Part shown: positions 1 to 64,000 of the stretch, in pieces
Layout of the letters: each line of letters starts with the position of its first letter
Numbering within the stretch: position 1 is the first letter of the stretch
Source: Jannaschia pagri
GTDB taxonomy: Bacteria > Pseudomonadota > Alphaproteobacteria > Rhodobacterales > Rhodobacteraceae
Assembly: GCF_019655435.1 (NCBI RefSeq)
Contig: NZ_BPFH01000001.1
Span: forward strand, 620,001 to 684,000
DNA length: 64,000 bases
Direction: 5' to 3'
Position numbers and translations under genes: made by a program
Notes under the pieces: generated by a model
Seen by the model: only the letters and a program-made list of their open reading frames with translations
The model's database searches: none
Told to the model about the DNA's origin: nothing

Positions 1-828
1 CAGCGCCACGCCCGCGCGGCATTGGCCAAGTTGGACCACCTGGTGGTGCAGGACATCTTCTTTACCGAAACCGCCTGGTTCGCCGATGTTATCCTGCCCG
101 CCTCGGCCCAGCCCGAGAAACCCGGGACCTATACCAACTCCAACCGCCAGGTGCAGATCGGCTTGCCCGTGCGCCTGCCGCCGGGTGAGGCGCGCCAGGA
201 CTGGAAAATCCTGGTGGAGATGGGCCAACGCTCCGGCCTCGACTGGCACTATGCCGACGTCGGGGCCGTCTATGACGAGATGGCCTCCCACATGCCCAGC
301 CTGGACCACATCACCTGGGATCGGCTGATGCGCGAAGGCGTCGTGACCTATCCGGTGGCCAGCGACGATGGCCCCGGCGATGAGGTGATCTTTACCGATG
401 GCTTCCCCACCGCCAGCGGCAAGGCCCGGTTGGTGCCAACGGATCTGGTGCCCCCCGATGAGCTGCCCGATGCGGAGTTCCCGCTGGTCCTGACGACCGG
501 TCGGATGTTGGAACACTGGCACACCGGCGCCATGACCCGGCGCGCCACCCACCTGAACGCCCAAGAGTCCGAGCCTGTGGTGGCCATGCACCCCAAGGAC
601 ATCGGTCGCATGGGGTTCGAGCGGGGCCAACAGGTCACGGTCGCCACCCGCCGGGGCGAAATCACGCTGACCCTGCGCGCCGATAGGGACGTGACACCGG
701 GGATGCTGTTCATCCCCTTCTGTTTCGTCGAGGCGCCCGCCAACGTTCTGACGAACCCCCAACTCGATCCATTCGGAAAGATCCCCGAGTTCAAGTTCGC
801 CGCCGCCCGGATCGCCGCGGCCTCCTGA
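1..828 (+). CDS. fdsA: Formate dehydrogenase alpha subunit (molybdopterin), C-terminal part
   Basis: The reading frame is open at the window edge, so only the last 275 residues are visible. The fragment is the end of a molybdopterin/FeS oxidoreductase: a stretch around visible residues 15-40 (AWFADVILPASAQPEK) is typical of the Mo-bis-MGD core, and from about residue 160 there is a dinucleotide-binding domain with LTTGRMLEHWHTGAMTRR, the form seen in formate dehydrogenases. The ending (LTNPQLDPFGKIPEFK) also fits the NAD-dependent soluble FdsA/FdhF group. It would oxidise formate in the cytoplasm with FdsB/FdsG, which would lie left of the window. No fdsC or fdsD gene follows. A 16-base inverted repeat (GCGGCCTC/GAGGCCGC, 817-834) spans the stop codon. 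A related molybdoenzyme cannot be excluded from the fragment. Confidence 0.82.
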   Translation, partial: QRHARAALAKLDHLVVQDIFFTETAWFADVILPASAQPEKPGTYTNSNRQVQIGLPVRLPPGEARQDWKILVEMGQRSGLDWHYADVGAVYDEMASHMPSLDHITWDRLMREGVVTYPVASDDGPGDEVIFTDGFPTASGKARLVPTDLVPPDELPDAEFPLVLTTGRMLEHWHTGAMTRRATHLNAQESEPVVAMHPKDIGRMGFERGQQVTVATRRGEITLTLRADRDVTPGMLFIPFCFVEAPANVLTNPQLDPFGKIPEFKFAAARIAAAS

Positions 829-1409
829 GGCCGCCACACCGGGCCGAGGTCAGAGGGCGGCTTCGCATGATCGCGAGGCCGCTCGCACTCGTTGATGGGT
901 GATACCGCTGAGACCTACCGTCCAAACCCAGCGAAGCCAGATCAAAGAGAAATCAAACAAACCTTTCGTCGCCCTACGACCCGGTCCCGCGCATAGGCGC
1001 GCCCTACAAGTCCCAACGTCCTTGCCGCGGGATTACCATGGCGCCCTCAGCCGCGTGCTAACTCAGATCAACCACAGAGGACACACAGACCCGAAGCAAC
1101 CCGGCGAAGCGCCTTTGCCCGGCGCCCTAATCGCAAGCCGCGCACCAAACCGGCCCAGCACACAGTCCCTCATCCCAACACAACATACCAACCGCACCAC
1201 CCCCTCTCCCTAACCCCAAAACCAACCCTTAACTTCTGATTAAGGTTAACCGCCCCTCCATCACGGGTCCCCAAATACCTCGGGGGTCTGGGGCACAGCC
1301 CCAGTCGACCGAGCCCCCAAGCGACACGCACGGGCAATGCGCGACACCCCACCGACACGCGCCATCACGACCGCTGGACAGGTGGCGACAGGGGGCGTAG
1401 GCCAATCCC
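829..1409. other. Non-coding stretch between fdsA and the MFS gene
   Basis: No convincing gene. A 104-codon open frame at 899-1213 has a low-complexity, Pro/Thr/Arg-rich translation without a good start and is probably chance. The stretch holds an AT-rich inverted repeat (CCTTAA/TTAAGG at 1227-1232 and 1240-1245) touching a GGTTAACC palindrome (1244-1251), which could be a regulator site, and one copy of the intergenic repeat at 1269-1304. Confidence 0.6.
1269..1304 (+). repeat. Intergenic repeat, copy 1 (partial leader)
   Basis: It matches the core of the repeat described at 44155: an AAATAC tract followed by CGGGGGTCTGGGG, a short loop CACAG and CCCCAG. The CTTCTTCTCGGC leader is missing or diverged here. 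The GC arm can fold (CTGGGG/CCCCAG). It is the only copy more than 400 bases from an upstream gene end. Confidence 0.55.
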
Positions 1410-2636
1410 ATGCGCCTCTTTCCCCTGTCCCAGGCCCAAGACCTCCCGGTTTGGCGCCGCCCCGAAGCCCTTCTGATGCTCATGGCCTTCGCCATGCCGG
1501 TCGCTTTCGCGACTTGGTCTGCTCTTCTGAACAACTTCACCAAGGAGGCGGCGGGCTTCGACGGCTCCGACATCGGCTGGCTGCACACCGTGCGAGAAAT
1601 CCCCGGCTTTCTGGCCATCGGCGTGATCTTGGTCATCGTCTTCGTGCGCGAACAGGTGCTGGCCCTCACATCCCTGATCTTGTTGGGCATCGCGACGGCG
1701 CTGACGGCTGCCTTTCCCAATTTGGGGGGGCTGCTGATGATCACCCTGCTCAGTTCGATCGGCTTCCACTACTATGAAACCGTCAATCAAAGCCTCCAAC
1801 TCCAGTGGCTTCCCAAGGACCGCGCCCCCAAAATGCTGGGTGTTCTGTTGTCCGTGGGCGCGGCGGGCACCCTATTGGCCTATGGCGCCATCGTTTTGAC
1901 GTGGAGGGCCTTCGACCTTAGCTACGACATTGTCTATTGGATCGCTGGCGGCTTCACGGCGGCTGTGGCGGCCTTCGCCCTTCTGGCCTATCCGCAATTC
2001 GAAAGCCCCCATCCCCAAACCAAAGAATTCGTTCTGCGTCGCCGCTATTGGCTCTATTACGTCCTCCAGTTCATGTCCGGTGCCCGGCGGCAGATCTTTA
2101 TCGTCTTCGCGGGATTCATGATGGTGGAGCGCTACGGGCTCAGCGTCGATCAGACGACCGCGCTGTTCATGGTAACCATGGGCGTGAACATGATCATCGC
2201 GCCCACAGTGGGGCGGCTCGTCGCTCAATTCGGCGAACGCCGCGCGCTGATCATCGAATACGGCGGGCTCACCGTGGTCTTCGTTCTCTATGCCGGGCTC
2301 TATGTCTACGATTGGGGCGTTTGGATGGCCTGCGCGTTGTTCGTCGCCAACAACGTCTTCTTTTCCTTGGCCTTGGCCATCAAAACCTACTTCCAAAAGA
2401 TCGCCGCCCCCGGGGACATCGCCCCGACGGCGGCGGTGGCGTTTACGATCAATCATATCGCAGCGGTGTTCTTGCCGGCGTCCCTTGGCTACCTGTGGTT
2501 GGTGTCGCCCACGGCAGTCTTTGGCATCGCCGCCTGCATGGCGCTGGTCTCCCTGGGCTTGTCGATTCTGGTCCCCCGCCACCCGGTGGACGGGCAAGAG
2601 ACCATCCTGTCGCGCCCCCTGGCCGCTGCGGAGTAG
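1410..2636 (+). CDS. MFS transporter, 12 membrane segments
   Basis: A 408-residue integral membrane protein with about twelve hydrophobic segments in two six-helix halves joined by a charged cytoplasmic stretch around residues 200-215 (FVLRRRYW). This is the architecture and length of the major facilitator superfamily. Recognisable features include [14 protein letters not shown] after helix 7-8, a variant of the MFS loop motif. I cannot assign a substrate. The start at 1410 has only a weak ribosome-binding site. The gene stands alone, with 580 bases of non-coding DNA before it, and is followed after 34 bases by msrA in the same direction, so the two may be co-transcribed. Confidence 0.8.
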
Positions 2637-2670
2637 CGCCCCCATATCCTGGCGAAAGGAGATGCAATCC

Positions 2671-3321
2671 ATGTTTCAAATCTTCGCCAAACCTGTCGAG
2701 ATGGTGACACCCGAAGCCGCGTTGCCCGGACGGTCCACGCCAATCCCAACAGCCGACACCCACCACGTTTTTGGGACGCCCCTGTCCAACGACGTTCCCG
2801 ACGGTTTGGAGGAGGCGATGTTCGGAATGGGCTGCTTCTGGGGGGTCGAGCGGATGTTCTGGCAAGTCCCAGGGGTACATATGACCCTGGTCGGCTATGC
2901 TGGCGGGTTCACGCCAAACGCCACCTACGAGGAAGTGTGCTCGGGCCGGACAGGGCACAACGAAGTGGTGCGCGTGATCTTTGACCCAACGGTGGTCACC
3001 TACAACGAGTTGCTCCGGGTGTTCTGGGAAGGCCACGATCCAACGCAGGGCATGCGCCAAGGCAATGATCGGGGCACGCAATATCGCTCAGGGATATACA
3101 CCTATTCCGACGCTCAGATGGCAGCGGCCAAAGACACCGCCGACGCCATGGCCCCGCGCCTGCGCGCAGCGGGTTTGGGTGCTATCACGACAGAGATTGT
3201 CCCGGCGCCAACCTTCTTCCACGCCGAAGATTATCACCAGCAGTATCTGTCGAAAAACCCCGGTGGCTACTGCGGGATCGGCGGCACAGGCGTGACCTGC
3301 CCCATCGGCACCGGCGCCTGA
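2671..3321 (+). CDS. msrA: Peptide methionine sulfoxide reductase MsrA
   Basis: This 216-residue enzyme reduces the S epimer of methionine sulfoxide in proteins, using thioredoxin. The MsrA signature GCFWG is at residues 54-58, making Cys55 the catalytic residue. The C-terminal Cys201 and Cys210 (YCGIGG...TCP) match the resolving cysteines of the long, E. coli-like MsrA form. Length fits that form (about 212). I chose the ATG at 2671 because AGGAG (2657-2661) lies nine bases before it; an in-frame ATG at 2662 would sit on top of the ribosome-binding site. Two strong hairpins follow the stop. No signal peptide is seen, so it should be cytoplasmic. Confidence 0.95.
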
Positions 3322-3330
3322 TCCGGCGGA

Positions 3331-3352
3331 CACCTCGGCTCACGCCGAGGTG
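3331..3352 (+). terminator. Hairpin after msrA
   Basis: Perfect 9-bp stem CACCTCGGC/GCCGAGGTG with a four-base loop, ten bases after the msrA stop. There is no T-run, so it may act with the second hairpin just downstream or stabilise the 3' end. Confidence 0.6.
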
Positions 3353-3354
3353 CG

Positions 3355-3372
3355 CCCTCGCGCGCGCGAGGG
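3355..3372. repeat. Perfect 18-bp palindrome
   Basis: CCCTCGCGC followed directly by its reverse complement GCGCGAGGG. It lies three bases after the msrA hairpin and could form a second stem or a cruciform. It is probably part of the msrA termination region. Confidence 0.5.
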
Positions 3373-3856
3373 CTACCCCGAGTGACGGGACGGACGTTCC
3401 TCGGGGTGTCGATCAAAGATGAATGCGAAGGTTAGAGGCCTTAGCCAGTTATCTGGAACACCCCCTGCGATGCGTTTCGCCAGAAGCATAATACGGTACG
3501 TAAAAGCGAAGCCGTAGCGAGGCCATGGCCTAGCAAAAGAAGCAGGCTATCGAAGCGTCGCGCGGCTCCTGCAGCACCAAGTCGAACCAGCCATGGACAT
3601 CCCGCAACACCGCCCACACCTGGGATGACCCTTTGGCTCAAGCCGCATTTGAGCGGCGGTTCGTTGGGCACAACCCCGACCCCGATCAATTTCCGCGCAT
3701 GGGTACCCACAGACCTCCGATGGCGCGGCTAGCCAAGCGTCCCGGCGTTAGACCGACCGGATAGCATGACGACGCCCGCGCTCCTGCCGAAAGCCGTTGC
3801 GCAAGGGTCAGGCCTTTGGAATAGCCACACCAGACCGCTGTCTTGGAGGAGCCGAC
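3373..3856. other. Non-coding stretch upstream of the TenA-like gene
   Basis: No gene that I can support. The segment around 3480-3560 is visibly poorer in G and C than the neighbouring genes. Open frames here (for example 3441-3710 on the minus strand) have no recognisable motifs and poor codon use, so this may be decayed sequence. A weak promoter candidate for the next gene is TTGCGC (3797-3802), a 17-base spacer and AATAGC (3820-3825). Confidence 0.5.
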
Positions 3857-4519
3857 ATGCGTATAACCGACGATTTGAAACGCTCCGTGCAGGACGACTG
3901 GGACGCGGCCACGGACCATCCGTTTTGCCGGGATCTTGCTGCGGGCACCCTGCCTCTAGACAAAATGCGTTGGTATCTCGTTCAGGACTACAAATTCATC
4001 GACCAGTTCGTCCGGCTGCTGGCGACGGCCATCGCCCATGCGCCGACCTTGAAAGACGGGATCCCGGCAGCGCAGTTTCTTGGCTTAGTCACCAGTACCG
4101 AGAACACCTACTTTGTCCGCAGTTTTGAGGCGCTTGGCGTCTCTCAAGCGCAAATCGACGGGCCAGCGGCCCCAGAGACCATTGCATTTCAAGACCTCAT
4201 GGCCGAAGCGCGCCACTCCGGTCGATACGAACAAATGCTAGCCGTGCTGGTGGTGGCGGAATGGTCCTATCTGACCTGGGCCACGCGCCAGGCGGATTAC
4301 GATCGCGCCCTGCCCTTCTATTTCGCCGAGTGGATCGACTTGCATACGGGCGACGGCTTTGCTGGCGTTGTCGCTTACCTGCGGGGGCAGCTTGACGGGA
4401 TCTGGGGGGATCTCTCCGAAGCGGAGCAACTGGCCGCTGCCGATCTGTTTAAACGGGCCGTTCGGTGCGAGCGGGCGTTCTTCGACGCGGCCTATGGGTC
4501 CACCTGGGACGCGCCGTAG
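3857..4519 (+). CDS. TenA family protein without the active-site cysteine
   Basis: This 220-residue, mostly helical protein has the TenA/thiaminase-II layout: HPFCRDLAAGTLPLDKMRWY at residues 21-40, then LVQDYKFIDQF. TenA enzymes hydrolyse aminopyrimidines in thiamin salvage. In the classical form a Cys lies in a PC.W.Y motif; here the matching segment is VVAEWSY (residues 132-138), with Ala134 at the Cys position followed by Glu135. That points to the TenA_E subgroup, which lacks the Cys. The start at 3857 has GGAGGA six bases before it; longer upstream frames lack one. The gene stands alone, with no thi genes nearby and long non-coding flanks. Exact substrate unknown. Confidence 0.8.
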   Translation: MRITDDLKRSVQDDWDAATDHPFCRDLAAGTLPLDKMRWYLVQDYKFIDQFVRLLATAIAHAPTLKDGIPAAQFLGLVTSTENTYFVRSFEALGVSQAQIDGPAAPETIAFQDLMAEARHSGRYEQMLAVLVVAEWSYLTWATRQADYDRALPFYFAEWIDLHTGDGFAGVVAYLRGQLDGIWGDLSEAEQLAAADLFKRAVRCERAFFDAAYGSTWDAP

Positions 4520-4543
4520 GCCTGCTCATTTAGATATCTGTCA

Positions 4544-4574
4544 GGCGCTTGGTTTACTCTCGAAACCAAGCGCC
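4544..4574. terminator. Strong hairpin after the TenA-like gene
   Basis: Perfect 12-bp stem GGCGCTTGGTTT/AAACCAAGCGCC with a seven-base loop, 24 bases after the stop codon. The AT-rich inner stem and symmetry let it work in either direction, although no long T-run follows. Confidence 0.65.
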
Positions 4575-5063
4575 CACTCCTTCTGACGTGTTTTGGCCAC
4601 CCGCCGACCGGCGCGTTAGTGCGAAGCGATGTCATTCAAGGCGACCAACAGATTGCGCACCCTTGAGCCCTTTTGCGGAAGGTCTCACCGCATCCCGCGT
4701 CTTGGTTGCCATAGGGTATTGAGCCGCATGATATGCATCAACCGCAACGGAAGAAGGTCGCGCGTTACAACCGAGGAATGCGGATCTCGGCAAACAGTTT
4801 AGTTTCAAAGGTAAGCGGCGGACGAGAATGCGTTATTGGCCCTTTCGGCCCCTGGGTAGCGGTGCCCTGACGTGTACCAACCTAGATCATGTTCGAAAGG
4901 CTGACGGACCGGCATAGCCTAGCACCGAGTCACGACGAGGCCTGCGCGAAGGTCTACCTGTTGGACCGCGCTTTCCCCGCTGCTTCACACATCGCGTGAA
5001 GGAGGAGCCTTAACGCGTAAGGTCCAGCAAGGTCGCCCGGGGGTGTACAACGATGTCGGCCCC
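4575..5063. other. Non-coding stretch between the TenA-like gene and hemB
   Basis: No gene recognised on either strand. Short inverted repeats are present, such as CTTCAC/GTGAAG (4983-5000) and CCTTA/TAAGG near 5010-5023; the latter could end hemB transcription, which arrives from the right. Base composition looks more random than in the neighbouring genes. Confidence 0.5.
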
Positions 5064-6074
5064 CTATTCCCATCCGGCTCGGATCAGTTTGGCCGCCTCG
5101 GGCGCGAAATACGTCAGCACGCCGTCGCAGCCTGCGCGGCGGAAGGCCATCAAGCTCTCCATCATGGCCTTTTCCCCGTCGATCCAGCCATTGCCTGCCG
5201 CCGCCCGGATCATCGCGTACTCCCCGCTGACCTGATAGGCATAGGTCGGCACGGCGAAGCGGTCCTTCACCTCGCGGCAGATGTCCAGATAGGGCATGCC
5301 CGGCTTGACCATGACCATATCCGCGCCCTCACCAATGTCGCGGGCCACGGCGCGCAGGGCCTCGGCCCGGTTCAAGGGGTCCAGCTGATAGGTCTTCTTG
5401 TCCCCTTTGAGCGCGCCAGACGCCCCCACGGCATCGCGGAACGGTCCGTAAAACGCGCTGGCGTATTTGGCGGCATAGGACATGATCGTCACCTCGCCAT
5501 GGCCCGCCTGTTCCAAGGCAGCACGCATGGCGCCGATGCGCCCATCCATCATATCCGACGGCCCCAGGATGTCCGCCCCCGCCTCGGCCTGGGCGACGGC
5601 CATCTTGACCAACGCTTCGACGGAGCGGTCGTTGACGATGATCCCATCCTCGACAAAACCATCGTGGCCGTCGGGGTTGTAGGGGTCGAGCGCGATATCC
5701 GTCATGACGGCAATATCCGGCACCTGGGCTTTGATCGCGCGGATCGCACGATTGGTCAGATTTTCGGGGTTCCAAGCCTCGGCGCAATCGGGCGTCTTCA
5801 CGTCGTCCAAGGTGTAGGGAAACAAGCAGATCACGCGGATCCCCGCAGCGTGGGCCTCAGCCGCTGCTTCGACGGTCAGATCGACCGAACGGCGGATGAC
5901 GCCGGGCATGGACGCGACCTCCTGCGTGACGCTTTCGCCGTCGCACAGGAAGACCGGCCAAATCAGATCATCGACCGACAGCCGCTCCTCCCGCTGCAGC
6001 GCGCGGAGCGCGGGCGTGCGCCGCATCCGGCGGGGGCGGGACAGGGGAAAGGCGGGCGGAGCTTGTCTTGTCAT
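5064..6074 (-). CDS. hemB: Porphobilinogen synthase (delta-aminolevulinate dehydratase)
   Basis: This 336-residue enzyme condenses two 5-aminolevulinate molecules to porphobilinogen, the second common step of haem and chlorophyll synthesis. The two active-site lysines are visible, in SYAAKYASAFYGPFR and in the Schiff-base motif MVKPGMPYLD. The loop that carries zinc-binding cysteines in yeast or human enzymes reads TDIALDPYNPDGHDG, with Asp in place of Cys. This is the metal-poor or magnesium type found in many alphaproteobacteria. The start was set at 6074, where AAAGGTG precedes the ATG; the frame extends 18 codons further without homology-like sequence. An inverted repeat lies in its leader (6116-6136). 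Confidence 0.95.
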   Translation of the reverse strand: MTRQAPPAFPLSRPRRMRRTPALRALQREERLSVDDLIWPVFLCDGESVTQEVASMPGVIRRSVDLTVEAAAEAHAAGIRVICLFPYTLDDVKTPDCAEAWNPENLTNRAIRAIKAQVPDIAVMTDIALDPYNPDGHDGFVEDGIIVNDRSVEALVKMAVAQAEAGADILGPSDMMDGRIGAMRAALEQAGHGEVTIMSYAAKYASAFYGPFRDAVGASGALKGDKKTYQLDPLNRAEALRAVARDIGEGADMVMVKPGMPYLDICREVKDRFAVPTYAYQVSGEYAMIRAAAGNGWIDGEKAMMESLMAFRRAGCDGVLTYFAPEAAKLIRAGWE

Positions 6075-6115
6075 GATGCACCTTTGTGACACCTGACCTC
6101 GGTCGCACGACCTGG

Positions 6116-6136
6116 GGGGCGGGATCAAGCCGCCCC
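6116..6136. repeat. Inverted repeat upstream of hemB
   Basis: GGGGCGG/CCGCCCC with a seven-base loop, about 40 bases before the hemB start. It could be an operator or leader structure, or simply a GC-rich hairpin. Function unknown. Confidence 0.35.
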
Positions 6137-6199
6137 ACCTTGCATTCCCGTACCCAGGCGGGCCACACGGGGGGCGCGGCGATATGAGGAACCCGGCCC

Positions 6200-6724
6200 T
6201 TGGAACTCTATTGGCTCGAAAGTGCCTTCGAAGTCATCGACTTCCGCTCCTTCTCGAACCTGTGGTTCTGGATTGCGCTGGCCACGCTCTGGTCGACCGC
6301 ATCCCATTGGGTCGTGGGCGTGCCCTTCGATATTGTGCGTCGGGCGGCCAGCGGACACGAGCAGGCCCTGGCCGATATGCACACGCTCGCCAACATCCAG
6401 GCACGCCGATTGATCTATATCGCCGATGCCACGGGGCTGGTGTCCACCGCTCTGACCTTCTTCACGGTGACGATGCTGTCCCTGCTGGGGTTTCTCTATT
6501 GGATCGAGTTCGCCCAGGCGATCTTGCTGCTCTTCCTCCCGATGATGATCGTGGGCTGGCTGTCCCTGCGCACGGCCAGGCAGGTAGAGGGGCTGGACCC
6601 ATACGACCTTGGCAACCTATTGGCAGCCCACCGCCGACAGGTGCAATTCGTGGGGATCATCGCGATCTTTGTGACCTCCATGTGGGGGATGTGGGTGAAC
6701 ATCAACCAATCCGTCCTGTCGTGA
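6200..6724 (+). CDS. Conserved small membrane protein (clade label: component of SufBCD complex)
   Basis: A 174-residue protein with four likely membrane helices: around residues 22-42, 75-102, 105-125 and 148-168. Between helices 1 and 2 is a charged stretch (FDIVRRAASGHEQALADMHTLANIQARR). I recall that similar proteins next to mfd in Rhodobacteraceae are labelled component of SufBCD complex, but nothing in this sequence resembles SufB, SufC or SufD, and that label should not be taken as function. The best start is a TTG at 6200 with AGGA nine bases upstream; the only nearby upstream ATG (6184) is in another frame. It ends 47 bases before mfd. Confidence 0.7.
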   Translation: MELYWLESAFEVIDFRSFSNLWFWIALATLWSTASHWVVGVPFDIVRRAASGHEQALADMHTLANIQARRLIYIADATGLVSTALTFFTVTMLSLLGFLYWIEFAQAILLLFLPMMIVGWLSLRTARQVEGLDPYDLGNLLAAHRRQVQFVGIIAIFVTSMWGMWVNINQSVLS

Positions 6725-6737
6725 CGCGCGCGCCCTG

Positions 6738-6771
6738 TTGACACGCCCGGTAGGGCGGTTACCTGACCGCC
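6738..6771 (+). promoter_or_regulatory. Possible mfd promoter and abutting inverted repeat
   Basis: TTGACA at 6738-6743 is a consensus -35. Seventeen bases on, ACCTGA (6761-6766) is a poor -10. GGCGGT/ACCGCC (6754-6759 and 6766-6771) form an inverted repeat ending exactly at the ATG. If this is the promoter, transcription would begin at or beside the start codon. Confidence 0.35.
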
Positions 6772-10266
<3,495 letters not shown>

Positions 10267-10356
10267 CGCAGCACAGATGGCGCGTCATGCTCGGGCATGG
10301 GATGATCCCACCCATCCCGATCCCTTGGCTCAAGCCCTAGGACGACAGCGCCCAGA

Positions 10357-11601
10357 TCAGCGCACCTTTTGGCCCACATGGGGGTCGAGCAACTCCGCCG
10401 GTTCCTCCCGCAGGCCACGCGCCAGCCACAGGCCCGCTGCCGTACAGGCCGCGACCCCGACCATGAGCGGCAAGGGCGTCCCGTCAAAGGCCAAACCGAT
10501 GGGCGCCGCAATCGCCACGCCCGCAACGGTTGAGACCGCCGAGATGACCGAGGCCGCCATGCCCGCGATATGCCCCATGGGTTGCATGGCAATGGCTTGG
10601 ACATTGCCGATGGTCAGCCCCGCCAAGGCAAAGCTGCCCACCTGCCAGACGAAGAACGCGGGGAACGTCAGCTCCTCTGGCAAGACACCCGTGGCCCAGC
10701 ACAGGGCCAAGACCGCAGAAACGACCAAGTGGCCGCCCAGGGCGCGGCGCAACAGCCACAGCATCCCCAAACGCCCCACCAGGCGCGCGTTCAGAAAGCT
10801 TGCCCCGGCGGAGATCAGCGCCACGAGGCCAAACCACAGCGGAAAAACTTCGGCCATGCCGAACGTCAGATCATAAATCTGCTGCACCGACGAAATCGTC
10901 GCAAAGAGCACACCGAAGACGAGGGTTTGCACAGCAATGGCGCGGCGGACGTTTCGGTGACCCGTCGCCTCGACAAACGCCAGTCGCAGCCGCCCCAAAT
11001 TCAGGGGGCGTTGGCGGTCGGGCCACAGGGTCTCGGGCTGACGCAGGGCCAGCCAAGCGCCTGAGACAAGGGCAAATAAGATGAACGACGCAAAGACGCC
11101 CCGCCATCCAAAGCCTGCGATGATGACCGCCCCGATCAGCGGGGCCGCCGCCGGCACCAGAGTGAAGGTCATCATGATGAAGGACGACACCCGCGCCATA
11201 TCCCGCCCGGCATAGAGGTCGCGCACCATGGCTTGGGCTGCGACTCGTGGGCCGCTGGCCCCAATCCCCTGAAGCACCCGCGCAGCCAGCAGCATCTCTA
11301 GCGACGGCGCGACCGAGGCGAGACCCGCGCCCACACAATAGATCCCCGCGCCCCCCAGCATCACACGCTTGCGCCCAATGGCGTCAGACAGGGGCCCCGC
11401 GAACAGGGTGCCCAGCCCCATCCCGAAGACAAAGGTCACGATGACAAGTTGCGCGAGATTTGGGGCGTCTGGCGACAGTTCCGCGCCGATGTCGGGAAAG
11501 GCCGGCAGCATAGCGTCGATGGAAAAAGCGATGGTCGCCGACAGCAGGGCCATCAGCGCCACAAACTCCACGAGCGACAGGGCCCGCGTCGGCGCGATCA
11601 T
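10357..11601 (-). CDS. Bcr/CflA-type multidrug efflux MFS transporter
   Basis: A 414-residue, twelve-helix proton-driven exporter. Helix 1 reads FVALMALLSATIAFSIDAMLPAF, with the Asp and the pattern of the Bcr/CflA drug-efflux group (12-TMS DHA1). The loop motif GPLSDAIGRKRV follows helix 2, and the antiporter region LQGIGASGPRVAAQAMVRD lies in helices 4-5. The start was placed at 11601 because the ATG overlaps the stop of the FrnE-like gene as ATGA; the frame is open upstream but is covered by that gene. Translational coupling with the oxidoreductase is likely. The substrate could be an amino acid, sulfonamide or antibiotic; the sequence does not say. Confidence 0.85.
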   Translation of the reverse strand: MIAPTRALSLVEFVALMALLSATIAFSIDAMLPAFPDIGAELSPDAPNLAQLVIVTFVFGMGLGTLFAGPLSDAIGRKRVMLGGAGIYCVGAGLASVAPSLEMLLAARVLQGIGASGPRVAAQAMVRDLYAGRDMARVSSFIMMTFTLVPAAAPLIGAVIIAGFGWRGVFASFILFALVSGAWLALRQPETLWPDRQRPLNLGRLRLAFVEATGHRNVRRAIAVQTLVFGVLFATISSVQQIYDLTFGMAEVFPLWFGLVALISAGASFLNARLVGRLGMLWLLRRALGGHLVVSAVLALCWATGVLPEELTFPAFFVWQVGSFALAGLTIGNVQAIAMQPMGHIAGMAASVISAVSTVAGVAIAAPIGLAFDGTPLPLMVGVAACTAAGLWLARGLREEPAELLDPHVGQKVR

Positions 11602-12266
11602 TCCGATGCCGTGTGTTGCTTGGACGCGGCGTCGGCGATCTGCTCCATGATTTCGTCGATGACCTGGCCCCAAAGCTCCGGCGGCTGGGCCCCACGCAAG
11701 ACGTGCTGATTAGCCAGCACAAAGGTCGGCACGCCTGTCACGCCGCGTTCCCGCGCATGGGCATCACGGGCCGCGATGTCAGAGGCATCGGCATCAGTGG
11801 CAAACAGCCGTTCCAACATGCCAGCGTCCATGCCGCGGGCCGCGCCAATGCCAATGAGAGTGGAAATGTCGCCGATGTCCTGCCCCTTTTCAAAGTAGGC
11901 TTCGAACAAAGCCGTCGCGACCGGGGTCTGCCGCTGCTCCAAACCCGCCCAATGGATCAGACGATGAGCATTCAGCGTATTCGGCGTGCGCACGATCCCT
12001 TCGAAATTGATGTCCAACCCGGCGGCCTCTGCGGCTTCAACCACGGGGGCATAGGCCCGCACCGCGCCCTCCTTGCCGCCGAACTTCCCCTCCAGATAGG
12101 CGCGCCGGTCCATCCCCTCGGCGGGCATGTCTGGGTTCAACTGAAACGGATGCCATTCCAAGGTAAACGGATGCTCTGCATGGGCTTCAAGCGCCCGAAA
12201 CAAGTGAGCACGCCCGATGTGGCACCAGGGGCAAATCGGGTCGGAGAGGATATCGAGCTTGATCAT
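11598..12266 (-). CDS. DsbA-family oxidoreductase, FrnE-like
   Basis: A 222-residue member of the DsbA/2-hydroxychromene isomerase-like thioredoxin superfamily, FrnE branch. The CPWC active site is at residues 12-15 (DILSDPICPWCHIG), just after the first strand. The conserved cis-Pro loop appears late in the chain as GVTGVPTFVLANQHVLRGAQ. There is no signal peptide, so unlike DsbA it should be cytoplasmic and act as a thiol-disulfide oxidoreductase or glutathione-dependent enzyme. It overlaps the downstream exporter by four bases (ATGA), so the two are probably made together. The starting ATG at 12266 is the first residue of strand 1, as in relatives. Confidence 0.88.
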   Translation of the reverse strand: MIKLDILSDPICPWCHIGRAHLFRALEAHAEHPFTLEWHPFQLNPDMPAEGMDRRAYLEGKFGGKEGAVRAYAPVVEAAEAAGLDINFEGIVRTPNTLNAHRLIHWAGLEQRQTPVATALFEAYFEKGQDIGDISTLIGIGAARGMDAGMLERLFATDADASDIAARDAHARERGVTGVPTFVLANQHVLRGAQPPELWGQVIDEIMEQIADAASKQHTASE

Positions 12267-12363
12267 GGAGCGGCCTCAGATGGCGGAGGCTTGAGCCTAA
12301 GCCCGCTGGCCGCCAGACGAAAGGCGCAATTGCCTCCCCTCCCCCCTGCGCGTCCGATCCGTT

Positions 12364-13758
12364 TCAGGCCAGCGCCTTGCGGATCAACTTCCCATTGGCG
12401 TTGCGTGGCAAGGCATCCCGGCGCAACCACAGGCGCGGTTGCTTATAGCGCGCCAGACGCGCGGCGGCATGGGCCTCCGCCTGCTGCGTGTCCAGTTCGG
12501 CGCCGACGTAATAGGCCGCCAGTACCGTGGCACCGCCGGACACCTCAACGCAGCCCACGGCAATCTCAGAGACGGGCAGATCGGCCAGGGCCTCCTCCAC
12601 CTCCTGTGGGGACACGCGGTAGCCACCCGGGTTGAGGATGTCATCGGCCCGCCCTTCGTGGACGATTGCCCCGTCGGGCAACTGCCGCACCCTGTCACCG
12701 GTATCGAACCAAGCGCCCTCAGGCGGCTGAGGCGCACCCTCCTGCCAGTACCCCAGCATCAGGCCCGGATCATCCGTCGCGACTCTGAGCCGCCCCTCTT
12801 CAGTGGAGATCCTGCGTCCTGCTTGGGGATACCCGCTGCTGCCCTCGGGCGCGGGTCGCGAGGGGCTGCCGGAAATAAAGGTCGAGCATTCGGACATGCC
12901 CAGGGCTTCGTGCAAGTCCGTTCCCGTAGTTTGACGCCAACGGTCCCGTGTTGCGCGCGGCAGTCGCTCACCTGCCGACAGCCCATGGCGCAACGCTGGT
13001 GTGTCGGGCCAATCGGCACGCAGCATCCGGCGATAAACGCCAGGTGCCGCCGCAAAAATCGTCGCCTCGCTGGTCGCCAAAATCTGCGGTAAAGCATCCG
13101 CCGTGGTCCCAGCCGCCGGCACGATCGCCGTGGCGCCCAGTGTCCAGGGATCCAACAACCCAGTGCCCAGCGTGTAGGTCCAATTAAAAGCCCCTGCATG
13201 CAGCATCCGATCCTCGGGCCGCAGATCATACCACCCTTGATGCATCGACGCGCGCGCGCGCACCGCCCGATGGGCATGGGCCACCGCCTTCGGCACCCCA
13301 CCCGAACCCGATGTAAACACGATGTACCCCAAGCGATTGGGGTCGCCATCACTCCAGGCCTCGAATGGCAGGGAGGGGCCAGCCAAATCATCGGGATGCA
13401 CGCACCCATACCCCTGTGGCAGGGAAATGCCGTCGTGGGCGACGACCAGGCTCGGGTCGACCCGCGCCGCCATGGCGGTGATCTCTGGAACGGTCAGCTG
13501 CGTGGAGGTCGGAACAGGAACGTATCCGGCCGCGCAGGCTGCTAGAAAGGTGATTGGAAAGTCGGGATCATTGCCCAGGCGCAACAGAATGCGCGCGCCA
13601 GGCGCAAGGCCTCGGGTTCGCAAAGCACCGGCGCGCAAGCTGACCGCCTTAAGCACCTCACCGTGGGTCAGCCTCGCTTCACCCGGGATAATCAGGGCCA
13701 GATGCTCTGGTGTCGACCGACCGGCGGCCAACACATAGGAAGACAGATTGAACGTCAT
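12364..13758 (-). CDS. AMP-dependent acyl/aryl-CoA ligase
   Basis: A 464-residue member of the ANL superfamily, which activates a carboxylate with ATP and usually transfers it to CoA. Visible core motifs are the P-loop FTSGSGGVPKAVAH, the adenylate motif GYPQAGRR, the hinge WFDTGDRV with RADDILNPGGYRVSPQEVEE, and the C-terminal catalytic Lys in LPRNANGKLIRKAL. It is shorter than common acyl-CoA synthetases (500-550) and looks closest to the benzoate-CoA ligase/4-coumarate-type set. The substrate cannot be read from the sequence. The start at 13758 gives an N-terminus beginning just before the first domain. The gene ends 97 bases before the FrnE-like gene, in the same direction. Confidence 0.85.
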   Translation of the reverse strand: MTFNLSSYVLAAGRSTPEHLALIIPGEARLTHGEVLKAVSLRAGALRTRGLAPGARILLRLGNDPDFPITFLAACAAGYVPVPTSTQLTVPEITAMAARVDPSLVVAHDGISLPQGYGCVHPDDLAGPSLPFEAWSDGDPNRLGYIVFTSGSGGVPKAVAHAHRAVRARASMHQGWYDLRPEDRMLHAGAFNWTYTLGTGLLDPWTLGATAIVPAAGTTADALPQILATSEATIFAAAPGVYRRMLRADWPDTPALRHGLSAGERLPRATRDRWRQTTGTDLHEALGMSECSTFISGSPSRPAPEGSSGYPQAGRRISTEEGRLRVATDDPGLMLGYWQEGAPQPPEGAWFDTGDRVRQLPDGAIVHEGRADDILNPGGYRVSPQEVEEALADLPVSEIAVGCVEVSGGATVLAAYYVGAELDTQQAEAHAAARLARYKQPRLWLRRDALPRNANGKLIRKALA

Positions 13759-13809
13759 GGCCTGGGTATTGGCACAACGGAGGTCTGGTGCAAGCCCCCC
13801 CACCAAAAC

Positions 13810-13847
13810 ACCCCCCGCCCGAGCGCTCAGGCTCGAAGGCGGGGGGT
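13810..13847 (-). terminator. Rho-independent terminator
   Basis: The outer stem ACCCCCCGCC/GGCGGGGGGT and inner stem CGAGC/GCTCG form a long GC hairpin. Read leftwards it is followed by G and TTTT (13805-13808). It lies between the small secreted-protein gene and the ligase gene, both on the minus strand, and should separate them. Confidence 0.7.
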
Positions 13848-13955
13848 GCCCGTGCCGCAACGCACCTCGGAGAGAGGGGGGAGAGACCGGGGAGGGTGGC
13901 GCGGCATCACTCCGACCGGGCGGGGGGACACCCGGCCGGAGCAGTCGTTCAAGGA

Positions 13956-14288
13956 TCAGTCGTCGTCGCGGCTCTCCTCGGCGAAGCGGGCAAAGATGTC
14001 CGTGGCGATGGTGTTCTTGCCGACCACCGTCGCGCCGTTCAGGCCGCGCCGGTCGTTGGCGTTGTCCTCGGTCGCGTTGAAGATCGCGAAGGCCTCACCC
14101 AAGGACCCCGAGCGGGTCGAGACGGTGACGGTCGCGTCGCCGCTGGGCAGCTTCGAGCGGTCATTTGCGCGGTCGATGTCCTGGTTGAAGTAAGCGATGG
14201 CCCCGGCGGCGCCTGCGGGCACTTGGGCGGAGGCGGCTCCGGCGATGGAAGCGGCGGCGACGATGGCGGAGAGGATGAGCGTTTTCAT
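13956..14288 (-). CDS. Small secreted protein, unknown
   Basis: A 110-residue protein with a clear signal peptide (residues 1-21, MKTLILSAIVAAASIAGAAS then A). The mature part is Asn/Asp-rich and contains two similar patterns, DIDRANDRSKLPSGD and EDNANDRRGLNGA. I do not recognise a family. It should be exported to the periplasm. The start at 14288 has AAGGA eight bases before it. The gene is a single unit with its own promoter candidate (14380-14408) and a terminator downstream (13810-13847); a second hairpin (CTCCG/CGGAG with CCGGG/CCCGG) begins within about 15 bases of the stop. Its own transcription signals suggest regulated or abundant expression. Confidence 0.75.
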   Translation of the reverse strand: MKTLILSAIVAAASIAGAASAQVPAGAAGAIAYFNQDIDRANDRSKLPSGDATVTVSTRSGSLGEAFAIFNATEDNANDRRGLNGATVVGKNTIATDIFARFAEESRDDD

Positions 14289-14379
14289 AGTGTTAGTCCT
14301 TATGTGAGCGGCCCAGTTAGCGTTGCGGCGGGCCGGAGTGGGTTGCGGTGTGCTGGGCTGTTGCCCTGCTGATGGGATT

Positions 14380-14408
14380 GATATGCGGGAGCGTGGCCTG
14401 ACATTCAA
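14380..14408 (-). promoter_or_regulatory. Candidate sigma-70 promoter of the small secreted protein
   Basis: Read leftwards: TTGAAT (14408-14403), 17-base spacer, CATATC (14385-14380). It lies about 90 bases before the start codon and points toward it. Confidence 0.45.
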
Positions 14409-14587
14409 CAAACGGACGCGTGAGAATGGCGCGATAAACGTGCACCCACGCACAGACTCATCCCCCAACCGCACGGCCCTCACGGGCGCGCGACGGCAGC
14501 TCACCAAACCGCGACAATTCCCCTAAAATCCGACACGAAACCCCGCCCCAGCCGCGCCCCACCCCGAGCAACAGCCACCCGCCCCAG

Positions 14588-14626
14588 CTTCTTCTCGGCA
14601 AAAATACTCCCAGCCCAACAGCCCCC
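14588..14626 (+). repeat. Intergenic repeat, copy 2 (hairpin decayed)
   Basis: The leader CTTCTTCTCGGC and the AAAATACTCC tract are intact, but the following GC arm (CAGCCCAACAGCCCCC) can no longer form the hairpin of the other copies. It lies opposite to the direction of ruvB, whose stop is 35 bases away. Confidence 0.7.
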
Positions 14627-14660
14627 AAAAGGCGCGGCGGGCGAGATCCGGGGGAATCAG

Positions 14661-15680
14661 TCAGTCGAACAAATCATCTGATCGGCGCGGCGCCTCTAGC
14701 CCGAGGTGCCGCCAGCCCTTCTGTGCCAGCGTACGGCCCCGGGGCGTGCGCGCGATCAGACCCTGTTGCAACAGGAAGGGCTCAATCACCTCTTCCAGCG
14801 CATCGCGACTTTCGGACAGGGCAGCGGCAATCGTTTCGATCCCAACCGGGCCGCCGCCATAGTTCTCGGCAATCAAGGAAAGGTACCGGCGGTCTGACCC
14901 GTCCAGGCCGATTTGATCCACCCCAAGCCGGGTCAAGGACCCATCGGCGATGGCGCGCGTGACCCGGCCGTCCCCCTCAACCACGGCGAAGTCCACGACC
15001 CGGCGCAGCAAACGACCCGCAATCCGCGGCGTTCCCCGCGCCCGTCGGGCAATCTCGCGCGCGCCGTCATCGGTTGCGGGCGCCCCGAGCAAGCGGGCGC
15101 CGCGCGTGACGATCTGATGCAGCTCCGCCTCGGTATAGAACTGCAAGCGCGTGGGGATGCCAAACCGGTCGCGCAGCGGTGTCGTCAAGAGGCCGAGCCG
15201 CGTCGTCGCGCCCACCAACGTGAACGGTTGAAGATCAATCCGCACCGTCCGAGCGGCTGGCCCTTCGCCGATCACCAGGTCCAGCGCGAAATCCTCCATG
15301 GCGGGATAGAGCACTTCTTCGACGACCGGCGAGAGGCGGTGGATCTCGTCGATGAACAAGACATCACGCGCCTCCAGGTTGGTGAGAATCGCAGCCAGAT
15401 CGCCCGCTTTGGCCAGCACCGGGCCGGAGGTCATACGAAACCCGACCCCAAGTTCCCGCGCCATGATTTGGGCAAGGGTCGTCTTCCCAAGACCCGGGGG
15501 ACCATGGAACAACACGTGATCCATGGCTTCGCCACGCATCTTGGCGCTTTCGATAAAGACCTTGAGGTTGGCACGGGCCTCGGCCTGGCCAATGAATTCG
15601 TCAAGCACCTGGGGCCGCAGCGCGCGGTCGTCGGGTAGATCGTCGCCGTCGGGCTTCAAAAGCGGATCGCGGTCCATCAT
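14661..15680 (-). CDS. ruvB: Holliday junction branch migration ATPase RuvB
   Basis: A 339-residue AAA+ ATPase. RuvB hexamers, loaded by RuvA, drive branch migration of Holliday junctions in recombinational repair. Visible are [11 protein letters not shown] near residue 22, Walker [10 protein letters not shown], Walker [11 protein letters not shown], sensor 1 [10 protein letters not shown], and the C-terminal winged-helix region ([15 protein letters not shown]). Length matches the family (about 336-345). Either of two adjacent ATGs (15680 or 15677) could start translation. It lies 250 bases downstream of ruvA in the same direction; an 85-codon frame of doubtful status fills the gap. Confidence 0.97.
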
Positions 15681-15934
15681 CGGGCGTATCCCCCATTCAC
15701 AGCGGGCGTCGCGGCGGACCCCACCCGCGTCATGCGCGCAACGTCAATCTTGACCCATAACGGCGCAAGCAACGCGTTAAGGCAGCGGGTGACCCCGGTC
15801 GATACCTGCGGCCAGTCGTTCGACAGCACGCCGGGACCAGAGCGACGCCATCCTTGGCCGAACCTCGGTGTCACAGGACCGCAGACGAAACGCCAAAGGC
15901 AAGCGATTGACCCAGGACTAAGACGAGGCGTCAT
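15677..15934 (-). CDS. Doubtful 85-codon frame bridging ruvA and ruvB
   Basis: This frame starts on an ATG that overlaps the ruvA stop as ATGA and ends on a TGA that overlaps the ruvB ATG, so it fits the gap exactly. The translation is rich in Arg, Trp, Pro and Gly and I recognise no family. Its third codon positions are about two-thirds G/C by my count, lower than in the flanking genes, and the first half looks especially non-coding. It could be a real coupled small gene or a chance open frame in GC-rich DNA. Confidence 0.25.
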
Positions 15935-16590
15935 CGGTCGGACGGAGCCAAACGCTTCAAGGCCCCCCGGATCAGGCCAGGCGTATCGTCGGCCTCGCTT
16001 GCAGCTTCGGCCACCGCACGGGCGGCATCGGCGGGGGCATACCCGAGGTTGGCGAGCGCGGACAGAGCTTCGGCCTGGGCATTGGATGCTTTCGGCGGCG
16101 GCGAAACGGGCGGCGCCTCGGCCACAGGGGCATCCTCAGAGACGGCGAGCGCGTCCATGGGAGGGTCTTCGGCCTCCATCAACATCATGGCCGGGGCCTT
16201 CCCCTTTAACTCCATCACAACCCTTTGGGCCGTTTTCGGCCCGACACCCTTGGCCACCTTGATCGAGGCCGCATCCCCCAGCGCAATGGCGCGGGACACC
16301 CCATCGGGTCCCAGGGCGCCCAAGATCGCCAAGGACCCCTTGGCACCAATCCCCTGAACACTGGTCAACAGCCGATGCCACTCCCGCTCCTGCACAGTGA
16401 GAAAGCCGAACAATTGCATCAAGTCTTCGCGCACCAAAAGCTCCGTCCAGAGCGCGACGGGGGATTTCACCGGTGGCAGCGCGGCGAGCGTCCGGTCAGA
16501 GCAAAACACGACGTAGCCCACGCCACGGACGTCAAGCAGGACCTGATCGCTGCCTTTCCAATCCAAACGCCCGGTGAGCCGCCCGATCAT
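15931..16590 (-). CDS. ruvA: Holliday junction binding protein RuvA
   Basis: A 219-residue protein that binds the four-way DNA junction as a tetramer and guides RuvB. The N-terminal OB-fold begins [11 protein letters not shown] and continues with [12 protein letters not shown]. Two helix-hairpin-helix motifs follow ([16 protein letters not shown] and [14 protein letters not shown]). A Pro/Ala-rich linker (about residues 140-165) leads to domain III ([19 protein letters not shown]), which contacts RuvB. The start ATG at 16590 overlaps the ruvC stop as ATGA, which supports this start and translational coupling. Confidence 0.97.
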
Positions 16591-17090
16591 CGCCCTGCCT
16601 CGATGGCAGCCGCCAGCCGGTTGGAGGACCGTAAGTGAAATGCGTGGCACATGGCGACGGCCAAGGCGTCGGCTGCATCTGGGCTGTCAGGGTCGCAGCC
16701 CGGCAGTTGCATGCGCACCATGTGATCGATCTGTTGCTTGGCGGCATGTCCCGTTCCGACCACGGCCTTCTTGACGGCATTCGGGGCGTATTCGCCCACA
16801 TCCAACCCCGCCTGGGCTGGGACCAGCACAGCGATCCCCCGGGCCTGTCCCAGTTTCAGCGTCGCGGCACCATCTCGGTTCACGAAAGTCTGCTCCACCG
16901 CAGCCGCATCGGGCGCATACCGCGCCAGGATTGCCGTAAGCCCCCTGTGCAGCGACAGCAGCCGGTCCGCGATCACCCTCCCTTCGGTCCGGACAGTGCC
17001 ATTCGCGACGTGGCTCTGGCGAGAGCCGACCACGTCAATCACGCCCCAGCCACAGGCCCGAAGGCCTGGATCAATACCAATCACACGCAT
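16587..17090 (-). CDS. ruvC: Crossover junction endonuclease RuvC
   Basis: A 167-residue Holliday junction resolvase that nicks two strands of the junction symmetrically. The first catalytic Asp is in [14 protein letters not shown] at residues 3-16. The glutamate is in [11 protein letters not shown], and the late acidic pair is in [15 protein letters not shown]. Length (167) is close to the E. coli enzyme (173). The start at 17090 is the usual one just before the first strand and has GAGG upstream; the frame is open further but encodes nothing family-like. First gene of the ruvC-ruvA-ruvB group. Confidence 0.96.
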
Positions 17091-17218
17091 GGGGCTGCCT
17101 CGATGTTCGCCTCTCGTTCCCATGGTGCTAACACGGGGTACCGGCCTTGGCCAAGCGCTGCCTTGCGTCCATAGAACGGTCATGCATTGAGCGCATATCG
17201 GGCATGTCCGCTTGATAT

Positions 17219-17301
17219 TTGTGCGGTTTGAAAATCCTTCCTATTTGGATCTCAGACGGCACCGACTCGCCGGCTCTCCCCTCTCTTGATTTTCAGACGG
17301 C
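17219..17301 (+). promoter_or_regulatory. Upstream region of the DUF1127 gene: promoter candidate and direct repeat
   Basis: TTGTGC (17219-17224), a 17-base spacer and TATTTG (17242-17247) form a modest sigma-70-like promoter. A nine-base direct repeat TCAGACGGC occurs at 17252-17260 and 17293-17301, about four helical turns apart, and similarity continues imperfectly on both sides (CCGAC and CGG). It may be a regulator site in the leader. Confidence 0.35.
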
Positions 17302-17331
17302 CCGACCGGCCGCACACATAGGACCCCCGTT

Positions 17332-17526
17332 ATGGCCACGTTCGACACGTTCCGCCCCGCCCTCCCCGCCGCCCACGGCTCCCTGCTGTCCAACCTTCTG
17401 GGCTCGATCATCGCTTGGAATGATCGCCGGGTGACGCTGAACATGCTGCGGTCTTTGTCAGAGCGTGAACTGGCCGATATCGGTCTGGAACGCGGCAATC
17501 TGGAAGCCTTCGCGAAGCGCCGCTGA
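17332..17526 (+). CDS. DUF1127 (YjiS-like) small protein
   Basis: A 64-residue protein with the DUF1127 signature in its second half: AWNDRRVTLNMLRSLSERELADIGLERGNLEAFAKRR. Proteins of this family in alphaproteobacteria are small, basic and often strongly expressed under stress; some have been linked to phosphate metabolism and RNA turnover. The N-terminal 25 residues are more variable and hydrophobic. It is a one-gene unit, with a promoter candidate and direct repeats upstream and a strong terminator 41 bases after the stop. The compact arrangement supports it being real despite the size. Confidence 0.9.
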   Translation: MATFDTFRPALPAAHGSLLSNLLGSIIAWNDRRVTLNMLRSLSERELADIGLERGNLEAFAKRR

Positions 17527-17567
17527 GACTAAGCCGCCGACGCCAAGTCCTTGGTATGACGCAAGCA

Positions 17568-17594
17568 CCCGCGCTCCCTCGGCGCGGGTTTTTT
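17568..17594 (+). terminator. Rho-independent terminator of the DUF1127 gene
   Basis: Stem CCCGCGC/GCGCGGG with a seven-base loop, followed by six T residues (17589-17594). A textbook intrinsic terminator. Confidence 0.9.
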
Positions 17595-17766
17595 GTTGCG
17601 GGCGGCGCTTGGACGGGCTCGGCGAGGCGGGAACCCTGCACGACGCAATGCGGTCGAAGCTCGGGTCATCGCCAGGCCACCACCGTCCGTCCGTATTATG
17701 CGCCTAATGACTGGCCTCGGCTGGGATGGCGCAGCCGACCGCCCCCATGCCTTAGCCGCCTGCGCG

Positions 17767-18651
17767 TTAAGCCTTAGTCAACGTCAGCGTGGTCCAATCC
17801 CCAACCGGGTGTTGGCGCAGGAGGGTCAATCCCTGGGCGCCATAAGCGGCGATCACCTCGTCGGCCTGGGGAGCCAGCAAACCGGACAGGATGATATGTC
17901 CGCCGGGCGCAGCCGCTGACGCCATATGCGGCGCGAGGGCCACCAGCGGGCCTTTAAGAATATTGGCAAAGATCAGATCAAAGGGGTCACCGCGCAAAGC
18001 GGGGTGATCGAAGCCCGCCGCCTCCACACAGGTGACGCCCTCTGCCATGCCGTTCACGGCGAGATTCGCCTCTGCCACCTCAACGGCCACGGCATCGATG
18101 TCAGAGGCCACAACCGCCGCCTCCGGAAAGACGCGCGCAGCGGCCATGGCCAAGACTGCTGTCCCAGCGCCCACGTCAGCCACGCGGGCCGGGGCGATCC
18201 CCGCCTGCACCAGATCCTCAAAGGCGAGAAGACACCCCTGCGTGGTTCCGTGGTGCCCCGTCCCAAAGGCCATCGCTGCCTCGATGAGCAAGGCGACCCG
18301 TCCGTCTGGAACACGGTCGGCGTCGTGGCTGCCGTAGACAAAGAAGCGGCCCGCTTCGACCGGCTGCAACTCCCGCTTCACATGGGCCACCCAATCCGTC
18401 GGCGGCAATTCCGACACGACGAAGGGTTTCGCACCATGGGCGGCGGCGAGGATATCCAACGCGGTCTCGTCTGGGGCCTCGGCGAAATAAGCGCCCACCT
18501 CCCAGAGGCCGGAGCCATCCTCCATCTCGAACACACCGATCCCGTCGGGGGACAGTTGATCCTCAAGCATATCGCCCAGGGCCTCGGCTGCGGCCTGGCC
18601 CGGAAGCGTCGTGAGAGCGGTCCAACTTGTGGGGGTTACAGTGTCTGACAT
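17767..18651 (-). CDS. prmA: Ribosomal protein L11 methyltransferase
   Basis: A 294-residue SAM-dependent enzyme that methylates lysines and the N-terminus of ribosomal protein L11. The N-terminal substrate-recognition part (about 1-115) is followed by EAAMAFGTGHHGTTQGCL, SAM motif I VADVGAGTAVLAMAAA, and motif II/IV DLIFANILKGPLVALAP, the NxLxxPL pattern of PrmA. Length matches E. coli PrmA (293). The start at 18651 was chosen by family length; the frame extends upstream but overlaps the divergent gene's leader and has no family-like sequence. No strong ribosome-binding site is visible. Divergent from the 210-residue unknown gene, 115 bases apart. Confidence 0.93.
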   Translation of the reverse strand: MSDTVTPTSWTALTTLPGQAAAEALGDMLEDQLSPDGIGVFEMEDGSGLWEVGAYFAEAPDETALDILAAAHGAKPFVVSELPPTDWVAHVKRELQPVEAGRFFVYGSHDADRVPDGRVALLIEAAMAFGTGHHGTTQGCLLAFEDLVQAGIAPARVADVGAGTAVLAMAAARVFPEAAVVASDIDAVAVEVAEANLAVNGMAEGVTCVEAAGFDHPALRGDPFDLIFANILKGPLVALAPHMASAAAPGGHIILSGLLAPQADEVIAAYGAQGLTLLRQHPVGDWTTLTLTKA

Positions 18652-18766
18652 GGGCGGAAGCCTGAGTTTTGCAGCGGTCCCGTCTTCCCTGGGGGTCTTG
18701 GGCGCAAGACGCAAGGGGCCGCAGCCCGTCTGGACCTCAGCGCGCCTGCGTGGCACCCCTCGGCCC

Positions 18767-19399
18767 ATGAGCGCCCTGTCCCCCGATGCCGTAACGGCAC
18801 TGTTCACCCGATCTGACGATCAGTTCCTCTTTGCCCGTTGGGGACGCCCCATTGCACCTGTGGTGTTTGGGGTCACCGACGAAACTGTCGCCGTTCTCAA
18901 AGGGGCAATCGAGGCGCTATGCCTGCTCACCTCGCACAAGATGGCCGAGACGGACCCGGAACTGGGGGCCAACCTCATGGTCTTCTTCATCCAGGATTGG
19001 CGTGAACTGACCGACACTCCGAACTTGGACCGATTGATCCCTGACCTTGCCCCCCTTGTGGCGCGGTTGGTGGCGCAGGATGCGAACCAATACAGGATCT
19101 TCCGCTTCGATGCCCAAGGGGCGATCCAGGCGTGCTTTAGCTTCATCCGAATGGACGACCAATTGGCCCAGGTCAGCGCCGAGACCCTGGCGCTCAATCA
19201 GATGGTTCAAGCCATGCTGCTGTGGTCCGACAAGGCGTTCCATGACGCGTCTCCCCTGGCTATGGTCGATGGCCGGGCCGTCCTACGCCCGGATGTGGCC
19301 GACGTGATGCGCGCAGCCTACGACCCGGTTTTGCCGCCCATGTCCCAAGACCCGGCCACGGCAATGCGGCTTTCGGCACGGCTGGGGCGCGCCCAGTGA
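18767..19399 (+). CDS. Conserved protein of unknown function upstream of ybgC
   Basis: A 210-residue soluble protein without signal peptide or membrane segments. It contains a hydrophobic middle (LGANLMVFFIQDWRELT) and many acidic residues. I do not recognise a domain. The start ATG at 18767 gives MSALSPDAV; an upstream extension would run into the prmA leader. Its stop overlaps the GTG start of ybgC by four bases (GTGA), so the two genes are translationally coupled. That, and its place at the head of the tol region, suggests a role linked to the envelope or to YbgC, but this is only inference from position. Confidence 0.7.
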   Translation: MSALSPDAVTALFTRSDDQFLFARWGRPIAPVVFGVTDETVAVLKGAIEALCLLTSHKMAETDPELGANLMVFFIQDWRELTDTPNLDRLIPDLAPLVARLVAQDANQYRIFRFDAQGAIQACFSFIRMDDQLAQVSAETLALNQMVQAMLLWSDKAFHDASPLAMVDGRAVLRPDVADVMRAAYDPVLPPMSQDPATAMRLSARLGRAQ

Positions 19400-19806
19400 C
19401 GCCACATGTCTGGCAGGTCCGTGTCTATTACGAAGACACCGACCTGGCGGGGATCGTGTATCACGCGAACTACCTTAAATTCATAGAGCGAGCCCGCTCG
19501 GAGATGGTGCGGGACCTCGGCATCGACCAGGCGCGCTTGCGTGCGGAGGGGCGCGTCTTTGCTGTCACGCACCTGGAGGCCACGTTCCGCGCGCCCGCCC
19601 GATATGACGACGTCCTAGTGATCGAAACCTCCGTTCAGCGCCTCACGCCAGTGCGGTTTGTCTTAGATCAGACTGTTTTGCGCGACGGGGCGCCTTTGTT
19701 TATCGCCCGCGTTACCGTGGCCTGCATGGATCTGGAGGCGCGTCCGAAACGGCTTGACCCCGGCCTGCAGCAGGGGCTTGCCGCGCAGGGGTTCACTAAA
19801 TCTTAG
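19396..19806 (+). CDS. ybgC: Acyl-CoA thioesterase YbgC (tol-pal associated)
   Basis: A 136-residue hot-dog-fold thioesterase. YbgC hydrolyses acyl-CoA (or acyl-ACP) thioesters and is usually the first gene of the tol-pal operon. The family motif VYYEDTDLAGIVYHANYLKFIERAR is at residues 9-33 with the catalytic Asp in DLAG. Length fits (about 134). The start is a GTG overlapping the preceding stop; no other start fits the fold. In most bacteria ybgC lies directly before tolQ; here a secreted-protein gene and 458 non-coding bases come between. Confidence 0.95.
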   Translation: MTPHVWQVRVYYEDTDLAGIVYHANYLKFIERARSEMVRDLGIDQARLRAEGRVFAVTHLEATFRAPARYDDVLVIETSVQRLTPVRFVLDQTVLRDGAPLFIARVTVACMDLEARPKRLDPGLQQGLAAQGFTKS

Positions 19807-19855
19807 GAGACGTGTGGCAAGCAGACCCGGCCTGCTTCTTGGAGCCCAGAGGTCC

Positions 19856-20635
19856 ATGCGTCTGCCGACAGTCCTCCTTGTTACCGCCCTGGCGATCTGG
19901 CCAGCGATGCTGGCCGCAGCGGATGATGCCCTGTGCGACCCAGGGTCTGTGGCGTGTCAGGTCTTTACCGCTCAGCACGCGCCAGACTGCATGGCCATTG
20001 ACCGGGCGGATGCGCGGCTGACGTGCTGGGATCGGATCGCGCGCCTGGCCAATTGTCCGTCTGTCGACCCAGACGTACGCCGCCTGCGCTGTGCCTTTGT
20101 TGCGGCCCGGGGCATGTCGGACATTACCGCGATTGAGTCCACATCAACCGGCGCGGGCGCAACTTGGCGTCAGGAAACGGAGGCGCAGCCATTCGGCCCC
20201 AGCCAGGATGTTTTCCTGTCCGTTCCCAGCCTCGGGGTCTCTTCCTGTGGCCTGCGTCGGCGGGCAACTCTGATCTTGCGATGTCTTCGGGATCGGACGG
20301 CAGCGCTGGTCATCCATGACTGCGCCACCCCCCTCATAGGAAACGAAGGATGGGCCGTGGATCTGCGCTTGGACGACGGACCGGTGGAGCGTGCGCGCCT
20401 CCGCCCGACACACATGGGCGATGGCTTCGGGCACTTCACGTATCAGCCTGCGCGGATCCTGATCGAGCGTCTGGAAACCGCCGAACACTTGCACCTGCAG
20501 TTTGCGGACATTGAGGGGGTCAACGCGACCCTCTCCTTCCCCGTGGCTGGGCTTTCGGACGTGGTGGTGCCCCTGAAACAGGCCTGTTCCTGGTCGGAGC
20601 AACCCCCGTGGGAGCGCGAAGGGACAGACCCCTAG
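19856..20635 (+). CDS. Secreted protein resembling TagO/VasI (T6SS-associated family)
   Basis: A 259-residue protein with a signal peptide (residues 1-20, MRLPTVLLVTALAIWPAMLA) and several cysteines. After the signal it has DCMAIDRADARLTCWDRIA, like the short C...I...RL.C.D motif at the start of TagO/VasI proteins. The C-terminal part (W.VDLRLDDGPVERARL, then FADIEGVNATLSFPVAGLSDVVVPLKQAC) follows the TagO pattern of a domain ending in a Gly-Leu...Pro-Leu...Cys segment. TagO proteins accompany type VI secretion, but no T6SS gene is in this window. The match is by eye. It sits between ybgC and tolQ, so an envelope role is plausible. Start at 19856 chosen for the signal peptide. Confidence 0.6.
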   Translation: MRLPTVLLVTALAIWPAMLAAADDALCDPGSVACQVFTAQHAPDCMAIDRADARLTCWDRIARLANCPSVDPDVRRLRCAFVAARGMSDITAIESTSTGAGATWRQETEAQPFGPSQDVFLSVPSLGVSSCGLRRRATLILRCLRDRTAALVIHDCATPLIGNEGWAVDLRLDDGPVERARLRPTHMGDGFGHFTYQPARILIERLETAEHLHLQFADIEGVNATLSFPVAGLSDVVVPLKQACSWSEQPPWEREGTDP

Positions 20636-21093
20636 CTCTGACAGACACAGCGGCACGTTTGTGGAGGTGCATTGGGTTCGGACCGCATGAGGTGCCAGCC
20701 TCTGTCGCCAGCCGCCCCGTGCGTTGAAACGCGACCGATGTCTGCGGAGTCGGTGCCTCGTCTGGCCAAGCAGTTGTCCATACGAGACCGGGTGTCCCCG
20801 GGGTCAATAGTCCGGAGATCGCGTAGTAGGGGGCGCCGCCGGCCTTGGGACGGAGCAAAATGCTCAAGCGACCCAGAACCCGCAGGGCGCCTTTCTTGAA
20901 CAGAGTGAGCAAACCACAGGGGTCTTTCAGCAATGGCATGATCCGCTCGAACGGAGAGCGAGATCACCACAAAACGCCTGCGAGAAATCGCCGATTCAAG
21001 CCTGCCCCTCGTCAAAGACGTTTTGGTCTGCTACGCTCAAGCCCAATATGAGGTCGGCAATCGATCCACAGAGGCAAGGGACGGGCAGTCCAC
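20636..21093. other. Non-coding stretch before tolQ
   Basis: No gene supported. A minus-strand frame of 139 codons (20520-20939) overlaps the preceding gene and I cannot place its translation in any family; it may be chance or a decayed insertion. The tolQ promoter should lie here. AAGGGACGG before the tolQ ATG is its likely ribosome-binding site. Confidence 0.5.
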
Positions 21094-21792
21094 ATGGAAA
21101 CGGAAGTGCTGGCCGCCGCCAGCGAGATCGACTTTTCGATCTGGGCATTGTTTTTGCGCGCGACGCTGGTCGTGAAGCTGGTGATGATTTCGCTCTTCGC
21201 CGCATCTGTCTGGGTTTGGGCAATTTACATCCAGAAGGTTCTGCAGTTCCGGATCGCCCGATCCCGCGCCGCAGCCTTTGATCGGGCGTTCTGGTCGGGC
21301 GAGCCGCTTGACGAACTCTACGACCAAATCGGGGACGCGCCGGGATCTGCTTCGGAACGGATCTTCTCCGCCGCCATGACCGAATGGAACCGCAGCCACC
21401 GCGACGACGGCGCCCTGATCCTGGGGACGCAGGCGCGGATCGAGCGAACCATGGACGTGGCCATTGCCAAGGAACGGGACCGGCTGACCAGCGGCTTGAC
21501 CTTCCTGGCGACGACCGGCTCCACCGCGCCCTTCGTGGGATTGTTCGGCACCGTTTGGGGCATCAAACATGCATTTGAGCAAATCGCCATCAGCCAGAAC
21601 ACCAACCTAGCCGTCGTGGCGCCCGGCATTGCCGAAGCGTTGCTGGCCACGGGGATCGGCCTCGTGGCAGCAATCCCGGCGGTGATTTTCTACAATAAGC
21701 TCAGCCGGGACGCCGACCGGATCACCGGAAACTACGAGGCCTTTGCAGACGAATTCGCGACGATCCTGTCGCGGCAGTTGGACGCCGCCTGA
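21094..21792 (+). CDS. tolQ: TolQ, proton channel subunit of the Tol-Pal system
   Basis: A 232-residue inner-membrane protein with three membrane helices: about residues 17-40, 133-155 and 170-192. TolQ with TolR uses the proton gradient to energise TolA for outer-membrane constriction at division. The MotA/TolQ/ExbB signature is visible in FLATTGSTAPFVGLFGTVWGIKHAFE and in APGIAEALLATGIGLVAAIPAVIFYN. Length fits (about 230). The stop TGA is followed immediately by the tolR ATG with no spacer, so translation is likely coupled. Confidence 0.96.
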   Translation: METEVLAAASEIDFSIWALFLRATLVVKLVMISLFAASVWVWAIYIQKVLQFRIARSRAAAFDRAFWSGEPLDELYDQIGDAPGSASERIFSAAMTEWNRSHRDDGALILGTQARIERTMDVAIAKERDRLTSGLTFLATTGSTAPFVGLFGTVWGIKHAFEQIAISQNTNLAVVAPGIAEALLATGIGLVAAIPAVIFYNKLSRDADRITGNYEAFADEFATILSRQLDAA

Positions 21793-22269
21793 ATGGGCGC
21801 GGGCACGGTTAAATCGAGCGGTGGGGGTCAGCGGCGACGCCGTCGCAACGGCGGCAGTCAACCGATGTCTGAAATCAACGTCACACCCTTTGTGGACGTG
21901 ATGCTTGTGCTGCTCATCATCTTCATGGTCGCGGCCCCTCTGCTGACGGCAGGGGTGCCCATTGAGTTGCCGGAAACCGCCGCAGCCCCCCTCCCCCAAG
22001 AACAGGAGGAGCCGTTGGCTGTGACAGTCGGCCCGGAAGGCGAGGTCTTTATCGGCTCGACCGAAGTGCCCCGGGCGGATCTCGTGACGCGGTTGACCGC
22101 GATTGCAGGGGAGCGGCAGGGCGACCGCGTCTTTCTGCGGGCGGATGGGTCCGTGCCCTATGCCGAGGTCATGGTCGTGATGGGGGCGCTCAACGCAGGT
22201 GGCTTCCGCAACATCGGCCTGGTGACCGACGCAGGCGGCCCGACCCTGGACGCCGCCGAGGGCGAATAG
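21793..22269 (+). CDS. tolR: TolR, proton channel subunit of the Tol-Pal system
   Basis: A 158-residue ExbD/TolR protein: a basic cytoplasmic tail (RRRRRN), one membrane helix near residues 32-50 with the essential Asp in NVTPFVDVMLVLLIIFMVAAP (motif spans residues 29-49), then a periplasmic domain that ends in PYAEVMVVMGALNAGGFRNI, the conserved C-terminal pattern. It is somewhat longer than E. coli TolR (142) because of the N-terminal tail. It starts on the base after the tolQ stop and its own TAG stop is followed directly by the tolA ATG. Confidence 0.95.
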   Translation: MGAGTVKSSGGGQRRRRRNGGSQPMSEINVTPFVDVMLVLLIIFMVAAPLLTAGVPIELPETAAAPLPQEQEEPLAVTVGPEGEVFIGSTEVPRADLVTRLTAIAGERQGDRVFLRADGSVPYAEVMVVMGALNAGGFRNIGLVTDAGGPTLDAAEGE

Positions 22270-23406
22270 ATGGAGCGGCGGACGGCCGTGGCCCTCTCAG
22301 CGACCGCCCATGGGGGGGTCCTGCTCTGGGCGCTTGTGGCCGGATGGCTGCCGACGCCCCCCGAAGAGGACAGCATCGAAGTTGCCGCCGTGTCCGTGAT
22401 CTCATCGGCAGAATTTGACGCCCTGACCTCGGTCGCGCCCACGGAACCAGCAACGCCGACGGCCCCGGTTGCTCCGGTCGTCCAGCCACCAGAGACACCC
22501 GAAGCCCCCGCAATCACCCCAGCCCCCGACACGCCACCGCCTCAGACGGCCGCGCCAGAGGTCCCGACGCCAACGGTGCCTGAACCCCTGCCCGATACCG
22601 CGCAATTGATCCAGCCGCCGCCCCCGACCGAGGTGCAACCAGAGGTGCCGGAGCCGCCCTCCGCCCCCGCCGAAGCCCCCGATGCGCCGGTCTCGCCCCG
22701 GCCCGCACCACGCCCGGCACCGCGTGTGGCCGCCACGCCTGCGCCCGCGCCACCGCCCGCCACCGAAACGGCCCCAGTGGTCGAAGCCCCGCCAGCCCCG
22801 GCTGAGGCGGAGGAACCGGTGGAGCCCGCAGACACCCCCGCGGCCCCAGAAGAGGCCGCGCCCGTCATCGTAACGGAAGCCGACACACCGTCTGCCGCGC
22901 CGGAGCGGTCGACCCGCCCGACGCGCAAGCCCACGCCGCCGCCCCGTGCCGTTGCGACTGCAGAGACGGATGCGGCCCAAAGCGCACCCTCCGCTGCGGC
23001 GCAGGAAGCGGCTCCAATCGACACAAGCGCCGCCCTTGCCGAAGCCCTGGGCGGAGGCGCCCCTGCACCCGCAGCCCCAAGCGGTCCGCCTCTGACCCAA
23101 GGGGAACGGGACGGGCTGCGTGTCGCGGTCAGTTCCTGTTGGGTGGTGGATCCGGGCGCGCCCTCGGCCCGAGTTGTCGTGACGCTGGCCTTTGAGATGG
23201 ACCAAGATGGGAAGCCCAGGACCAACACAATCCGACAGATCGCGGCATCGGGCGGCGACGGCGCAGCGACCCAAAGGGCCTTCGAAGCGGCACGTCGCGC
23301 GGTGATCCGCTGTGCCCGTCAAGGGTATGACCTGCCCGAAGACAAATACGCCCAATGGCGGGAGATCGAGATGACCTTCGACCCCACGACCATGAGGTTG
23401 CGGTAG
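22270..23406 (+). CDS. tolA: TolA, energy-transducing link protein
   Basis: A 378-residue protein with one N-terminal membrane helix (residues 8-27), a long Pro/Ala/Glu-rich periplasmic spacer (about 45-280) and a C-terminal domain (about 285-378). TolA spans the periplasm and joins TolQR to Pal. The spacer is proline-rich rather than the Lys/Ala coiled coil of E. coli, as usual in alphaproteobacteria. The C-terminal domain has SCWVVDP, FEMDQDGKPRT, and AFEAARRAVIRC...DLPEDKYAQWREIEMTFDP. The same domain occurs alone in the next gene. Start directly follows the tolR stop. Confidence 0.95.
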   Translation: MERRTAVALSATAHGGVLLWALVAGWLPTPPEEDSIEVAAVSVISSAEFDALTSVAPTEPATPTAPVAPVVQPPETPEAPAITPAPDTPPPQTAAPEVPTPTVPEPLPDTAQLIQPPPPTEVQPEVPEPPSAPAEAPDAPVSPRPAPRPAPRVAATPAPAPPPATETAPVVEAPPAPAEAEEPVEPADTPAAPEEAAPVIVTEADTPSAAPERSTRPTRKPTPPPRAVATAETDAAQSAPSAAAQEAAPIDTSAALAEALGGGAPAPAAPSGPPLTQGERDGLRVAVSSCWVVDPGAPSARVVVTLAFEMDQDGKPRTNTIRQIAASGGDGAATQRAFEAARRAVIRCARQGYDLPEDKYAQWREIEMTFDPTTMRLR

Positions 23407-23814
23407 ATGTCCTGCGACCTTCAGCCCCGGGTCTTGGTGGGCGTGGCGGCTTTGATGGCGCTCCTCGCGCAGCCTGCCCTGCCCCAAGGCGCCACACCCC
23501 CCTTTGAGGCGCAGACGCGGGCCGTCGTGACCCAGATCGCCCCGTGTTGGTTGGTCGACCCGTCCGATCCTGCCGGGCAAGTGGCGCTAACGCTCAGTTT
23601 CGAGTTGGACCGGGGCGGGCGGCTGCGCACCGACACCATCCGCCTTGAGCGCGCCTCGGTCGGTGAAGGCCCAGCTTTGGACGAGGCATTCCAGGCCGCG
23701 CGCCGGGCGATTTTGCGCTGTGGCATCAAAGGCTTCGACCTGCCCGCAGACCGATACGACGACTGGCGCTTCGTTGAGGTCACCTTTGACCCGACGCACG
23801 AGGAGGCGGACTGA
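23407..23814 (+). CDS. Free-standing TolA C-terminal domain protein, periplasmic
   Basis: A 135-residue protein with a likely signal peptide (about residues 1-27, ending ALPQG) followed directly by a copy of the TolA C-terminal domain. Roughly half of some 85 aligned residues are identical to the tolA domain just upstream: CWLVDP, then FELDRGGRLRTDTIR, then AFQAARRAILRC, then DLPADRYDDWRFVEVTFDP. The membrane anchor and the proline-rich spacer of TolA are absent, so it should be soluble in the periplasm. It starts on the base after the tolA stop, between tolA and tolB. A tandem duplication is the obvious origin. It could bind TolB or Pal without being energised. The family match is secure; the function is inference. 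Confidence 0.85.
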   Translation: MSCDLQPRVLVGVAALMALLAQPALPQGATPPFEAQTRAVVTQIAPCWLVDPSDPAGQVALTLSFELDRGGRLRTDTIRLERASVGEGPALDEAFQAARRAILRCGIKGFDLPADRYDDWRFVEVTFDPTHEEAD

Positions 23815-23939
23815 CGTGTCACATGCGCACAACATCCGCGCCGTCTTCCGCTTTGTGATCGCCCTACGCGACCTTCCGGTTGAGAATTCCCACCGTTCCC
23901 GCGACACTGCGTTAACTCCAAACCAAAGCTAATGAGGCC

Positions 23940-25271
23940 ATGGTGAGTAGATTGTTTCTGATACTGGCCCTTTTGTTTGCCAGCCTCGGCTTGTCGGTGC
24001 CCAGTATGGCGCAGGATGGCCCGCTGCGGATCACGATCACCGATGGTGTGATTGAGCCGTTGCCCTTTGCCGTTCCGACCTTCGTGGCGCGCAACAGCGC
24101 TGCAAACGACATCGCCCAAGACATTACGCGGGTCATTGCCGCAGACCTGACCAACACCGGGTTGTTCCGGGAAATCCCCCAGGATGCCCATATCGCGCGG
24201 GTGTCGAGCTTCGACTCGACGGTGCAATGGTCCGACTGGAAGGCGATCAATGCCCAGGCGCTGATCACGGGATCTGTCCTGGTCGAGGGGGATGGCCGCT
24301 TGGTCGTTCAGTTCCGCCTGTTTGACGTCTTTTCCGAGGCGCCCCTAGGCGAGGGTCTGCAATTCGTCGGCACGGCGGATGGCTGGCGGCGGATGGCCCA
24401 TAAGGTGGCCGACGCAGCTTATAGCCGGATCACGGGCGAAGGCCCCTATTTCGACAGCCGCGTCGTCTTCGTCGCTGAAACCGGCCCCAAGAACGCGCGG
24501 CAGAAGCGCTTGGCTGTCATGGATTACGACGGCGCCAACGTGCAGTATCTGACCTCGTCGGACAGCATCGTCCTGGCGCCCCGCTTTTCGCCCGATGGTA
24601 GCCAGATCATCTATACGAGTTATGCCAGTGGCTTCCCCCGCGTGACGATCCTGGATGTGGCCTCTCTCGGGCGGCGGACGGTTGGGGATAGCAACGCAAA
24701 CATGAGTTTCGCGCCGCGTTTCTCGCCCGATGGCAGCCGGGCTGTCTATTCCGCCGAAGTGGCCGGGAACACCGATATCTATCTGCTCAACATCGCTTCC
24801 GGCCAAAGCACACGTCTTACGACGGAGCCGTCGATTGAGACCGCGCCCAGCTTTTCCCCCGACGGCAGCCGCATCGTGTTCGAAAGCGACAGGTCCGGCG
24901 CGCCACAGATCTATGTCATGTCCGCAGGCGGCGGCAGCGCCAGTCGGATCAGCTTTGGCGAGGGACGGTATGGCACGCCCGTTTGGTCCCCCCGCGGCGA
25001 CCTGGTGGCCTTTACCAAGCAGAACCGCGGTCGCTTCCACATCGGCGTCATGCGGATTGATGGCTCGGAGGAGCGGTTGCTCACGGGCGCATTCCTGGAC
25101 GAAGGCCCGACCTGGGCCCCCAATGGCCGTGTCGTTATGTTCACCCGCGAAAGCCCTGGCGCCCAAGGCGCGCCCGCGCTGTATTCGGTGGACATCACAG
25201 GCCGAAACCTACAACGCGCGGCCACACCCGCCGCCGCATCGGACCCGAACTGGGGTCCGCTTTTGAAATGA
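23940..25271 (+). CDS. tolB: TolB, periplasmic beta-propeller of the Tol-Pal system
   Basis: A 443-residue periplasmic protein with a signal peptide (residues 1-24, ending PSMAQ). The N-terminal domain (about 25-160: [16 protein letters not shown]...[10 protein letters not shown]) is followed by a propeller built from repeated PRFSPDGS and [11 protein letters not shown] modules with [12 protein letters not shown]-type strands. TolB binds Pal and the TolA C-terminal domain. Length matches the family (about 430-445). It begins 125 bases after the free TolA-domain gene and its stop overlaps the pal start region. Confidence 0.96.
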
Positions 25272-25279
25272 GGATGACG

Positions 25280-25813
25280 ATGATGAAGTTTCAGGCCTTT
25301 CTCGTGGTATGGGCCCTGGTCCTGGCCGGTTGTGCCGGCGGGCCGTTTGGCGGTGGCGGCGATGATGCGGGCGCCGTCGACCTCAACGCCAGCGGCGCTG
25401 GCGCGGGCGCGGGCGACTTCACGCCTGGGGGCCCCAACGATCCGAGTTCGGTCGCCTACTTCCAACAGACCGTGGGCGACCGCGTGCTGTTTGCCGTGGA
25501 CCAGTCCAACCTCACACCCGAAGGGCGCAGCGCGCTGACGCGACAGGCCCAATGGCTGACGGCCAACCCGGGCTACACCGCGCTGATCGAAGGCCACGCC
25601 GACGAACAAGGCACGCGAGAATACAACCTCGCCCTCGGCGGACGCCGGGCCAATGCGGCGCGGGACTTCCTCGTCTCCCAAGGGGTGTCGGCGGCCCGGT
25701 TGCGGACTATCAGCTACGGCAAAGAGCGCCCTATCCAGGTCTGTTCGACTGAAGCCTGCTACAGCCAGAACCGGCGCGCGGTCACCGTCCTGGCGGCTGG
25801 GGCGGGCGTGTGA
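25280..25813 (+). CDS. pal: Peptidoglycan-associated lipoprotein Pal
   Basis: An outer-membrane lipoprotein of 177 residues from this start. The lipobox is LVLAGC with Cys as the acylated residue. A Gly/Ala-rich linker leads to an OmpA-like domain: VLFAVDQSNLTPEG, LIEGHADEQGTREYNLALGGRRANAARDFL, and ISYGKERPIQ. It ties the outer membrane to peptidoglycan and to TolB. Four in-frame ATGs (25268, 25274, 25280, 25283) are possible; AGGA at 25271-25274 is well placed only for the last two, so I prefer 25280. The stop overlaps the cpoB ATG. Confidence 0.95.
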   Translation: MMKFQAFLVVWALVLAGCAGGPFGGGGDDAGAVDLNASGAGAGAGDFTPGGPNDPSSVAYFQQTVGDRVLFAVDQSNLTPEGRSALTRQAQWLTANPGYTALIEGHADEQGTREYNLALGGRRANAARDFLVSQGVSAARLRTISYGKERPIQVCSTEACYSQNRRAVTVLAAGAGV

Positions 25814-26658
25814 TGCGCCTTGCCCTGCTCCTGGCGCTGGCCCTGGCGACCTCGGCGGCGGCTCAGGATCAGACAGAAACCCTAGCGGACATTCGTCAAA
25901 AGCTGTCGGCCCTGAACACCGAGATGCAGGCCCTGACGCGGGAGTTGTCAACGACCGGGGCCGCTGGGCTGGGGATCCAAGGGACCAGTTTCCCGGAGCG
26001 GGTCATCAGCATGGAACAACAGTTGCAGCAGTTGACGGCGCAAACCGAAAGGCTGTCGTTCCGCGTCGAAACCGTTGCTCGGGACGGAGGAAACCGGATC
26101 GAGGATTTGCGCTTTCAACTGTGTGAACTGACACCGGACTGCGATCTTGGGGCCCTGCCCGACCCCGGGCCGCTTGGGGAAACCGCTCCGGAAAGTCCTG
26201 CGTCGGCGCCCACCGCGGGCGCCCCCATACGTCCCACGGCCCGACCGGATCGCAGTGTACCGGGGCCGGAACTGGCCGTCGGGGAGCAAGCGGATTTCAA
26301 CGCGGCCAAAGCGTTGTTCGACGGGGGCCAGATGGCCGAAGCCGCCCAAAGTTTTGAGCGGTTCGTGACGAACTATCCGACGGGGCCCCTGTCGACCGAA
26401 GCCCAGTTTCTGCGGGGAGAAGCGCTGGCGCGACAAGGACAGCACGCCAACGCCGCGCGCGCTTACCTAGAGGCGTTTTCTGGCACGCCAGAGGGACCGC
26501 GCGCGCCGAATGCGCTGTTGGGTTTAGGCCAATCGCTCGGGTCCCTGGGTCAAACCGATGAGGCCTGCCTGACGCTGGCCGAGATCGCTGTCCGGTTCCC
26601 CTCTTCGCCAACCGTGGCCCAAGCCAACTCCGCACAGGCGGGGCTTGGCTGTCGCTGA
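25813..26658 (+). CDS. cpoB: CpoB/YbgF, tol-pal system coordinator
   Basis: A 281-residue periplasmic protein with a short signal peptide (about residues 1-18, ending SAAAQ). Residues about 22-95 are a heptad-rich trimerising coiled coil (IRQKLSALNTEMQALTREL and MEQQLQQLTAQTERLSF). A Pro-rich linker follows, then TPR repeats: FNAAKALFDGGQMAEAAQSFERF, EAQFLRGEALARQGQ, ALLGLGQSLGSLGQTDEAC. CpoB tunes peptidoglycan synthase PBP1B together with TolA in E. coli. The ATG is the last base of the pal stop; the C-terminus overlaps tilS by 14 bases. Confidence 0.93.
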   Translation: MRLALLLALALATSAAAQDQTETLADIRQKLSALNTEMQALTRELSTTGAAGLGIQGTSFPERVISMEQQLQQLTAQTERLSFRVETVARDGGNRIEDLRFQLCELTPDCDLGALPDPGPLGETAPESPASAPTAGAPIRPTARPDRSVPGPELAVGEQADFNAAKALFDGGQMAEAAQSFERFVTNYPTGPLSTEAQFLRGEALARQGQHANAARAYLEAFSGTPEGPRAPNALLGLGQSLGSLGQTDEACLTLAEIAVRFPSSPTVAQANSAQAGLGCR

Positions 26659-27868
26659 CTTGGGCGCAGACGGGACCGCTGGCATCGGCATCGCCGTCTC
26701 GGGCGGGGCCGACAGCTTGGCCCTGCTGCTGACGGCGCTGGACGGAGACTACCCAATCCGCGCGGTGACCATTGACCACGGGCTGCGCAGCGGCTCAGCC
26801 CACGAGGCCGCCCTGGTGGCGCAGATCTGCGCCGCGCGGGGCATCGGCCATGACACAGTCGCCCTTTCGCTGCAGACCGGCTCCGACCTTCAGAACCGCG
26901 CGCGGCAGGCCCGGTATAGGGCGCTCGCCCAATGGGCGCAGGAGTATCGTTTGACGGCGGTCTGGCTCGGGCACACGGCGAGCGACATCGCAGAGACTTT
27001 CTTGATGCGCATGTCCGATGGAGTGGGATTGGACGGCCTCGCCGCCATGGATGCTGCGTTCACCCGTCATGGGATGATCTTTCAGCGTCCCCTGCTGCAT
27101 CTGACACGGGACGACACGGCAGAGATGGTGCGCGCAGCCGGTCTGCGCGCAGTGCAGGACCCAAGCAACGAGGACAAGCGGTTCGAGCGCGTGCGCATGC
27201 GCGATCTCCTGGCGCAGGCTGGGCTGCCGGTCCGTCAGATTGCGCGCTCGGCCCAAGCGCTGCGGGATGTCCAACGATCGGTCGCCCGCCAGACCGATCT
27301 GTTGTTTCGGGAAATTGCAACGCTGGATCACGGGGACGTGATCTTGGACCAATCCCGCCTCACAGCCATGCTCCGGGTGGACCCGGAGCAAGCCCGCCGC
27401 GTCACGCTGCGGGCGCTCCAAGAGGTAACGCGCGCGGCCTATCCGCCGCGGCACGGCGAACAGATCGAACTCATGCGGCGCGTGGCCGCAGGACAGGCCA
27501 CGACCTTGGCCGGGTGCCTTGTAACGTCCGGTGAAGACACTCTGCGGCTGTCCCGGGAACCAGCCGCCGCAACCCGAGCTCCAGAGGCAATGGTCGGCAC
27601 GGTCTGGGACAACAGGTGGCGGGTCACTGGCCCCCCGGCATCCGTGCGCGCGCTTGGGGACGACATCGGCCAAACCCCTTGGCGCGACACCGGGTTACCG
27701 CGCCGCAGCCTGATGGCCAGCCCTGGAATTTGGCGCGGCGGTAGACTGTGTGCGGCACCTCTTGCGGGGTGGGCCGGCGAGTGGACCGTTTCCTATATGC
27801 CGGTCGAAGGTCGACATACGAACAACCCTATCGACACCGCAAACCCGCCGACCGTCGATACGCATTGA
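26645..27868 (+). CDS. tilS: tRNA(Ile)-lysidine synthetase
   Basis: A 407-residue PP-loop ATPase that attaches lysine to C34 of the tRNA-Ile CAU anticodon, so that AUA is read correctly; it is essential in most bacteria. The PP-loop IAVSGGADSLALLL is near residue 15-28, and the second family motif VWLGHTASDIAETFLMRMS near 107-125. DPSNEDKRFERVRMRDLL matches the region binding the tRNA acceptor. The start is a TTG inside the end of cpoB; the first ATG inside would remove the P-loop. The tolQRAB-pal-cpoB-tilS-ftsH order is common in the Rhodobacteraceae. Confidence 0.93.
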   Translation: MAVADLGADGTAGIGIAVSGGADSLALLLTALDGDYPIRAVTIDHGLRSGSAHEAALVAQICAARGIGHDTVALSLQTGSDLQNRARQARYRALAQWAQEYRLTAVWLGHTASDIAETFLMRMSDGVGLDGLAAMDAAFTRHGMIFQRPLLHLTRDDTAEMVRAAGLRAVQDPSNEDKRFERVRMRDLLAQAGLPVRQIARSAQALRDVQRSVARQTDLLFREIATLDHGDVILDQSRLTAMLRVDPEQARRVTLRALQEVTRAAYPPRHGEQIELMRRVAAGQATTLAGCLVTSGEDTLRLSREPAAATRAPEAMVGTVWDNRWRVTGPPASVRALGDDIGQTPWRDTGLPRRSLMASPGIWRGGRLCAAPLAGWAGEWTVSYMPVEGRHTNNPIDTANPPTVDTH

Positions 27869-27892
27869 ACCTTTTGGCCCGATGCCTATCTT
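27865..27892 (+). promoter_or_regulatory. Candidate ftsH promoter
   Basis: TTGAAC (27865-27870), a 16-base spacer and TATCTT (27887-27892), about 50 bases before the ftsH start. Similar to sigma-70 sites; a heat-shock sigma cannot be excluded. Confidence 0.4.
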
Positions 27893-27944
27893 GTCTTGCA
27901 ACTGACGTGCGGCAGACCGGTCCGCACCATACGGAGGAAATTCC

Positions 27945-29864
27945 TTGGGTAACGCGCGCTCAATCGCATTCTGGGTTGTCCTCTTCGTTCTGGTCATGGC
28001 CCTGTTCCAGCTCTTCTCGGGCGGACAATCGGCCATGTCAGCACGAGAGGTGCCCTATTCCGAATTCGTGGATCAAGTCGAAGGAGGGTCCGTCTCGACG
28101 GTCACCATCGACGGGGAACGCATCATTTTCCGGGGCTCCGGCGGATCTGAGATGATCACGATTAAGCCCGCCGACGTGGACGTGACCGAAACACTGTTGG
28201 CCAATGACGTGGCCTTCTCAGCCGAGAGCCAGGAGACGTCGGGCTTTATGTCGGCCCTTGGGCTTTGGTTGCCGTTCCTCGTGTTGATCGGCATTTGGAT
28301 CTTTTTCATGAACCGGATGCAGGGCGGCGGCAAAGGCGGCGCTATGGGCTTCGGCAAGTCGAAGGCGAAACTCCTGACGGAGAAGCACGGTCGCGTCACG
28401 TTTGATGACGTGGCCGGTATCGACGAAGCCAAGGACGACCTGGAAGAAATCGTGGAGTTTCTGCGCAATCCGCAGAAGTTCTCGCGTCTGGGCGGCAAGA
28501 TCCCCAAGGGCGCCCTGCTGGTTGGCCCTCCGGGCACCGGTAAGACGCTGCTGGCGCGGGCTGTGGCTGGTGAGGCTGGTGTGCCGTTCTTCACCATCTC
28601 CGGCTCTGACTTCGTGGAGATGTTCGTTGGCGTGGGCGCATCCCGTGTGCGCGACATGTTCGAGCAAGCAAAGAAGAACGCACCTTGTATCGTGTTCATC
28701 GACGAAATCGACGCCGTGGGCCGGTCCCGTGGCGTAGGCTACGGCGGTGGCAACGACGAGCGGGAACAGACGCTGAACCAGCTGCTCGTTGAGATGGACG
28801 GCTTTGAGGCAAACGAAGGGATCATCATCGTCGCGGCCACCAACCGTCCCGACGTGCTCGACCCTGCCCTGCTGCGTCCGGGCCGGTTTGACCGTCAGGT
28901 TCAGGTGCCGAACCCCGACATCAAGGGTCGCGAAAAGATCCTGGGCGTCCATGCCCGCAAGACGCCTCTGGGCGCAGACGTGGATCTGCGCATCATTGCG
29001 CGCGGAACGCCCGGTTTCTCGGGCGCGGATCTGGCCAACCTGGTGAACGAAGCCGCGCTGATGGCGGCACGCATCGGGCGGCGCGTGGTCACCATGGAAG
29101 ACTTCGAGATGGCTAAGGATAAGGTCATGATGGGCGCCGAGCGTCGGTCCATGGTCATGTCCGAGGACGAGAAGAAGCTTACCGCATACCATGAGGCGGG
29201 CCACGCAGTCGTGGGTCTGAACGTGCCGCAGCACGATCCGATCCACAAAGCGACGATCATCCCCCGCGGCCGTGCCCTGGGCCTGGTGCTGTCACTGCCG
29301 GAACGGGACCGCATCTCGGCCAGCTACCAGTGGTTTACCAGCCGCATCGCCATGGCCATGGGTGGCCGCGTCGCGGAAGAGTTGATCTTCGGCAAGGAGA
29401 ACATCACCTCCGGCGCGTCCCAAGACATCAAGCAGGCGACGCAAATAGCCCGCGCGATGGTGACGCAGTACGGCTATGCCGATGAGCTTGGCTTGGTGGA
29501 TTACGCGAACGAACAGCAGTCTTTCCTGGGGAACTATGGGGGTGGCACCAACCACTCCTCCGAGACCCAGAAGATGATCGACGACAAGGTCAAAGAGATC
29601 ATCAACGAAGGCTATGAAACGGCTAAGCGGATCCTGACCGAAAAGGCCGATGCGTTAGAGAACTTGGCCCAGGGTCTTTTGGAATACGAAACGCTCACCG
29701 GGGCGGAGATCACTAAGGTTATCAACGGTGAGACGCTCAACCGGGACGATGACGACGATGGGATCGACACCTCTGGCGGCAGCAGTCTGACTGCGATTCC
29801 GAAGACGAAGCCAAAGGCGAAAGCACCGGACGTCAGCGGCGGGTCCCCAGAACCGAGCACCTGA
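27945..29864 (+). CDS. ftsH: ATP-dependent zinc metalloprotease FtsH
   Basis: A 639-residue membrane-anchored AAA+ protease that degrades misfolded membrane proteins and short-lived regulators. Two N-terminal helices (about 5-25 and 103-122) flank a periplasmic segment. The AAA domain has Walker A GPPGTGKT near residue 194, Walker B IVFIDEID, and the [23 protein letters not shown]. The zinc site HEAGH is near residue 416. The C-terminus is acidic then Lys/Pro-rich. The start is a TTG with a strong GGAGGA six bases before it. A terminator follows at 29893. Confidence 0.98.
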
Positions 29865-29892
29865 TCGGACCTCACCGCAACCATAGACAAAG

Positions 29893-29922
29893 CAACACCC
29901 CGGCCATCGTGTCGGGGTGTTG
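29893..29922 (+). terminator. Hairpin terminator after ftsH
   Basis: Ten-base stem CAACACCCCG/CGGGGTGTTG with a ten-base loop, 29 bases after the ftsH stop. Only a short T/G tail follows, but the stem is strong and no gene overlaps it. Confidence 0.7.
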
Positions 29923-30027
29923 TCGTGTGGGGTTCAAGGGTCGCGAAAGAGGCCGTCACAGATCGTCATTTGCTCAACGACGGCCATACTCGCTACACCC
30001 CTGTCATTTCTGACGAAGGACTGTCCC

Positions 30028-30618
30028 ATGCCCGCATTGGTTCCCACGGAAATCTATGGCCAAATCACATGGCTGGGGCGCGTGCTCGACCGCGACGCCG
30101 CCCTGGCATCCCAGCCGGTTGAGACGCTGGAGGTGACATTCGCTGGTCCTGTGGGCGAGGACCACGGCGGATTGACCCGACCCTCGTGCAGCAGGGTCAC
30201 GTCCCAACATCCGAAGGGCACCGAGATCCGAAACACGCGACAGCTTTGCGTTATGTCCGCTGAAGAGATGTCAGACATCGCGCGAACGATTGGGGTCGAG
30301 ACCTTTGACCCGGCCTGGGCGGGCGCGTCTGTGGTCATATCGGGCATTCCCGATTTCACACACCTCCCCCCGTCGTCCCGCATCCAAGGCGAAGATGGCA
30401 CCACGCTGGTCGTCGATATGGAGAACCGCCCCTGTCACCTACCGGCGCCGGTGATTGATACCGATGCGCCCGGCCATGGACGTGCCTTCAAATCGGCGGC
30501 CAAGGGCAAGCGCGGCGTAACCGCTTGGGTGGAGCGCCCCGGCACGCTGAGGGTCGGGATGCAGGTCCGACTGCATGTGCCCGACCAACGGGCCTGGAAC
30601 GGCCCGACCTTGATCTAG
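30028..30618 (+). CDS. MOSC-domain protein
   Basis: A 196-residue protein with MOSC-domain character: LEVTFAGPVGEDHGG near residue 35, RNTRQLCVMSAEEM, and the Cys-containing ENRPCHLPAPVI near residue 132, the conserved MOSC Cys region. MOSC domains bind molybdenum cofactor or carry sulfur in sulfurases and the mARC/YiiM group. No FeS or beta-barrel partner domain is present, so this is a stand-alone form of unknown substrate. ATG at 30028 with GAAGGA seven bases upstream; an open frame reaches further up but through the ftsH terminator. A Mo-cofactor link would suit the formate dehydrogenase at the window start, but they are far apart. Confidence 0.75.
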   Translation: MPALVPTEIYGQITWLGRVLDRDAALASQPVETLEVTFAGPVGEDHGGLTRPSCSRVTSQHPKGTEIRNTRQLCVMSAEEMSDIARTIGVETFDPAWAGASVVISGIPDFTHLPPSSRIQGEDGTTLVVDMENRPCHLPAPVIDTDAPGHGRAFKSAAKGKRGVTAWVERPGTLRVGMQVRLHVPDQRAWNGPTLI

Positions 30619-30636
30619 GGGACGACCGAGCCCGCG

Positions 30637-30717
30637 CTAGACAAGCGCCAGACCGGTCACCGTGGCCAATGCGATCCCGGCAAGGAAGCCGGCTTGGATC
30701 AATACGGAAGTGGTCAT
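30637..30717 (-). CDS. 26-residue hydrophobic membrane peptide
   Basis: ATG at 30717, stop TAG at 30639-30637. The 26 residues begin MTTSVLIQAG and continue FLAGIALATVTGLALV, a single membrane helix with small residues and almost no charge. AAAGGA lies six bases before the ATG. Upstream, TTGTTC, a 17-base spacer and TTTAAA form a good sigma-70 promoter pointing at it. The combination of promoter, ribosome-binding site, ATG and stop makes a real gene likely despite the size. I recognise no family; it is not CydX or KdpF by sequence. Small helices like this often bind and tune larger membrane proteins. Neighbours are divergent or convergent, so it is its own unit. Confidence 0.6.
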   Translation of the reverse strand: MTTSVLIQAGFLAGIALATVTGLALV

Positions 30718-30757
30718 GGCAGGTCCTTTCGGGTGGCAGGTTGCAGCGCGGCTCCCC

Positions 30758-30786
30758 TTTAAACGTAGGGCAGCCACCCTGAACAA
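30758..30786 (-). promoter_or_regulatory. Promoter of the 26-residue peptide gene
   Basis: Read leftwards: TTGTTC (30786-30781), 17-base spacer, TTTAAA (30763-30758). An inverted repeat GGGTGGC/GCCACCC (30731-30737 and 30773-30779) has one arm inside the promoter spacer and the other in the leader, so a repressor or a leader structure could act here. Confidence 0.55.
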
Positions 30787-30995
30787 ACGACTAAAACCGA
30801 ATCAGGTTCCCGTGATCGTCGGTGAACGCGTGCGGCCGCACGTGACCGCAATCGTGCCAGAGGTTTCCGATCCAACGCGACAGGTTCCGAGGACGACGCC
30901 GCAAACCCCCCTTAGGTCGTATTTCGCCGCATCCGCCCCCTGCCATTGGCCCTAGGGCTTGGGCTACGCCCGGTTGTGACAGGAGGACAGCGATC

Positions 30996-32669
30996 ATGGC
31001 CCTAACCGACATCGAAATTGCCCGCGCAGCCAAAAAGCGCCCGATCCAAGAGATCGGCGAGAAACTGGGGATCGGGTCCGACGACCTGCTGCCCTACGGC
31101 CACGACAAGGCCAAGGTCAGCCAGACCTTCATCAACGGGACGAAGTCCAAGGAAAACGGCAAGCTGATCCTGGTGACGGCCATCAACCCCACCCCGGCGG
31201 GTGAGGGAAAGACGACGACGACCGTGGGCCTGGGCGACGGGCTGAACGCTATCGGCAAGAAGGCAATGGTCTGCATCCGCGAGGCCTCGCTCGGCCCGAA
31301 CTTCGGGATGAAGGGCGGCGCGGCGGGCGGCGGCTATGCCCAGGTTGTCCCGATGGAGGAGATGAACCTCCACTTCACGGGCGACTTCCACGCGATCACC
31401 TCGGCCCACTCGCTGCTGTCGGCGATGATCGACAACCACATCTACTGGGGCAATGAGCTGGAAATCGACATCCGCCGCGTCGTTTGGCGCCGGGTGGTCG
31501 ATATGAACGACCGGGCCCTGCGCCAGATCACGGCCAGCTTGGGTGGTGTCGCCAACGGCTTCCCCCGCGAGGCTGGGTTCGACATCACCGTGGCCTCCGA
31601 AGTCATGGCGTGCCTGTGCCTCGCCAACGACCTGGACGACCTGCAAAAGCGGCTGGGCGATATGATCGTGGCCTACCGCCGCGACCGCAGCCCCGTGTAC
31701 TGCCGCGACATCAAGGCCGATGGCGCAATGACCGTCCTGCTGAAGGATGCGATGCAGCCGAACCTGGTGCAGACGCTGGAAAACAACCCAGCGTTTGTCC
31801 ATGGCGGCCCGTTTGCCAACATCGCCCATGGCTGCAACTCGGTCATCGCCACGACCACGGCCCTGAAGCTGGCCGATTACGTGGTGACCGAGGCGGGCTT
31901 TGGCGCTGACCTGGGCGCCGAGAAGTTCATGAACATCAAGTGCCGCAAGGCGGGCCTCGCACCCGATTGCGTCGTGCTGGTGGCCACAGTGCGCGCCATG
32001 AAGATGAACGGTGGCGTGGCCAAGGCCGACCTGGGTGCCGAGAACGTGGAAGCCGTGAAGGCGGGCTGCGCGAACTTGGGCCGTCACATCGGCAACGTGA
32101 AGTCCTTTGGTGTGCCCGTCGTCGTGGCGATAAACCACTTCACCGGCGATACCGAGGCCGAAGTCCAGGCCGTGCAGGAATTTGTCGCCGCCCAAGGGTC
32201 CGAAGCGATCATCTCCCGCCATTGGGCCGACGGCTCCAAAGGGTCTGAGGCCCTGGCCCGTCGGGTGGCAGAGATCGCCGATGCGGGCATGGCGAACTTC
32301 GCGCCGCTCTACGCCGATGACATGCCGCTCTTCCAAAAGATCGAGACCATCGCCAAGCGTATCTACCACGCCGACGAAGTTTTGGCCGACAAGAAGATCC
32401 GCGACCAACTGAAGGCTTGGGAAGACCAGGGCTACGGCAATCTGCCGGTCTGTATGGCCAAGACGCAGTATTCCTTCTCGACCGACCCGAACTTGCGCGG
32501 CGCGCCCACGGGCCACTCCGTCCCGATCCGCGAAGTGCGGCTGTCGGCGGGCGCGGGCTTCGTAGTGGTCGTCTGCGGTGACATCATGACCATGCCGGGC
32601 CTGCCGCGCGTGCCATCGGCGGAAAAGATCGGCTTGAACGAGGCCGGAGAGGTCGAAGGTCTGTTCTGA
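30996..32669 (+). CDS. fhs: Formate-tetrahydrofolate ligase
   Basis: A 557-residue cytoplasmic enzyme that makes 10-formyl-THF from formate, THF and ATP. The N-terminus has the usual [13 protein letters not shown], the nucleotide loop [13 protein letters not shown] near residues 64-76, and [20 protein letters not shown]. Later motifs include [28 protein letters not shown] and [11 protein letters not shown]. Length is as expected (about 556). With folD downstream it forms a one-carbon module; with the formate dehydrogenase gene it gives the cell two fates for formate, oxidation or assimilation. Start is backed by AGGAGG. Confidence 0.98.
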
Positions 32670-32724
32670 TGACCCATGCGCGGGGGCTGCCCCCCTCGCG
32701 CTCGGTCGCAGACTTTGGAACAAG

Positions 32725-32750
32725 GGAGGGGCACGTCGCGTGCCCCCTCC
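32725..32750 (+). terminator. Strong hairpin between fhs and chorismate mutase
   Basis: GGAGGGGCACG/CGTGCCCC-CTCC with a three-base loop (TCG) and one bulge. It lies directly before AAAAGGA, the ribosome-binding site of the next gene, so it may attenuate read-through or affect access to that site. A smaller GGGGG/CCCCC hairpin lies upstream near 32684. Confidence 0.5.
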
Positions 32751-32764
32751 AAAAGGATCGCCCC

Positions 32765-33079
32765 ATGACCCGTCCCGCTCCCGATATGCTGACAACGCTT
32801 GCCCAATGCCGTGCCGGGATTGATGCCATCGACCAGGAGTTGATGACCCTCCTGGCAGAACGACAGGCCCACGTGGACGCGGTGATGGCCATCAAGGCCC
32901 GCGACGGCATCGCCGCGAACACGAGAGCGCGCGTGACCGAGGTGATCGACGGCGCAAAACGCAGCGCCGTACAGAAGGGCCTCGACCCGGCGCTCGCAGA
33001 GACGCTCTGGACCGCCATGGTGGAGCATTTCATCGCTAAGGAAGAGGCCGTGATCGGCACCGGCGGCGCCCAGGCCTAG
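32765..33079 (+). CDS. Chorismate mutase, AroQ class
   Basis: A 104-residue all-helical enzyme that converts chorismate to prephenate for Phe and Tyr synthesis. The pattern [20 protein letters not shown]...VMAIK matches helix 1 of AroQ enzymes, with Arg, Arg and Lys at the active-site positions. The last helix ([20 protein letters not shown]) also fits. Its small size would also suit isochorismate-pyruvate lyase, but chorismate mutase is more likely here. ATG at 32765 with AAAGGA upstream. It lies between fhs and folD in the same direction, a habit of this clade with no clear metabolic reason. Confidence 0.85.
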
Positions 33080-33107
33080 GACGTCACGGACAACAAGAGG
33101 ACAGAAC

Positions 33108-34013
33108 ATGACCGCCACAGTGATCGACGGAAAGGCCTTTGCGGCCAAGGTACGCGCCAAGGTCGCCGAGGAGGTGACGCGCGTGAAGGCCGCAGGCGTG
33201 ACGCCCGGTTTGGCCGTCGTCCTGGTGGGCGAAGACCCGGCCAGCGCGGTCTATGTGCGCAACAAGGGCAAGCAGACCGTCGAGGTCGGCATGGAGAGCA
33301 TCGAGCACAAGCTGCCAGCCGACACCTCCGAGGCGGATCTGCTGGCCCTGATCGCACAATTGAACGCCGACCCGGCGGTCCATGGCATCCTGTGCCAATT
33401 GCCCGTGCCCGACCATATCGACGCCGACAAGGTGCTGGCGGCCATTGCCCCGGCCAAGGATGTGGATGGGTTCCACATCTCAAACGTTGGTCTGTTGGCC
33501 ACTGGGCAGAAGGCCATGGTGCCCTGCACGCCGCTCGGGTGCCTCATGATGCTGCGCGACCACCACGGATCGCTCAGCGGGATGAGTGCCGTCGTGCTGG
33601 GCCGGTCCAACATCGTGGGTAAGCCCATGGCGCAACTTCTGCTGGGTGACAGCTGTACGGTCACCATCGCCCATTCCCGCACCAAGGACTTGGCCGATGT
33701 CGTCCGGGGCGCGGATATCGTCGTGGCTGCCGTCGGTCGACCAGAAATGGTGCCCGGCGACTGGATCAAACCCGGCGCGACCGTCATCGACGTGGGCATC
33801 AACCGGATCGAGGATGGCGTCAAGGAGGACGGCACGCCGCGCCGCCGCCTTGTGGGCGATTGCCACTATGACAGCTGCGCCGCCGTTGCGGGCGCGATTA
33901 CGCCGGTGCCGGGGGGCGTCGGTCCCATGACCATCGCTTGCCTGCTGGCCAATACGCTGACCGCCTGTTGCCGTGCCAACGGGCTAGAGGAACCGGCGGG
34001 TCTGACGGCGTAA
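33108..34013 (+). CDS. folD: Methylene-THF dehydrogenase/cyclohydrolase FolD
   Basis: A 301-residue bifunctional enzyme that interconverts 5,10-methylene-THF and 10-formyl-THF with NADP. The catalytic segment [14 protein letters not shown] (Tyr and Lys) is near residue 46, the substrate motif PCTPLG near 142, and the Rossmann motif [18 protein letters not shown] near 165. It ends with [10 protein letters not shown]. Length is normal (about 285-300). AAGAGGA before the ATG. Together with Fhs it moves formate into serine, purine and methionine synthesis. Confidence 0.97.
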
Positions 34014-34023
34014 CGCGCCTCTG

Positions 34024-34043
34024 GGGCGGGGATCACCCCGCCC
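34024..34043. terminator. Bidirectional hairpin between folD and the hydrolase gene
   Basis: Perfect eight-base stem GGGCGGGG/CCCCGCCC with a four-base loop, lying between two convergent genes. No T-run, but symmetrical and well placed. Confidence 0.6.
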
Positions 34044-34054
34044 GGTCGTAGGTC

Positions 34055-34804
34055 TCAGGCGTCTAAGAACGTCCGGGCCGATGCTTCAAAGGCGCGCGGG
34101 TTCTCCGCGTGGACCCAGTGGCCCGCGCCGGGAATGCTGACGAACAGGGCCATGGGAAAGAGCGCCGTGATCTTGTCGCGGTGGCTAGGCTGGACGTAGT
34201 CGCTCTTGCCCCCGGTCAGGAACAGCGTCGATCCCCCAAAGCTGCCAGAGACCTCGGGGAACCCGATGATCTTGTCCATCTCGGCCTTCAACACCGACAG
34301 GTTCAGCGTCCAGCGTCCCCCCGCCGCATCGAGAGATTGCAACAAGAACGCCCGCGTGCCGTCGTCGGGGACCTGTTGCATCTGCTCCGCCGCCTCTGAC
34401 CGGCGCGTGACGCGCGACAGATCGACGGCCTCCATGGCGTCGATCAAGGGCGTCTGCGTATGGGCATAGGCCACGGGCGCGATGTCGGCGACGATCAAGC
34501 GGCGCACGAGGTCTGGCCGCGACAAGGCCAGAACCATTGCCGCCTTTCCGCCCATGGAATGGCCCAAGACGTCGTGGGGGCGCCCCTGCATGACCTCGGC
34601 GAGATCGGCGGCCATATCGGCATAGCTGTGACTGTCTGACCAGGGCGAGGCCCCATGGTTGCGCATGTCCACCACGACCACTTGCCGGTCCGATGCCAAG
34701 CGCTTGGCCACCACACCCCAGTTCCGGGCGGAGCCGAACAACCCATGGGCAATCAACAGAGGCGGTCGGTCAGTGGAGGTGCCGTGGGTGATCGTGTTCA
34801 ACAT
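34055..34804 (-). CDS. Alpha/beta hydrolase, YbfF-like esterase
   Basis: A 249-residue serine hydrolase. The nucleophile elbow GHSMGG is near residue 81-86, the oxyanion strand PLLIAHGLFGSARNWG near 15-30, and the catalytic His lies in PGAGHWVHAENP near the end. The HGLFGS start and VVVDMRNHGAS strand match the YbfF/ABHD11 group of acyl esterases. The natural substrate is unknown. No signal peptide; cytoplasmic. No clear ribosome-binding site before the ATG. It lies divergent from a small membrane-anchored protein whose frame comes close to this start. Confidence 0.88.
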   Translation of the reverse strand: MLNTITHGTSTDRPPLLIAHGLFGSARNWGVVAKRLASDRQVVVVDMRNHGASPWSDSHSYADMAADLAEVMQGRPHDVLGHSMGGKAAMVLALSRPDLVRRLIVADIAPVAYAHTQTPLIDAMEAVDLSRVTRRSEAAEQMQQVPDDGTRAFLLQSLDAAGGRWTLNLSVLKAEMDKIIGFPEVSGSFGGSTLFLTGGKSDYVQPSHRDKITALFPMALFVSIPGAGHWVHAENPRAFEASARTFLDA

Positions 34805-34886
34805 GGAAACGGATTATCGCCACGCCGTCCCGATTGCCAGTATCCTTCTGCGGGCGGTACGGTCCACACGTTGTCGGAGTGGCCCA

Positions 34887-35252
34887 TTGCACGCAGATCT
34901 CACCTCTCGCATCGATGCTGTCGACCGGATGATGGCCGAGCGCCTCTACCTGTCAGGCAGTCTCGCCCGGAAGCTCGCCGCGGCGCGAGGGCGCCTGCCG
35001 CGCGTGGCGCTCGCCCAAGCGAATGAACTGGTCGAGGCGCAGGCCCGGCTGGAAAACCCCGCGACCGCGCGCCACCTGAATGCCGCCCGCATCGAAGACA
35101 CCTGCAAGATGCTGGAACGCCATCTGGTCGCGGTTCCCAAGGGGAAGTACCGACGCCGGGCGCAGTCTGCCATGATCGGTCTTGCCGCCCTGCGGGTCCT
35201 GATTGTCTTGGCACTGTTCATCGCCGTCCTGTCATGGCGCGGTTTCATCTAG
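34887..35252 (+). CDS. Small protein with C-terminal membrane anchor, unknown
   Basis: From a TTG at 34887 (GGAG seven bases upstream) this gives 121 residues: a basic helical region (LTSRIDAVDRMMAERLYLSG and ARKLAAARGRLPRVALAQAN) and one membrane helix at the end (about 98-116, ALRVLIVLALFIAVLSW). An ATG at 34803 in the same frame is possible but would overlap the divergent hydrolase gene and adds an unconvincing stretch. I recognise no family. It would sit with most of its length in the cytoplasm, tail-anchored. Confidence 0.6.
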   Translation: MHADLTSRIDAVDRMMAERLYLSGSLARKLAAARGRLPRVALAQANELVEAQARLENPATARHLNAARIEDTCKMLERHLVAVPKGKYRRRAQSAMIGLAALRVLIVLALFIAVLSWRGFI

Positions 35253-35305
35253 GGCGCGCCGCCCGCCGGATTGTGCCGACGGGATCGACGCGCTAGGGCG
35301 TCGCC

Positions 35306-35791
35306 ATGTCGGATCCCATACATATCCTGCGCCCGTCCGCACCCCGTCGTGTCTTTGGGCTGATCGTTCAAATGGTGCTGGGGGCCGTGCTGCTGTACCT
35401 CGCAGCCGTCTACCCGCCCACGGACCTGGGCTGGCGCTTGTTCTTGATCGTGCTGGGACTGGCCGCTCTGTTCCTGGGGATGCGGGGGTGGCATGGCTCC
35501 TCCGTTGCGATCCTGCTGGACGACGGGGGACTGCGCCAAGAAGACGGAACAATTATCGCCCCGCTGTCGGAGATCGCCTCGGTGGATCGGGCGCTGTTCA
35601 CCTTCAAGCCGTCCAACGGCTTTATCATCCGCCTCCATAGCCCCCTGGGGCGGGCCTGGGTGCCCGGCATGTGGTGGCGGCTGGGAAAGCGCATCGGCAT
35701 CGGCGGAGTCACCAGCGGGGCCGAGACCAAGATCATGGCCGATGCGCTGTCGATGATGGTGGCCGCCCGCGACGGGGGCGAGCAGCCCTAG
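35306..35791 (+). CDS. Small inner-membrane protein, unknown
   Basis: A 161-residue protein with two membrane helices near residues 16-37 and 43-60, then a cytoplasmic domain of about 95 residues that looks like a PH-type beta domain (VAILLDDGGLRQEDGTIIAPLSEIASVD, then FIIRLHSPLGRAW). Similar two-helix plus PH-like layouts occur in several small uncharacterised membrane proteins. No enzyme motif. It follows the tail-anchored protein by 53 bases in the same direction, and is convergent with cobT. Confidence 0.65.
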   Translation: MSDPIHILRPSAPRRVFGLIVQMVLGAVLLYLAAVYPPTDLGWRLFLIVLGLAALFLGMRGWHGSSVAILLDDGGLRQEDGTIIAPLSEIASVDRALFTFKPSNGFIIRLHSPLGRAWVPGMWWRLGKRIGIGGVTSGAETKIMADALSMMVAARDGGEQP

Positions 35792-35809
35792 GCCTGAGGC
35801 GTCAGCCCG

Positions 35810-36811
35810 TCAGCCGTCTGTGACACCAGCTTCGGCAAAGGTGGCCATGCCAGAATGGCAGGCCAGTGCCCCACGCAGAACCTGGATCGCCAGCGCCGCA
35901 CCAGAGCCTTCGCCCAACCGCAGACCAAGGGACAACAGCGGCTCCTTGCCCAGCGCCTCCAAGATCCGGCCATGGGCCCCTTCCGCAGACAGATGCCCCG
36001 CCACACAGTGGTCCAGCGCTTGCGGGTCTTCGGCCCACAGGCACAGCGCCGCCGCCGAGCAGATGAATCCATCCAAGATCACAGGGATCCGCTGAGCCCG
36101 GGCGCACGCGATGGCCCCCGCCATCGCCGCCAGCTCGCGCCCCCCCAAGGCTTGCAAGACACCGAGGCCGGACCGCTCCGTGTTGGCCGCCAACCCCGCC
36201 GACACGGCAGCCGCCTTGCGGGCCAGACCGCCATCGTCCACGCCGGTGCCGCGCCCGACCCAAGCGTCGCCCCCAAGCAAGGCGGCGGCAACGGCGGCGG
36301 CCGAGGTCGTATTGGCGATGCCCATTTCCCCTGTCACAAGCAGATCGGTGCTCGGATCGACGGCCTCCCAGCCCGCTGCAAAAGCGGCGCAGACCTCAGC
36401 CTCGGACATGGCTGGGCCTTGGGTGAAATCGGCGGTCGGCGTCTCAAGATCCAGGGCATGCACGTCCAACCGTGCGCCCGCCAGTTCCGACAATTGGTTG
36501 ATTGCCGCGCCTCCTGCGCGGAAATTCGCCACCATCTGCGCGGTGACCTCGGACGGAAAGGCGCTGACCCCCTGGGCGGCAACCCCGTGGTTTCCGGCAA
36601 AGATCACCACTTGGGGCTTGGTCAGGCGCGGGCGTCCGTCACCCCGCCAAGCGCCATACCAAATGGCCAAATCCTCTAGCCGCCCCAGCGCGCCGGGTGG
36701 CTTCGTCAACTGGCCGTTGCGGTCTTGGGCAGCCGCCTGGGCGGTCGCATCTGGGCCGGGCATCTGAGCCAAAGCTGTGCGAATGTCGGCGAGGGTCGAT
36801 AGGTCTGGCAT
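35810..36811 (-). CDS. cobT: Nicotinate-nucleotide:dimethylbenzimidazole phosphoribosyltransferase
   Basis: A 333-residue enzyme that makes alpha-ribazole phosphate, the lower ligand precursor of cobalamin. The family motifs [35 protein letters not shown], and [14 protein letters not shown] are all present, as is the C-terminal [18 protein letters not shown] chose the ATG at 36811, with GGAG five bases upstream, over a GTG two codons earlier. It is divergent from cobS with about 50 bases between the starts, so the two genes share a control region. There is no room for a cobalamin riboswitch there. Confidence 0.95.
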
Positions 36812-36867
36812 TGTCACTCCGAAGTCGGTCGCGCCGCCCTACCTTGTCCGGGGCGGGCCAGGGGGCT

Positions 36868-37650
36868 ATGCGACAAAGCGGCCTGCCTGCCAAGGCGGTG
36901 CGAGCAGGGGGCGCCATGGGCATCCGATCCGATCTTGTGTCCGCAGCGATGTTGCTGACCCGTTTGCCGGTGCGCGGCACGCCGACACCCCGTGCTGCCC
37001 AGGCGGCCTGGGCCTGGCCCCTGATGGGGGCTGTGGTGGGCCTGCCTGCGGGTCTGCTCGGAATGGGCGTGGCCGCCATGGGGTTGCCCGGTGGGCTCGC
37101 CGCAGCGGCGACCCTGGCGGCCCTTGTGGTCTTGACCGGCGCGCTGCACGAAGACGGACTTGCCGACGTGGCCGATGGCTTTTGGGGCGGGTTCACGCCG
37201 GAGCGCCGCCTAGAGATCATGCGCGACAGCCGCATCGGGGCCTATGGTGTGATCGCGCTGGTTCTGTCCCTTCTGGCGCGCTGGCTGTTGCTGGAGACAG
37301 CCCTTTCCCAGGGGAACCTGCTGGGCGCGGCGCTTGTGGCTGGCCTGGTCAGCCGGGCGCCCATGGCCGTCCTGATGACCTGGCTGCCGCCTGCGCGACA
37401 AGACGGTCTGGCCCAAGGCACCGGCACACCAAGCCGTCTGTCCGTCTCGATCGGTCTTGGTTTGGCTGGCGCGGCGCTCCTGACCCAAGGCCTGCCCCAC
37501 GCGCTTCTGGGCGCGACCCTGGCCGCCATTGGGGCCGCCGGGGTCAGCATCCTGGCCCGCAGGAAAATCGGCGGTCATACGGGCGATGTCCTCGGAACCT
37601 GCCAGCAAATCTGCGAAATTGCCGTTCTCGCCGCACTCGTGGCACGCTAG
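36868..37650 (+). CDS. cobS: Adenosylcobinamide-GDP ribazoletransferase
   Basis: A polytopic inner-membrane enzyme that joins adenosylcobinamide-GDP and alpha-ribazole, finishing cobalamin. It has about 260 residues from this start and multiple helices. Signature segments are LLTRLPVRG near the N-terminus, GALHEDGLADVADGFWGG (the acidic metal-binding motif), RRLEIMRDSRIGAYGV and, late, RKIGGHTGDVLGTCQQ. A later ATG at 36916 would give 244 residues, closer to E. coli (247); both have G-rich upstream stretches. Works directly downstream of CobT. Confidence 0.93.
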   Translation: MRQSGLPAKAVRAGGAMGIRSDLVSAAMLLTRLPVRGTPTPRAAQAAWAWPLMGAVVGLPAGLLGMGVAAMGLPGGLAAAATLAALVVLTGALHEDGLADVADGFWGGFTPERRLEIMRDSRIGAYGVIALVLSLLARWLLLETALSQGNLLGAALVAGLVSRAPMAVLMTWLPPARQDGLAQGTGTPSRLSVSIGLGLAGAALLTQGLPHALLGATLAAIGAAGVSILARRKIGGHTGDVLGTCQQICEIAVLAALVAR

Positions 37651-37659
37651 GGTTGCGCC

Positions 37660-38340
37660 ATGTCCATTTGGGAACGCATCCTCGACGCCCTCAGCCAGTT
37701 GGCCCCCGGCGAACGGCTGTCGGCCTTATTTGACCGGCTGCGCACCCCGCCGGAGCGCTCCATCGGCTTTACCATCGCGGTCATCGCCTTGGGCGCGAAA
37801 ATGGCCAAGGCCGATGGTCGCGTCACCCGATCCGAGGTCGCCGCCTTCCGCGAGGTGTTCACGATCCCGCCCGCGCAGGAGGATAACGCCGCCCGTGTCT
37901 TTGACATGGCCCGGACGGATGTGGCTGGGTTCGACGATTACGCCCGCCGGATCGCAGCCATGTTCGACGGCGATAGCATGGTCCTGCGCGACTTGATGGA
38001 GGGGCTGTTCCACATCGCCATGGCCGACGGCACCTATCACCCAGCCGAAGACGATTTCCTGCACCAGGTGGCCCGGATCTTCGGCTTGGACGATCGGGAG
38101 TTCAGGTCCCTTCGCACCCGGTTTGTGCCGGGGGCACCGCCCGATTGCTATGACGTGCTGGGCGTGACGCCGGATATGCCCCTCGATGAGATCCGAACAG
38201 CCTGGCGCCAACTGGTGCGCGAGACACATCCAGACAGGATGATGGCGCGCGGCCTGCCCGAAGAGGCGGTGAAACTGGCGGAGAAGCGGTTGGTCGCGAT
38301 CAACCGCGCGTGGGAGACGATCCAGGCCGAGGCGGCGTGA
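37660..38340 (+). CDS. TerB-DnaJ protein (DjlA-like, without membrane anchor)
   Basis: A 226-residue protein. Residues about 35-145 form a TerB-like helical domain (FTIAVIALGAKMAKADGRVT and LFHIAMADGTYHPAEDDFL, both with the acidic ADG motif). The C-terminus (about 160-226) is a J domain: DCYDVLGVTPDMPLDEIRTAWRQLVRETHPDRM with the HPD motif that stimulates DnaK. DjlA has the same two domains plus an N-terminal membrane helix; here the N-terminus is amphipathic and no clear helix is seen. It overlaps the next gene's GTG by four bases. Confidence 0.85.
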   Translation: MSIWERILDALSQLAPGERLSALFDRLRTPPERSIGFTIAVIALGAKMAKADGRVTRSEVAAFREVFTIPPAQEDNAARVFDMARTDVAGFDDYARRIAAMFDGDSMVLRDLMEGLFHIAMADGTYHPAEDDFLHQVARIFGLDDREFRSLRTRFVPGAPPDCYDVLGVTPDMPLDEIRTAWRQLVRETHPDRMMARGLPEEAVKLAEKRLVAINRAWETIQAEAA

Positions 38341-39329
38341 CTCTGCGCGTGGCCACGTGGAACGTGGAATGGTTCGACCGTCTGTTCGACGACAACGCGG
38401 TGCCCACGGCAACGGACGATTGGTCAGCGCGCTACAAGGTCACCAAGGCACGTCAGTTGGAGGCTATCGCCCAGGTCATGGCCAAGATCAACGCCGACGC
38501 CCTGGTCATTGTGGAGGCGCCCGATACCTCCGGCACACGGTCTGGGACGGCGGCGCTCGAAACCTTTGCTGAGCGATATGACCTGCGGACCCACCGCGCC
38601 ATGCTGGGCTTTGCCAATGACACACGGCAAGAAATCGCGCTGCTCTATGATCCTGCGGTGGTCACCGCGCGCCATGCCCCTGGCGATGCGCCCGATGCGC
38701 CGCGTTTCGACCGGTCCTTCCACATCGACCTGGACACCGATTTGCGCGCGGAACGGCTTGTCTGGTCCAAACCACCGCTAGAGGTGGATCTGGAAACCGC
38801 TGACGGGCGGAGCCTGCATGTGATTGGCGTCCATGCGAAATCCAAGGCGGCCCATGGCGCGCGCGATGACGCGGATCGGATCCGCATCGCCATACAGAAC
38901 CGACGCAAGCAATTGGGCCAATGCATTTGGCTGCGACGTCGGGTGGAGGCACGCCTCGCCGAAGGGCGCTCCCTGGTGGTCGCCGGTGATTTCAACGATG
39001 GGCCCGGGCTCGATCAATTCGAAAGCCTGTTCGGGCGCTCCGGTGTCGAAATCGTTCTGGGTGAAGGGCCGACAGCGCTCCATGATCCAGCGGCGGTGCC
39101 CCCTCGGATCGGGGCCGCCGCCCCTGCAACGGCGCGCTTTTGGGACAACGACAACAAGCGGTATTTGAACGCCCTGTTGGATTTCGCGATGGTCAGCCCG
39201 GACCTGAAGGCCGGCGCGACATGGCGGATTTGGCACCCGTTTGACAGCGCCGAGGCCATCGCCGACCCAGAGTTGAGCGCGGCCTTGCTGGATGCCTCGG
39301 ATCACTACCCCGTGGTCCTTGACCTGTGA
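38337..39329 (+). CDS. Endonuclease/exonuclease/phosphatase family protein
   Basis: A 330-residue EEP-fold metalloenzyme. Core residues are in VATWNVEWFD (Asn), VIVEAPD (metal Glu), IGVHAKSKAAHG (His), VVAGDFNDGPG (Asp/Asn) and DASDHYPVVL (Asp/His pair) at the C-terminus. The fold covers DNA nucleases, inositol and sphingomyelin phosphodiesterases; the substrate is not evident. No signal peptide. The start GTG overlaps the preceding stop as GTGA, so it is translationally coupled to the TerB-DnaJ gene. Confidence 0.85.
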   Translation: MTLRVATWNVEWFDRLFDDNAVPTATDDWSARYKVTKARQLEAIAQVMAKINADALVIVEAPDTSGTRSGTAALETFAERYDLRTHRAMLGFANDTRQEIALLYDPAVVTARHAPGDAPDAPRFDRSFHIDLDTDLRAERLVWSKPPLEVDLETADGRSLHVIGVHAKSKAAHGARDDADRIRIAIQNRRKQLGQCIWLRRRVEARLAEGRSLVVAGDFNDGPGLDQFESLFGRSGVEIVLGEGPTALHDPAAVPPRIGAAAPATARFWDNDNKRYLNALLDFAMVSPDLKAGATWRIWHPFDSAEAIADPELSAALLDASDHYPVVLDL

Positions 39330-39353
39330 TCACAGGCATCCCACCTTTCGTCC

Positions 39354-39686
39354 ATGCGCCCACTTCTGATCCTTCCGTTTCTCGCCCTGCCCGCTGCCGC
39401 CCAAGAGGCTGATGCGCCATCGGCCATGGAGCGGGGCCTTAGGCTGTTCCTCGATGGCCTGATGCAGGAGATGGAACCCGCTCTCCGGGACTTGGAGGGT
39501 TTGGCCGAGGAGGCTGCCCCCCTGCTCGAAGGATTGCAGCAAGACCTGTCAGAAACGCTGGGCGACCTGAACGCCTATCACGCACCCGAAGTTCTTCCGA
39601 ACGGCGACATACTCATCCGTCGCAAGGAGCCCTTAACGCCCGATGGGTCCGTTGATCGCAATCCAGACGGATCCGTCGATTTGTGA
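39354..39686 (+). CDS. Small secreted protein, unknown (mislabelled AAA+ ATPase in the clade)
   Basis: A 110-residue protein with a signal peptide (residues 1-16, MRPLLILPFLALPAAA). The mature part is acidic and helical (MERGLRLFLDGLMQEMEPAL, then LAEEAAPLLEGLQQDLSETL), then YHAPEVLPNGDILIRRKEP, and ends with two copies of a DGSVD motif. I recall similar small proteins in Rhodobacteraceae carrying the product name AAA+ family ATPase, but no Walker motif exists here and the name is wrong. It lies 24 bases after the EEP gene and is convergent with pcs. Confidence 0.7.
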   Translation: MRPLLILPFLALPAAAQEADAPSAMERGLRLFLDGLMQEMEPALRDLEGLAEEAAPLLEGLQQDLSETLGDLNAYHAPEVLPNGDILIRRKEPLTPDGSVDRNPDGSVDL

Positions 39687-40391
39687 TCACACCCGAAGCC
39701 GGTCCAGCATCTGCTGGGCGACGCCTGCCGCCAGCAGGTACGTCGACGTCAGCCCAAACGCCCAGGCCCAGGCGCCAGACAACCCGAACTCCCCCCAGGC
39801 AGCCATCACTGCCAGCACCATCCAGGCCAAGGCAATCGTCAGCGTGAGGGGCCTCCACCGGACGGTCCGAACGGGATGGACAAAACGGATGGGCAGGAAC
39901 ATGGCCGCCGACAGCACCAGGGCCACGGCAAGCGTGACGCCCGGGGCGGGTTGCAGCACGAAAACCACCAGGGCGAACATATTCCAACAGCCCGGGAAGC
40001 CCTCGAAACTGGCGTCTTCGGTCTTCATCTGAGTGTCTGCAAAATACAACGCCGAGGCAAAGGGCACGACCGTCAGGATGCCCCAGCCAATCCAGCCGGG
40101 GACCAGCCCGCTCGCGTAGAGCGCGTAGACCGGGATGAACACATAGGTCAGGTAATCAATGATGAGATCCAAGAGGACCCCGTCAAAGCGGGCCGCGTGA
40201 AGCTGCACGTCCCACCGACGGGCCAGTGGCCCATCAATCCCGTCCACGAAGAGCGCAGCCAGCAGCCACAGGAACATCCAAGACCAATTGGCTTCGACCG
40301 CAGCCAACAGCGAGAACATCGCGAACACGGCGCCACTGGCGGTCAGCAGATGGACGGAATGCGCTTTGGTACGGGGCCACATGGGGAACAT
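39687..40391 (-). CDS. pcs: Phosphatidylcholine synthase
   Basis: A 234-residue CDP-alcohol phosphatidyltransferase with about eight membrane segments. It condenses CDP-diacylglycerol with choline to make phosphatidylcholine in one step. The motif DGIDGPLARRWDVQL, then FDGVLLDLIID, carries the DG.AR...G...D...D residues in the Pcs arrangement. Length is close to known Pcs enzymes (about 235-240). AAAGGG precedes the ATG; an ATG three codons in is an alternative. With pssA and psd in the same window the cell can make both PC and PE. Confidence 0.9.
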   Translation of the reverse strand: MFPMWPRTKAHSVHLLTASGAVFAMFSLLAAVEANWSWMFLWLLAALFVDGIDGPLARRWDVQLHAARFDGVLLDLIIDYLTYVFIPVYALYASGLVPGWIGWGILTVVPFASALYFADTQMKTEDASFEGFPGCWNMFALVVFVLQPAPGVTLAVALVLSAAMFLPIRFVHPVRTVRWRPLTLTIALAWMVLAVMAAWGEFGLSGAWAWAFGLTSTYLLAAGVAQQMLDRLRV

Positions 40392-40489
40392 GTGCCCTTT
40401 GCACCCCCGGATGTCGAGGCATCCTGTCCCCTTGTCCGCACCGGTCGCAGCGGTCTACTGCGCAGGCACCGTCGCAGCACGAGGGGGCC

Positions 40490-41380
40490 ATGGCAGAGGT
40501 TCTGGTGCTCGGAGGGTCCGGCTTGATCGGCGCGGCCTGCTATCGAAAGCTGCTCGCCGAGGGCCACAGCATGCGCGGTCTCGCCCGATCCCAAGAGGCG
40601 GCCCATCTGACCGATCCGGACGGGACGTGGATCCTGGCCGATCTTGCACAGATGACCGCAGCGGACTGGGCAGAGGCCGTTGCAGGGATCGACGTGGTCG
40701 TCAACGCAGCCGGGGCTTTGCAAGATGGCGGAGGCGACGACCTCAATGCCGTCCACGTAGAGGCGATCCGTGGCTTGCTGACCGCAGTGCGCGGACGTGA
40801 GACGTTGATCGTCCAGATTTCCGCCGTGGGCGCCGCTGAGACGGCCGCGACAGCCTTTCTGAGGACGAAAGGCCAAGGCGATAAACTGCTTCGAACGAAT
40901 TGGGAGCGGCACATCATCCTCCGACCCGGATTGGTGATCGGACGCGCGGCCTACGGCGGGACAGCCCTTTTGTGCGCGGCGGCGGCCTTGCCTTGGGTCA
41001 CGCCTCAGATCTTCGGAGAGAGCAGGATCCAAACTGTCGCGTTGGACGATCTCGCCGATGCGGTCGCCCAGGCCGTCCGGGGCGACATTCCACCAGGGAC
41101 GGAGGCGGACCTTGTCGAAGCCCATGGCCAATCGCTGCCAGACCTGATTGCCGAGCTGCGAGCCTGGCTCGGCCTGCCGCCCGCCCGGTGGCGTGTCGCC
41201 GTGCCGGATTGGGCCCTGGGCGCGGTTGGCCGCGCCGCTGATGCCCTCGGACGCCTTGGTTGGCGGTCGCCCCTGAGGACAACGGCCCTCCGCGTTCTAA
41301 GCGAGGGCGTGATCGGAGACCCTTCGCCCTGGCGCGCGGCAGGGGGCCAAGCCTGTCGGTCCCTCTCGCAATCCCTCTGA
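40490..41380 (+). CDS. NAD(P)-binding epimerase-like protein
   Basis: A 296-residue atypical short-chain dehydrogenase/NmrA-like protein. The Rossmann motif VLVLGGSGLIGAACY is at residues 4-18 and VVVNAAGALQDGG follows strand 4. The usual catalytic YxxxK is not obvious; the region reads AAETAATAFLRTKGQGD. Relatives are often named NADH ubiquinone oxidoreductase-like or ribitol epimerase-like and are sometimes fused to a DoxX-like membrane domain, which here is the next gene. ATG at 40490 with GAGGGGG just before it. Substrate unknown. Confidence 0.8.
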   Translation: MAEVLVLGGSGLIGAACYRKLLAEGHSMRGLARSQEAAHLTDPDGTWILADLAQMTAADWAEAVAGIDVVVNAAGALQDGGGDDLNAVHVEAIRGLLTAVRGRETLIVQISAVGAAETAATAFLRTKGQGDKLLRTNWERHIILRPGLVIGRAAYGGTALLCAAAALPWVTPQIFGESRIQTVALDDLADAVAQAVRGDIPPGTEADLVEAHGQSLPDLIAELRAWLGLPPARWRVAVPDWALGAVGRAADALGRLGWRSPLRTTALRVLSEGVIGDPSPWRAAGGQACRSLSQSL

Positions 41381-41383
41381 GGC

Positions 41384-41785
41384 ATGCCTGCAACGGTTCA
41401 AGAGAGGTGGTTCGCCCGCCTCTGGGCCCTTCTGCCCGTCGGGATCGCCGTCCTGTGCCTTTTTTGGGTCGCCTCGGGCGCCATCGCGATTGCGCGCTGG
41501 CCGGCGGCGGTCTCCTTGCACACGTCGCGCGATGTGCCCGATGGTCTTGCCATCGCCACAGTGATCGGGGGCGCCATTGCCGACATCGCCCTCGGACTAG
41601 CGGTCCTGTGGCGCCCCTGGGCCAGGCGGGCCTGCCAAGGCATGACGCTGCTGGCCGGGACCTATTTGGTCGGGGGCACCGCCCTGACCCCAGACCTCTG
41701 GGCAGACCCGCTCGGCCCCTTCGTCAAAGTGCTGCCCGCCCTGTTTCAACCACTCATGGTGGCCGCCATATTGGACACCCGATGA
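41384..41785 (+). CDS. DoxX-like small membrane protein
   Basis: A 133-residue protein with four membrane helices (about 10-34, 51-72, 82-101 and 110-129) in the DoxX_3 layout, including WLLP-like and GGAIADIALGLAVLWRPWAR. It begins three bases after the epimerase stop and its stop overlaps the next gene's ATG, so the three genes form a tight unit. In other genomes this domain is fused to an epimerase-like domain, which supports a joint function, possibly redox at the membrane. Confidence 0.75.
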   Translation: MPATVQERWFARLWALLPVGIAVLCLFWVASGAIAIARWPAAVSLHTSRDVPDGLAIATVIGGAIADIALGLAVLWRPWARRACQGMTLLAGTYLVGGTALTPDLWADPLGPFVKVLPALFQPLMVAAILDTR

Positions 41786-42258
41786 TGTACGACCTGCTCC
41801 GCTTGGCCCATGTGATCGGCGCCACGGTCTTGTTGGGTACGGCGGCCGGGATCGCGTTCTTCATGGTCATGTCCCACCGCTCCAAGGATCCAAAGCTGGT
41901 GGCCCATGTGGCAGGGATCGTGGTCGTGGCCGATACCGTCTTCACCGCGACTGCTGCGGTCTTGCAACCGGTCAGCGGCGCGGCTCTGGCTCACTTGGCG
42001 GGCTGACCGCTGACCAACGGGTGGGTGGCGCTGTCGCTGGTGCACTATGTTTTCGTGGGGGCGTTTTGGCTGCCGGTTGTTTGGATCCAACTGAGGATGA
42101 GAAACCTCGCGCGCGCCGCCCATGCCGTAGGCGAGGAACTCCCCCTCGCCTACCATCGTCTCTATGCCATCTGGTTCGCCTGCGGTGTGCCCGCTTTTGC
42201 GGCGGTCTTGGCGATTGTCTGGCTTATGCTGACGAAACCGCCGCTCAGTTGGCCGTAA
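41782..42258 (+). pseudogene. DUF2269 membrane protein interrupted by in-frame TGA
   Basis: Read as a single frame this is 158 codons of a DUF2269-like four-helix membrane protein: MMYDLLRLAHVIGATVLLG at the start, PVSGAALAHLAG, then codon 75 (42004-42006) TGA, then PLTNGWVALSLVHYVFVGAF and WLPVVWIQLRMR, ending near 42258. Both sides keep the same frame and family pattern; relatives have Trp at the stop position, so TGG to TGA is the likely change. The upstream piece would be a 74-residue truncated protein. It follows the DoxX-like gene with an ATGA overlap. It could be a recent nonsense mutation, a sequencing error or, less likely, read-through. Confidence 0.8.
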
Positions 42259-42820
42259 GGCGTACCTCGGGCACCGGATAGCCCATGCTGTCGCTGAAGT
42301 CGTAGTTCACGTGGCAGTTGTGACAGAACGATTGGCTGACCTTCATCGTCTGCCCCGTAGGTTGAACACCGGAATAGACCCAGTTGTCGGTATCAGGCGC
42401 GTCGTCCACCTTGGTCATGATCAACAGGGGTGCGCGGCGCGCATTGCCGTCCTTCACCCCGATCATTTCCTTGGCCAGCACCGAACCCACCGGCATCTCG
42501 AAGTCCCCTTCCTCGTACTTGAGGTACTGTTCGGCAGCGATCTCATTGACGAAGGTGTTCAAAAACCGCTCCCCATGGACGCCAGCCACCGCCGGGCGGG
42601 TCCCTGCGGCAGCCCAATCACGGTAAGCCATCGCAACCTCATGGCCCTGCGCCTGATACCCCTCCAACATGTAATCGGACATGCAGTCATACATGGCCAA
42701 AACCTGATCGTCCGTCATATCATACCGGTCGGCAGGCAGGGCGCAGGTCTCTTGCGCTGCGGCAGGCAAGGCAAAGGCAACGGCGGTCGTGGCCGCCGCG
42801 ACGAGGGTGATCGATCGCAT
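42245..42820 (-). CDS. Secreted cytochrome, P460-like, single haem site
   Basis: A 191-residue exported protein with a signal peptide (about residues 1-22, ending LPAAAQ). One c-type haem motif, CHNCH, is at residues 166-170 (QSFCHNCHVNYDF). Upstream, YLKYEEGDFEMPVGSVLAKE is the pattern of the cytochrome P460 fold (a beta-rich domain ending in CxxCH). P460 proteins oxidise hydroxylamine or NO in some bacteria; here the role is open. GGAGAC lies before the ATG. It is divergent from argD, 154 bases apart, and overlaps the end of the DUF2269 gene by 14 bases. Confidence 0.75.
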   Translation of the reverse strand: MRSITLVAAATTAVAFALPAAAQETCALPADRYDMTDDQVLAMYDCMSDYMLEGYQAQGHEVAMAYRDWAAAGTRPAVAGVHGERFLNTFVNEIAAEQYLKYEEGDFEMPVGSVLAKEMIGVKDGNARRAPLLIMTKVDDAPDTDNWVYSGVQPTGQTMKVSQSFCHNCHVNYDFSDSMGYPVPEVRLTAN

Positions 42821-42974
42821 GGGTGTCTCCTCAGATGTCCTGTGACAGGTTGAAGCATCGCACGGCCTCAACTGGCCAGTGACATTCACGTGAGGGGCTA
42901 CGGGCGAAGATTGTTGACAGGCGCAGCGATTTCCGCCACGGCACCCGCTCACCCTGACAACAAGGACCAGAGAG

Positions 42975-44153
42975 ATGATTTCGCCCATCCTGCCCACCTA
43001 CAACCGTGCCCCGCTGAGCTTTGTCTCGGGCGAGGGCTCCTGGCTGGTGGAAGCGGACGGGCGACGCTTTCTGGACCTCGGCTCCGGCATCGCAGTGAAT
43101 GTCCTGGGCCATGCCCATCCGGCCCTGACAGCGGCCCTAACCGCCCAGGCCGGGCAGTTGTGGCACACCTCGAACCTCTACCACATCCCCCAGCAAGAGG
43201 CTCTGGCGGACAAACTGGTGGCCGCGACCTTTGCCGATACCTGCTTTTTCACCAATTCGGGGACGGAGTCTTGCGAGTTGGCCGTCAAGATGGCCCGCAA
43301 GTATTGGACCGCAAAGGACCAGCCCGAGCGGTCGGTGATCCTGGCCTTTACGGGCTCGTTCCACGGACGCTCCAGCGCAGGCATCGCCGCTGCCGGATCT
43401 GAAAAGATGACCGCGGGCTTCGGCCCGTTGCTGCCTGGCTTCCGCCATCTGCCGTTCGGCGATCACGAGGCCCTGACCGAAGCCATGAAGGCGCCCGACG
43501 TGGCCGCGATCATCCTTGAGCCGGTGCAGGGCGAGGGGGGCATCGTCCCCGTCCCCGACCAATGCCTCAAGGGTCTGCGCGATGCCTGCGACGCGACGGG
43601 TACCCTCTTGATCCTAGATGAAGTGCAGTGCGGCATGGGGCGCACGGGGAAACTCTTTGCCCACGAATGGGCCGGGATCACCCCGGACATCATGATGGTC
43701 GCCAAAGGGATCGGCGGCGGCTTCCCCCTCGGCGCTCTCTTGGCCACCGAAGAGGCCGCGCAGGGCATGACCGCCGGGACCCATGGGTCGACCTATGGGG
43801 GCAACCCGCTGGCCTGCGCGGTCGGCAACGCAGTCATGGAGATCGTCGCCGATGACGCCTTCCTGGCCGAGGTCAACCGCAAAGCAGGCCTCATGCGCCA
43901 AGCCCTAGAGGGCCTCGTGGCCGCCCACCCCGACGTCTTCGAAGCGGTGCGCGGGGCTGGGCTGATGCTGGGTCTCAAATGCAAAGTGCCCAACGCCGAC
44001 GTTCTGCAAGCCGCCTATGGCCAAGACCTCTGCGTTGTGCCCGCTGCGGACAATGTCCTCCGCCTGCTGCCCGCCCTCAACATCGAGGATGCAGACATCC
44101 GCGAGGCCGTCGCCCGCCTGGACCGCGCTGCCGCCTCGCTCGTCCCCGCCTGA
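42975..44153 (+). CDS. argD: Acetylornithine aminotransferase
   Basis: A 392-residue PLP-dependent class-III aminotransferase that converts N-acetylglutamate semialdehyde to acetylornithine in arginine synthesis; it may also serve lysine synthesis. Visible are [38 protein letters not shown], the Asp in [13 protein letters not shown] and the PLP Lys in [15 protein letters not shown] near residue 243. Length is normal (about 390-400). argF follows, after one copy of the intergenic repeat. Start has a weak AGAGAG ribosome-binding site. Confidence 0.96.
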
Positions 44154-44154
44154 T

Positions 44155-44206
44155 CTTCTTCTCGGCGAAAATACTCTGCGGGGGTCCGGGGGTGCAAAAC
44201 CCCCGG
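44155..44206 (+). repeat. Intergenic repeat, copy 3 (best example)
   Basis: Starts one base after the argD stop. Order: leader CTTCTTCTCGGC, then GAAAATACTC, then GCGGGGGT, and a hairpin CCGGGGG/CCCCCGG with a TGCAAAA loop. The argF ribosome-binding site (AGGAG) lies about a dozen bases after the hairpin, so the element may also affect argF. Four other copies are at 1269, 14588, 48694 and 50283. Confidence 0.85.
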
Positions 44207-44229
44207 CGCTCTGCTTTCAGGAGCTTCCC

Positions 44230-45156
44230 ATGACCCATTTCCTCGACATCCACAAAACGGATCCCGTGGCGCTGCGGGCGATCCTTGATCAAGCCAATGC
44301 CATGAAAACGGCCCGGGGCGACCGTCCCAAGGGCACGCCCGATGACGACCTGCCCCTTGCGGGCCGCGTTGTGGCGCTGATCTTCGAAAAGCCCTCGACC
44401 CGGACGCGGATCAGCTTTGATGTGGGCACCCGCCAGATGGGGGGGACCACGCTGGTGCTGTCCGGCGCCGATATGCAACTCGGCCACGGTGAGAGCATTG
44501 GCGACACGGCCCGCGTGCTATCGCGCTATGTGGATCTGATCATGATCCGCACCTATGGCGAAGAGGTCCTGACCGAGATGGCCGAGCATGCGACCGTGCC
44601 GGTGATCAATGGACTGACGGACAATTCCCATCCGTGTCAGTTGATGGCCGACGTCATGACCTACGAAGAACACCGCGGTCCAATCCGGGGCAAGCGCGTG
44701 GCCTGGATGGGTGACGGCAACAACGTCGCCCAGAGCTTTCTGCACGCTGCCGCCAGTTTCGGGTTTCACTTCACCTTCTCCGGTCCCGAGGCGCTGGACC
44801 CGGACCCGGCGCTCATCGGCCTCGCGCGCAAAGCGGGCTGCGAGGTGCGGGTAGAGCGTGACCCCCGCGCCGCCGTCGCCGATGCCGACCTCGTGGTAAC
44901 GGACACCTGGGTCAGCATGGGCGATGCCGAAAGCTCACGCCAACGCCGCCACAACCTGTTGCGTCCCTATCAAGTGAACGAACGCCTGATGGAGGCCGCC
45001 CCCAGCGACGCCCTGGTCATGCATTGCCTGCCCGCTCACCGGGGTGAAGAGATCACCGATGCCGTCCTCGATGGCGCGCAGTCGGTGGTCTTCGACGAGG
45101 CCGAGAACCGTCTGCACGCGCAAAAGGCGATCATGCGGTGGTGTCTGGGCGTTTAA
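44230..45156 (+). CDS. argF: Ornithine carbamoyltransferase
   Basis: A 308-residue transcarbamylase that makes citrulline from ornithine and carbamoyl phosphate. The carbamoyl-phosphate motif is [12 protein letters not shown] (STRTR), with HPCQLMADV and the ornithine-side motif [12 protein letters not shown] near the end. Length is that of anabolic ArgF (about 305-310). ATG at 44230 with AGGAG seven bases upstream. With argD just before it, arginine synthesis is partly clustered here; argH is at 60449. Confidence 0.97.
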
Positions 45157-46115
45157 CCTTTGCCCAGGGGCCATCCGCCCCCGGGCCCCAGGCCGCGCCT
45201 GAGCCGAGGGACCAGCCAAGGGCCGCCATTGCCTTCATGGTCGGGGCAACCGTGCTGATTGCGGCAACCACGTTGCTGGCCAAGGCCCTGGGCACAGCGG
45301 CCCTCGGCACCGCCCTGCCGCCCCTGCAAGTGACCTTCGGGCGATACCTCTTTGCCGCGCTGGCCATCTTCGCCGCTGCCGCCGTGTTGCGGCCCCCCAT
45401 GACGACCAGACAGGCCCGATGGCATCTGGCGCGCATCCTCTGTGGATGGGGCGGCGTAACGCTGATGTTTGCCTCAGTGGCGCTGATCCCCTTGGCCGAG
45501 GCAACGGCGATCACCTTCCTGAACCCGATCTTCGCCATGATCCTGGCAATCCCCCTGTTGGGGGAGCAGGTGGGTCGGGTCCGTTGGACCGCCGCCGTGA
45601 TTGCTTTGGCCGGTGCCATTGTCCTGCTGCGCCCGGGGACGGGCGTCTTGGAATGGGGCGCGCTGCTCGCTCTGGGGGCAGCGGTCTTGCTGGGCACCGA
45701 GGTCCTCATCATCAAACGCCTGACCCGACACGAAAGCCTGCTTGCGACATTGGTCTGGGCCAATGGGCTTGGCCTTGTGATCGCCGCTTCGACCGCCTTA
45801 CCCGGTTGGCAACCGCCGACCATGGCGCAATGGGCGGGACTGGCCGCGCTCGGCCTGACCATGGCGGCGGCCCAGGGGTTGTTCGTCAATGCCATGGCGC
45901 GGGCGGACGCGAGTTTCATCACGCCCTTTGGCTATCTCACGCTGGTTTTTGCGGGCCTCTACGACGCCGCGCTTTTCGACGTCTGGCTGGATGGCCTGGG
46001 TTGGGTCGGCGCGGCGCTTATCCTCATGGGCGCGGGGCTTCTGGCTTGGCGAGAGGGTCAGCGTTCAAAAGCCGCAAAGCCTCTCGCGCAACGGCCTCCT
46101 CCACCCGAGGGGTGA
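45138..46115 (+). CDS. EamA/DMT-family transporter
   Basis: A 325-residue ten-helix membrane protein of the drug/metabolite transporter superfamily, made of two EamA repeats. Repeat ends are visible as [20 protein letters not shown], then [18 protein letters not shown], and [21 protein letters not shown], then [19 protein letters not shown]. The substrate is unknown. The start is a GTG inside the end of argF (19-base overlap); the first in-frame ATG would remove helix 1. The C-terminal codons overlap the convergent serine hydrolase gene by 92 bases. Confidence 0.82.
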
Positions 46116-46992
46116 AGGCGTTGCGGGCCACAAAGACAGCTTTATCACCCTGGATGATCGCCTGCGCGAACCACATGGTGTTCGACCCGGCATGCAGCAG
46201 CATGTCATCCCGCACACCCCATCCCAGGGCATAGTCTTCGACGGGATCATGCAAGGCGGCCCAAAGCGCGGGCGGCAGATAGGTCGGGTCCTGCGTGGCA
46301 TGGGCCGCCAGAAAGGCCAAGATCGCAGCGGGCGGACCATGGAGCGTCCCCGCAGGGCCCATCGCAGGCAGGTTGTCGGCATGGGGTCCCGGCGGCACAG
46401 GTCGCGGCCCGTGGCCCCAAATGCCCTCGGGCGCGCCAAACCCCATGCCGGTCATGCCAAGCGGCGCGAAGACGTGGCGGTCCATAAGGATTTCCCACGG
46501 GGCACCACCCGCAGCCTCCAACATCGCCCCCGCCACCGTGTAGCCAGCGTTTGAATACAGAAACGCCCCTCGCGCGCCAGCAGGGCGCGAGCGAAGCATT
46601 GCCGCGACGTATTGATCCCGCTCTGGCCGCAGATAAGCGCGCCACCGAGGCAGGTTCGCCGCCATGCCGGAGCGGTGAGTCAGCAACGCACGCAGGGTCA
46701 CGTCCGCCCAAGGGTCGGCGGCATCCAGATGTTCCGCAATGGTCGTCTCCCAGGAGATCGCGCCCTCGGCGACCAGCCGCGCGGCGAGGGTTGCCGTCAT
46801 CGGCTTTGTGATCGACCCAATATGCCAAGCGTCAGCGTCTGTGACCGCTCGCCCACCTTCGTGCGTGGTGCCAGAGACGTCGATCTGGACCTGACCGGCC
46901 TCCCAAACCGCCGACACCTGGGCCGTGCCCTCGGGCTCTTGGGCAACACCGGGCGTTGCGATCCCCAGGCTGAGCAGCAGGGCGCGGATCAT
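46024..46992 (-). CDS. Serine hydrolase, beta-lactamase class C/penicillin-binding-like
   Basis: A 322-residue exported protein with a signal peptide (residues 1-18, MIRALLLSLGIATPGVA). The active-site motif SxxK is SITK in WHIGSITKPMTATLA, and the YxN motif is YSN in GAFLYSNAGYTVAGAML. A third motif HAG lies in LLHAGSNTMWFAQ. This is the fold of class C beta-lactamases, esterases and D-aminopeptidases; the SITK/YSN pair does not tell them apart. The ATG overlaps the stop of the ABC permease gene (ATGA). Its 3' end overlaps EamA. Confidence 0.82.
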   Translation of the reverse strand: MIRALLLSLGIATPGVAQEPEGTAQVSAVWEAGQVQIDVSGTTHEGGRAVTDADAWHIGSITKPMTATLAARLVAEGAISWETTIAEHLDAADPWADVTLRALLTHRSGMAANLPRWRAYLRPERDQYVAAMLRSRPAGARGAFLYSNAGYTVAGAMLEAAGGAPWEILMDRHVFAPLGMTGMGFGAPEGIWGHGPRPVPPGPHADNLPAMGPAGTLHGPPAAILAFLAAHATQDPTYLPPALWAALHDPVEDYALGWGVRDDMLLHAGSNTMWFAQAIIQGDKAVFVARNAFTPRVEEAVAREALRLLNADPLAKPEAPRP

Positions 46993-47816
46993 GACTTGAG
47001 CCGGTATCCGGTACGGAACATCCACCAAGCTAGGGCGCCGACCACGGCCGTGGCCAAGCTAACAACGGCAAAGCCCAACCAAGGCGAACTGTCAGACACG
47101 CCCAGCACGGCATGGCGCAGCCCGTCGATCAGGTAGAAAACAGGGTTGGCGTGGCTGATCACCTGCAACACGGGCGGCATCGTATCGAGGGAATAAAACG
47201 TCCCGGACAGGAAGCTAAGCGGCGTGACAATGAAGTTTGTGATCGCGGCGATCTGGTCGAACTTGTTCGCATAAACCCCCGCAACCACGCCCAAAGCCCC
47301 GAGGAATGCGCCGCCGAGGATGATCCAAACCAGGGCCATCACCGGATTGGCGATTCCAAGGCCGATAAACGGGAACAAAATCAGCGCCGTGGTCACGGCA
47401 ACCAAAATCCCGCGGAGCACGCCACCGGCGAGGTAGCCCACCAAAAGCTCTGCCGCGGAGAGGGGTGGCATGAGCGTGTCGACGATGTTGCCCTGCACCT
47501 TGGAGATGACGATTGAGGAGGACACATTCGCGAAGCTGTTCTGGATCACGGTCATCATCAGAATGCCGGGCGCCAGAAAGTGCAAAAAGCTGACACCCAT
47601 AACCTCTCCGCGCCGCGTGCCCACGGCTATGGAAAAGATCAGCAGGAACAGACCCGCCGTGACAAGCGGGGCCAAGAGGGTTTGTGTCCAGACTGCGAGG
47701 AAGCGCCGCACCTCGCGCTCGGCCAAGGTGCGCATCCCCAGCCAATTGACCTGACCGAAGCGACGAACGCCCGGCAATGCAGTTTCCGGAGCCTTCGTGA
47801 GGGTTTCGCTTGCCAT
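46989..47816 (-). CDS. ABC-2 type transporter permease, orphan
   Basis: A 275-residue six-helix permease of the ABC-2 family (NodJ/DrrB type). The N-terminal part (LAEREVRRFLAVWTQTLLAPLVTAGLFLLIF) and the late FYSLDTMPPVLQVISHANPVFYLIDGLRHAVLG are typical. Partner ATPases are usually encoded next to such permeases, but none is seen here: the upstream neighbour is divergent gcrA and the downstream gene is the serine hydrolase. The ATPase may be elsewhere. AGGAAAGG lies before the ATG. An ATGA overlap couples it to the hydrolase gene. Confidence 0.85.
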   Translation of the reverse strand: MASETLTKAPETALPGVRRFGQVNWLGMRTLAEREVRRFLAVWTQTLLAPLVTAGLFLLIFSIAVGTRRGEVMGVSFLHFLAPGILMMTVIQNSFANVSSSIVISKVQGNIVDTLMPPLSAAELLVGYLAGGVLRGILVAVTTALILFPFIGLGIANPVMALVWIILGGAFLGALGVVAGVYANKFDQIAAITNFIVTPLSFLSGTFYSLDTMPPVLQVISHANPVFYLIDGLRHAVLGVSDSSPWLGFAVVSLATAVVGALAWWMFRTGYRLKS

Positions 47817-47847
47817 TGCCCAGCCTTTCCTGTCAGTGGAGGCGCCC

Positions 47848-47875
47848 TTGTAACGCCTGTGTGAGGGCTTACTAT
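47848..47875 (+). promoter_or_regulatory. Candidate gcrA promoter
   Basis: TTGTAA (47848-47853), a 16-base spacer and TACTAT (47870-47875), about 75 bases before the gcrA ATG. I found no GANTC methylation site between it and the start. Confidence 0.5.
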
Positions 47876-47951
47876 AGAGCAGCTTCCGACGGGACCACGC
47901 GCACCAGCGCACAGGCCCCTTGGACCGAAAGCAGCGGATTGGAGACATCGA

Positions 47952-48578
47952 ATGGCCTGGACCGACGAACGCGTCGAGACACTCAAACGCATGTGGGGCG
48001 AAGGGGCCAGTGCGTCGCAGATCGCCAAGGAATTGGGCGGCGTCACGCGCAACGCGGTGATCGGCAAGGTCCATCGCCTTGGTCTGTCCAATCGCAATCA
48101 AAACAAAGATGAGGAGGCCGCAGCCCCTGCGCCGTCTGCTCCGCCTGCCGCAGCACCTGAGCCCAAGAAGGCCGCTGCGCCGAAGCCAGAGCCGAAGCCC
48201 GAACCCCCTGCGGAACCCGAAGTGGTCGAGGAAGAGGACGACGACGACGAACCGCGCACCATGGCGGCCGTGCCCCAGGGGACGAATGTTACGCCACTGC
48301 GCAAGCCGCTGATGGCGGGACAGCCCTTGCCGCCCCAGCCCTCGGCCAATGAAATCAGCGCCGAGGCCCTGGCCAAGGTGAATGCGGTCGAGAAGACCGC
48401 CAAGAAGATCAGTCTGATGGAATTGACCGAACGGACGTGCAAGTGGCCCATCGGCGATCCGGCGACGGAAAAATTCTGGTTCTGCGGCCTGCCGGTGCAG
48501 GCTGGCAAGCCATATTGCGAGGCCCATGTCTCCGTCGCGTTCCAGCCGATGTCCTCGCGCCGCGACCGGCGCCGTTAA
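47952..48578 (+). CDS. gcrA: GcrA cell-cycle regulator
   Basis: A 208-residue transcription factor of alphaproteobacteria that works with sigma-70 at promoters carrying CcrM-methylated GANTC sites. The DNA-binding N-terminus (MAWTDERVETLKRMWGEG, then ASQIAKELGGVTRNAVIGK) is diagnostic. A Pro/Ala/Glu-rich linker (about 50-100) with an acidic EEEDDDDE stretch follows. The C-terminal domain (CKWPIGDP...FWFCGLPVQAGKPYCEAH) ends in a conserved Cys/His pattern. GGAG lies before the ATG. It is divergent from the ABC permease, 135 bases apart. Confidence 0.95.
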   Translation: MAWTDERVETLKRMWGEGASASQIAKELGGVTRNAVIGKVHRLGLSNRNQNKDEEAAAPAPSAPPAAAPEPKKAAAPKPEPKPEPPAEPEVVEEEDDDDEPRTMAAVPQGTNVTPLRKPLMAGQPLPPQPSANEISAEALAKVNAVEKTAKKISLMELTERTCKWPIGDPATEKFWFCGLPVQAGKPYCEAHVSVAFQPMSSRRDRRR

Positions 48579-48693
48579 GGCTCCAAGGGTGTCAAACCGC
48601 CCGCCGCGTCGGCGCAATGCGCCGACGGAACGCGGATGCATCCGCGTTTCAGCGCTCGTTTAAGTTCTTTGGCATCGGAAAGCCGAGGTCGGA

Positions 48694-48740
48694 CCGGGGG
48701 CCAGCCCCCGGACCCCCGGAGTATTTTCGCCGAGAAGAAA
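48694..48740 (-). repeat. Intergenic repeat, copy 4
   Basis: Read leftwards from near the pssA stop: CTTCTCGGCG, then AAAATACTCC, then GGGGGT and the hairpin CCGGGGG/CCCCCGG with a four-base loop (48694-48711). It begins about ten bases after the pssA stop and has the same orientation as pssA. Confidence 0.85.
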
Positions 48741-48751
48741 GAATAACAGTC

Positions 48752-49480
48752 TTAGGCGCGTCTGCGTCTGAGCAGGCCCCAAGCCAAGAGCCCGAGGTAG
48801 AGGACGGAGGCGCCGACGTGGAACGTCCACAATCGGGTCAGCATCAATCCGATCACGATTGCACCTGCAAGAAGCACGTAGACGGCATTGTCGCGGCTGA
48901 TCCGCATGGCTTTGAGCGAGATCGTTGGAAACCGTGCGATCATCAGCCCGCCCACGAACAGCATCCAGGCTGCGATAAGCAATTGAACATCGCGCAGATC
49001 AACGTATCCCGCGAGGTGAAGGGTCACGGGAAAAAGACCGAGCATGGCGCCTGCGGGTGCCGGCACGCCCGTAAACGACCCGGCATCGTTGGTTTCATCC
49101 TTTGCCGCAACGTTGAAGCGCGCCAGGCGCAAGCAGCAGCAGATGGCAAAGGTCAGAGCCGCGATCCAGCCGGTCCCCCCCATGCCCCCGAGCCCGAAGT
49201 GATACACGATCAACGCGGGTGCCACGCCGAAACAGACGAAGTCCGAAAGGCTGTCGAGTTCGGCGCCAAAGGGAGACGCGGCATTCAGGCGGCGCGCAAG
49301 AAGACCGTCGATCCCATCGAAGATCGCTGCGAGCATCAAGAGGCCCGCCGCCAGTTCGAACCTATCCTCAAATGCGAAACGGATAGACGTGAGGCCAAAA
49401 CACAGCCCCAGGATCGTCACCATATTGGGCAAGAGCAGGATAAGGGGCACGCGCCCCTCGCGATCACGACGTCGACCCAT
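48752..49480 (-). CDS. pssA: CDP-diacylglycerol-serine O-phosphatidyltransferase
   Basis: A 242-residue membrane enzyme that makes phosphatidylserine from CDP-DAG and serine. The CDP-alcohol phosphotransferase motif is FDGIDGLLARRLNAASPFGAELDSLSD near residues 65-92, split here as DG.AR and G..LDSL.D. It is the type-II, membrane-bound PssA of alphaproteobacteria and Gram-positives rather than the E. coli soluble type. ATG at 49480, two bases from the psd stop, so the genes form an operon in which Psd converts the PS to PE. The last residues are Arg-rich. Confidence 0.93.
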   Translation of the reverse strand: MGRRRDREGRVPLILLLPNMVTILGLCFGLTSIRFAFEDRFELAAGLLMLAAIFDGIDGLLARRLNAASPFGAELDSLSDFVCFGVAPALIVYHFGLGGMGGTGWIAALTFAICCCLRLARFNVAAKDETNDAGSFTGVPAPAGAMLGLFPVTLHLAGYVDLRDVQLLIAAWMLFVGGLMIARFPTISLKAMRISRDNAVYVLLAGAIVIGLMLTRLWTFHVGASVLYLGLLAWGLLRRRRA

Positions 49481-49481
49481 G

Positions 49482-50177
49482 TTAGTCAGACCGCGCGGTG
49501 CCCGGCGTGTTTTCGCCGAGAACGGCCAGAACCGTCTCACCCGAAATCATAGTCTGCCCCACGAAGACGCGCGGCGCGGTTCCCGCCGGGAGGTAGACAT
49601 CGAGGCGGGATCCAAAACGGATGATGCCAAAGCGTCCGCCCCGTTCGAGGCGCGCGCCCTCGTCGACCTCGCACAGGATGCGACGTGCCACGAGGCCCGC
49701 GATCTGGACCACGCCGATCTTGGTGCCGTCTTCCATTGTCAAGACGAGACCGTTCCGCTCGTTTTCTTCGGAGGCTTTGTCCAACTCCGCCGAAAGGAAC
49801 TTACCCGGACGGTAGGCGATTGCGGTCACGTCTCCGGCCACAGGGGCGCGGTTCACGTGGCAGTTGAAGACCGACATGAACACCGACACTCGGGTCAGCG
49901 GCGCCTCGCCCAGGTCAAGCTCAGCCGGGGGCACCGCCGGTTCAATCAAAGACACGAGACCATCAGCCGGTGACACGATCAGGCCAGGATCCATGGGCGT
50001 GACGCGTACGGGGTCGCGGAAGAAGTAGTAGCACCAGATCGTCAGCGCCAAGCCGATCACGCCCAAGGGCTCCCAGATCGCAAAGAGGATCAGAGTAACG
50101 ACGGCGAAGATGCCGATGAACTTTGGCCCTTCGCTGTGGATCGGTTTGATGACGGTGTCCTTGAGGCTTACACCCAT
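49482..50177 (-). CDS. psd: Phosphatidylserine decarboxylase proenzyme
   Basis: A 231-residue proenzyme of the short (Psd-A) type. It cleaves itself at a Gly-Ser bond to make the pyruvoyl group; that site is in [15 protein letters not shown] (residue about 190), in place of the LGST motif of E. coli. Two membrane helices are near residues 20-50. [30 protein letters not shown] and AGLVARRI are family segments. GGAG precedes the ATG. It works on the product of PssA, encoded directly downstream. Confidence 0.94.
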
Positions 50178-50282
50178 GACGCGCTCCGGTCTGCTGCACC
50201 GGGCCGCAGATAACGCGGGGCGCGGCAGAGTTCTAGGGGGCGCGGCGCCGCGTCAGGCGGCGCGCTTGGGCCCGAGAGGGGA

Positions 50283-50328
50283 CCGGGGCGCCGCCCCGGA
50301 CCCCGGAGTATTGGGGCCGAGAAGAAGC
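50283..50328 (-). repeat. Intergenic repeat, copy 5
   Basis: Read leftwards: GCTTCTTCTCGGC, then CCCAATACTCC, then GGGGT and the hairpin CCGGGGCG/CGCCCCGG with a one-base loop (50283-50299). It begins about 14 bases after the stop of the AsmA-like gene in the same orientation. With copy 4 it brackets psd-pssA. Confidence 0.85.
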
Positions 50329-50342
50329 AAATCCTCCGTCTG

Positions 50343-52343
50343 TCAGCGGTTGCCGAGCAAATCCAGGAGTTGTTCACCGACGCGGTCTTTGATGGCGTCC
50401 TCAATCGCTTCCCGACTGCCGAGGGCGGCTGGGTCGACCTCCAACTCTTCGGCGATGCGAGAGCGGGCCTGGGCCTCGGCGCGTGCGCGCGCCTCCTCGG
50501 CCTCCTGGCGGACGCGGGCTTCGAGCTTGGCGGCTTCCTCTTTGGCGCGGGCCTCCAGCTCCTGCCGGGCAAGCCATTCCAGGTCGGGGCGAATGCGTGG
50601 GTCAGACCAGGCCCCCGTGATGAGAATGGGAACGGTGACGCCTTCGCTGTCGGCATTGCGGCGCAGGGTCGGCATGAGGCGGTAGTCGAGGGATTGCGCG
50701 CCGATGTCGATGGATCCTGCGCCCGTAGACGCCAGCAGCGGCGCCTGAAACGACAGATCATCGCCGCGGGCGACGCCCTCGGACACCGCGAAGCTGGCCG
50801 AGACCCCGTTGAAGATCGTCTTTTGCCCTGGCCCACGATAGCTGGTGTCCAGGGTTCGGATCATCCCAGGGATGTCGAGGCCGAGCAGCTCTCCCTGACC
50901 GATGTTGACCGACAGTGACCCATTCAGGCTGTCCATCAGGGCCTGCATCGTGTCGCCCACGCCGAGTAGGCGCAGGCTAACGTCTGCCTGGCCGATCAGC
51001 CGGTCCATATCCGCAAATTCGGTCAGGAACGGCTGCATCTGCAACCCCTTGAGGTCCAGGTTGGCCCGGCTCGACAAGCCTCCGCGACCGTTGACCACGA
51101 CCTCGCCCGTGACGGTCCCGCCATAGGCCACCACCGGTTGTAAGGTGACCACGGCTCGACCCCGGTCGACCGTCGTGGCTAGGGAAACCCGGTCGAGCGT
51201 GGCATCGCCCAGGGTGATCGGGCCGGACGAAAAGGTGATATCGGCATCGGCCGCGAAGAGCCCCGAGACATCCAGCGCCTCCCGGCCCCAACCGCTTTCG
51301 GCGACCAGAGCCGATTCGCCACCCTGCCCTTCGCGGCTAAGGCCGGTCAGATCGAGGGTTGGCGCCGACAGGGTTGCGGTGATCTTTGGGCGATCCGTCC
51401 CAAAGGTGATATCCGCGCCGCCTGAGAGGGTGTTCTGATCCAGCGCCACCTCTAACCCGCGCAGATGGAGGCTGCCGGCAGGCGCGAAGGTCAAGGTCGT
51501 TTCCACCGAGATCCGATCCGCGCCAAGGCCCGAGGGCACATCCGGTGCGGCCAGACCGAAGGCCTGCACCAAGGCGAATTCGTCGCTGCTGCTGGCGCTG
51601 AGCTCACCCTGCAAGGATAGGGGATCGACGTCGGCGCGCCCGTCAAACTCGATGCGGGTCGCGCCCGACGTGAGGCTGCCTGCGACGGAGGTCAGTTCCC
51701 CATCGAGAAGCGATTGAAGGCCGCCAATGGTCGCTTGGCCCCCAAGCGCCACGCTGCCCATAAGCGCGGACCATTCCAGAGTTACGGGGCCGGTCAAATC
51801 TGGCAGGGAGGCGGAGACATCGACAGCCCGCAGGCGCGTGGTCGTACCCGTTGCGCGGTCAATGTATTGGACGTCAGCCCCGGACAGGATGGCCCGGTCG
51901 ATGGAAATCTGCCGGCTCGCGGCCCCTGCGGGAAGACCGCTGCTTCCTTGACTCGCAGGTCCAGACATCTCCCAGTTGGCGCGTCCATCGGCGGCTTTTT
52001 CTAGGATGAGGCGCGCGCCGGTCACTTCTAGCCGTTCCACAACGACAGACTCGCCAAACAGCGACGGAAGGGAGACGCCAATGTCCAGCGCCTCGGCCTG
52101 GACCATGGGGCCCGCGTCGGACCAATCCGCGTTGGCGATCTGGATGCCTTCGGCTCGAACGCCGATGCGGGGCCAAAGGGTGGCGCGGACAGGTCCTTCG
52201 ATCACCAGGCTTCGCCCAGTTGCCGCTTGAAACCGCTCCGCCGCTAAGCTGGCCACGCGGTCTGTGGGCACCAGAAGCAGCGCGACCACGGCCACGACGA
52301 CCAGTGTCACGAGCGTCAGCACGATCCGAAAGAGCCACCTCAT
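50343..52343 (-). CDS. AsmA-family protein
   Basis: A 666-residue envelope protein with one N-terminal membrane helix (about 5-24, [21 protein letters not shown]). The body is beta-rich with AsmA-type segments: [29 protein letters not shown] near the N-terminus and, at the C-terminal AsmA domain, [26 protein letters not shown], then [33 protein letters not shown]. The tail is a charged Ala/Glu/Arg helix, likely a coiled coil. AsmA-like proteins move or guard lipids between membranes. It is next to lipid genes psd and pssA but its 3' end is separated by repeat copy 5. Divergent from rimO. Confidence 0.88.
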
Positions 52344-52476
52344 GATCACCACCCTTACCGTTGGCTTTTGCCCGAAGATGAATCGCCAGCCGCGCCGCCG
52401 CAAGGGGATGCGAGGTCGCGCGCGGCAACCCCTGTCAAAGTGTGGCATCCGGCACCGGTTCGGCGTATGGCGAGGC

Positions 52477-53847
52477 ATGTCCCAAAACCCGCCAGACCTT
52501 CGCCCAGACCTCGCGCCCCGTGCCACACTGCCGACGGATGCCCGCCCCGGCCAACCCAAGATCGGGATGGTGTCGCTCGGCTGCCCCAAGGCGCTTGTGG
52601 ACAGTGAGCGTATTCTGACCCGGCTGCGCGCCGAAGGGTATGCCATCAGCCCCGATTATGCGGGCGCAGAGGCGGTGATCGTGAACACCTGCGGGTTCCT
52701 CGATTCAGCCAAGGCGGAAAGCCTGGATGCCATTGGCGAGGCGCTGCGTGAAAACGGGCGCGTGATCGTGACAGGCTGCCTGGGGGCAGAGCCAGATTAC
52801 ATCACCGGCGCCCATCCCAAGGTTTTGGCGGTGACGGGACCGCACCAGTACGAGCAGGTCTTGGATGCCGTCCATGGGGCCGTGCCGCCCGCGCCGGACC
52901 CTTTTGTCGATCTGCTGCCAGCCTCTGGCGTCAGCCTAACGCCGCGACATTTCAGCTATCTCAAGATCTCAGAAGGCTGCAATCACACTTGCAAGTTCTG
53001 CATCATCCCGGACATGCGCGGCAAACTGGCGTCGCGCCCCCATGGCGCGGTCCTGCGCGAGGCGGAAAAGCTCGTGGACGCCGGCGTGCGGGAATTGTTG
53101 GTCATCAGCCAGGACACATCAGCCTATGGAACGGATTGGAAAGATCGGAGCAAGCGCGCCGGCCAGGAAATCGTGGACCTTTCCCGGGATCTGGGGTCGC
53201 TGGGCGCCTGGGTCCGGCTGCATTACGTCTATCCCTATCCCTTCGTGAGGGATCTGGTCCCCTTGATGGCCGAAGGACTGGTGCTGCCCTATCTGGACGT
53301 GCCGTTTCAGCACGCCCACCCCGACACCCTGCGTCGCATGGCGCGGCCCGCCGCGGCCGAAAAGACTTTGGACCGTATTGCGGAATGGCGGGGGATTTGC
53401 CCTGACATCACGCTGCGGTCGACCTTCATCGTCGGCTATCCCGGCGAGACGGAGGCGGAGTTCCAGACCTTGCTCGATTGGTTGGACGAGGCGCAGTTGG
53501 ATCGCGTCGGGGCCTTCCAATACGAAAACGTAGCCGGGGCCCGGTCAAACGCCCTGCCTAACCATGTGCCAGAAGAGATCAAAGCCGAACGGCACGCCCG
53601 CTTTATGGAAAAGGCCCAGGCGATTTCAGCGGCCAAATTGGCCGCGAAGGTCGGACAGCGCATCGAGGTGATTGTCGACGCAGTCGACGCGGACGGCGCA
53701 ACCTGCCGCACCAAGGCAGATGCGCCGGAGATCGATGGCAACCTGTTCATCGACGAGGGGTTCGATGGCCTAAAGCCGGGCGATATCGTCACGGTCGACG
53801 TGGACGAAGCCTCTGAATACGACCTCTGGGGGCAGCCCGTCGCCTAA
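52477..53847 (+). CDS. rimO: Ribosomal protein S12 methylthiotransferase RimO
   Basis: A 456-residue radical-SAM enzyme that adds a methylthio group to Asp88 of ribosomal protein S12. The N-terminal UPF0004 domain starts with [20 protein letters not shown], including one of three cysteines for the second cluster, with others in [11 protein letters not shown] and [11 protein letters not shown]. The radical-SAM motif is at Cys168, Cys172 and Cys175 (CNHTCKFC). A TRAM domain (about 390-456) closes it. The start at 52477 gives a short N-terminal extension; longer frames overlap the divergent AsmA gene. Confidence 0.96.
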
Positions 53848-53894
53848 GCCGCGCGCGCGTTGCGGCGACGCGGCTGACAAAGGACTCAGCCCTG

Positions 53895-54167
53895 TCAGGC
53901 ACCCGGCAGCCGGAGGTCTTGCATGAGGTCGGCATTCTCGCAGGTCTTCGGGACGTCGCGTCGCCCCTCGTAGGCCTGCGCCAGCCATGCCTTGCAGCCC
54001 TCCGCCCAGGCACAATTGCGGCAGCGCGTGACCGCCTCGGCCCAACTTTGCGCGTCGAGCGTCCCCTCATCGAAGGCAAGCACGGTATCGGCACCGGTTT
54101 GCGCCGCCATCGTGCGCATCAACATCAAATGCTCACGCGCGTCGCCCATGGGGTGCGGTCGGGTCAT
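53895..54167 (-). CDS. DUF6455-like small cysteine protein
   Basis: A 90-residue cytoplasmic protein with four cysteines: three in TRCRNCAWAEGCKAWL (C-x2-C-x5-C) and one near the end in PKTCENADLM. That spacing is typical of the DUF6455 family, common in Rhodobacteraceae, and suggests a metal or FeS site. Function unknown. The ribosome-binding site AGGAGG is excellent, so expression is likely strong. An inverted repeat TGTCAC/GTGACA lies just upstream (54184-54201). Confidence 0.75.
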   Translation of the reverse strand: MTRPHPMGDAREHLMLMRTMAAQTGADTVLAFDEGTLDAQSWAEAVTRCRNCAWAEGCKAWLAQAYEGRRDVPKTCENADLMQDLRLPGA

Positions 54168-54183
54168 GGCATCCTCCTAACTC

Positions 54184-54201
54184 TGTCACGTCAGAGTGAC
54201 A
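54184..54201. repeat. Inverted repeat upstream of the DUF6455 gene
   Basis: TGTCAC and GTGACA separated by six bases, about 17 bases before the DUF6455 start codon. It could be an operator, for example for a CRP/FNR-like or other dimeric regulator; this is inference from symmetry only. Confidence 0.3.
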
Positions 54202-54235
54202 GCCGAGGGGGACGCACGCCTTGATCTAGCGCAAG

Positions 54236-55021
54236 TCAGTCTGCGGGCGGCGCCTCTGGCAGCACCTCGCCCAAGACCTGGGCCACCCATCCGCGCGGGA
54301 TCAGGTGGCTGGCGGAATGGACATCCATGGTCACGCTGCCCAGAGCGCAGGTCCAGGCGTGCCGCTCATGGGTCAACCAGCTCACCGCTTGCCACTCATG
54401 GCGGTCGGTTTCTTCCCCACAGGCCAGACGGTCTCGCCAAAGGGCCGTGGCGTAGGTCTGTTCGCCGTTGGGGCCGAAGGGGAAATCAAGGACCGTGTCG
54501 GTCAACCCATGGACTTGCGCCACATGATCCGGCTGACCTGCGCACTCAATGGACGGTGAGAATGCCCCGGCAATCAGCAGCAGCGCGTCAATCTGGGCCG
54601 AGGTCTCACAGGCAAAGCGTGCCGCCATCAGCGCACCCCAACTATAGCCTGAGACGATGAGGGTGTCGGTGGTGGGATAGTCCGCCTCGATCTGGGCTAA
54701 GATCTGTTCGGCGAAGGGGGTGTCGCGGCTACCGCTGCGCCGAAAATCCCAGGTCCGGCCCAGCCCATCCGGCGCCACGAACAAGACACCGGCGGCATCG
54801 GCGGCCTGGCCCGTGCGCGGGCTTTGGACCGGAACAATACCCTGCCGCCCCCAGCCATGAAAATGCAGCATGACGGGCAGCGGCGTGACACCGTCCCAGC
54901 CCGCAGGCTCGCGGACTTGGTAGGTGCGATCCCCGAGACGACAGGCGTCCTCACCCGCGCAAGCAGCGGCTTGGGAAGCGGCCAAAAAAGGCAAAAGGGC
55001 AGACAATAAAATCGAGCGCAT
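54236..55021 (-). CDS. Secreted esterase, PHB-depolymerase/LpqC-like
   Basis: A 261-residue exported serine esterase. The signal peptide is about residues 1-20 (MRSILLSALLPFLAASQAAA). The alpha/beta-hydrolase elbow is GYSWGAL (Ser as nucleophile), preceded by VMLHFHGWGRQGI and FVAPDGLGRTW. Asp and His complete the triad late (HGLTDTVLDF and SHLIPRGWV). The layout fits the polyhydroxybutyrate depolymerase-like/feruloyl esterase group. GAGGGG precedes the ATG. Substrate not known. Confidence 0.8.
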   Translation of the reverse strand: MRSILLSALLPFLAASQAAACAGEDACRLGDRTYQVREPAGWDGVTPLPVMLHFHGWGRQGIVPVQSPRTGQAADAAGVLFVAPDGLGRTWDFRRSGSRDTPFAEQILAQIEADYPTTDTLIVSGYSWGALMAARFACETSAQIDALLLIAGAFSPSIECAGQPDHVAQVHGLTDTVLDFPFGPNGEQTYATALWRDRLACGEETDRHEWQAVSWLTHERHAWTCALGSVTMDVHSASHLIPRGWVAQVLGEVLPEAPPAD

Positions 55022-55067
55022 GGCCCCTCATGCCCCGGTCGTTATGACCTGGCCAGTCACGTTGCCG

Positions 55068-55775
55068 TCAAAGCTGCGAGGCGACGCGCCGGACGGTCGC
55101 AATACGCGCGGCATTGGGCGGATGGGTTCCCAGAAAACGATCTCCCGGGTCTGGGATCCGGTTGAAGAACGCGGCCCCGCGCACCGGGTCATATCCGGCG
55201 CGGGCCGCGATAATCGTCCCCAGGGCATCCGCCTCCAACTCGTGTTCTTTGCTGAAACGCCGGGCGCCGACCTGGGCCCCTGCCTGGCTGATGGCGTCCA
55301 CAGTCGAGGCATCGACGCCGATCACCGACCCGATCAGCCCGCCGACAACGGCCCCTGCCACGGCGGAGTCCCGCTGCCGCGCGATGTGTTGTTCTATGTG
55401 ATGGGCACTTTCGTGACCGATGACGAAGGCAATCTCATCCTGATTGCGGGCATCCGCGATCAAAGCACGCGTGAAGGTGAGGATGGGTCTGCCCCCACGA
55501 TCCAAGGATTGGAATGCGTTGGGTGGCGCGTTGGGGTTGGGATCAATCCGCACCAGAAAATCGCAGTTGATGCCCTGGGTTCTGTCGCGGCACATGGCCT
55601 CGGCGGTCGGCTCGACGCGCGCAACGGCTGCGCGGAAATTGACCATCGCGGCAGAGGCCGACACGCGACCCGATGTATCCCCCGATTGTGTCGCGGGCGG
55701 TGCGGTCTCGGACGGAACCGACTGACACCCTGCCAAGGCGAGAACCAACAAAACAGTGGCGGTAACGCGTCGCAT
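55068..55775 (-). CDS. M48-family metalloprotease, lipoprotein
   Basis: A 235-residue lipoprotein peptidase. The lipobox LALAGC is near residues 12-17. The zinc motif is HESAHH (HExxH form) in FVIGHESAHHIEQHI, with the third ligand Glu in KEHELEADALGTIIAARAGYDP. It is like a short LoiP/BepA-type M48 enzyme without TPR repeats, and should work on outer-membrane proteins in the periplasm. GAAGGGA precedes the ATG at 55775. It is divergent from the DCC gene, 59 bases apart. Confidence 0.88.
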   Translation of the reverse strand: MRRVTATVLLVLALAGCQSVPSETAPPATQSGDTSGRVSASAAMVNFRAAVARVEPTAEAMCRDRTQGINCDFLVRIDPNPNAPPNAFQSLDRGGRPILTFTRALIADARNQDEIAFVIGHESAHHIEQHIARQRDSAVAGAVVGGLIGSVIGVDASTVDAISQAGAQVGARRFSKEHELEADALGTIIAARAGYDPVRGAAFFNRIPDPGDRFLGTHPPNAARIATVRRVASQL

Positions 55776-55834
55776 GTCATTCCCTTCGTGCGGCCCTAAC
55801 TGCAGTCCAACCAAGTATAACTCGGAGGGTGCCA

Positions 55835-56266
55835 ATGTCAGCGTCTGATACCCCATCTGAAACGCGCGTTCTCTACAATGCGTCATGTCCGGTCTGTGCG
55901 TTTGAGATCGATCACTATCGCGCGAGGGCGGATCGCGACGCCCTGCCCCTGCGGTTTGATGACCTCAACGGTCCTGAGCTGGCGGCCTGGGGCTTGGATG
56001 CGGACACGGCTGCCAAGCGGTTGCACGTTTTGTCTAACGGGGAACTGCTGACGGGGTTGAATGCCTTCCGTGCCATTTGGCAGCAGATGCCGCGGATGCG
56101 GTGGCTTGCGACCTTAACCGGGTTTCGGGTTGTACACGGACCCCTGTCATGGGTGTATGACCGCGTCGGGGCGCCCCTGCTCTATCGGGCGCACAAGCGG
56201 CGGATGGCCAAGCGAAGGGACGCGGCATGTTCACAATCGAACACGAGTTCGACGCGACAATCGTAA
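55835..56266 (+). CDS. DCC-family thiol protein (DUF393)
   Basis: A 143-residue protein with the DCC motif: VLYNASCPVCAFEIDHYR, where CPVC is a CxxC redox pair (residues about 18-21). The DUF393 family is predicted to be a thioredoxin-like thiol-disulfide reductase. PLRFDDLNGPE and LLTGLNAFRAIW are also typical. The start at 55835 has GGAGG six bases before it. It overlaps the next small gene by 40 bases. Basic C-terminal tail. Confidence 0.85.
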   Translation: MSASDTPSETRVLYNASCPVCAFEIDHYRARADRDALPLRFDDLNGPELAAWGLDADTAAKRLHVLSNGELLTGLNAFRAIWQQMPRMRWLATLTGFRVVHGPLSWVYDRVGAPLLYRAHKRRMAKRRDAACSQSNTSSTRQS

Positions 56267-56463
56267 CGCTGGTGGACGAAGGGGAAGCCGATACGCCCCC
56301 AGCCGAAGACGTCACTGTGTCGGCCTTTGAGGAGTGTATCACACTCACGCAGGTAGACAGACGAACGGATCAGCCGGTGCAAATCACCCTGACCATGGGA
56401 CAGGTTCGCGATCTGCTGGTGGCCCTAGATTTGCCCGAGGGCGTGTATCGACGGGAAGACTAG
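56227..56463 (+). CDS. Conserved 78-residue protein, unknown
   Basis: A small acidic protein: FTIEHEFDATIVTLVDEGEA, then VTVSAFEECITLTQVD and QPVQITLTMGQVRDLLVALDLPEG. It looks like a mainly beta fold and has no signal, helix or known motif. It begins within the end of the DCC gene, so the two are likely co-expressed. Codon use is like its neighbours, which favours a real gene. Confidence 0.65.
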   Translation: MFTIEHEFDATIVTLVDEGEADTPPAEDVTVSAFEECITLTQVDRRTDQPVQITLTMGQVRDLLVALDLPEGVYRRED

Positions 56464-56507
56464 GCACCTGTGCCATCGCCCCGGTGCCAATGCGCCTATC
56501 CCGCAGA

Positions 56508-57470
56508 TTAGGCGGCGAGGCCCTTACTGCCGATATTCAAAAACTTCGCCCGCCGATCTTGGCGGATATCGTCGGGTTTTTGTCCGTCCAGGTCCGCCAG
56601 CATGGCCGAGATTGCCGCACCCACCGTATCGATGACCGCGCTCCGGTCCCGGTGAGCGCCGCCCACGGGTTCAGCGACAATGCGGTCAATAACCCCCAGC
56701 TTCAAAAGGTCTTGGGCCGTCAAGCGGAGGGCTTCGGCGGCCTCCCGCATCTTTTCGGCATCTTTCCAGAGAATTGACGCACATCCCTCCGGGGAAATGA
56801 CCGAGTAGATCGAATGCTCCAGCATCGCGACGCGATTTGCCGTCGCAAAGGCAACCGCTCCGCCCGAGCCTCCTTCCCCGATGATCACGCTCACCAAGGG
56901 CACACCAAGTCGAAGGCACGCCTGGGTGGCCCGGGCAATGGCCTCTGACTGGCCCCGCTCCTCCGCGCCCTTGCCGGGGTATGCGCCGGGCGTATCCACG
57001 AGCGTGACGACCGGCAGGCCAAATCGGTCGGCCAGGTCCATTAAACGGATGGCCTTTCGGTAGCCCTCGGGCCGCGCCATACCAAAGTTGCGTTCGATCC
57101 GCGTTCGTGTGTCGTTACCCTTTTCGTGACCGATTACCACCACCGCGCGGCCATCCAGGCGTGCAAGACCACCCATCACAGCATGGTCGTCGGCAAAATT
57201 CCGATCCCCTGCCAGGGGCGTAAAATCGGTGAACAAGGCCTCGATATAGTCTTTGCAGTGGGGGCGGTCCCCATGACGGGCGACCTGGGCCTTTTGCCAA
57301 GGGGTCAGCCCCTTGTACAATTGGGTAAGCATGTCCTGGGCCTTGGCATCCAAGGCCGCGGCCTCTTTTTCGATGTCCATTGTGTCATCGGCCCGCGCGA
57401 GGGCGCGCAGTTCTTCGGCCTTGCCTTCGATTTCCGACAATGGCTTTTCGAAATCTAGATACAACGTCAT
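56508..57470 (-). CDS. accA: Acetyl-CoA carboxylase carboxyltransferase, alpha subunit
   Basis: A 320-residue subunit that, with AccD, moves the carboxyl group from biotin to acetyl-CoA to start fatty-acid synthesis. The N-terminal helix pair ([16 protein letters not shown]) and the crotonase-like core ([38 protein letters not shown] and [17 protein letters not shown]) are clear. [12 protein letters not shown] is the late signature. Length fits (about 319). Convergent with the 78-residue gene. Confidence 0.97.
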
Positions 57471-57542
57471 GGCCTGCTTCCCCTCGATCTTGGCCTCATA
57501 TGGCCAGGGACAGCGGGCGATGCAACACGACGCGGGTGCCGG

Positions 57543-58757
57543 TCAGATCGTATCGTAGCCTCGGTCGGACAGGCGGCGGTCCACTTCGCAGGCCTCCAGC
57601 AGACGGTCCGCAGTTTGAAACAGACGCGTGGTCGTGGCACCGGCCCGGTGGGACGTGTCCTCGTCACTGTCGGGCGATGTCTGCCACCGCTCCGCCCATC
57701 GCGCGCCAAGGAGGCCCGACGTCAACCCCAGGTCCGAAGAGAGGCTGCTAAAGGTGGGGATCGTCGCATAGGAGCATGTGGAGACACGTGGAATCAGCCG
57801 AACGGCCATCATGCCGGGGACCGCGAACCGACGCAGCGTGATCCTGTCACGCAGTTCTGCGGAGAGGGCCGCAACACTATCGGGCGTCTGTCGTGGGAGG
57901 TAGATCAGAACCAGATCGTTCTCTAGTCGGCCAATTGTGGCGCCCTCGGGCAGTATGTCCATCAGGAAGCGCCCCAGATCCGCCAGGATACTAAACTCAG
58001 CCGTTCCCCCCCAAAGGCCAAGGCGTAAGCCTCGACCCGGCAGGCGGAGCCCCAGCACCGTGACCCCCCTGCGATAATGACCGGCCACTTCGGCGGCTGC
58101 GAGACTGCGGGCAAGCGCTTCGGGCGGCGGCAGAAGGCTGTTCAATTCCATGGCCTTGGCCCCGCGCGCCCGTGCGTCCCCCGCGCTGCGCAGACGATGA
58201 CGTTCCAAGGCCCAAGCCAGCGGCGGGATCACAAGGACATAACAGGGCACAAGGATGGGCGCCGCCATTTTCAAATACCAGAGGGCCATATGCCCCGGAA
58301 GCATGACCACGGCAGAGAGTTGGAGACAGGCAAGCCCAGCCAAACCGAGCATGGCGCGCGCCCCCCGCCGTGTCCTGCCGCGGGTCAAATAGGTCCACAA
58401 CAGACCTGACGTTCCCGCGATCATGATCGCAAGAACGCCGGGGACCCATCCGATGCCACCGATGCCCAGACGGGCGGTCGCGGCAATGATCATTGCAATG
58501 ACCGTCGCGCGCAGACCCAGAAAAGCACCGGCCAGCACGAGGGGAACAGTCCGAAGATCAACGATGATTCCCGGGATCGGCTCCATCGGGACGTGCATTT
58601 GCGCCACAGCCACGGCGCCGAATAGCCCACCCAAGACTTGGGGAGCCAGGGATGTGCCGGGCAAGGCGCGACGGATTACGCCATAGCCCAACACAAGGAT
58701 TGAAAGCACCGCGATGGACACCGCGAAGCTGAAGAGAACGTCTGGCGTGACCGGCAT
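57543..58757 (-). CDS. 5TMR-LYT membrane sensor with degenerate GGDEF domain
   Basis: A 404-residue protein. The first half (about 1-185) has five to six membrane helices in the 5TMR-LYT pattern (IPGIIVDLRTVPLVLAGAFLG, then ATARLGIGGIGWVPGV). The second half (about 215-400) resembles a GGDEF domain: VTVLGLRLPGRGL, then GTAEFSILADLGRFLMDILP, then GRLENDLVLIYLP in place of the usual RxGGDEFxxxL, ending with TADRLLEACEVDRRLSDRG like the ADxALYxAKxxGR tail. The catalytic signature is gone, so cyclic-di-GMP synthesis is unlikely; a binding or inhibitory role is possible. GGAGG ribosome-binding site. Confidence 0.72.
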   Translation of the reverse strand: MPVTPDVLFSFAVSIAVLSILVLGYGVIRRALPGTSLAPQVLGGLFGAVAVAQMHVPMEPIPGIIVDLRTVPLVLAGAFLGLRATVIAMIIAATARLGIGGIGWVPGVLAIMIAGTSGLLWTYLTRGRTRRGARAMLGLAGLACLQLSAVVMLPGHMALWYLKMAAPILVPCYVLVIPPLAWALERHRLRSAGDARARGAKAMELNSLLPPPEALARSLAAAEVAGHYRRGVTVLGLRLPGRGLRLGLWGGTAEFSILADLGRFLMDILPEGATIGRLENDLVLIYLPRQTPDSVAALSAELRDRITLRRFAVPGMMAVRLIPRVSTCSYATIPTFSSLSSDLGLTSGLLGARWAERWQTSPDSDEDTSHRAGATTTRLFQTADRLLEACEVDRRLSDRGYDTI

Positions 58758-58829
58758 GGAAACCTCCGACCGAGATGTCGCTGCCAGATGGTCTAGCTTA
58801 GCCTCGCCTCATATCTGAGGCATAAGTGC

Positions 58830-59795
58830 TTAGGACTTTCCGCTAATTAGCTCTGCCTGCCGCACGATGACCTCCGCCTGCTTGATTGAGGCGATGTCGA
58901 CGAGACGACCCTTGTAGACCGTGGCACCCGCATTGTTGGCCTTGGCCTCTTCCATGGCGGCGAGGATTTCACGTGCCTCTGCGACCTTTTCGTCGGAAGG
59001 GGTAAAGACTTCGTTGGCAAGGGCGATTTGCTTGGGGTGAATCGCCCATTTGCCGACCATGCCCAACACGGCGGACCGGCGCGCCTGGGCACGGTAGCCC
59101 TCGTCATCGCTGAAATCGCCGAAGGGGCCGTCCACGGGCAAAACACCGTGGGTCCGGCAGGCTGCGACGATCGCCGTCTGCGCCCAGTGCCACGGGTCGG
59201 ACATGTGGCGCGCCCCATCGGGGGCCAGCATGTAGTAGTCTTCCTGCGTGCCGCCGATGCCCGTCGTCTGCATCCCCATGGAGGCCGCAAAGTCAGCGGC
59301 ACCCAGCGACATGGCGACCATGCGCGGCGATGCGGCGGCAATCGCCTCCACATGAGCGATGCCAGCCGCGGATTCGATGATGACCTCAAAGCCGATCTTT
59401 TTGGTGCGGCCCTTGGCGGCCTCGACCGCTGTGACCAGAGCGTCGACCGCATAGATATCCTCGGCGCAGCCAACCTTGGGGATCATGATCTGGTCCAGGC
59501 GTTCGTCGGCCTGCTCCAGCAGATCAACGACGTCGCGGTACCAATAGGGCGTGTCCAGCGAGTTAATCCGCACCGACAGCGTCTTGGTGCCCCAATCGTG
59601 GGCGCCGATGGCCTCGATCACGTTGGCACGGGCCATATCCTTGTCCGTGGGCGCAACCGAATCTTCCAGGTCGAGGTTGATGACGTCCGCCGCGCTCGCC
59701 GCCATCTTGGCGAACAGTTTGGTGTTGGAGCCCGGTCCAAACAACTGACAACGGTTGGGACGGGCAGGAGGCGTGGGTTGCAGACGGAAGCTCAT
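58830..59795 (-). CDS. mcl1: Malyl-CoA/beta-methylmalyl-CoA lyase
   Basis: A 321-residue CitE-like lyase. It cleaves L-malyl-CoA and beta-methylmalyl-CoA to acetyl- or propionyl-CoA plus glyoxylate in the ethylmalonyl-CoA pathway of acetate assimilation. Metal-binding motifs INLDLEDSVAPTDKD, EVIIESAAGIAHVE and SLGAADFAASMGMQ are present, with GTQEDYYMLAPDGARHMSDPWHW, typical of Mcl1 over CitE. GKWAIHPKQIALANEVFTPS closes the core. GGAGAG precedes the ATG. It needs other pathway genes, which are not in this window. Confidence 0.9.
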   Translation of the reverse strand: MSFRLQPTPPARPNRCQLFGPGSNTKLFAKMAASAADVINLDLEDSVAPTDKDMARANVIEAIGAHDWGTKTLSVRINSLDTPYWYRDVVDLLEQADERLDQIMIPKVGCAEDIYAVDALVTAVEAAKGRTKKIGFEVIIESAAGIAHVEAIAAASPRMVAMSLGAADFAASMGMQTTGIGGTQEDYYMLAPDGARHMSDPWHWAQTAIVAACRTHGVLPVDGPFGDFSDDEGYRAQARRSAVLGMVGKWAIHPKQIALANEVFTPSDEKVAEAREILAAMEEAKANNAGATVYKGRLVDIASIKQAEVIVRQAELISGKS

Positions 59796-59892
59796 GGTCT
59801 CTCCGAGTAAGGATGTTGCGCAATGCTCAAGTCAGGCGCTACATTCTGTCTCGGATGATTGCAAGCGCCGCGGCGCAGCATGGGACCGATGC

Positions 59893-60435
59893 TTACTCCG
59901 CGAGGGCTGCACGCAACAGGGCCATGGTCTCAGGGGCGGCCCAGTCCGCCTCTCCGGCCAATTGTGCAATAACCGCGCCTTGCCGGTTTAGGATAAAGGT
60001 GTGGGGCAGCCCGCGCACCCCCATGGATTTGGCCAACTCCGCCCCTGCATCCAAGTGCAACGGCAGAGACGTAATGCCCGCGTCTTGCCAGAACCGCTTC
60101 ATCTGCATGGGGTTGTGGCGGCCGAAAGCGACTGTGACGACTTCCACGCCGTCGTCCTCCATCGCGTCCTGCAGGGCTTGCAGCGATGGCATCTCGGCCC
60201 GGCAAGGCGCGCACCAGGTGGCCCAGAAGTTCAGGACGACCACGTCCCCGGCGTAATCCGACAACCGTCCACGGGTGCTATCGGCCTGGGCAAATGTCTC
60301 GACACTGGGCCGCCAAGGGTCATCGATTTGCATCTTGGCCATCGTCCCCGTCAGCAACGCCGGGTCGAGCGCCGCCGCAGGGGTGGCGAGTGTCACGGCC
60401 AGGCCGTATAGCCCAAAGGCAAGAGAACGCAGCAT
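59893..60435 (-). CDS. tlpA: TlpA-like periplasmic thiol-disulfide oxidoreductase
   Basis: A 180-residue thioredoxin-fold protein with a signal or anchor segment at residues 1-22 ([20 protein letters not shown]). The active site WCAPC is in [20 protein letters not shown] near residues 70-85. The cis-Pro loop is in [15 protein letters not shown]. It likely reduces cysteines of cytochromes or copper chaperones in the periplasm. Its start is only 13 bases from the argH start on the other strand, so the promoters must overlap or lie inside the opposite gene. Confidence 0.88.
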
Positions 60436-60448
60436 GATCGAGGGTCCG

Positions 60449-61837
60449 ATGTCCAAGTCTTCCAACGCCATGTGGGGTGGCCGCTTTGCAGAAGGGCCCG
60501 ACGCCATCATGGAGGCGATCAACGCCTCCATCGGCTTCGACCGTCGCATGGCCAAGCAGGACATCGAAGGGTCGCGGGCCCATGCCGCGATGCTCGCCGC
60601 CACAGGCATCGTGACAGCTAGCGATGCCGAAGCCATCCGGGAAGGCCTTCTCACGGTCTTGTCAGAGATCGAGGGCGGGACGTTCGAATACTCCACCGCG
60701 CTGGAAGACATCCACATGAACGTCGAGGCGCGCCTGACCGAAATCATCGGCGCCCCCGCAGGCCGCCTGCACACCGCGCGGTCGCGCAACGACCAAGTGG
60801 CACTCGACTTCCGCATGTGGGTCCGGGACCAGGCCGATGCGGCCATCGACGCCCTGCCCCGCCTAATGACGGCCTTGGTCGAACAGGCCGAGGCGGGCGC
60901 CGATTGGGTCATGCCCGGCTTCACCCACCTTCAAACGGCGCAGCCTGTGACCTGGGGCCACCACATGCTAGCCTACGTCGAGATGTTTGGTCGCGATCTG
61001 AGCCGGTTCCAGGACGCGCGCCGCCGCATGAACGAATGCCCCCTTGGCACCGCGGCCCTGGCCGGGACCAGCTTCCCCATCGACCGCGACATGACGGCGG
61101 AGGCCCTGGGCTTCGACCGCCCGGCGGCCAACTCGCTCGACGCCGTGTCAGACCGTGATTTCGCCCTGGAATTCCTCTCCGCCGCCTCGATCTGCGCCAT
61201 GCACCTGAGCCGCCTCGCCGAGGAGCTTGTGATCTGGTCCAGCGCCCAGTTCCGCTTCGTGCGCCTGTCGGACCGCTGGTCCACCGGGTCCAGCATCATG
61301 CCGCAAAAGCGTAACCCCGACGCCGCAGAATTGCTGCGCGCAAAGATCGGGCGGATCCTGGGCGCCCAGGTTGCATTGCTCACCGTGATGAAGGGGCTAC
61401 CGCTCACCTACTCCAAGGACATGCAAGAAGACAAAGAACAGGTCTTTGACGCCGCCGACAGTTTGATGCTGGCGCTGGCGGCAATGACCGGGATGGTGGG
61501 TGACATGGTGGCCCAGAAGGACAGTCTGGAGGCCGCCGCCTCCTCGGGGTTCTCAACTGCGACGGACTTGGCCGATTGGCTGGTCCGGGCGCTCGACCTG
61601 CCCTTCCGCGAGGCGCACCATGTGACGGGCGCGCTGGTCAAAATGGCGGAGGACGGCGGCATCGACCTTTCCGATCTGACCTTAAAACAGATGCAAGATG
61701 TGCACGAAGCCATTACGTCTGACGTGTTCGAGGTTCTTGGTGTTCATAAGTCCGTCGCCTCTCGCACGTCTTATGGCGGGACGGCCCCTGATAATGTGCG
61801 TGCCCAAGCGGCACGCTGGAGAAAGGTCCTATCATGA
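60449..61837 (+). CDS. argH: Argininosuccinate lyase
   Basis: A 462-residue enzyme that splits argininosuccinate to arginine and fumarate, the last step of arginine synthesis. Family motifs: [40 protein letters not shown], and the signature [20 protein letters not shown]. Length is normal (about 460). ATG at 60449 with GAGGG before it; an in-frame ATG five codons earlier would overlap tlpA. Its stop overlaps the ATG of the small lipoprotein gene. Confidence 0.98.
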
Positions 61838-61983
61838 AACGCTTTATCTTGCCCCTGGTCCTGCTGAGCCTCGCCGCCTGCGGTGTTGACGGAGAGCCCG
61901 TTGCCCCAGCCGAGGCGGAGGCCACATCGACGGGTATCTCATTGACCGGCTCCGCCAGCTTAGGGGTCGGCGGCACGCTCTGA
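61834..61983 (+). CDS. Small lipoprotein coupled to argH
   Basis: A 49-residue lipoprotein. It starts [16 protein letters not shown], in which LSLAAC is the lipobox with Cys16 as the acylated residue, and ends with a Gly/Ser-rich stretch ([12 protein letters not shown]). The ATG overlaps the argH stop (ATGA) and AAAGG lies upstream, so it is translated with argH. I recognise no domain. Similar short lipoproteins after argH occur in related bacteria as far as I recall. A strong terminator follows. Confidence 0.75.
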
Positions 61984-61999
61984 GCGGTAACACATGCGC

Positions 62000-62036
62000 G
62001 GGCGACGACCGAACACTGCCGGTCGTCGCCCTTTTT
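62000..62036 (+). terminator. Rho-independent terminator after argH and the lipoprotein gene
   Basis: Perfect 12-base stem GGGCGACGACCG/CGGTCGTCGCCC with an eight-base loop, followed by TTTTT (62032-62036). Confidence 0.92.
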
Positions 62037-62157
62037 CTGCCCACCCGGAAGGTTTTCTGCGCTTTCCCCTTGATCCGCCCGGACAGCCCCTGTCTGATAG
62101 TGGGTGAGCGACCGAAGACCGCGCGATGACCGTCGCGCTTGCCGGAGCAGTGTTCCG

Positions 62158-62781
62158 ATGAAATCTATTCTGCTGGGATCCGTTGGGTTCCTTGCCGATA
62201 CGGCTGCGCTCAGGGCACAGGCGTTCCGCGACGCGTTTCGTGAGCATGGCCTGATCTTTCAGGCCTCAAGCCCCGCCTATATCGAACGGCTTGCCGGTCT
62301 GGCGACACCAAACGGACTGTCTCGCAACGTCGATGTCGGAAGCGTGTTGAACGCGCGCAACCATTTCTTTTCAAAGGCGCTTTCGGATGGCCCCCTCCGT
62401 CCCCATCCGGGGTTGAAGGGTCTGATCACGGCGGCCAACGAGGGAAATGTGGCCTTGGGCATCGTGGTAACGACACCGTCATCTTGGTTGCAGGCGGTGT
62501 TCAAGGGGCTGTCTTTGTCGCCCGAGATTTTCGACACGATTGTGACAGCCGATCACGTGACCGCGCCGAAGCCCGCGCCCGATGCCTTCTATTTGGCCTC
62601 CGCAATGCTGGCCACGGCGCCCGAAGATTGCTTGGCCATCGAAGACACGCCCGCCGGTGTCAGCGCGGCCCGCGCAACGGGGATGCAGGTCATGGATCTG
62701 TCCGTCCTGGCGCCGACAAAACCCGACCCATTGGGTGCGCTATGCCAACGACTCGGGGAACAGCGGGCCGCGCGGGTATGA
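62158..62781 (+). CDS. HAD-like protein without the catalytic aspartates
   Basis: A 207-residue protein with the fold and order of the beta-phosphoglucomutase/CbbY branch of HAD phosphatases. Motif I, normally DxDG, is LLGSVGFLADT at residues 5-15: the two aspartates are Gly7 and Val9. Motif II (IVVTTPSS), the motif III Lys (APKPAPDAF) and motif IV (CLAIEDTPAGVSAA) are kept. Without the nucleophile it should not be a phosphatase by the normal mechanism. Family conservation of this change in the clade is only my recollection. The start at 62158 has a distant GGAG (about 11 bases). Confidence 0.78.
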   Translation: MKSILLGSVGFLADTAALRAQAFRDAFREHGLIFQASSPAYIERLAGLATPNGLSRNVDVGSVLNARNHFFSKALSDGPLRPHPGLKGLITAANEGNVALGIVVTTPSSWLQAVFKGLSLSPEIFDTIVTADHVTAPKPAPDAFYLASAMLATAPEDCLAIEDTPAGVSAARATGMQVMDLSVLAPTKPDPLGALCQRLGEQRAARV

Positions 62782-62886
62782 TCTGCGGTTAAGTCGTCCG
62801 AGGATTGTTGCGCGCATGCGCACGGACTCCTAGACTCACGGAAACGAGAGCAGCAGCGCGCGTGACCGGCGCGCCAGGAGAGACCC

Positions 62887-63357
62887 TTGGAAAAGATTCC
62901 GATGACGCCGCGCGGCCTGTCCGCACTGGAAACCGAATTGAAGCAACTGAAGTCGGTCGAACGCCCCGCCATCATTCGTGCCATCGCCGAAGCGCGCGAG
63001 CATGGTGACCTGTCGGAGAACGCGGAATACCACTCTGCCCGCGAAAAGCAGTCCTTTATCGAAGGGCGGATCAAGGAGTTGGAAGGGCTGATTTCCCTCG
63101 CGACGGTGATTGACCCAGCTACCCTGTCGGGCGCGATCAAGTTTGGCGCGACCGTGACCCTGGTCGACGAGGACACCGAGGAAGAAAAGACCTATCAGAT
63201 CGTCGGCGAACAGGAGGCCGACATCGAGAACGGCCTTTTGAACATCAAGTCCCCGCTCGCCCGCGCGCTGATTGGCAAGGAAGAAGGCGACTCCGTCGAA
63301 GTTCGCACGCCGGGTGGGACGCGCGACTACGAAGTCACAGCCGTCCTCTACAAGTAG
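62887..63357 (+). CDS. greA: Transcript cleavage factor GreA
   Basis: A 156-residue factor that restarts backtracked RNA polymerase by stimulating cleavage of the 3' RNA end. The N-terminal coiled coil ([22 protein letters not shown]) holds the tip acidic residues in [19 protein letters not shown]. The C-terminal FKBP-like domain is seen in [21 protein letters not shown] and [18 protein letters not shown]. The start is a TTG with AGGAGA six bases upstream. The gene after it starts eight bases past the stop. Confidence 0.97.
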
Positions 63358-63365
63358 GCGCCAAG

Positions 63366-64000
63366 GTGTCTGACGGTCCACAGGTTATACCGCCAAAGCG
63401 CCCCGGACTGGCCGCCGGGGACATGGCACCTGCGGTCCGCCCAACGCTGTCCACCTCGCCAAAAGGCGCCATCGCCACCACCGAGATTGCCTGCGTGGTG
63501 CTCAGCTTTCTGTGGCTTGGGTTGGTGGGGTGGTTCTTTCTGACGCTAGACCCCGTGCAAGCGCGGGTGTCTGCCAGCGACCCGCTCGGCTTCATGATGA
63601 CAATCCTTGGCGTTTTCCTGCCGGTCGCGCTCATTTGGGTCGCCGCCGCAGCGGCGCGTACGGCCCGCACCATGCGCGAGGAAAGCGCGCGTTTGCAGGC
63701 CGCCATCGATGCCATGCGCCTATCCTACGTGGATCAGCAACAACTGTCCGGCCTATCCCTGAAGCGGTCGATGGAAGAGAAGATCGACGCCGTAGCAAAG
63801 GCGCAGGCAGTCCTCGGCGCGGAGGTGGCTGGCCTGCATCAGGACAAGGCGCCCCCAGAACGCGTACTCACAGCACCCGTGCGTCCGACGCCTGAACCGC
63901 AACCTGGCTTGGCCCTGGGGCAAGTCCCGGAAGACGGCGACCCCCTGCCGCCCGATGACTTCATCCGTGCCTTGAACTTCCCGGAAAACGAACGGGACAC
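63366..64000 (+). CDS. Membrane protein with coiled coil, unknown, cut by the window end
   Basis: The frame begins at a GTG (63366) eight bases after greA and stays open to the last base, so the C-terminus is missing; 211 residues are visible. Two membrane helices lie near residues 43-65 and 79-100 (IACVVLSFLWLGLVGWFFLTL, then LGFMMTILGVFLPVALIWVA). They are followed by a coiled coil (TMREESARLQAAIDAMRLSY, then MEEKIDAVAKAQAVLGAEV) and a Pro-rich stretch. No family recognised. It probably shares a transcript with greA. Confidence 0.65.
   Translation, partial: MSDGPQVIPPKRPGLAAGDMAPAVRPTLSTSPKGAIATTEIACVVLSFLWLGLVGWFFLTLDPVQARVSASDPLGFMMTILGVFLPVALIWVAAAAARTARTMREESARLQAAIDAMRLSYVDQQQLSGLSLKRSMEEKIDAVAKAQAVLGAEVAGLHQDKAPPERVLTAPVRPTPEPQPGLALGQVPEDGDPLPPDDFIRALNFPENERD

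Follow-up and report, generated by a model that had tools for sequence, protein, structure and literature searches.

A putatively secreted TolA domain III protein in the tol operon of Jannaschia pagri and its relatives on phages and plasmids

The tol-pal operon of Jannaschia pagri harbors, between tolA and tolB, a gene for a putatively secreted protein with the predicted fold of TolA domain III (TolA-III). The gene, termed tolA2 here, occupies positions 23407-23814 of the window, the whole stretch of 64,000 nucleotides that was analysed. Genes of this type recur behind tolA in the family Rhodobacteraceae, apparently arose more than once, evolve in a fast but constrained manner, and have relatives on mobile elements. 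The best reading of these features, which we hold tentatively and at somewhat less than even confidence, is that a TolA tip devoid of its motor is used in conflicts with phages or bacteriocins.

The tolA2 gene and its predicted product

Analysis of the window revealed a standard tol-pal operon plus tolA2, all on the forward strand and in the order tolQ-tolR-tolA-tolA2-tolB-pal-cpoB. The genes tolQ (21094..21792; PF01618, 125.9 bits), tolR (21793..22269; PF02472, 95.5 bits), tolB (23940..25271; PF04052 and PF07676) and pal (25268..25813; PF00691) were assigned by domain models, the cpoB/ybgF-like gene (25810..26658) by TPR models in addition to its position, and tolA (22270..23406) by its operon position and sequence. 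TolA has 378 residues, consisting of an N-terminal anchor, a Pro/Ala-rich spacer and a domain III at approximately residues 269-378. The tolA2 reading frame comprises 135 codons from an ATG start to a TGA stop. Its start codon directly abuts the stop codon of tolA (TAG, 23404-23406) in the same frame, forming a TAGATG junction (23404..23409), and a Shine-Dalgarno-like GAGG (23394..23397) sits 9 bases 5' of the start. Upstream of the operon, a gene at 19874-20635 (+), located between a ybgC-like thioesterase gene (19396-19806) and tolQ, matches VasI of type VI secretion, with a PF11319 score of 34.8 bits over a cut-off of 26.5 and a TIGR03360 score far below its cut-off.

BLASTP alignment of TolA2 against the upstream TolA revealed 46 identical residues out of 87 (53%, E 2e-33), which bears out the initial annotation of a TolA-III copy with a signal-like start directly behind tolA. 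As that annotation also stated, the copy is devoid of anchor and spacer: neither the membrane anchor for TolQR coupling nor the domain II spacer is present, and the 135 residues pass from a signal-like segment (residues 1-27, 23407..23487) to a domain that starts at residue 33. The segment is hydrophobic at residues 9-21 as judged by eye and has a low pLDDT, with a cleavage motif less classical than in most relatives; reading of the protein sequence found no lipobox cysteine and no Pro-rich spacer. As far as can be judged from the sequence, TolA2 would be exported to the periplasm as a protein with a cleaved signal peptide. At the opposite end, an acidic C-terminal tail (23788..23811; the protein ends in DPTHEEAD) replaces the conserved Met-Arg end of TolA.

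TolA2 matched no Pfam or NCBIfam model at E values up to 1, and neither did the TolA of the same operon; a search of the PDB by sequence gave nothing meaningful. In its own genome, a single-protein search found TolA and TolA2 strongly, in addition to three weak matches (E 0.14-0.28), one of which rises to E 2.6e-5 in a profile search and represents a third, distant relative. This protein of 280 residues, encoded on contig C9 (~1441-2283, minus strand), has one N-terminal hydrophobic segment and no long spacer, and apparently consists of two divergent TolA-III-like halves, which would make it an anchored double-tip protein.

The AlphaFold2 model of TolA2, built from an alignment of 57 sequences from the window and the named loci, has a mean pLDDT of 83.4, and the ten-residue blocks covering residues 31-130 reach 83-97. 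The predicted fold spans residues 33-127 (23503..23787) and includes cysteines 47 (codon 23545) and 105 (codon 23719). Structural similarity search using Foldseek ranked 2x9a_B first, with an E value of 1.4e-3 and a probability of 1.00, and gave no match at E 0.001 or less. Superposition using VIA-align yielded a Z of 11.0 and an rmsd of 2.4 over 89 aligned residues for 2x9a_B, followed by P. aeruginosa 1lr0 (Z 10.2, rmsd 9.7), by 1tol and V. cholerae 4g7x_B (Z 10.0 each) and by P. aeruginosa 6s3w (Z 9.4, rmsd 5.7), with the TonB tips behind these TolA-III structures at Z 5 to 8. The same structures head the list for the AlphaFold2 model of domain III of the operon's own TolA, for which 2x9a_B reaches a Z of 11.2. 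The model therefore recovers the match to TolA domain III that the initial annotation expected, and TolA2 is a TolA-III protein by predicted fold. The two models differ at the C-terminus, where the TolA tip ends in a short helix (piece residues 108-111, modest confidence) and TolA2 has a poorly ordered, unstructured acidic tail. A search of a viral structure library gave no match with E below 0.3.

Recurrence, origin and divergence of the tandem copies

A profile built from twelve secreted copies was searched against 394 Rhodobacteraceae genomes, and the genomes with multiple matches were followed up at the DNA level. Matches were found in 371 of the 394 genomes, mostly one per genome and TolA itself in the cases read. 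A secreted TolA-III gene in tandem behind tolA, the arrangement that the initial annotation suggested to look for in related genomes, is present in at least 19 of the 394, the window's genome included (G000, the window; G002, G004, G025, G032, G063, G133, G144, G206, G284, G353, G354, G362, G388, G403, G408, G420, G424 and G427), a lower bound because divergent copies may escape detection. The copy in G002 is partly degenerate. Moreover, six of the 394 genomes carry a copy elsewhere than in the tol operon (G076, G199, G271, G340, G357 and G432), the second TolA of G120 is membrane-anchored, and contig-end pieces or weak matches in G007, G201, G256, G273, G409 and G423 were not counted. Within the window's genus, the tandem gene is found in one of 20 genomes, the window's own, and G310 has a copy elsewhere. 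A survey of the class over 289 genomes counted two matches in 11 genomes outside Rhodobacteraceae (G449, G476, G492, G573, G587, G594, G606, G647, G656, G665 and G670). TolA2 alone as a query found no relatives among genome contigs, plasmids and phages.

Seven of the 80 named loci also have the tandem gene, namely Marivivens sp. Ww150, Mameliella alba (split over two frames), Maliponia aquimaris, the Rhodobacteraceae MAG KhS39, Yoonia maricola, Mesobaculum littorinae and a contig filed as Enemella evansiae. The last record (L163, titled Enemella evansiae TN21-6) carries an alphaproteobacterial-type tol operon and appears mislabelled or contaminated, the name being presumably that of an actinobacterial species. 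Three TolA-like genes stand in a row in G004 (L222, 458-4153) and in G420 (L217, 881-4279), and the anchored second TolA of G120 lies in the tol operon (L230, 1089-3655). The 19 copies together with those of KhS39, Y. maricola and M. littorinae make 22 open secreted tandem copies. In 20 of these, the first possible start overlaps the end of the preceding gene by 1 or 4 bases; the two exceptions are the window's copy, the start of which abuts the stop, and that of G206, which starts 8 bases after it. The overlap of start and stop suggests that the tandem copies may be translated in a coupled manner with the preceding gene.

Comparison with 115 TolA tips revealed that the same genome's own tip is the best match for 7 of the 22 tandem rows and 3 of the 7 dispersed rows, and is not the best match for the other 15 tandem rows. 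In a tree of 140 rows and 111 columns, the switch between TolA and secreted copy has to occur 10 times or more, compared to a mean of 23.4 for shuffled labels, so the label is clustered; the starred branches force at least 3 changes. The Y. maricola copy nests within the Yoonia TolAs, and the other fetched Yoonia loci are without a tandem copy. A single ancient origin, corresponding to one clade for 18 tandem rows, was rejected with a p-AU of 0.012, although gene conversion between neighbouring genes would leave a similar picture. On the other hand, the clustered label, the meeting of long branches, the 111 columns and the fact that the own TolA is mostly not the best match speak against many origins. 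Judged from these alignments, the tip was duplicated and secreted more than once, and gene conversion could mimic part of this pattern. With lengths of 0.26-1.64, the end branches of the 18 tandem rows exceed the median over the whole set of rows (0.15); the tandem copies evolve faster than TolA.

Left out of the tree were G120, the second copy of G420 and the second copies of G388 and G002, because they are poorly alignable, membrane-anchored or degenerate. The dispersed copy of G310 and the tolA of G144 were also left out of the residue comparison, as was the tolA of G120 from the AU test, and the copies of G004, G206, M. alba, G183, G212 and G273 were never among the rows. Two routes to the tandem gene were tried and rejected. 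A tandem duplication across the tolA-tolB junction, in which tolB would have provided the signal peptide, found no support since the own tolB ranks close to chance as the source of the signal segment (mean rank 9.4 of 21 at the DNA and 10.5 at the protein level). A whole-gene duplication that kept the tolR-tolA junction is likewise unsupported as the source of the overlap, because the start offsets at this junction among the named loci are mostly +3 to +16 and never -4 in the counts shown.

Residue comparison of 18 tandem copies revealed a kept core and a lost TolA signature. All 18 retain both cysteines, the Trp after the first cysteine and a Phe in the last strand, and each Arg of the AARRA motif is present in 17. 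By contrast, Arg41 is found in 107 of 114 Rhodobacteraceae TolAs versus 6 of 18 tandem copies, Lys116 in 111 versus 7 (it is Arg in TolA2), the C-terminal Met132 in 107 versus 5, and Arg133 in 111 versus 7. Because related rows share history, the corresponding Fisher values (at most 2e-8) exaggerate the strength of this contrast. The loss of the GPP motif was not counted as evidence, since trimming of the rows to the HMM envelope start is partly responsible for its gaps. In E. coli, strand addition by TolB, g3p and colicin N takes place at the end of the last strand of TolA (PMC4339652), and in P. aeruginosa TolB displaces a C-terminal helix of TolA (PMC7066135 and PMC7391070). The tail of the Rhodobacteraceae proteins would be the equivalent of this TolB-binding place, and TolA2 may have lost either the TolA-type binding of TolB or the latch that keeps such binding weak.

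Relatives on mobile elements and a possible role in conflicts

A scan of IMG/VR yielded three contigs, representing two distinct phages, that encode a signal-like start followed by TolA-III; further scans led back to these contigs. In the first phage (L252), a 137-residue gene (8001-8414) shares 50 bases with the 3' end of a gene for a CI-like S24 repressor (7217-8050; phrog_4, PF00717), and its product passes the PF03544 cut-off. In the second (L248), a 285-residue gene (7851-8708) runs antiparallel to the genes for a lambda-type portal, capsid/protease, major tail and tape-measure proteins, ~1 kb from a HicA/HicB pair on its own strand; its product has no Pfam or PHROGs family match. Both positions are of the kind where genes expressed in the lysogen sit in prophages. 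PADLOC returned nothing for the two phage proteins, and three queries against 50,697 phage records found none.

With the L248 protein as a query, five roseobacter plasmid records were found, four of Phaeobacter and one of Salipiger. The one Phaeobacter record opened, plasmid pP36_f of Phaeobacter piscinae, contains a DUF3644 gene followed by a secreted TolA-III gene (L260, 6271-8264). The DUF3644 protein matches PADLOC PDC-S19 at 1e-107, and the TolA-III gene, annotated as 'hypothetical protein', encodes an extra N-terminal region; by their arrangement the two genes possibly form a unit. The copy on the Salipiger CCB-MM3 plasmid is located 2.6 kb from type I-C cas genes. The same search gave four Sinorhizobium hits, of which the one opened is the tolA of an ordinary tol operon, and a plasmid search with the G076 domain found nothing.

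For five of the seven dispersed chromosomal copies, a gene for an integrase, resolvase, portal or relaxase is located no more than 10 kb away. The G340 copy, of 302 residues, is 8 kb from an integrase and stands directly behind, and overlapped by, an XRE-type regulator gene (L253, 9364-10505 with the regulator), in parallel to the CI repressor arrangement of L252. The G076 copy (L256, 9732-10721) is 8 kb from a resolvase and belongs to a Zorya-like cluster (1891-9527) that encodes a ZorB-like protein (1e-27), a weakly ZorA-like protein (1e-5) and, beside the TolA-III gene, a protein with weak GHKL/Toprim (topoisomerase VI-like) matches; PADLOC describes ZorA as MotA/ExbB/TolQ-type, and a TolA-like tip beside it is striking. 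The remaining copies are 2 kb from a resolvase (G271), 3 kb from a lambda-type portal (G199), 6 kb from a relaxase (G310) and 13 kb from phage capsid genes on the same contig (G357), and the contig of the G432 copy has no recognised mobile gene. The seven genomes contain 111 integrases and resolvases in ~26 Mb; one of these falls into the 20-kb stretch around 3 of the 7 copies versus ~0.6 expected, in a background control that covers integrases and resolvases only.

Colicins and filamentous phages enter the cell by way of Tol-Pal. We propose that a soluble tip, untethered to TolQR, would encounter the segments by which phages or bacteriocins attach to TolA and would retain them away from any pulling force, thus acting as a decoy, and that in a lysogen such a tip would exclude rivals. 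The residue loss around the TolB edge would let the tip act without robbing TolA of TolB. The copies in tol operons would be host-owned versions, and those of prophages and plasmids the same module in parasites or defence islands.

Several features point to such a use in conflicts: the related genes on phages, on plasmids and near mobile genes; the patchy distribution, decay and fast evolution of the copies, together with their origin on more than one occasion; the combination of a kept core with a lost TolA signature; and the binding of Tol parasites to TolA domain III itself (PMC4339652, PMC7391070 and PMC10424213). In particular, the phage-, plasmid- and island-borne relatives lend indirect support to the decoy idea. 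However, tolA2 itself lies inside the tol operon and not on a mobile or defence element, PADLOC gave no match for TolA2, and only two distinct phages were found; we know of no phage or bacteriocin that uses TolA in these hosts. In addition, g3p and colicin N share their binding edge with TolB (PMC4339652), so loss of this edge could also weaken a decoy. Still more tentatively, we suggest that Rhodobacteraceae, their phages and plasmids repeatedly strip and secrete the TolA tip, as a convergent and mobile decoy or exclusion module against agents that use the Tol motor for entry, of which the version coupled to tolA would belong to the host.

Alternative readings and comparison with known systems

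The main rival reading, which we regard as rather unlikely, takes TolA2 as a modulator of Tol-Pal. Produced together with TolA by coupled translation, it would bind TolB at its N-terminal strand, or a different Tol partner, and exert no force, thereby buffering TolB and tuning Pal mobilisation at division, and a variant without a displaceable C-terminal helix could bind TolB more easily. The position between tolA and tolB and the overlapping starts of 20 of the 22 copies are consistent with this, as are the short C-terminal helix modelled with modest confidence in TolA and missing from the TolA2 tail, and the C-terminal [MLF]R retained by 5 of 18 tandem copies. PMC7066135 states that binding of TolB to TolA-III needs the C-terminal helix displaced and that the complexes are weak (40-250 uM), and PMC10470753 that overexpression of CenK in R. 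sphaeroides raises tolQRAB and mislocalises Pal, which its authors credit to tolQRAB. Nevertheless, a modulator fits poorly with a gene so sporadic (19 of 394 genomes in the family, one of 20 in its own genus), the lost residues are just those that TolA conserves, and copies on phages or plasmids are not predicted by this reading. As regards the binding of TolB or Pal that the initial annotation considered possible, TolA2 is altered in the C-terminal element beside the TolB-binding edge, and a review reports no binding of Pal by purified TolA-III (PMC7391070).

TolA-III might alternatively serve as a binding module for another periplasmic partner, as an adaptor or in a new function. The extra N-terminal regions of the plasmid, G271, G076 and G340 copies argue for module use in general, and Cys, Trp and Phe are invariant, and AARRA nearly so, in otherwise diverging tandem copies. 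However, many tandem copies, TolA2 included, have little but the domain, and a non-systematic look at the flanks saw no recurring partner gene beside the copies; we consider this reading improbable.

A further reading is that occasional duplication of the 3' end of tolA generates copies that persist for some time and then decay, without any selected role. It would account for more than one origin, for the long branches and for the decay in some genomes. Remnants are found in G183 (L215) and G212 (L216), and the M. alba copy (L115, 4195-4642) is split over two frames in the assembly at hand; these broken and remnant tandem copies show gene death. The decay in relatives that the initial annotation considered thus occurs in a few of them (G183, G212, M. 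alba and partly G002), not in the window's copy. The dN/dS of TolA2 against its own TolA is 0.40 at a dS of 1.3, below one, whereas a value near one was named in the annotation as a sign of decay; this value alone is weak because a rough reckoning expects ~0.55 for a neutral copy beside a constrained TolA. Pairwise values against the own TolA range from 0.11 (Y. maricola) to 0.83 (G403), with 3 of the 16 pairs saturated; values of 0.79 (G025) and 0.83 and of 0.40-0.52 (G000, G284, G362 and G353) would suit transient duplicates, whereas those of 0.11-0.29 in seven copies (Y. maricola, G340, KhS39, G133, G408, G427 and G063) and the cysteines kept in every tandem copy compared argue against them. 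In neutral simulations of TolA2 at the observed silent divergence (450 runs under three base-composition biases), none of the 450 runs kept all 9 core residues, 2-4% were stop-free, and 6.7, 2.0 and 0% under the three biases had as few amino-acid changes. TolA2 is not neutral, for which the simulation is stronger evidence than dN/dS, and we consider a mere transient duplicate quite improbable.

Amber readthrough into a TolA with two tips, which the directly adjoining TAG and ATG in one frame would allow here, is very improbable indeed, as 20 of the 22 copies overlap by 1 or 4 bases and hence lie in another frame, and the signal-like segment would stand in the middle of the protein.

Altogether, the interpretation in the initial annotation is partly supported, and the use of a motor-less tip in phage or bacteriocin conflicts remains our preferred reading. 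In R. sphaeroides, several Tol-Pal subunits are known or predicted to be essential, and a pal deletion could be made, as stated in PMC10470753 and PMC10470522, respectively. A secreted TolA tip without a motor, evolved more than once and found also beside a phage repressor, would represent either a new type of immunity in the periplasm or a new level at which Tol-Pal is controlled, and the natural TolA-III variants may reveal which residues serve TolB and which serve parasites.

The domain itself is known, and no description of a secreted protein consisting of TolA-III, in a tol operon or on phages, was found among the matches listed from mainly open-access literature. TolA2 resembles TolA domain III in predicted fold, in the two conserved cysteines and in sequence (53% over 87 residues). 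It differs from TolA in the missing anchor and spacer, the loss of the conserved Arg and the Met-Arg end, the change of Lys116 to Arg, and its existence as a separate, apparently secreted protein. The TonB C-terminal domain (PF03544/PF13103) belongs to the same fold class, with a Z of ~6 for that of E. coli and 7.7-8.2 for that of H. pylori. Unlike it, TolA2 gave no Pfam match at E up to 1 and has no anchor and no motor coupling. Inhibition by periplasmic TonB fragments would be a precedent, which was not found in the literature searched. CpoB/YbgF (here 25810-26658) is likewise an accessory periplasmic protein of the tol operon, but it is a TPR protein of unrelated fold and a standard operon member. 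A functional analogy may be the N1 domain of filamentous phage pIII, a periplasmic domain that lowers Tol-dependent entry, presumably by occupying a partner. With pIII-N1 present in its periplasm, E. coli takes up less phage and becomes less sensitive to colicin A, presumably through sequestration of TolA (PMC10424213); occupying one periplasmic partner can therefore block Tol-dependent entry. Whereas pIII N1 is a soluble phage ligand thought to trap TolA, in TolA2 it would be the TolA tip itself that is soluble.
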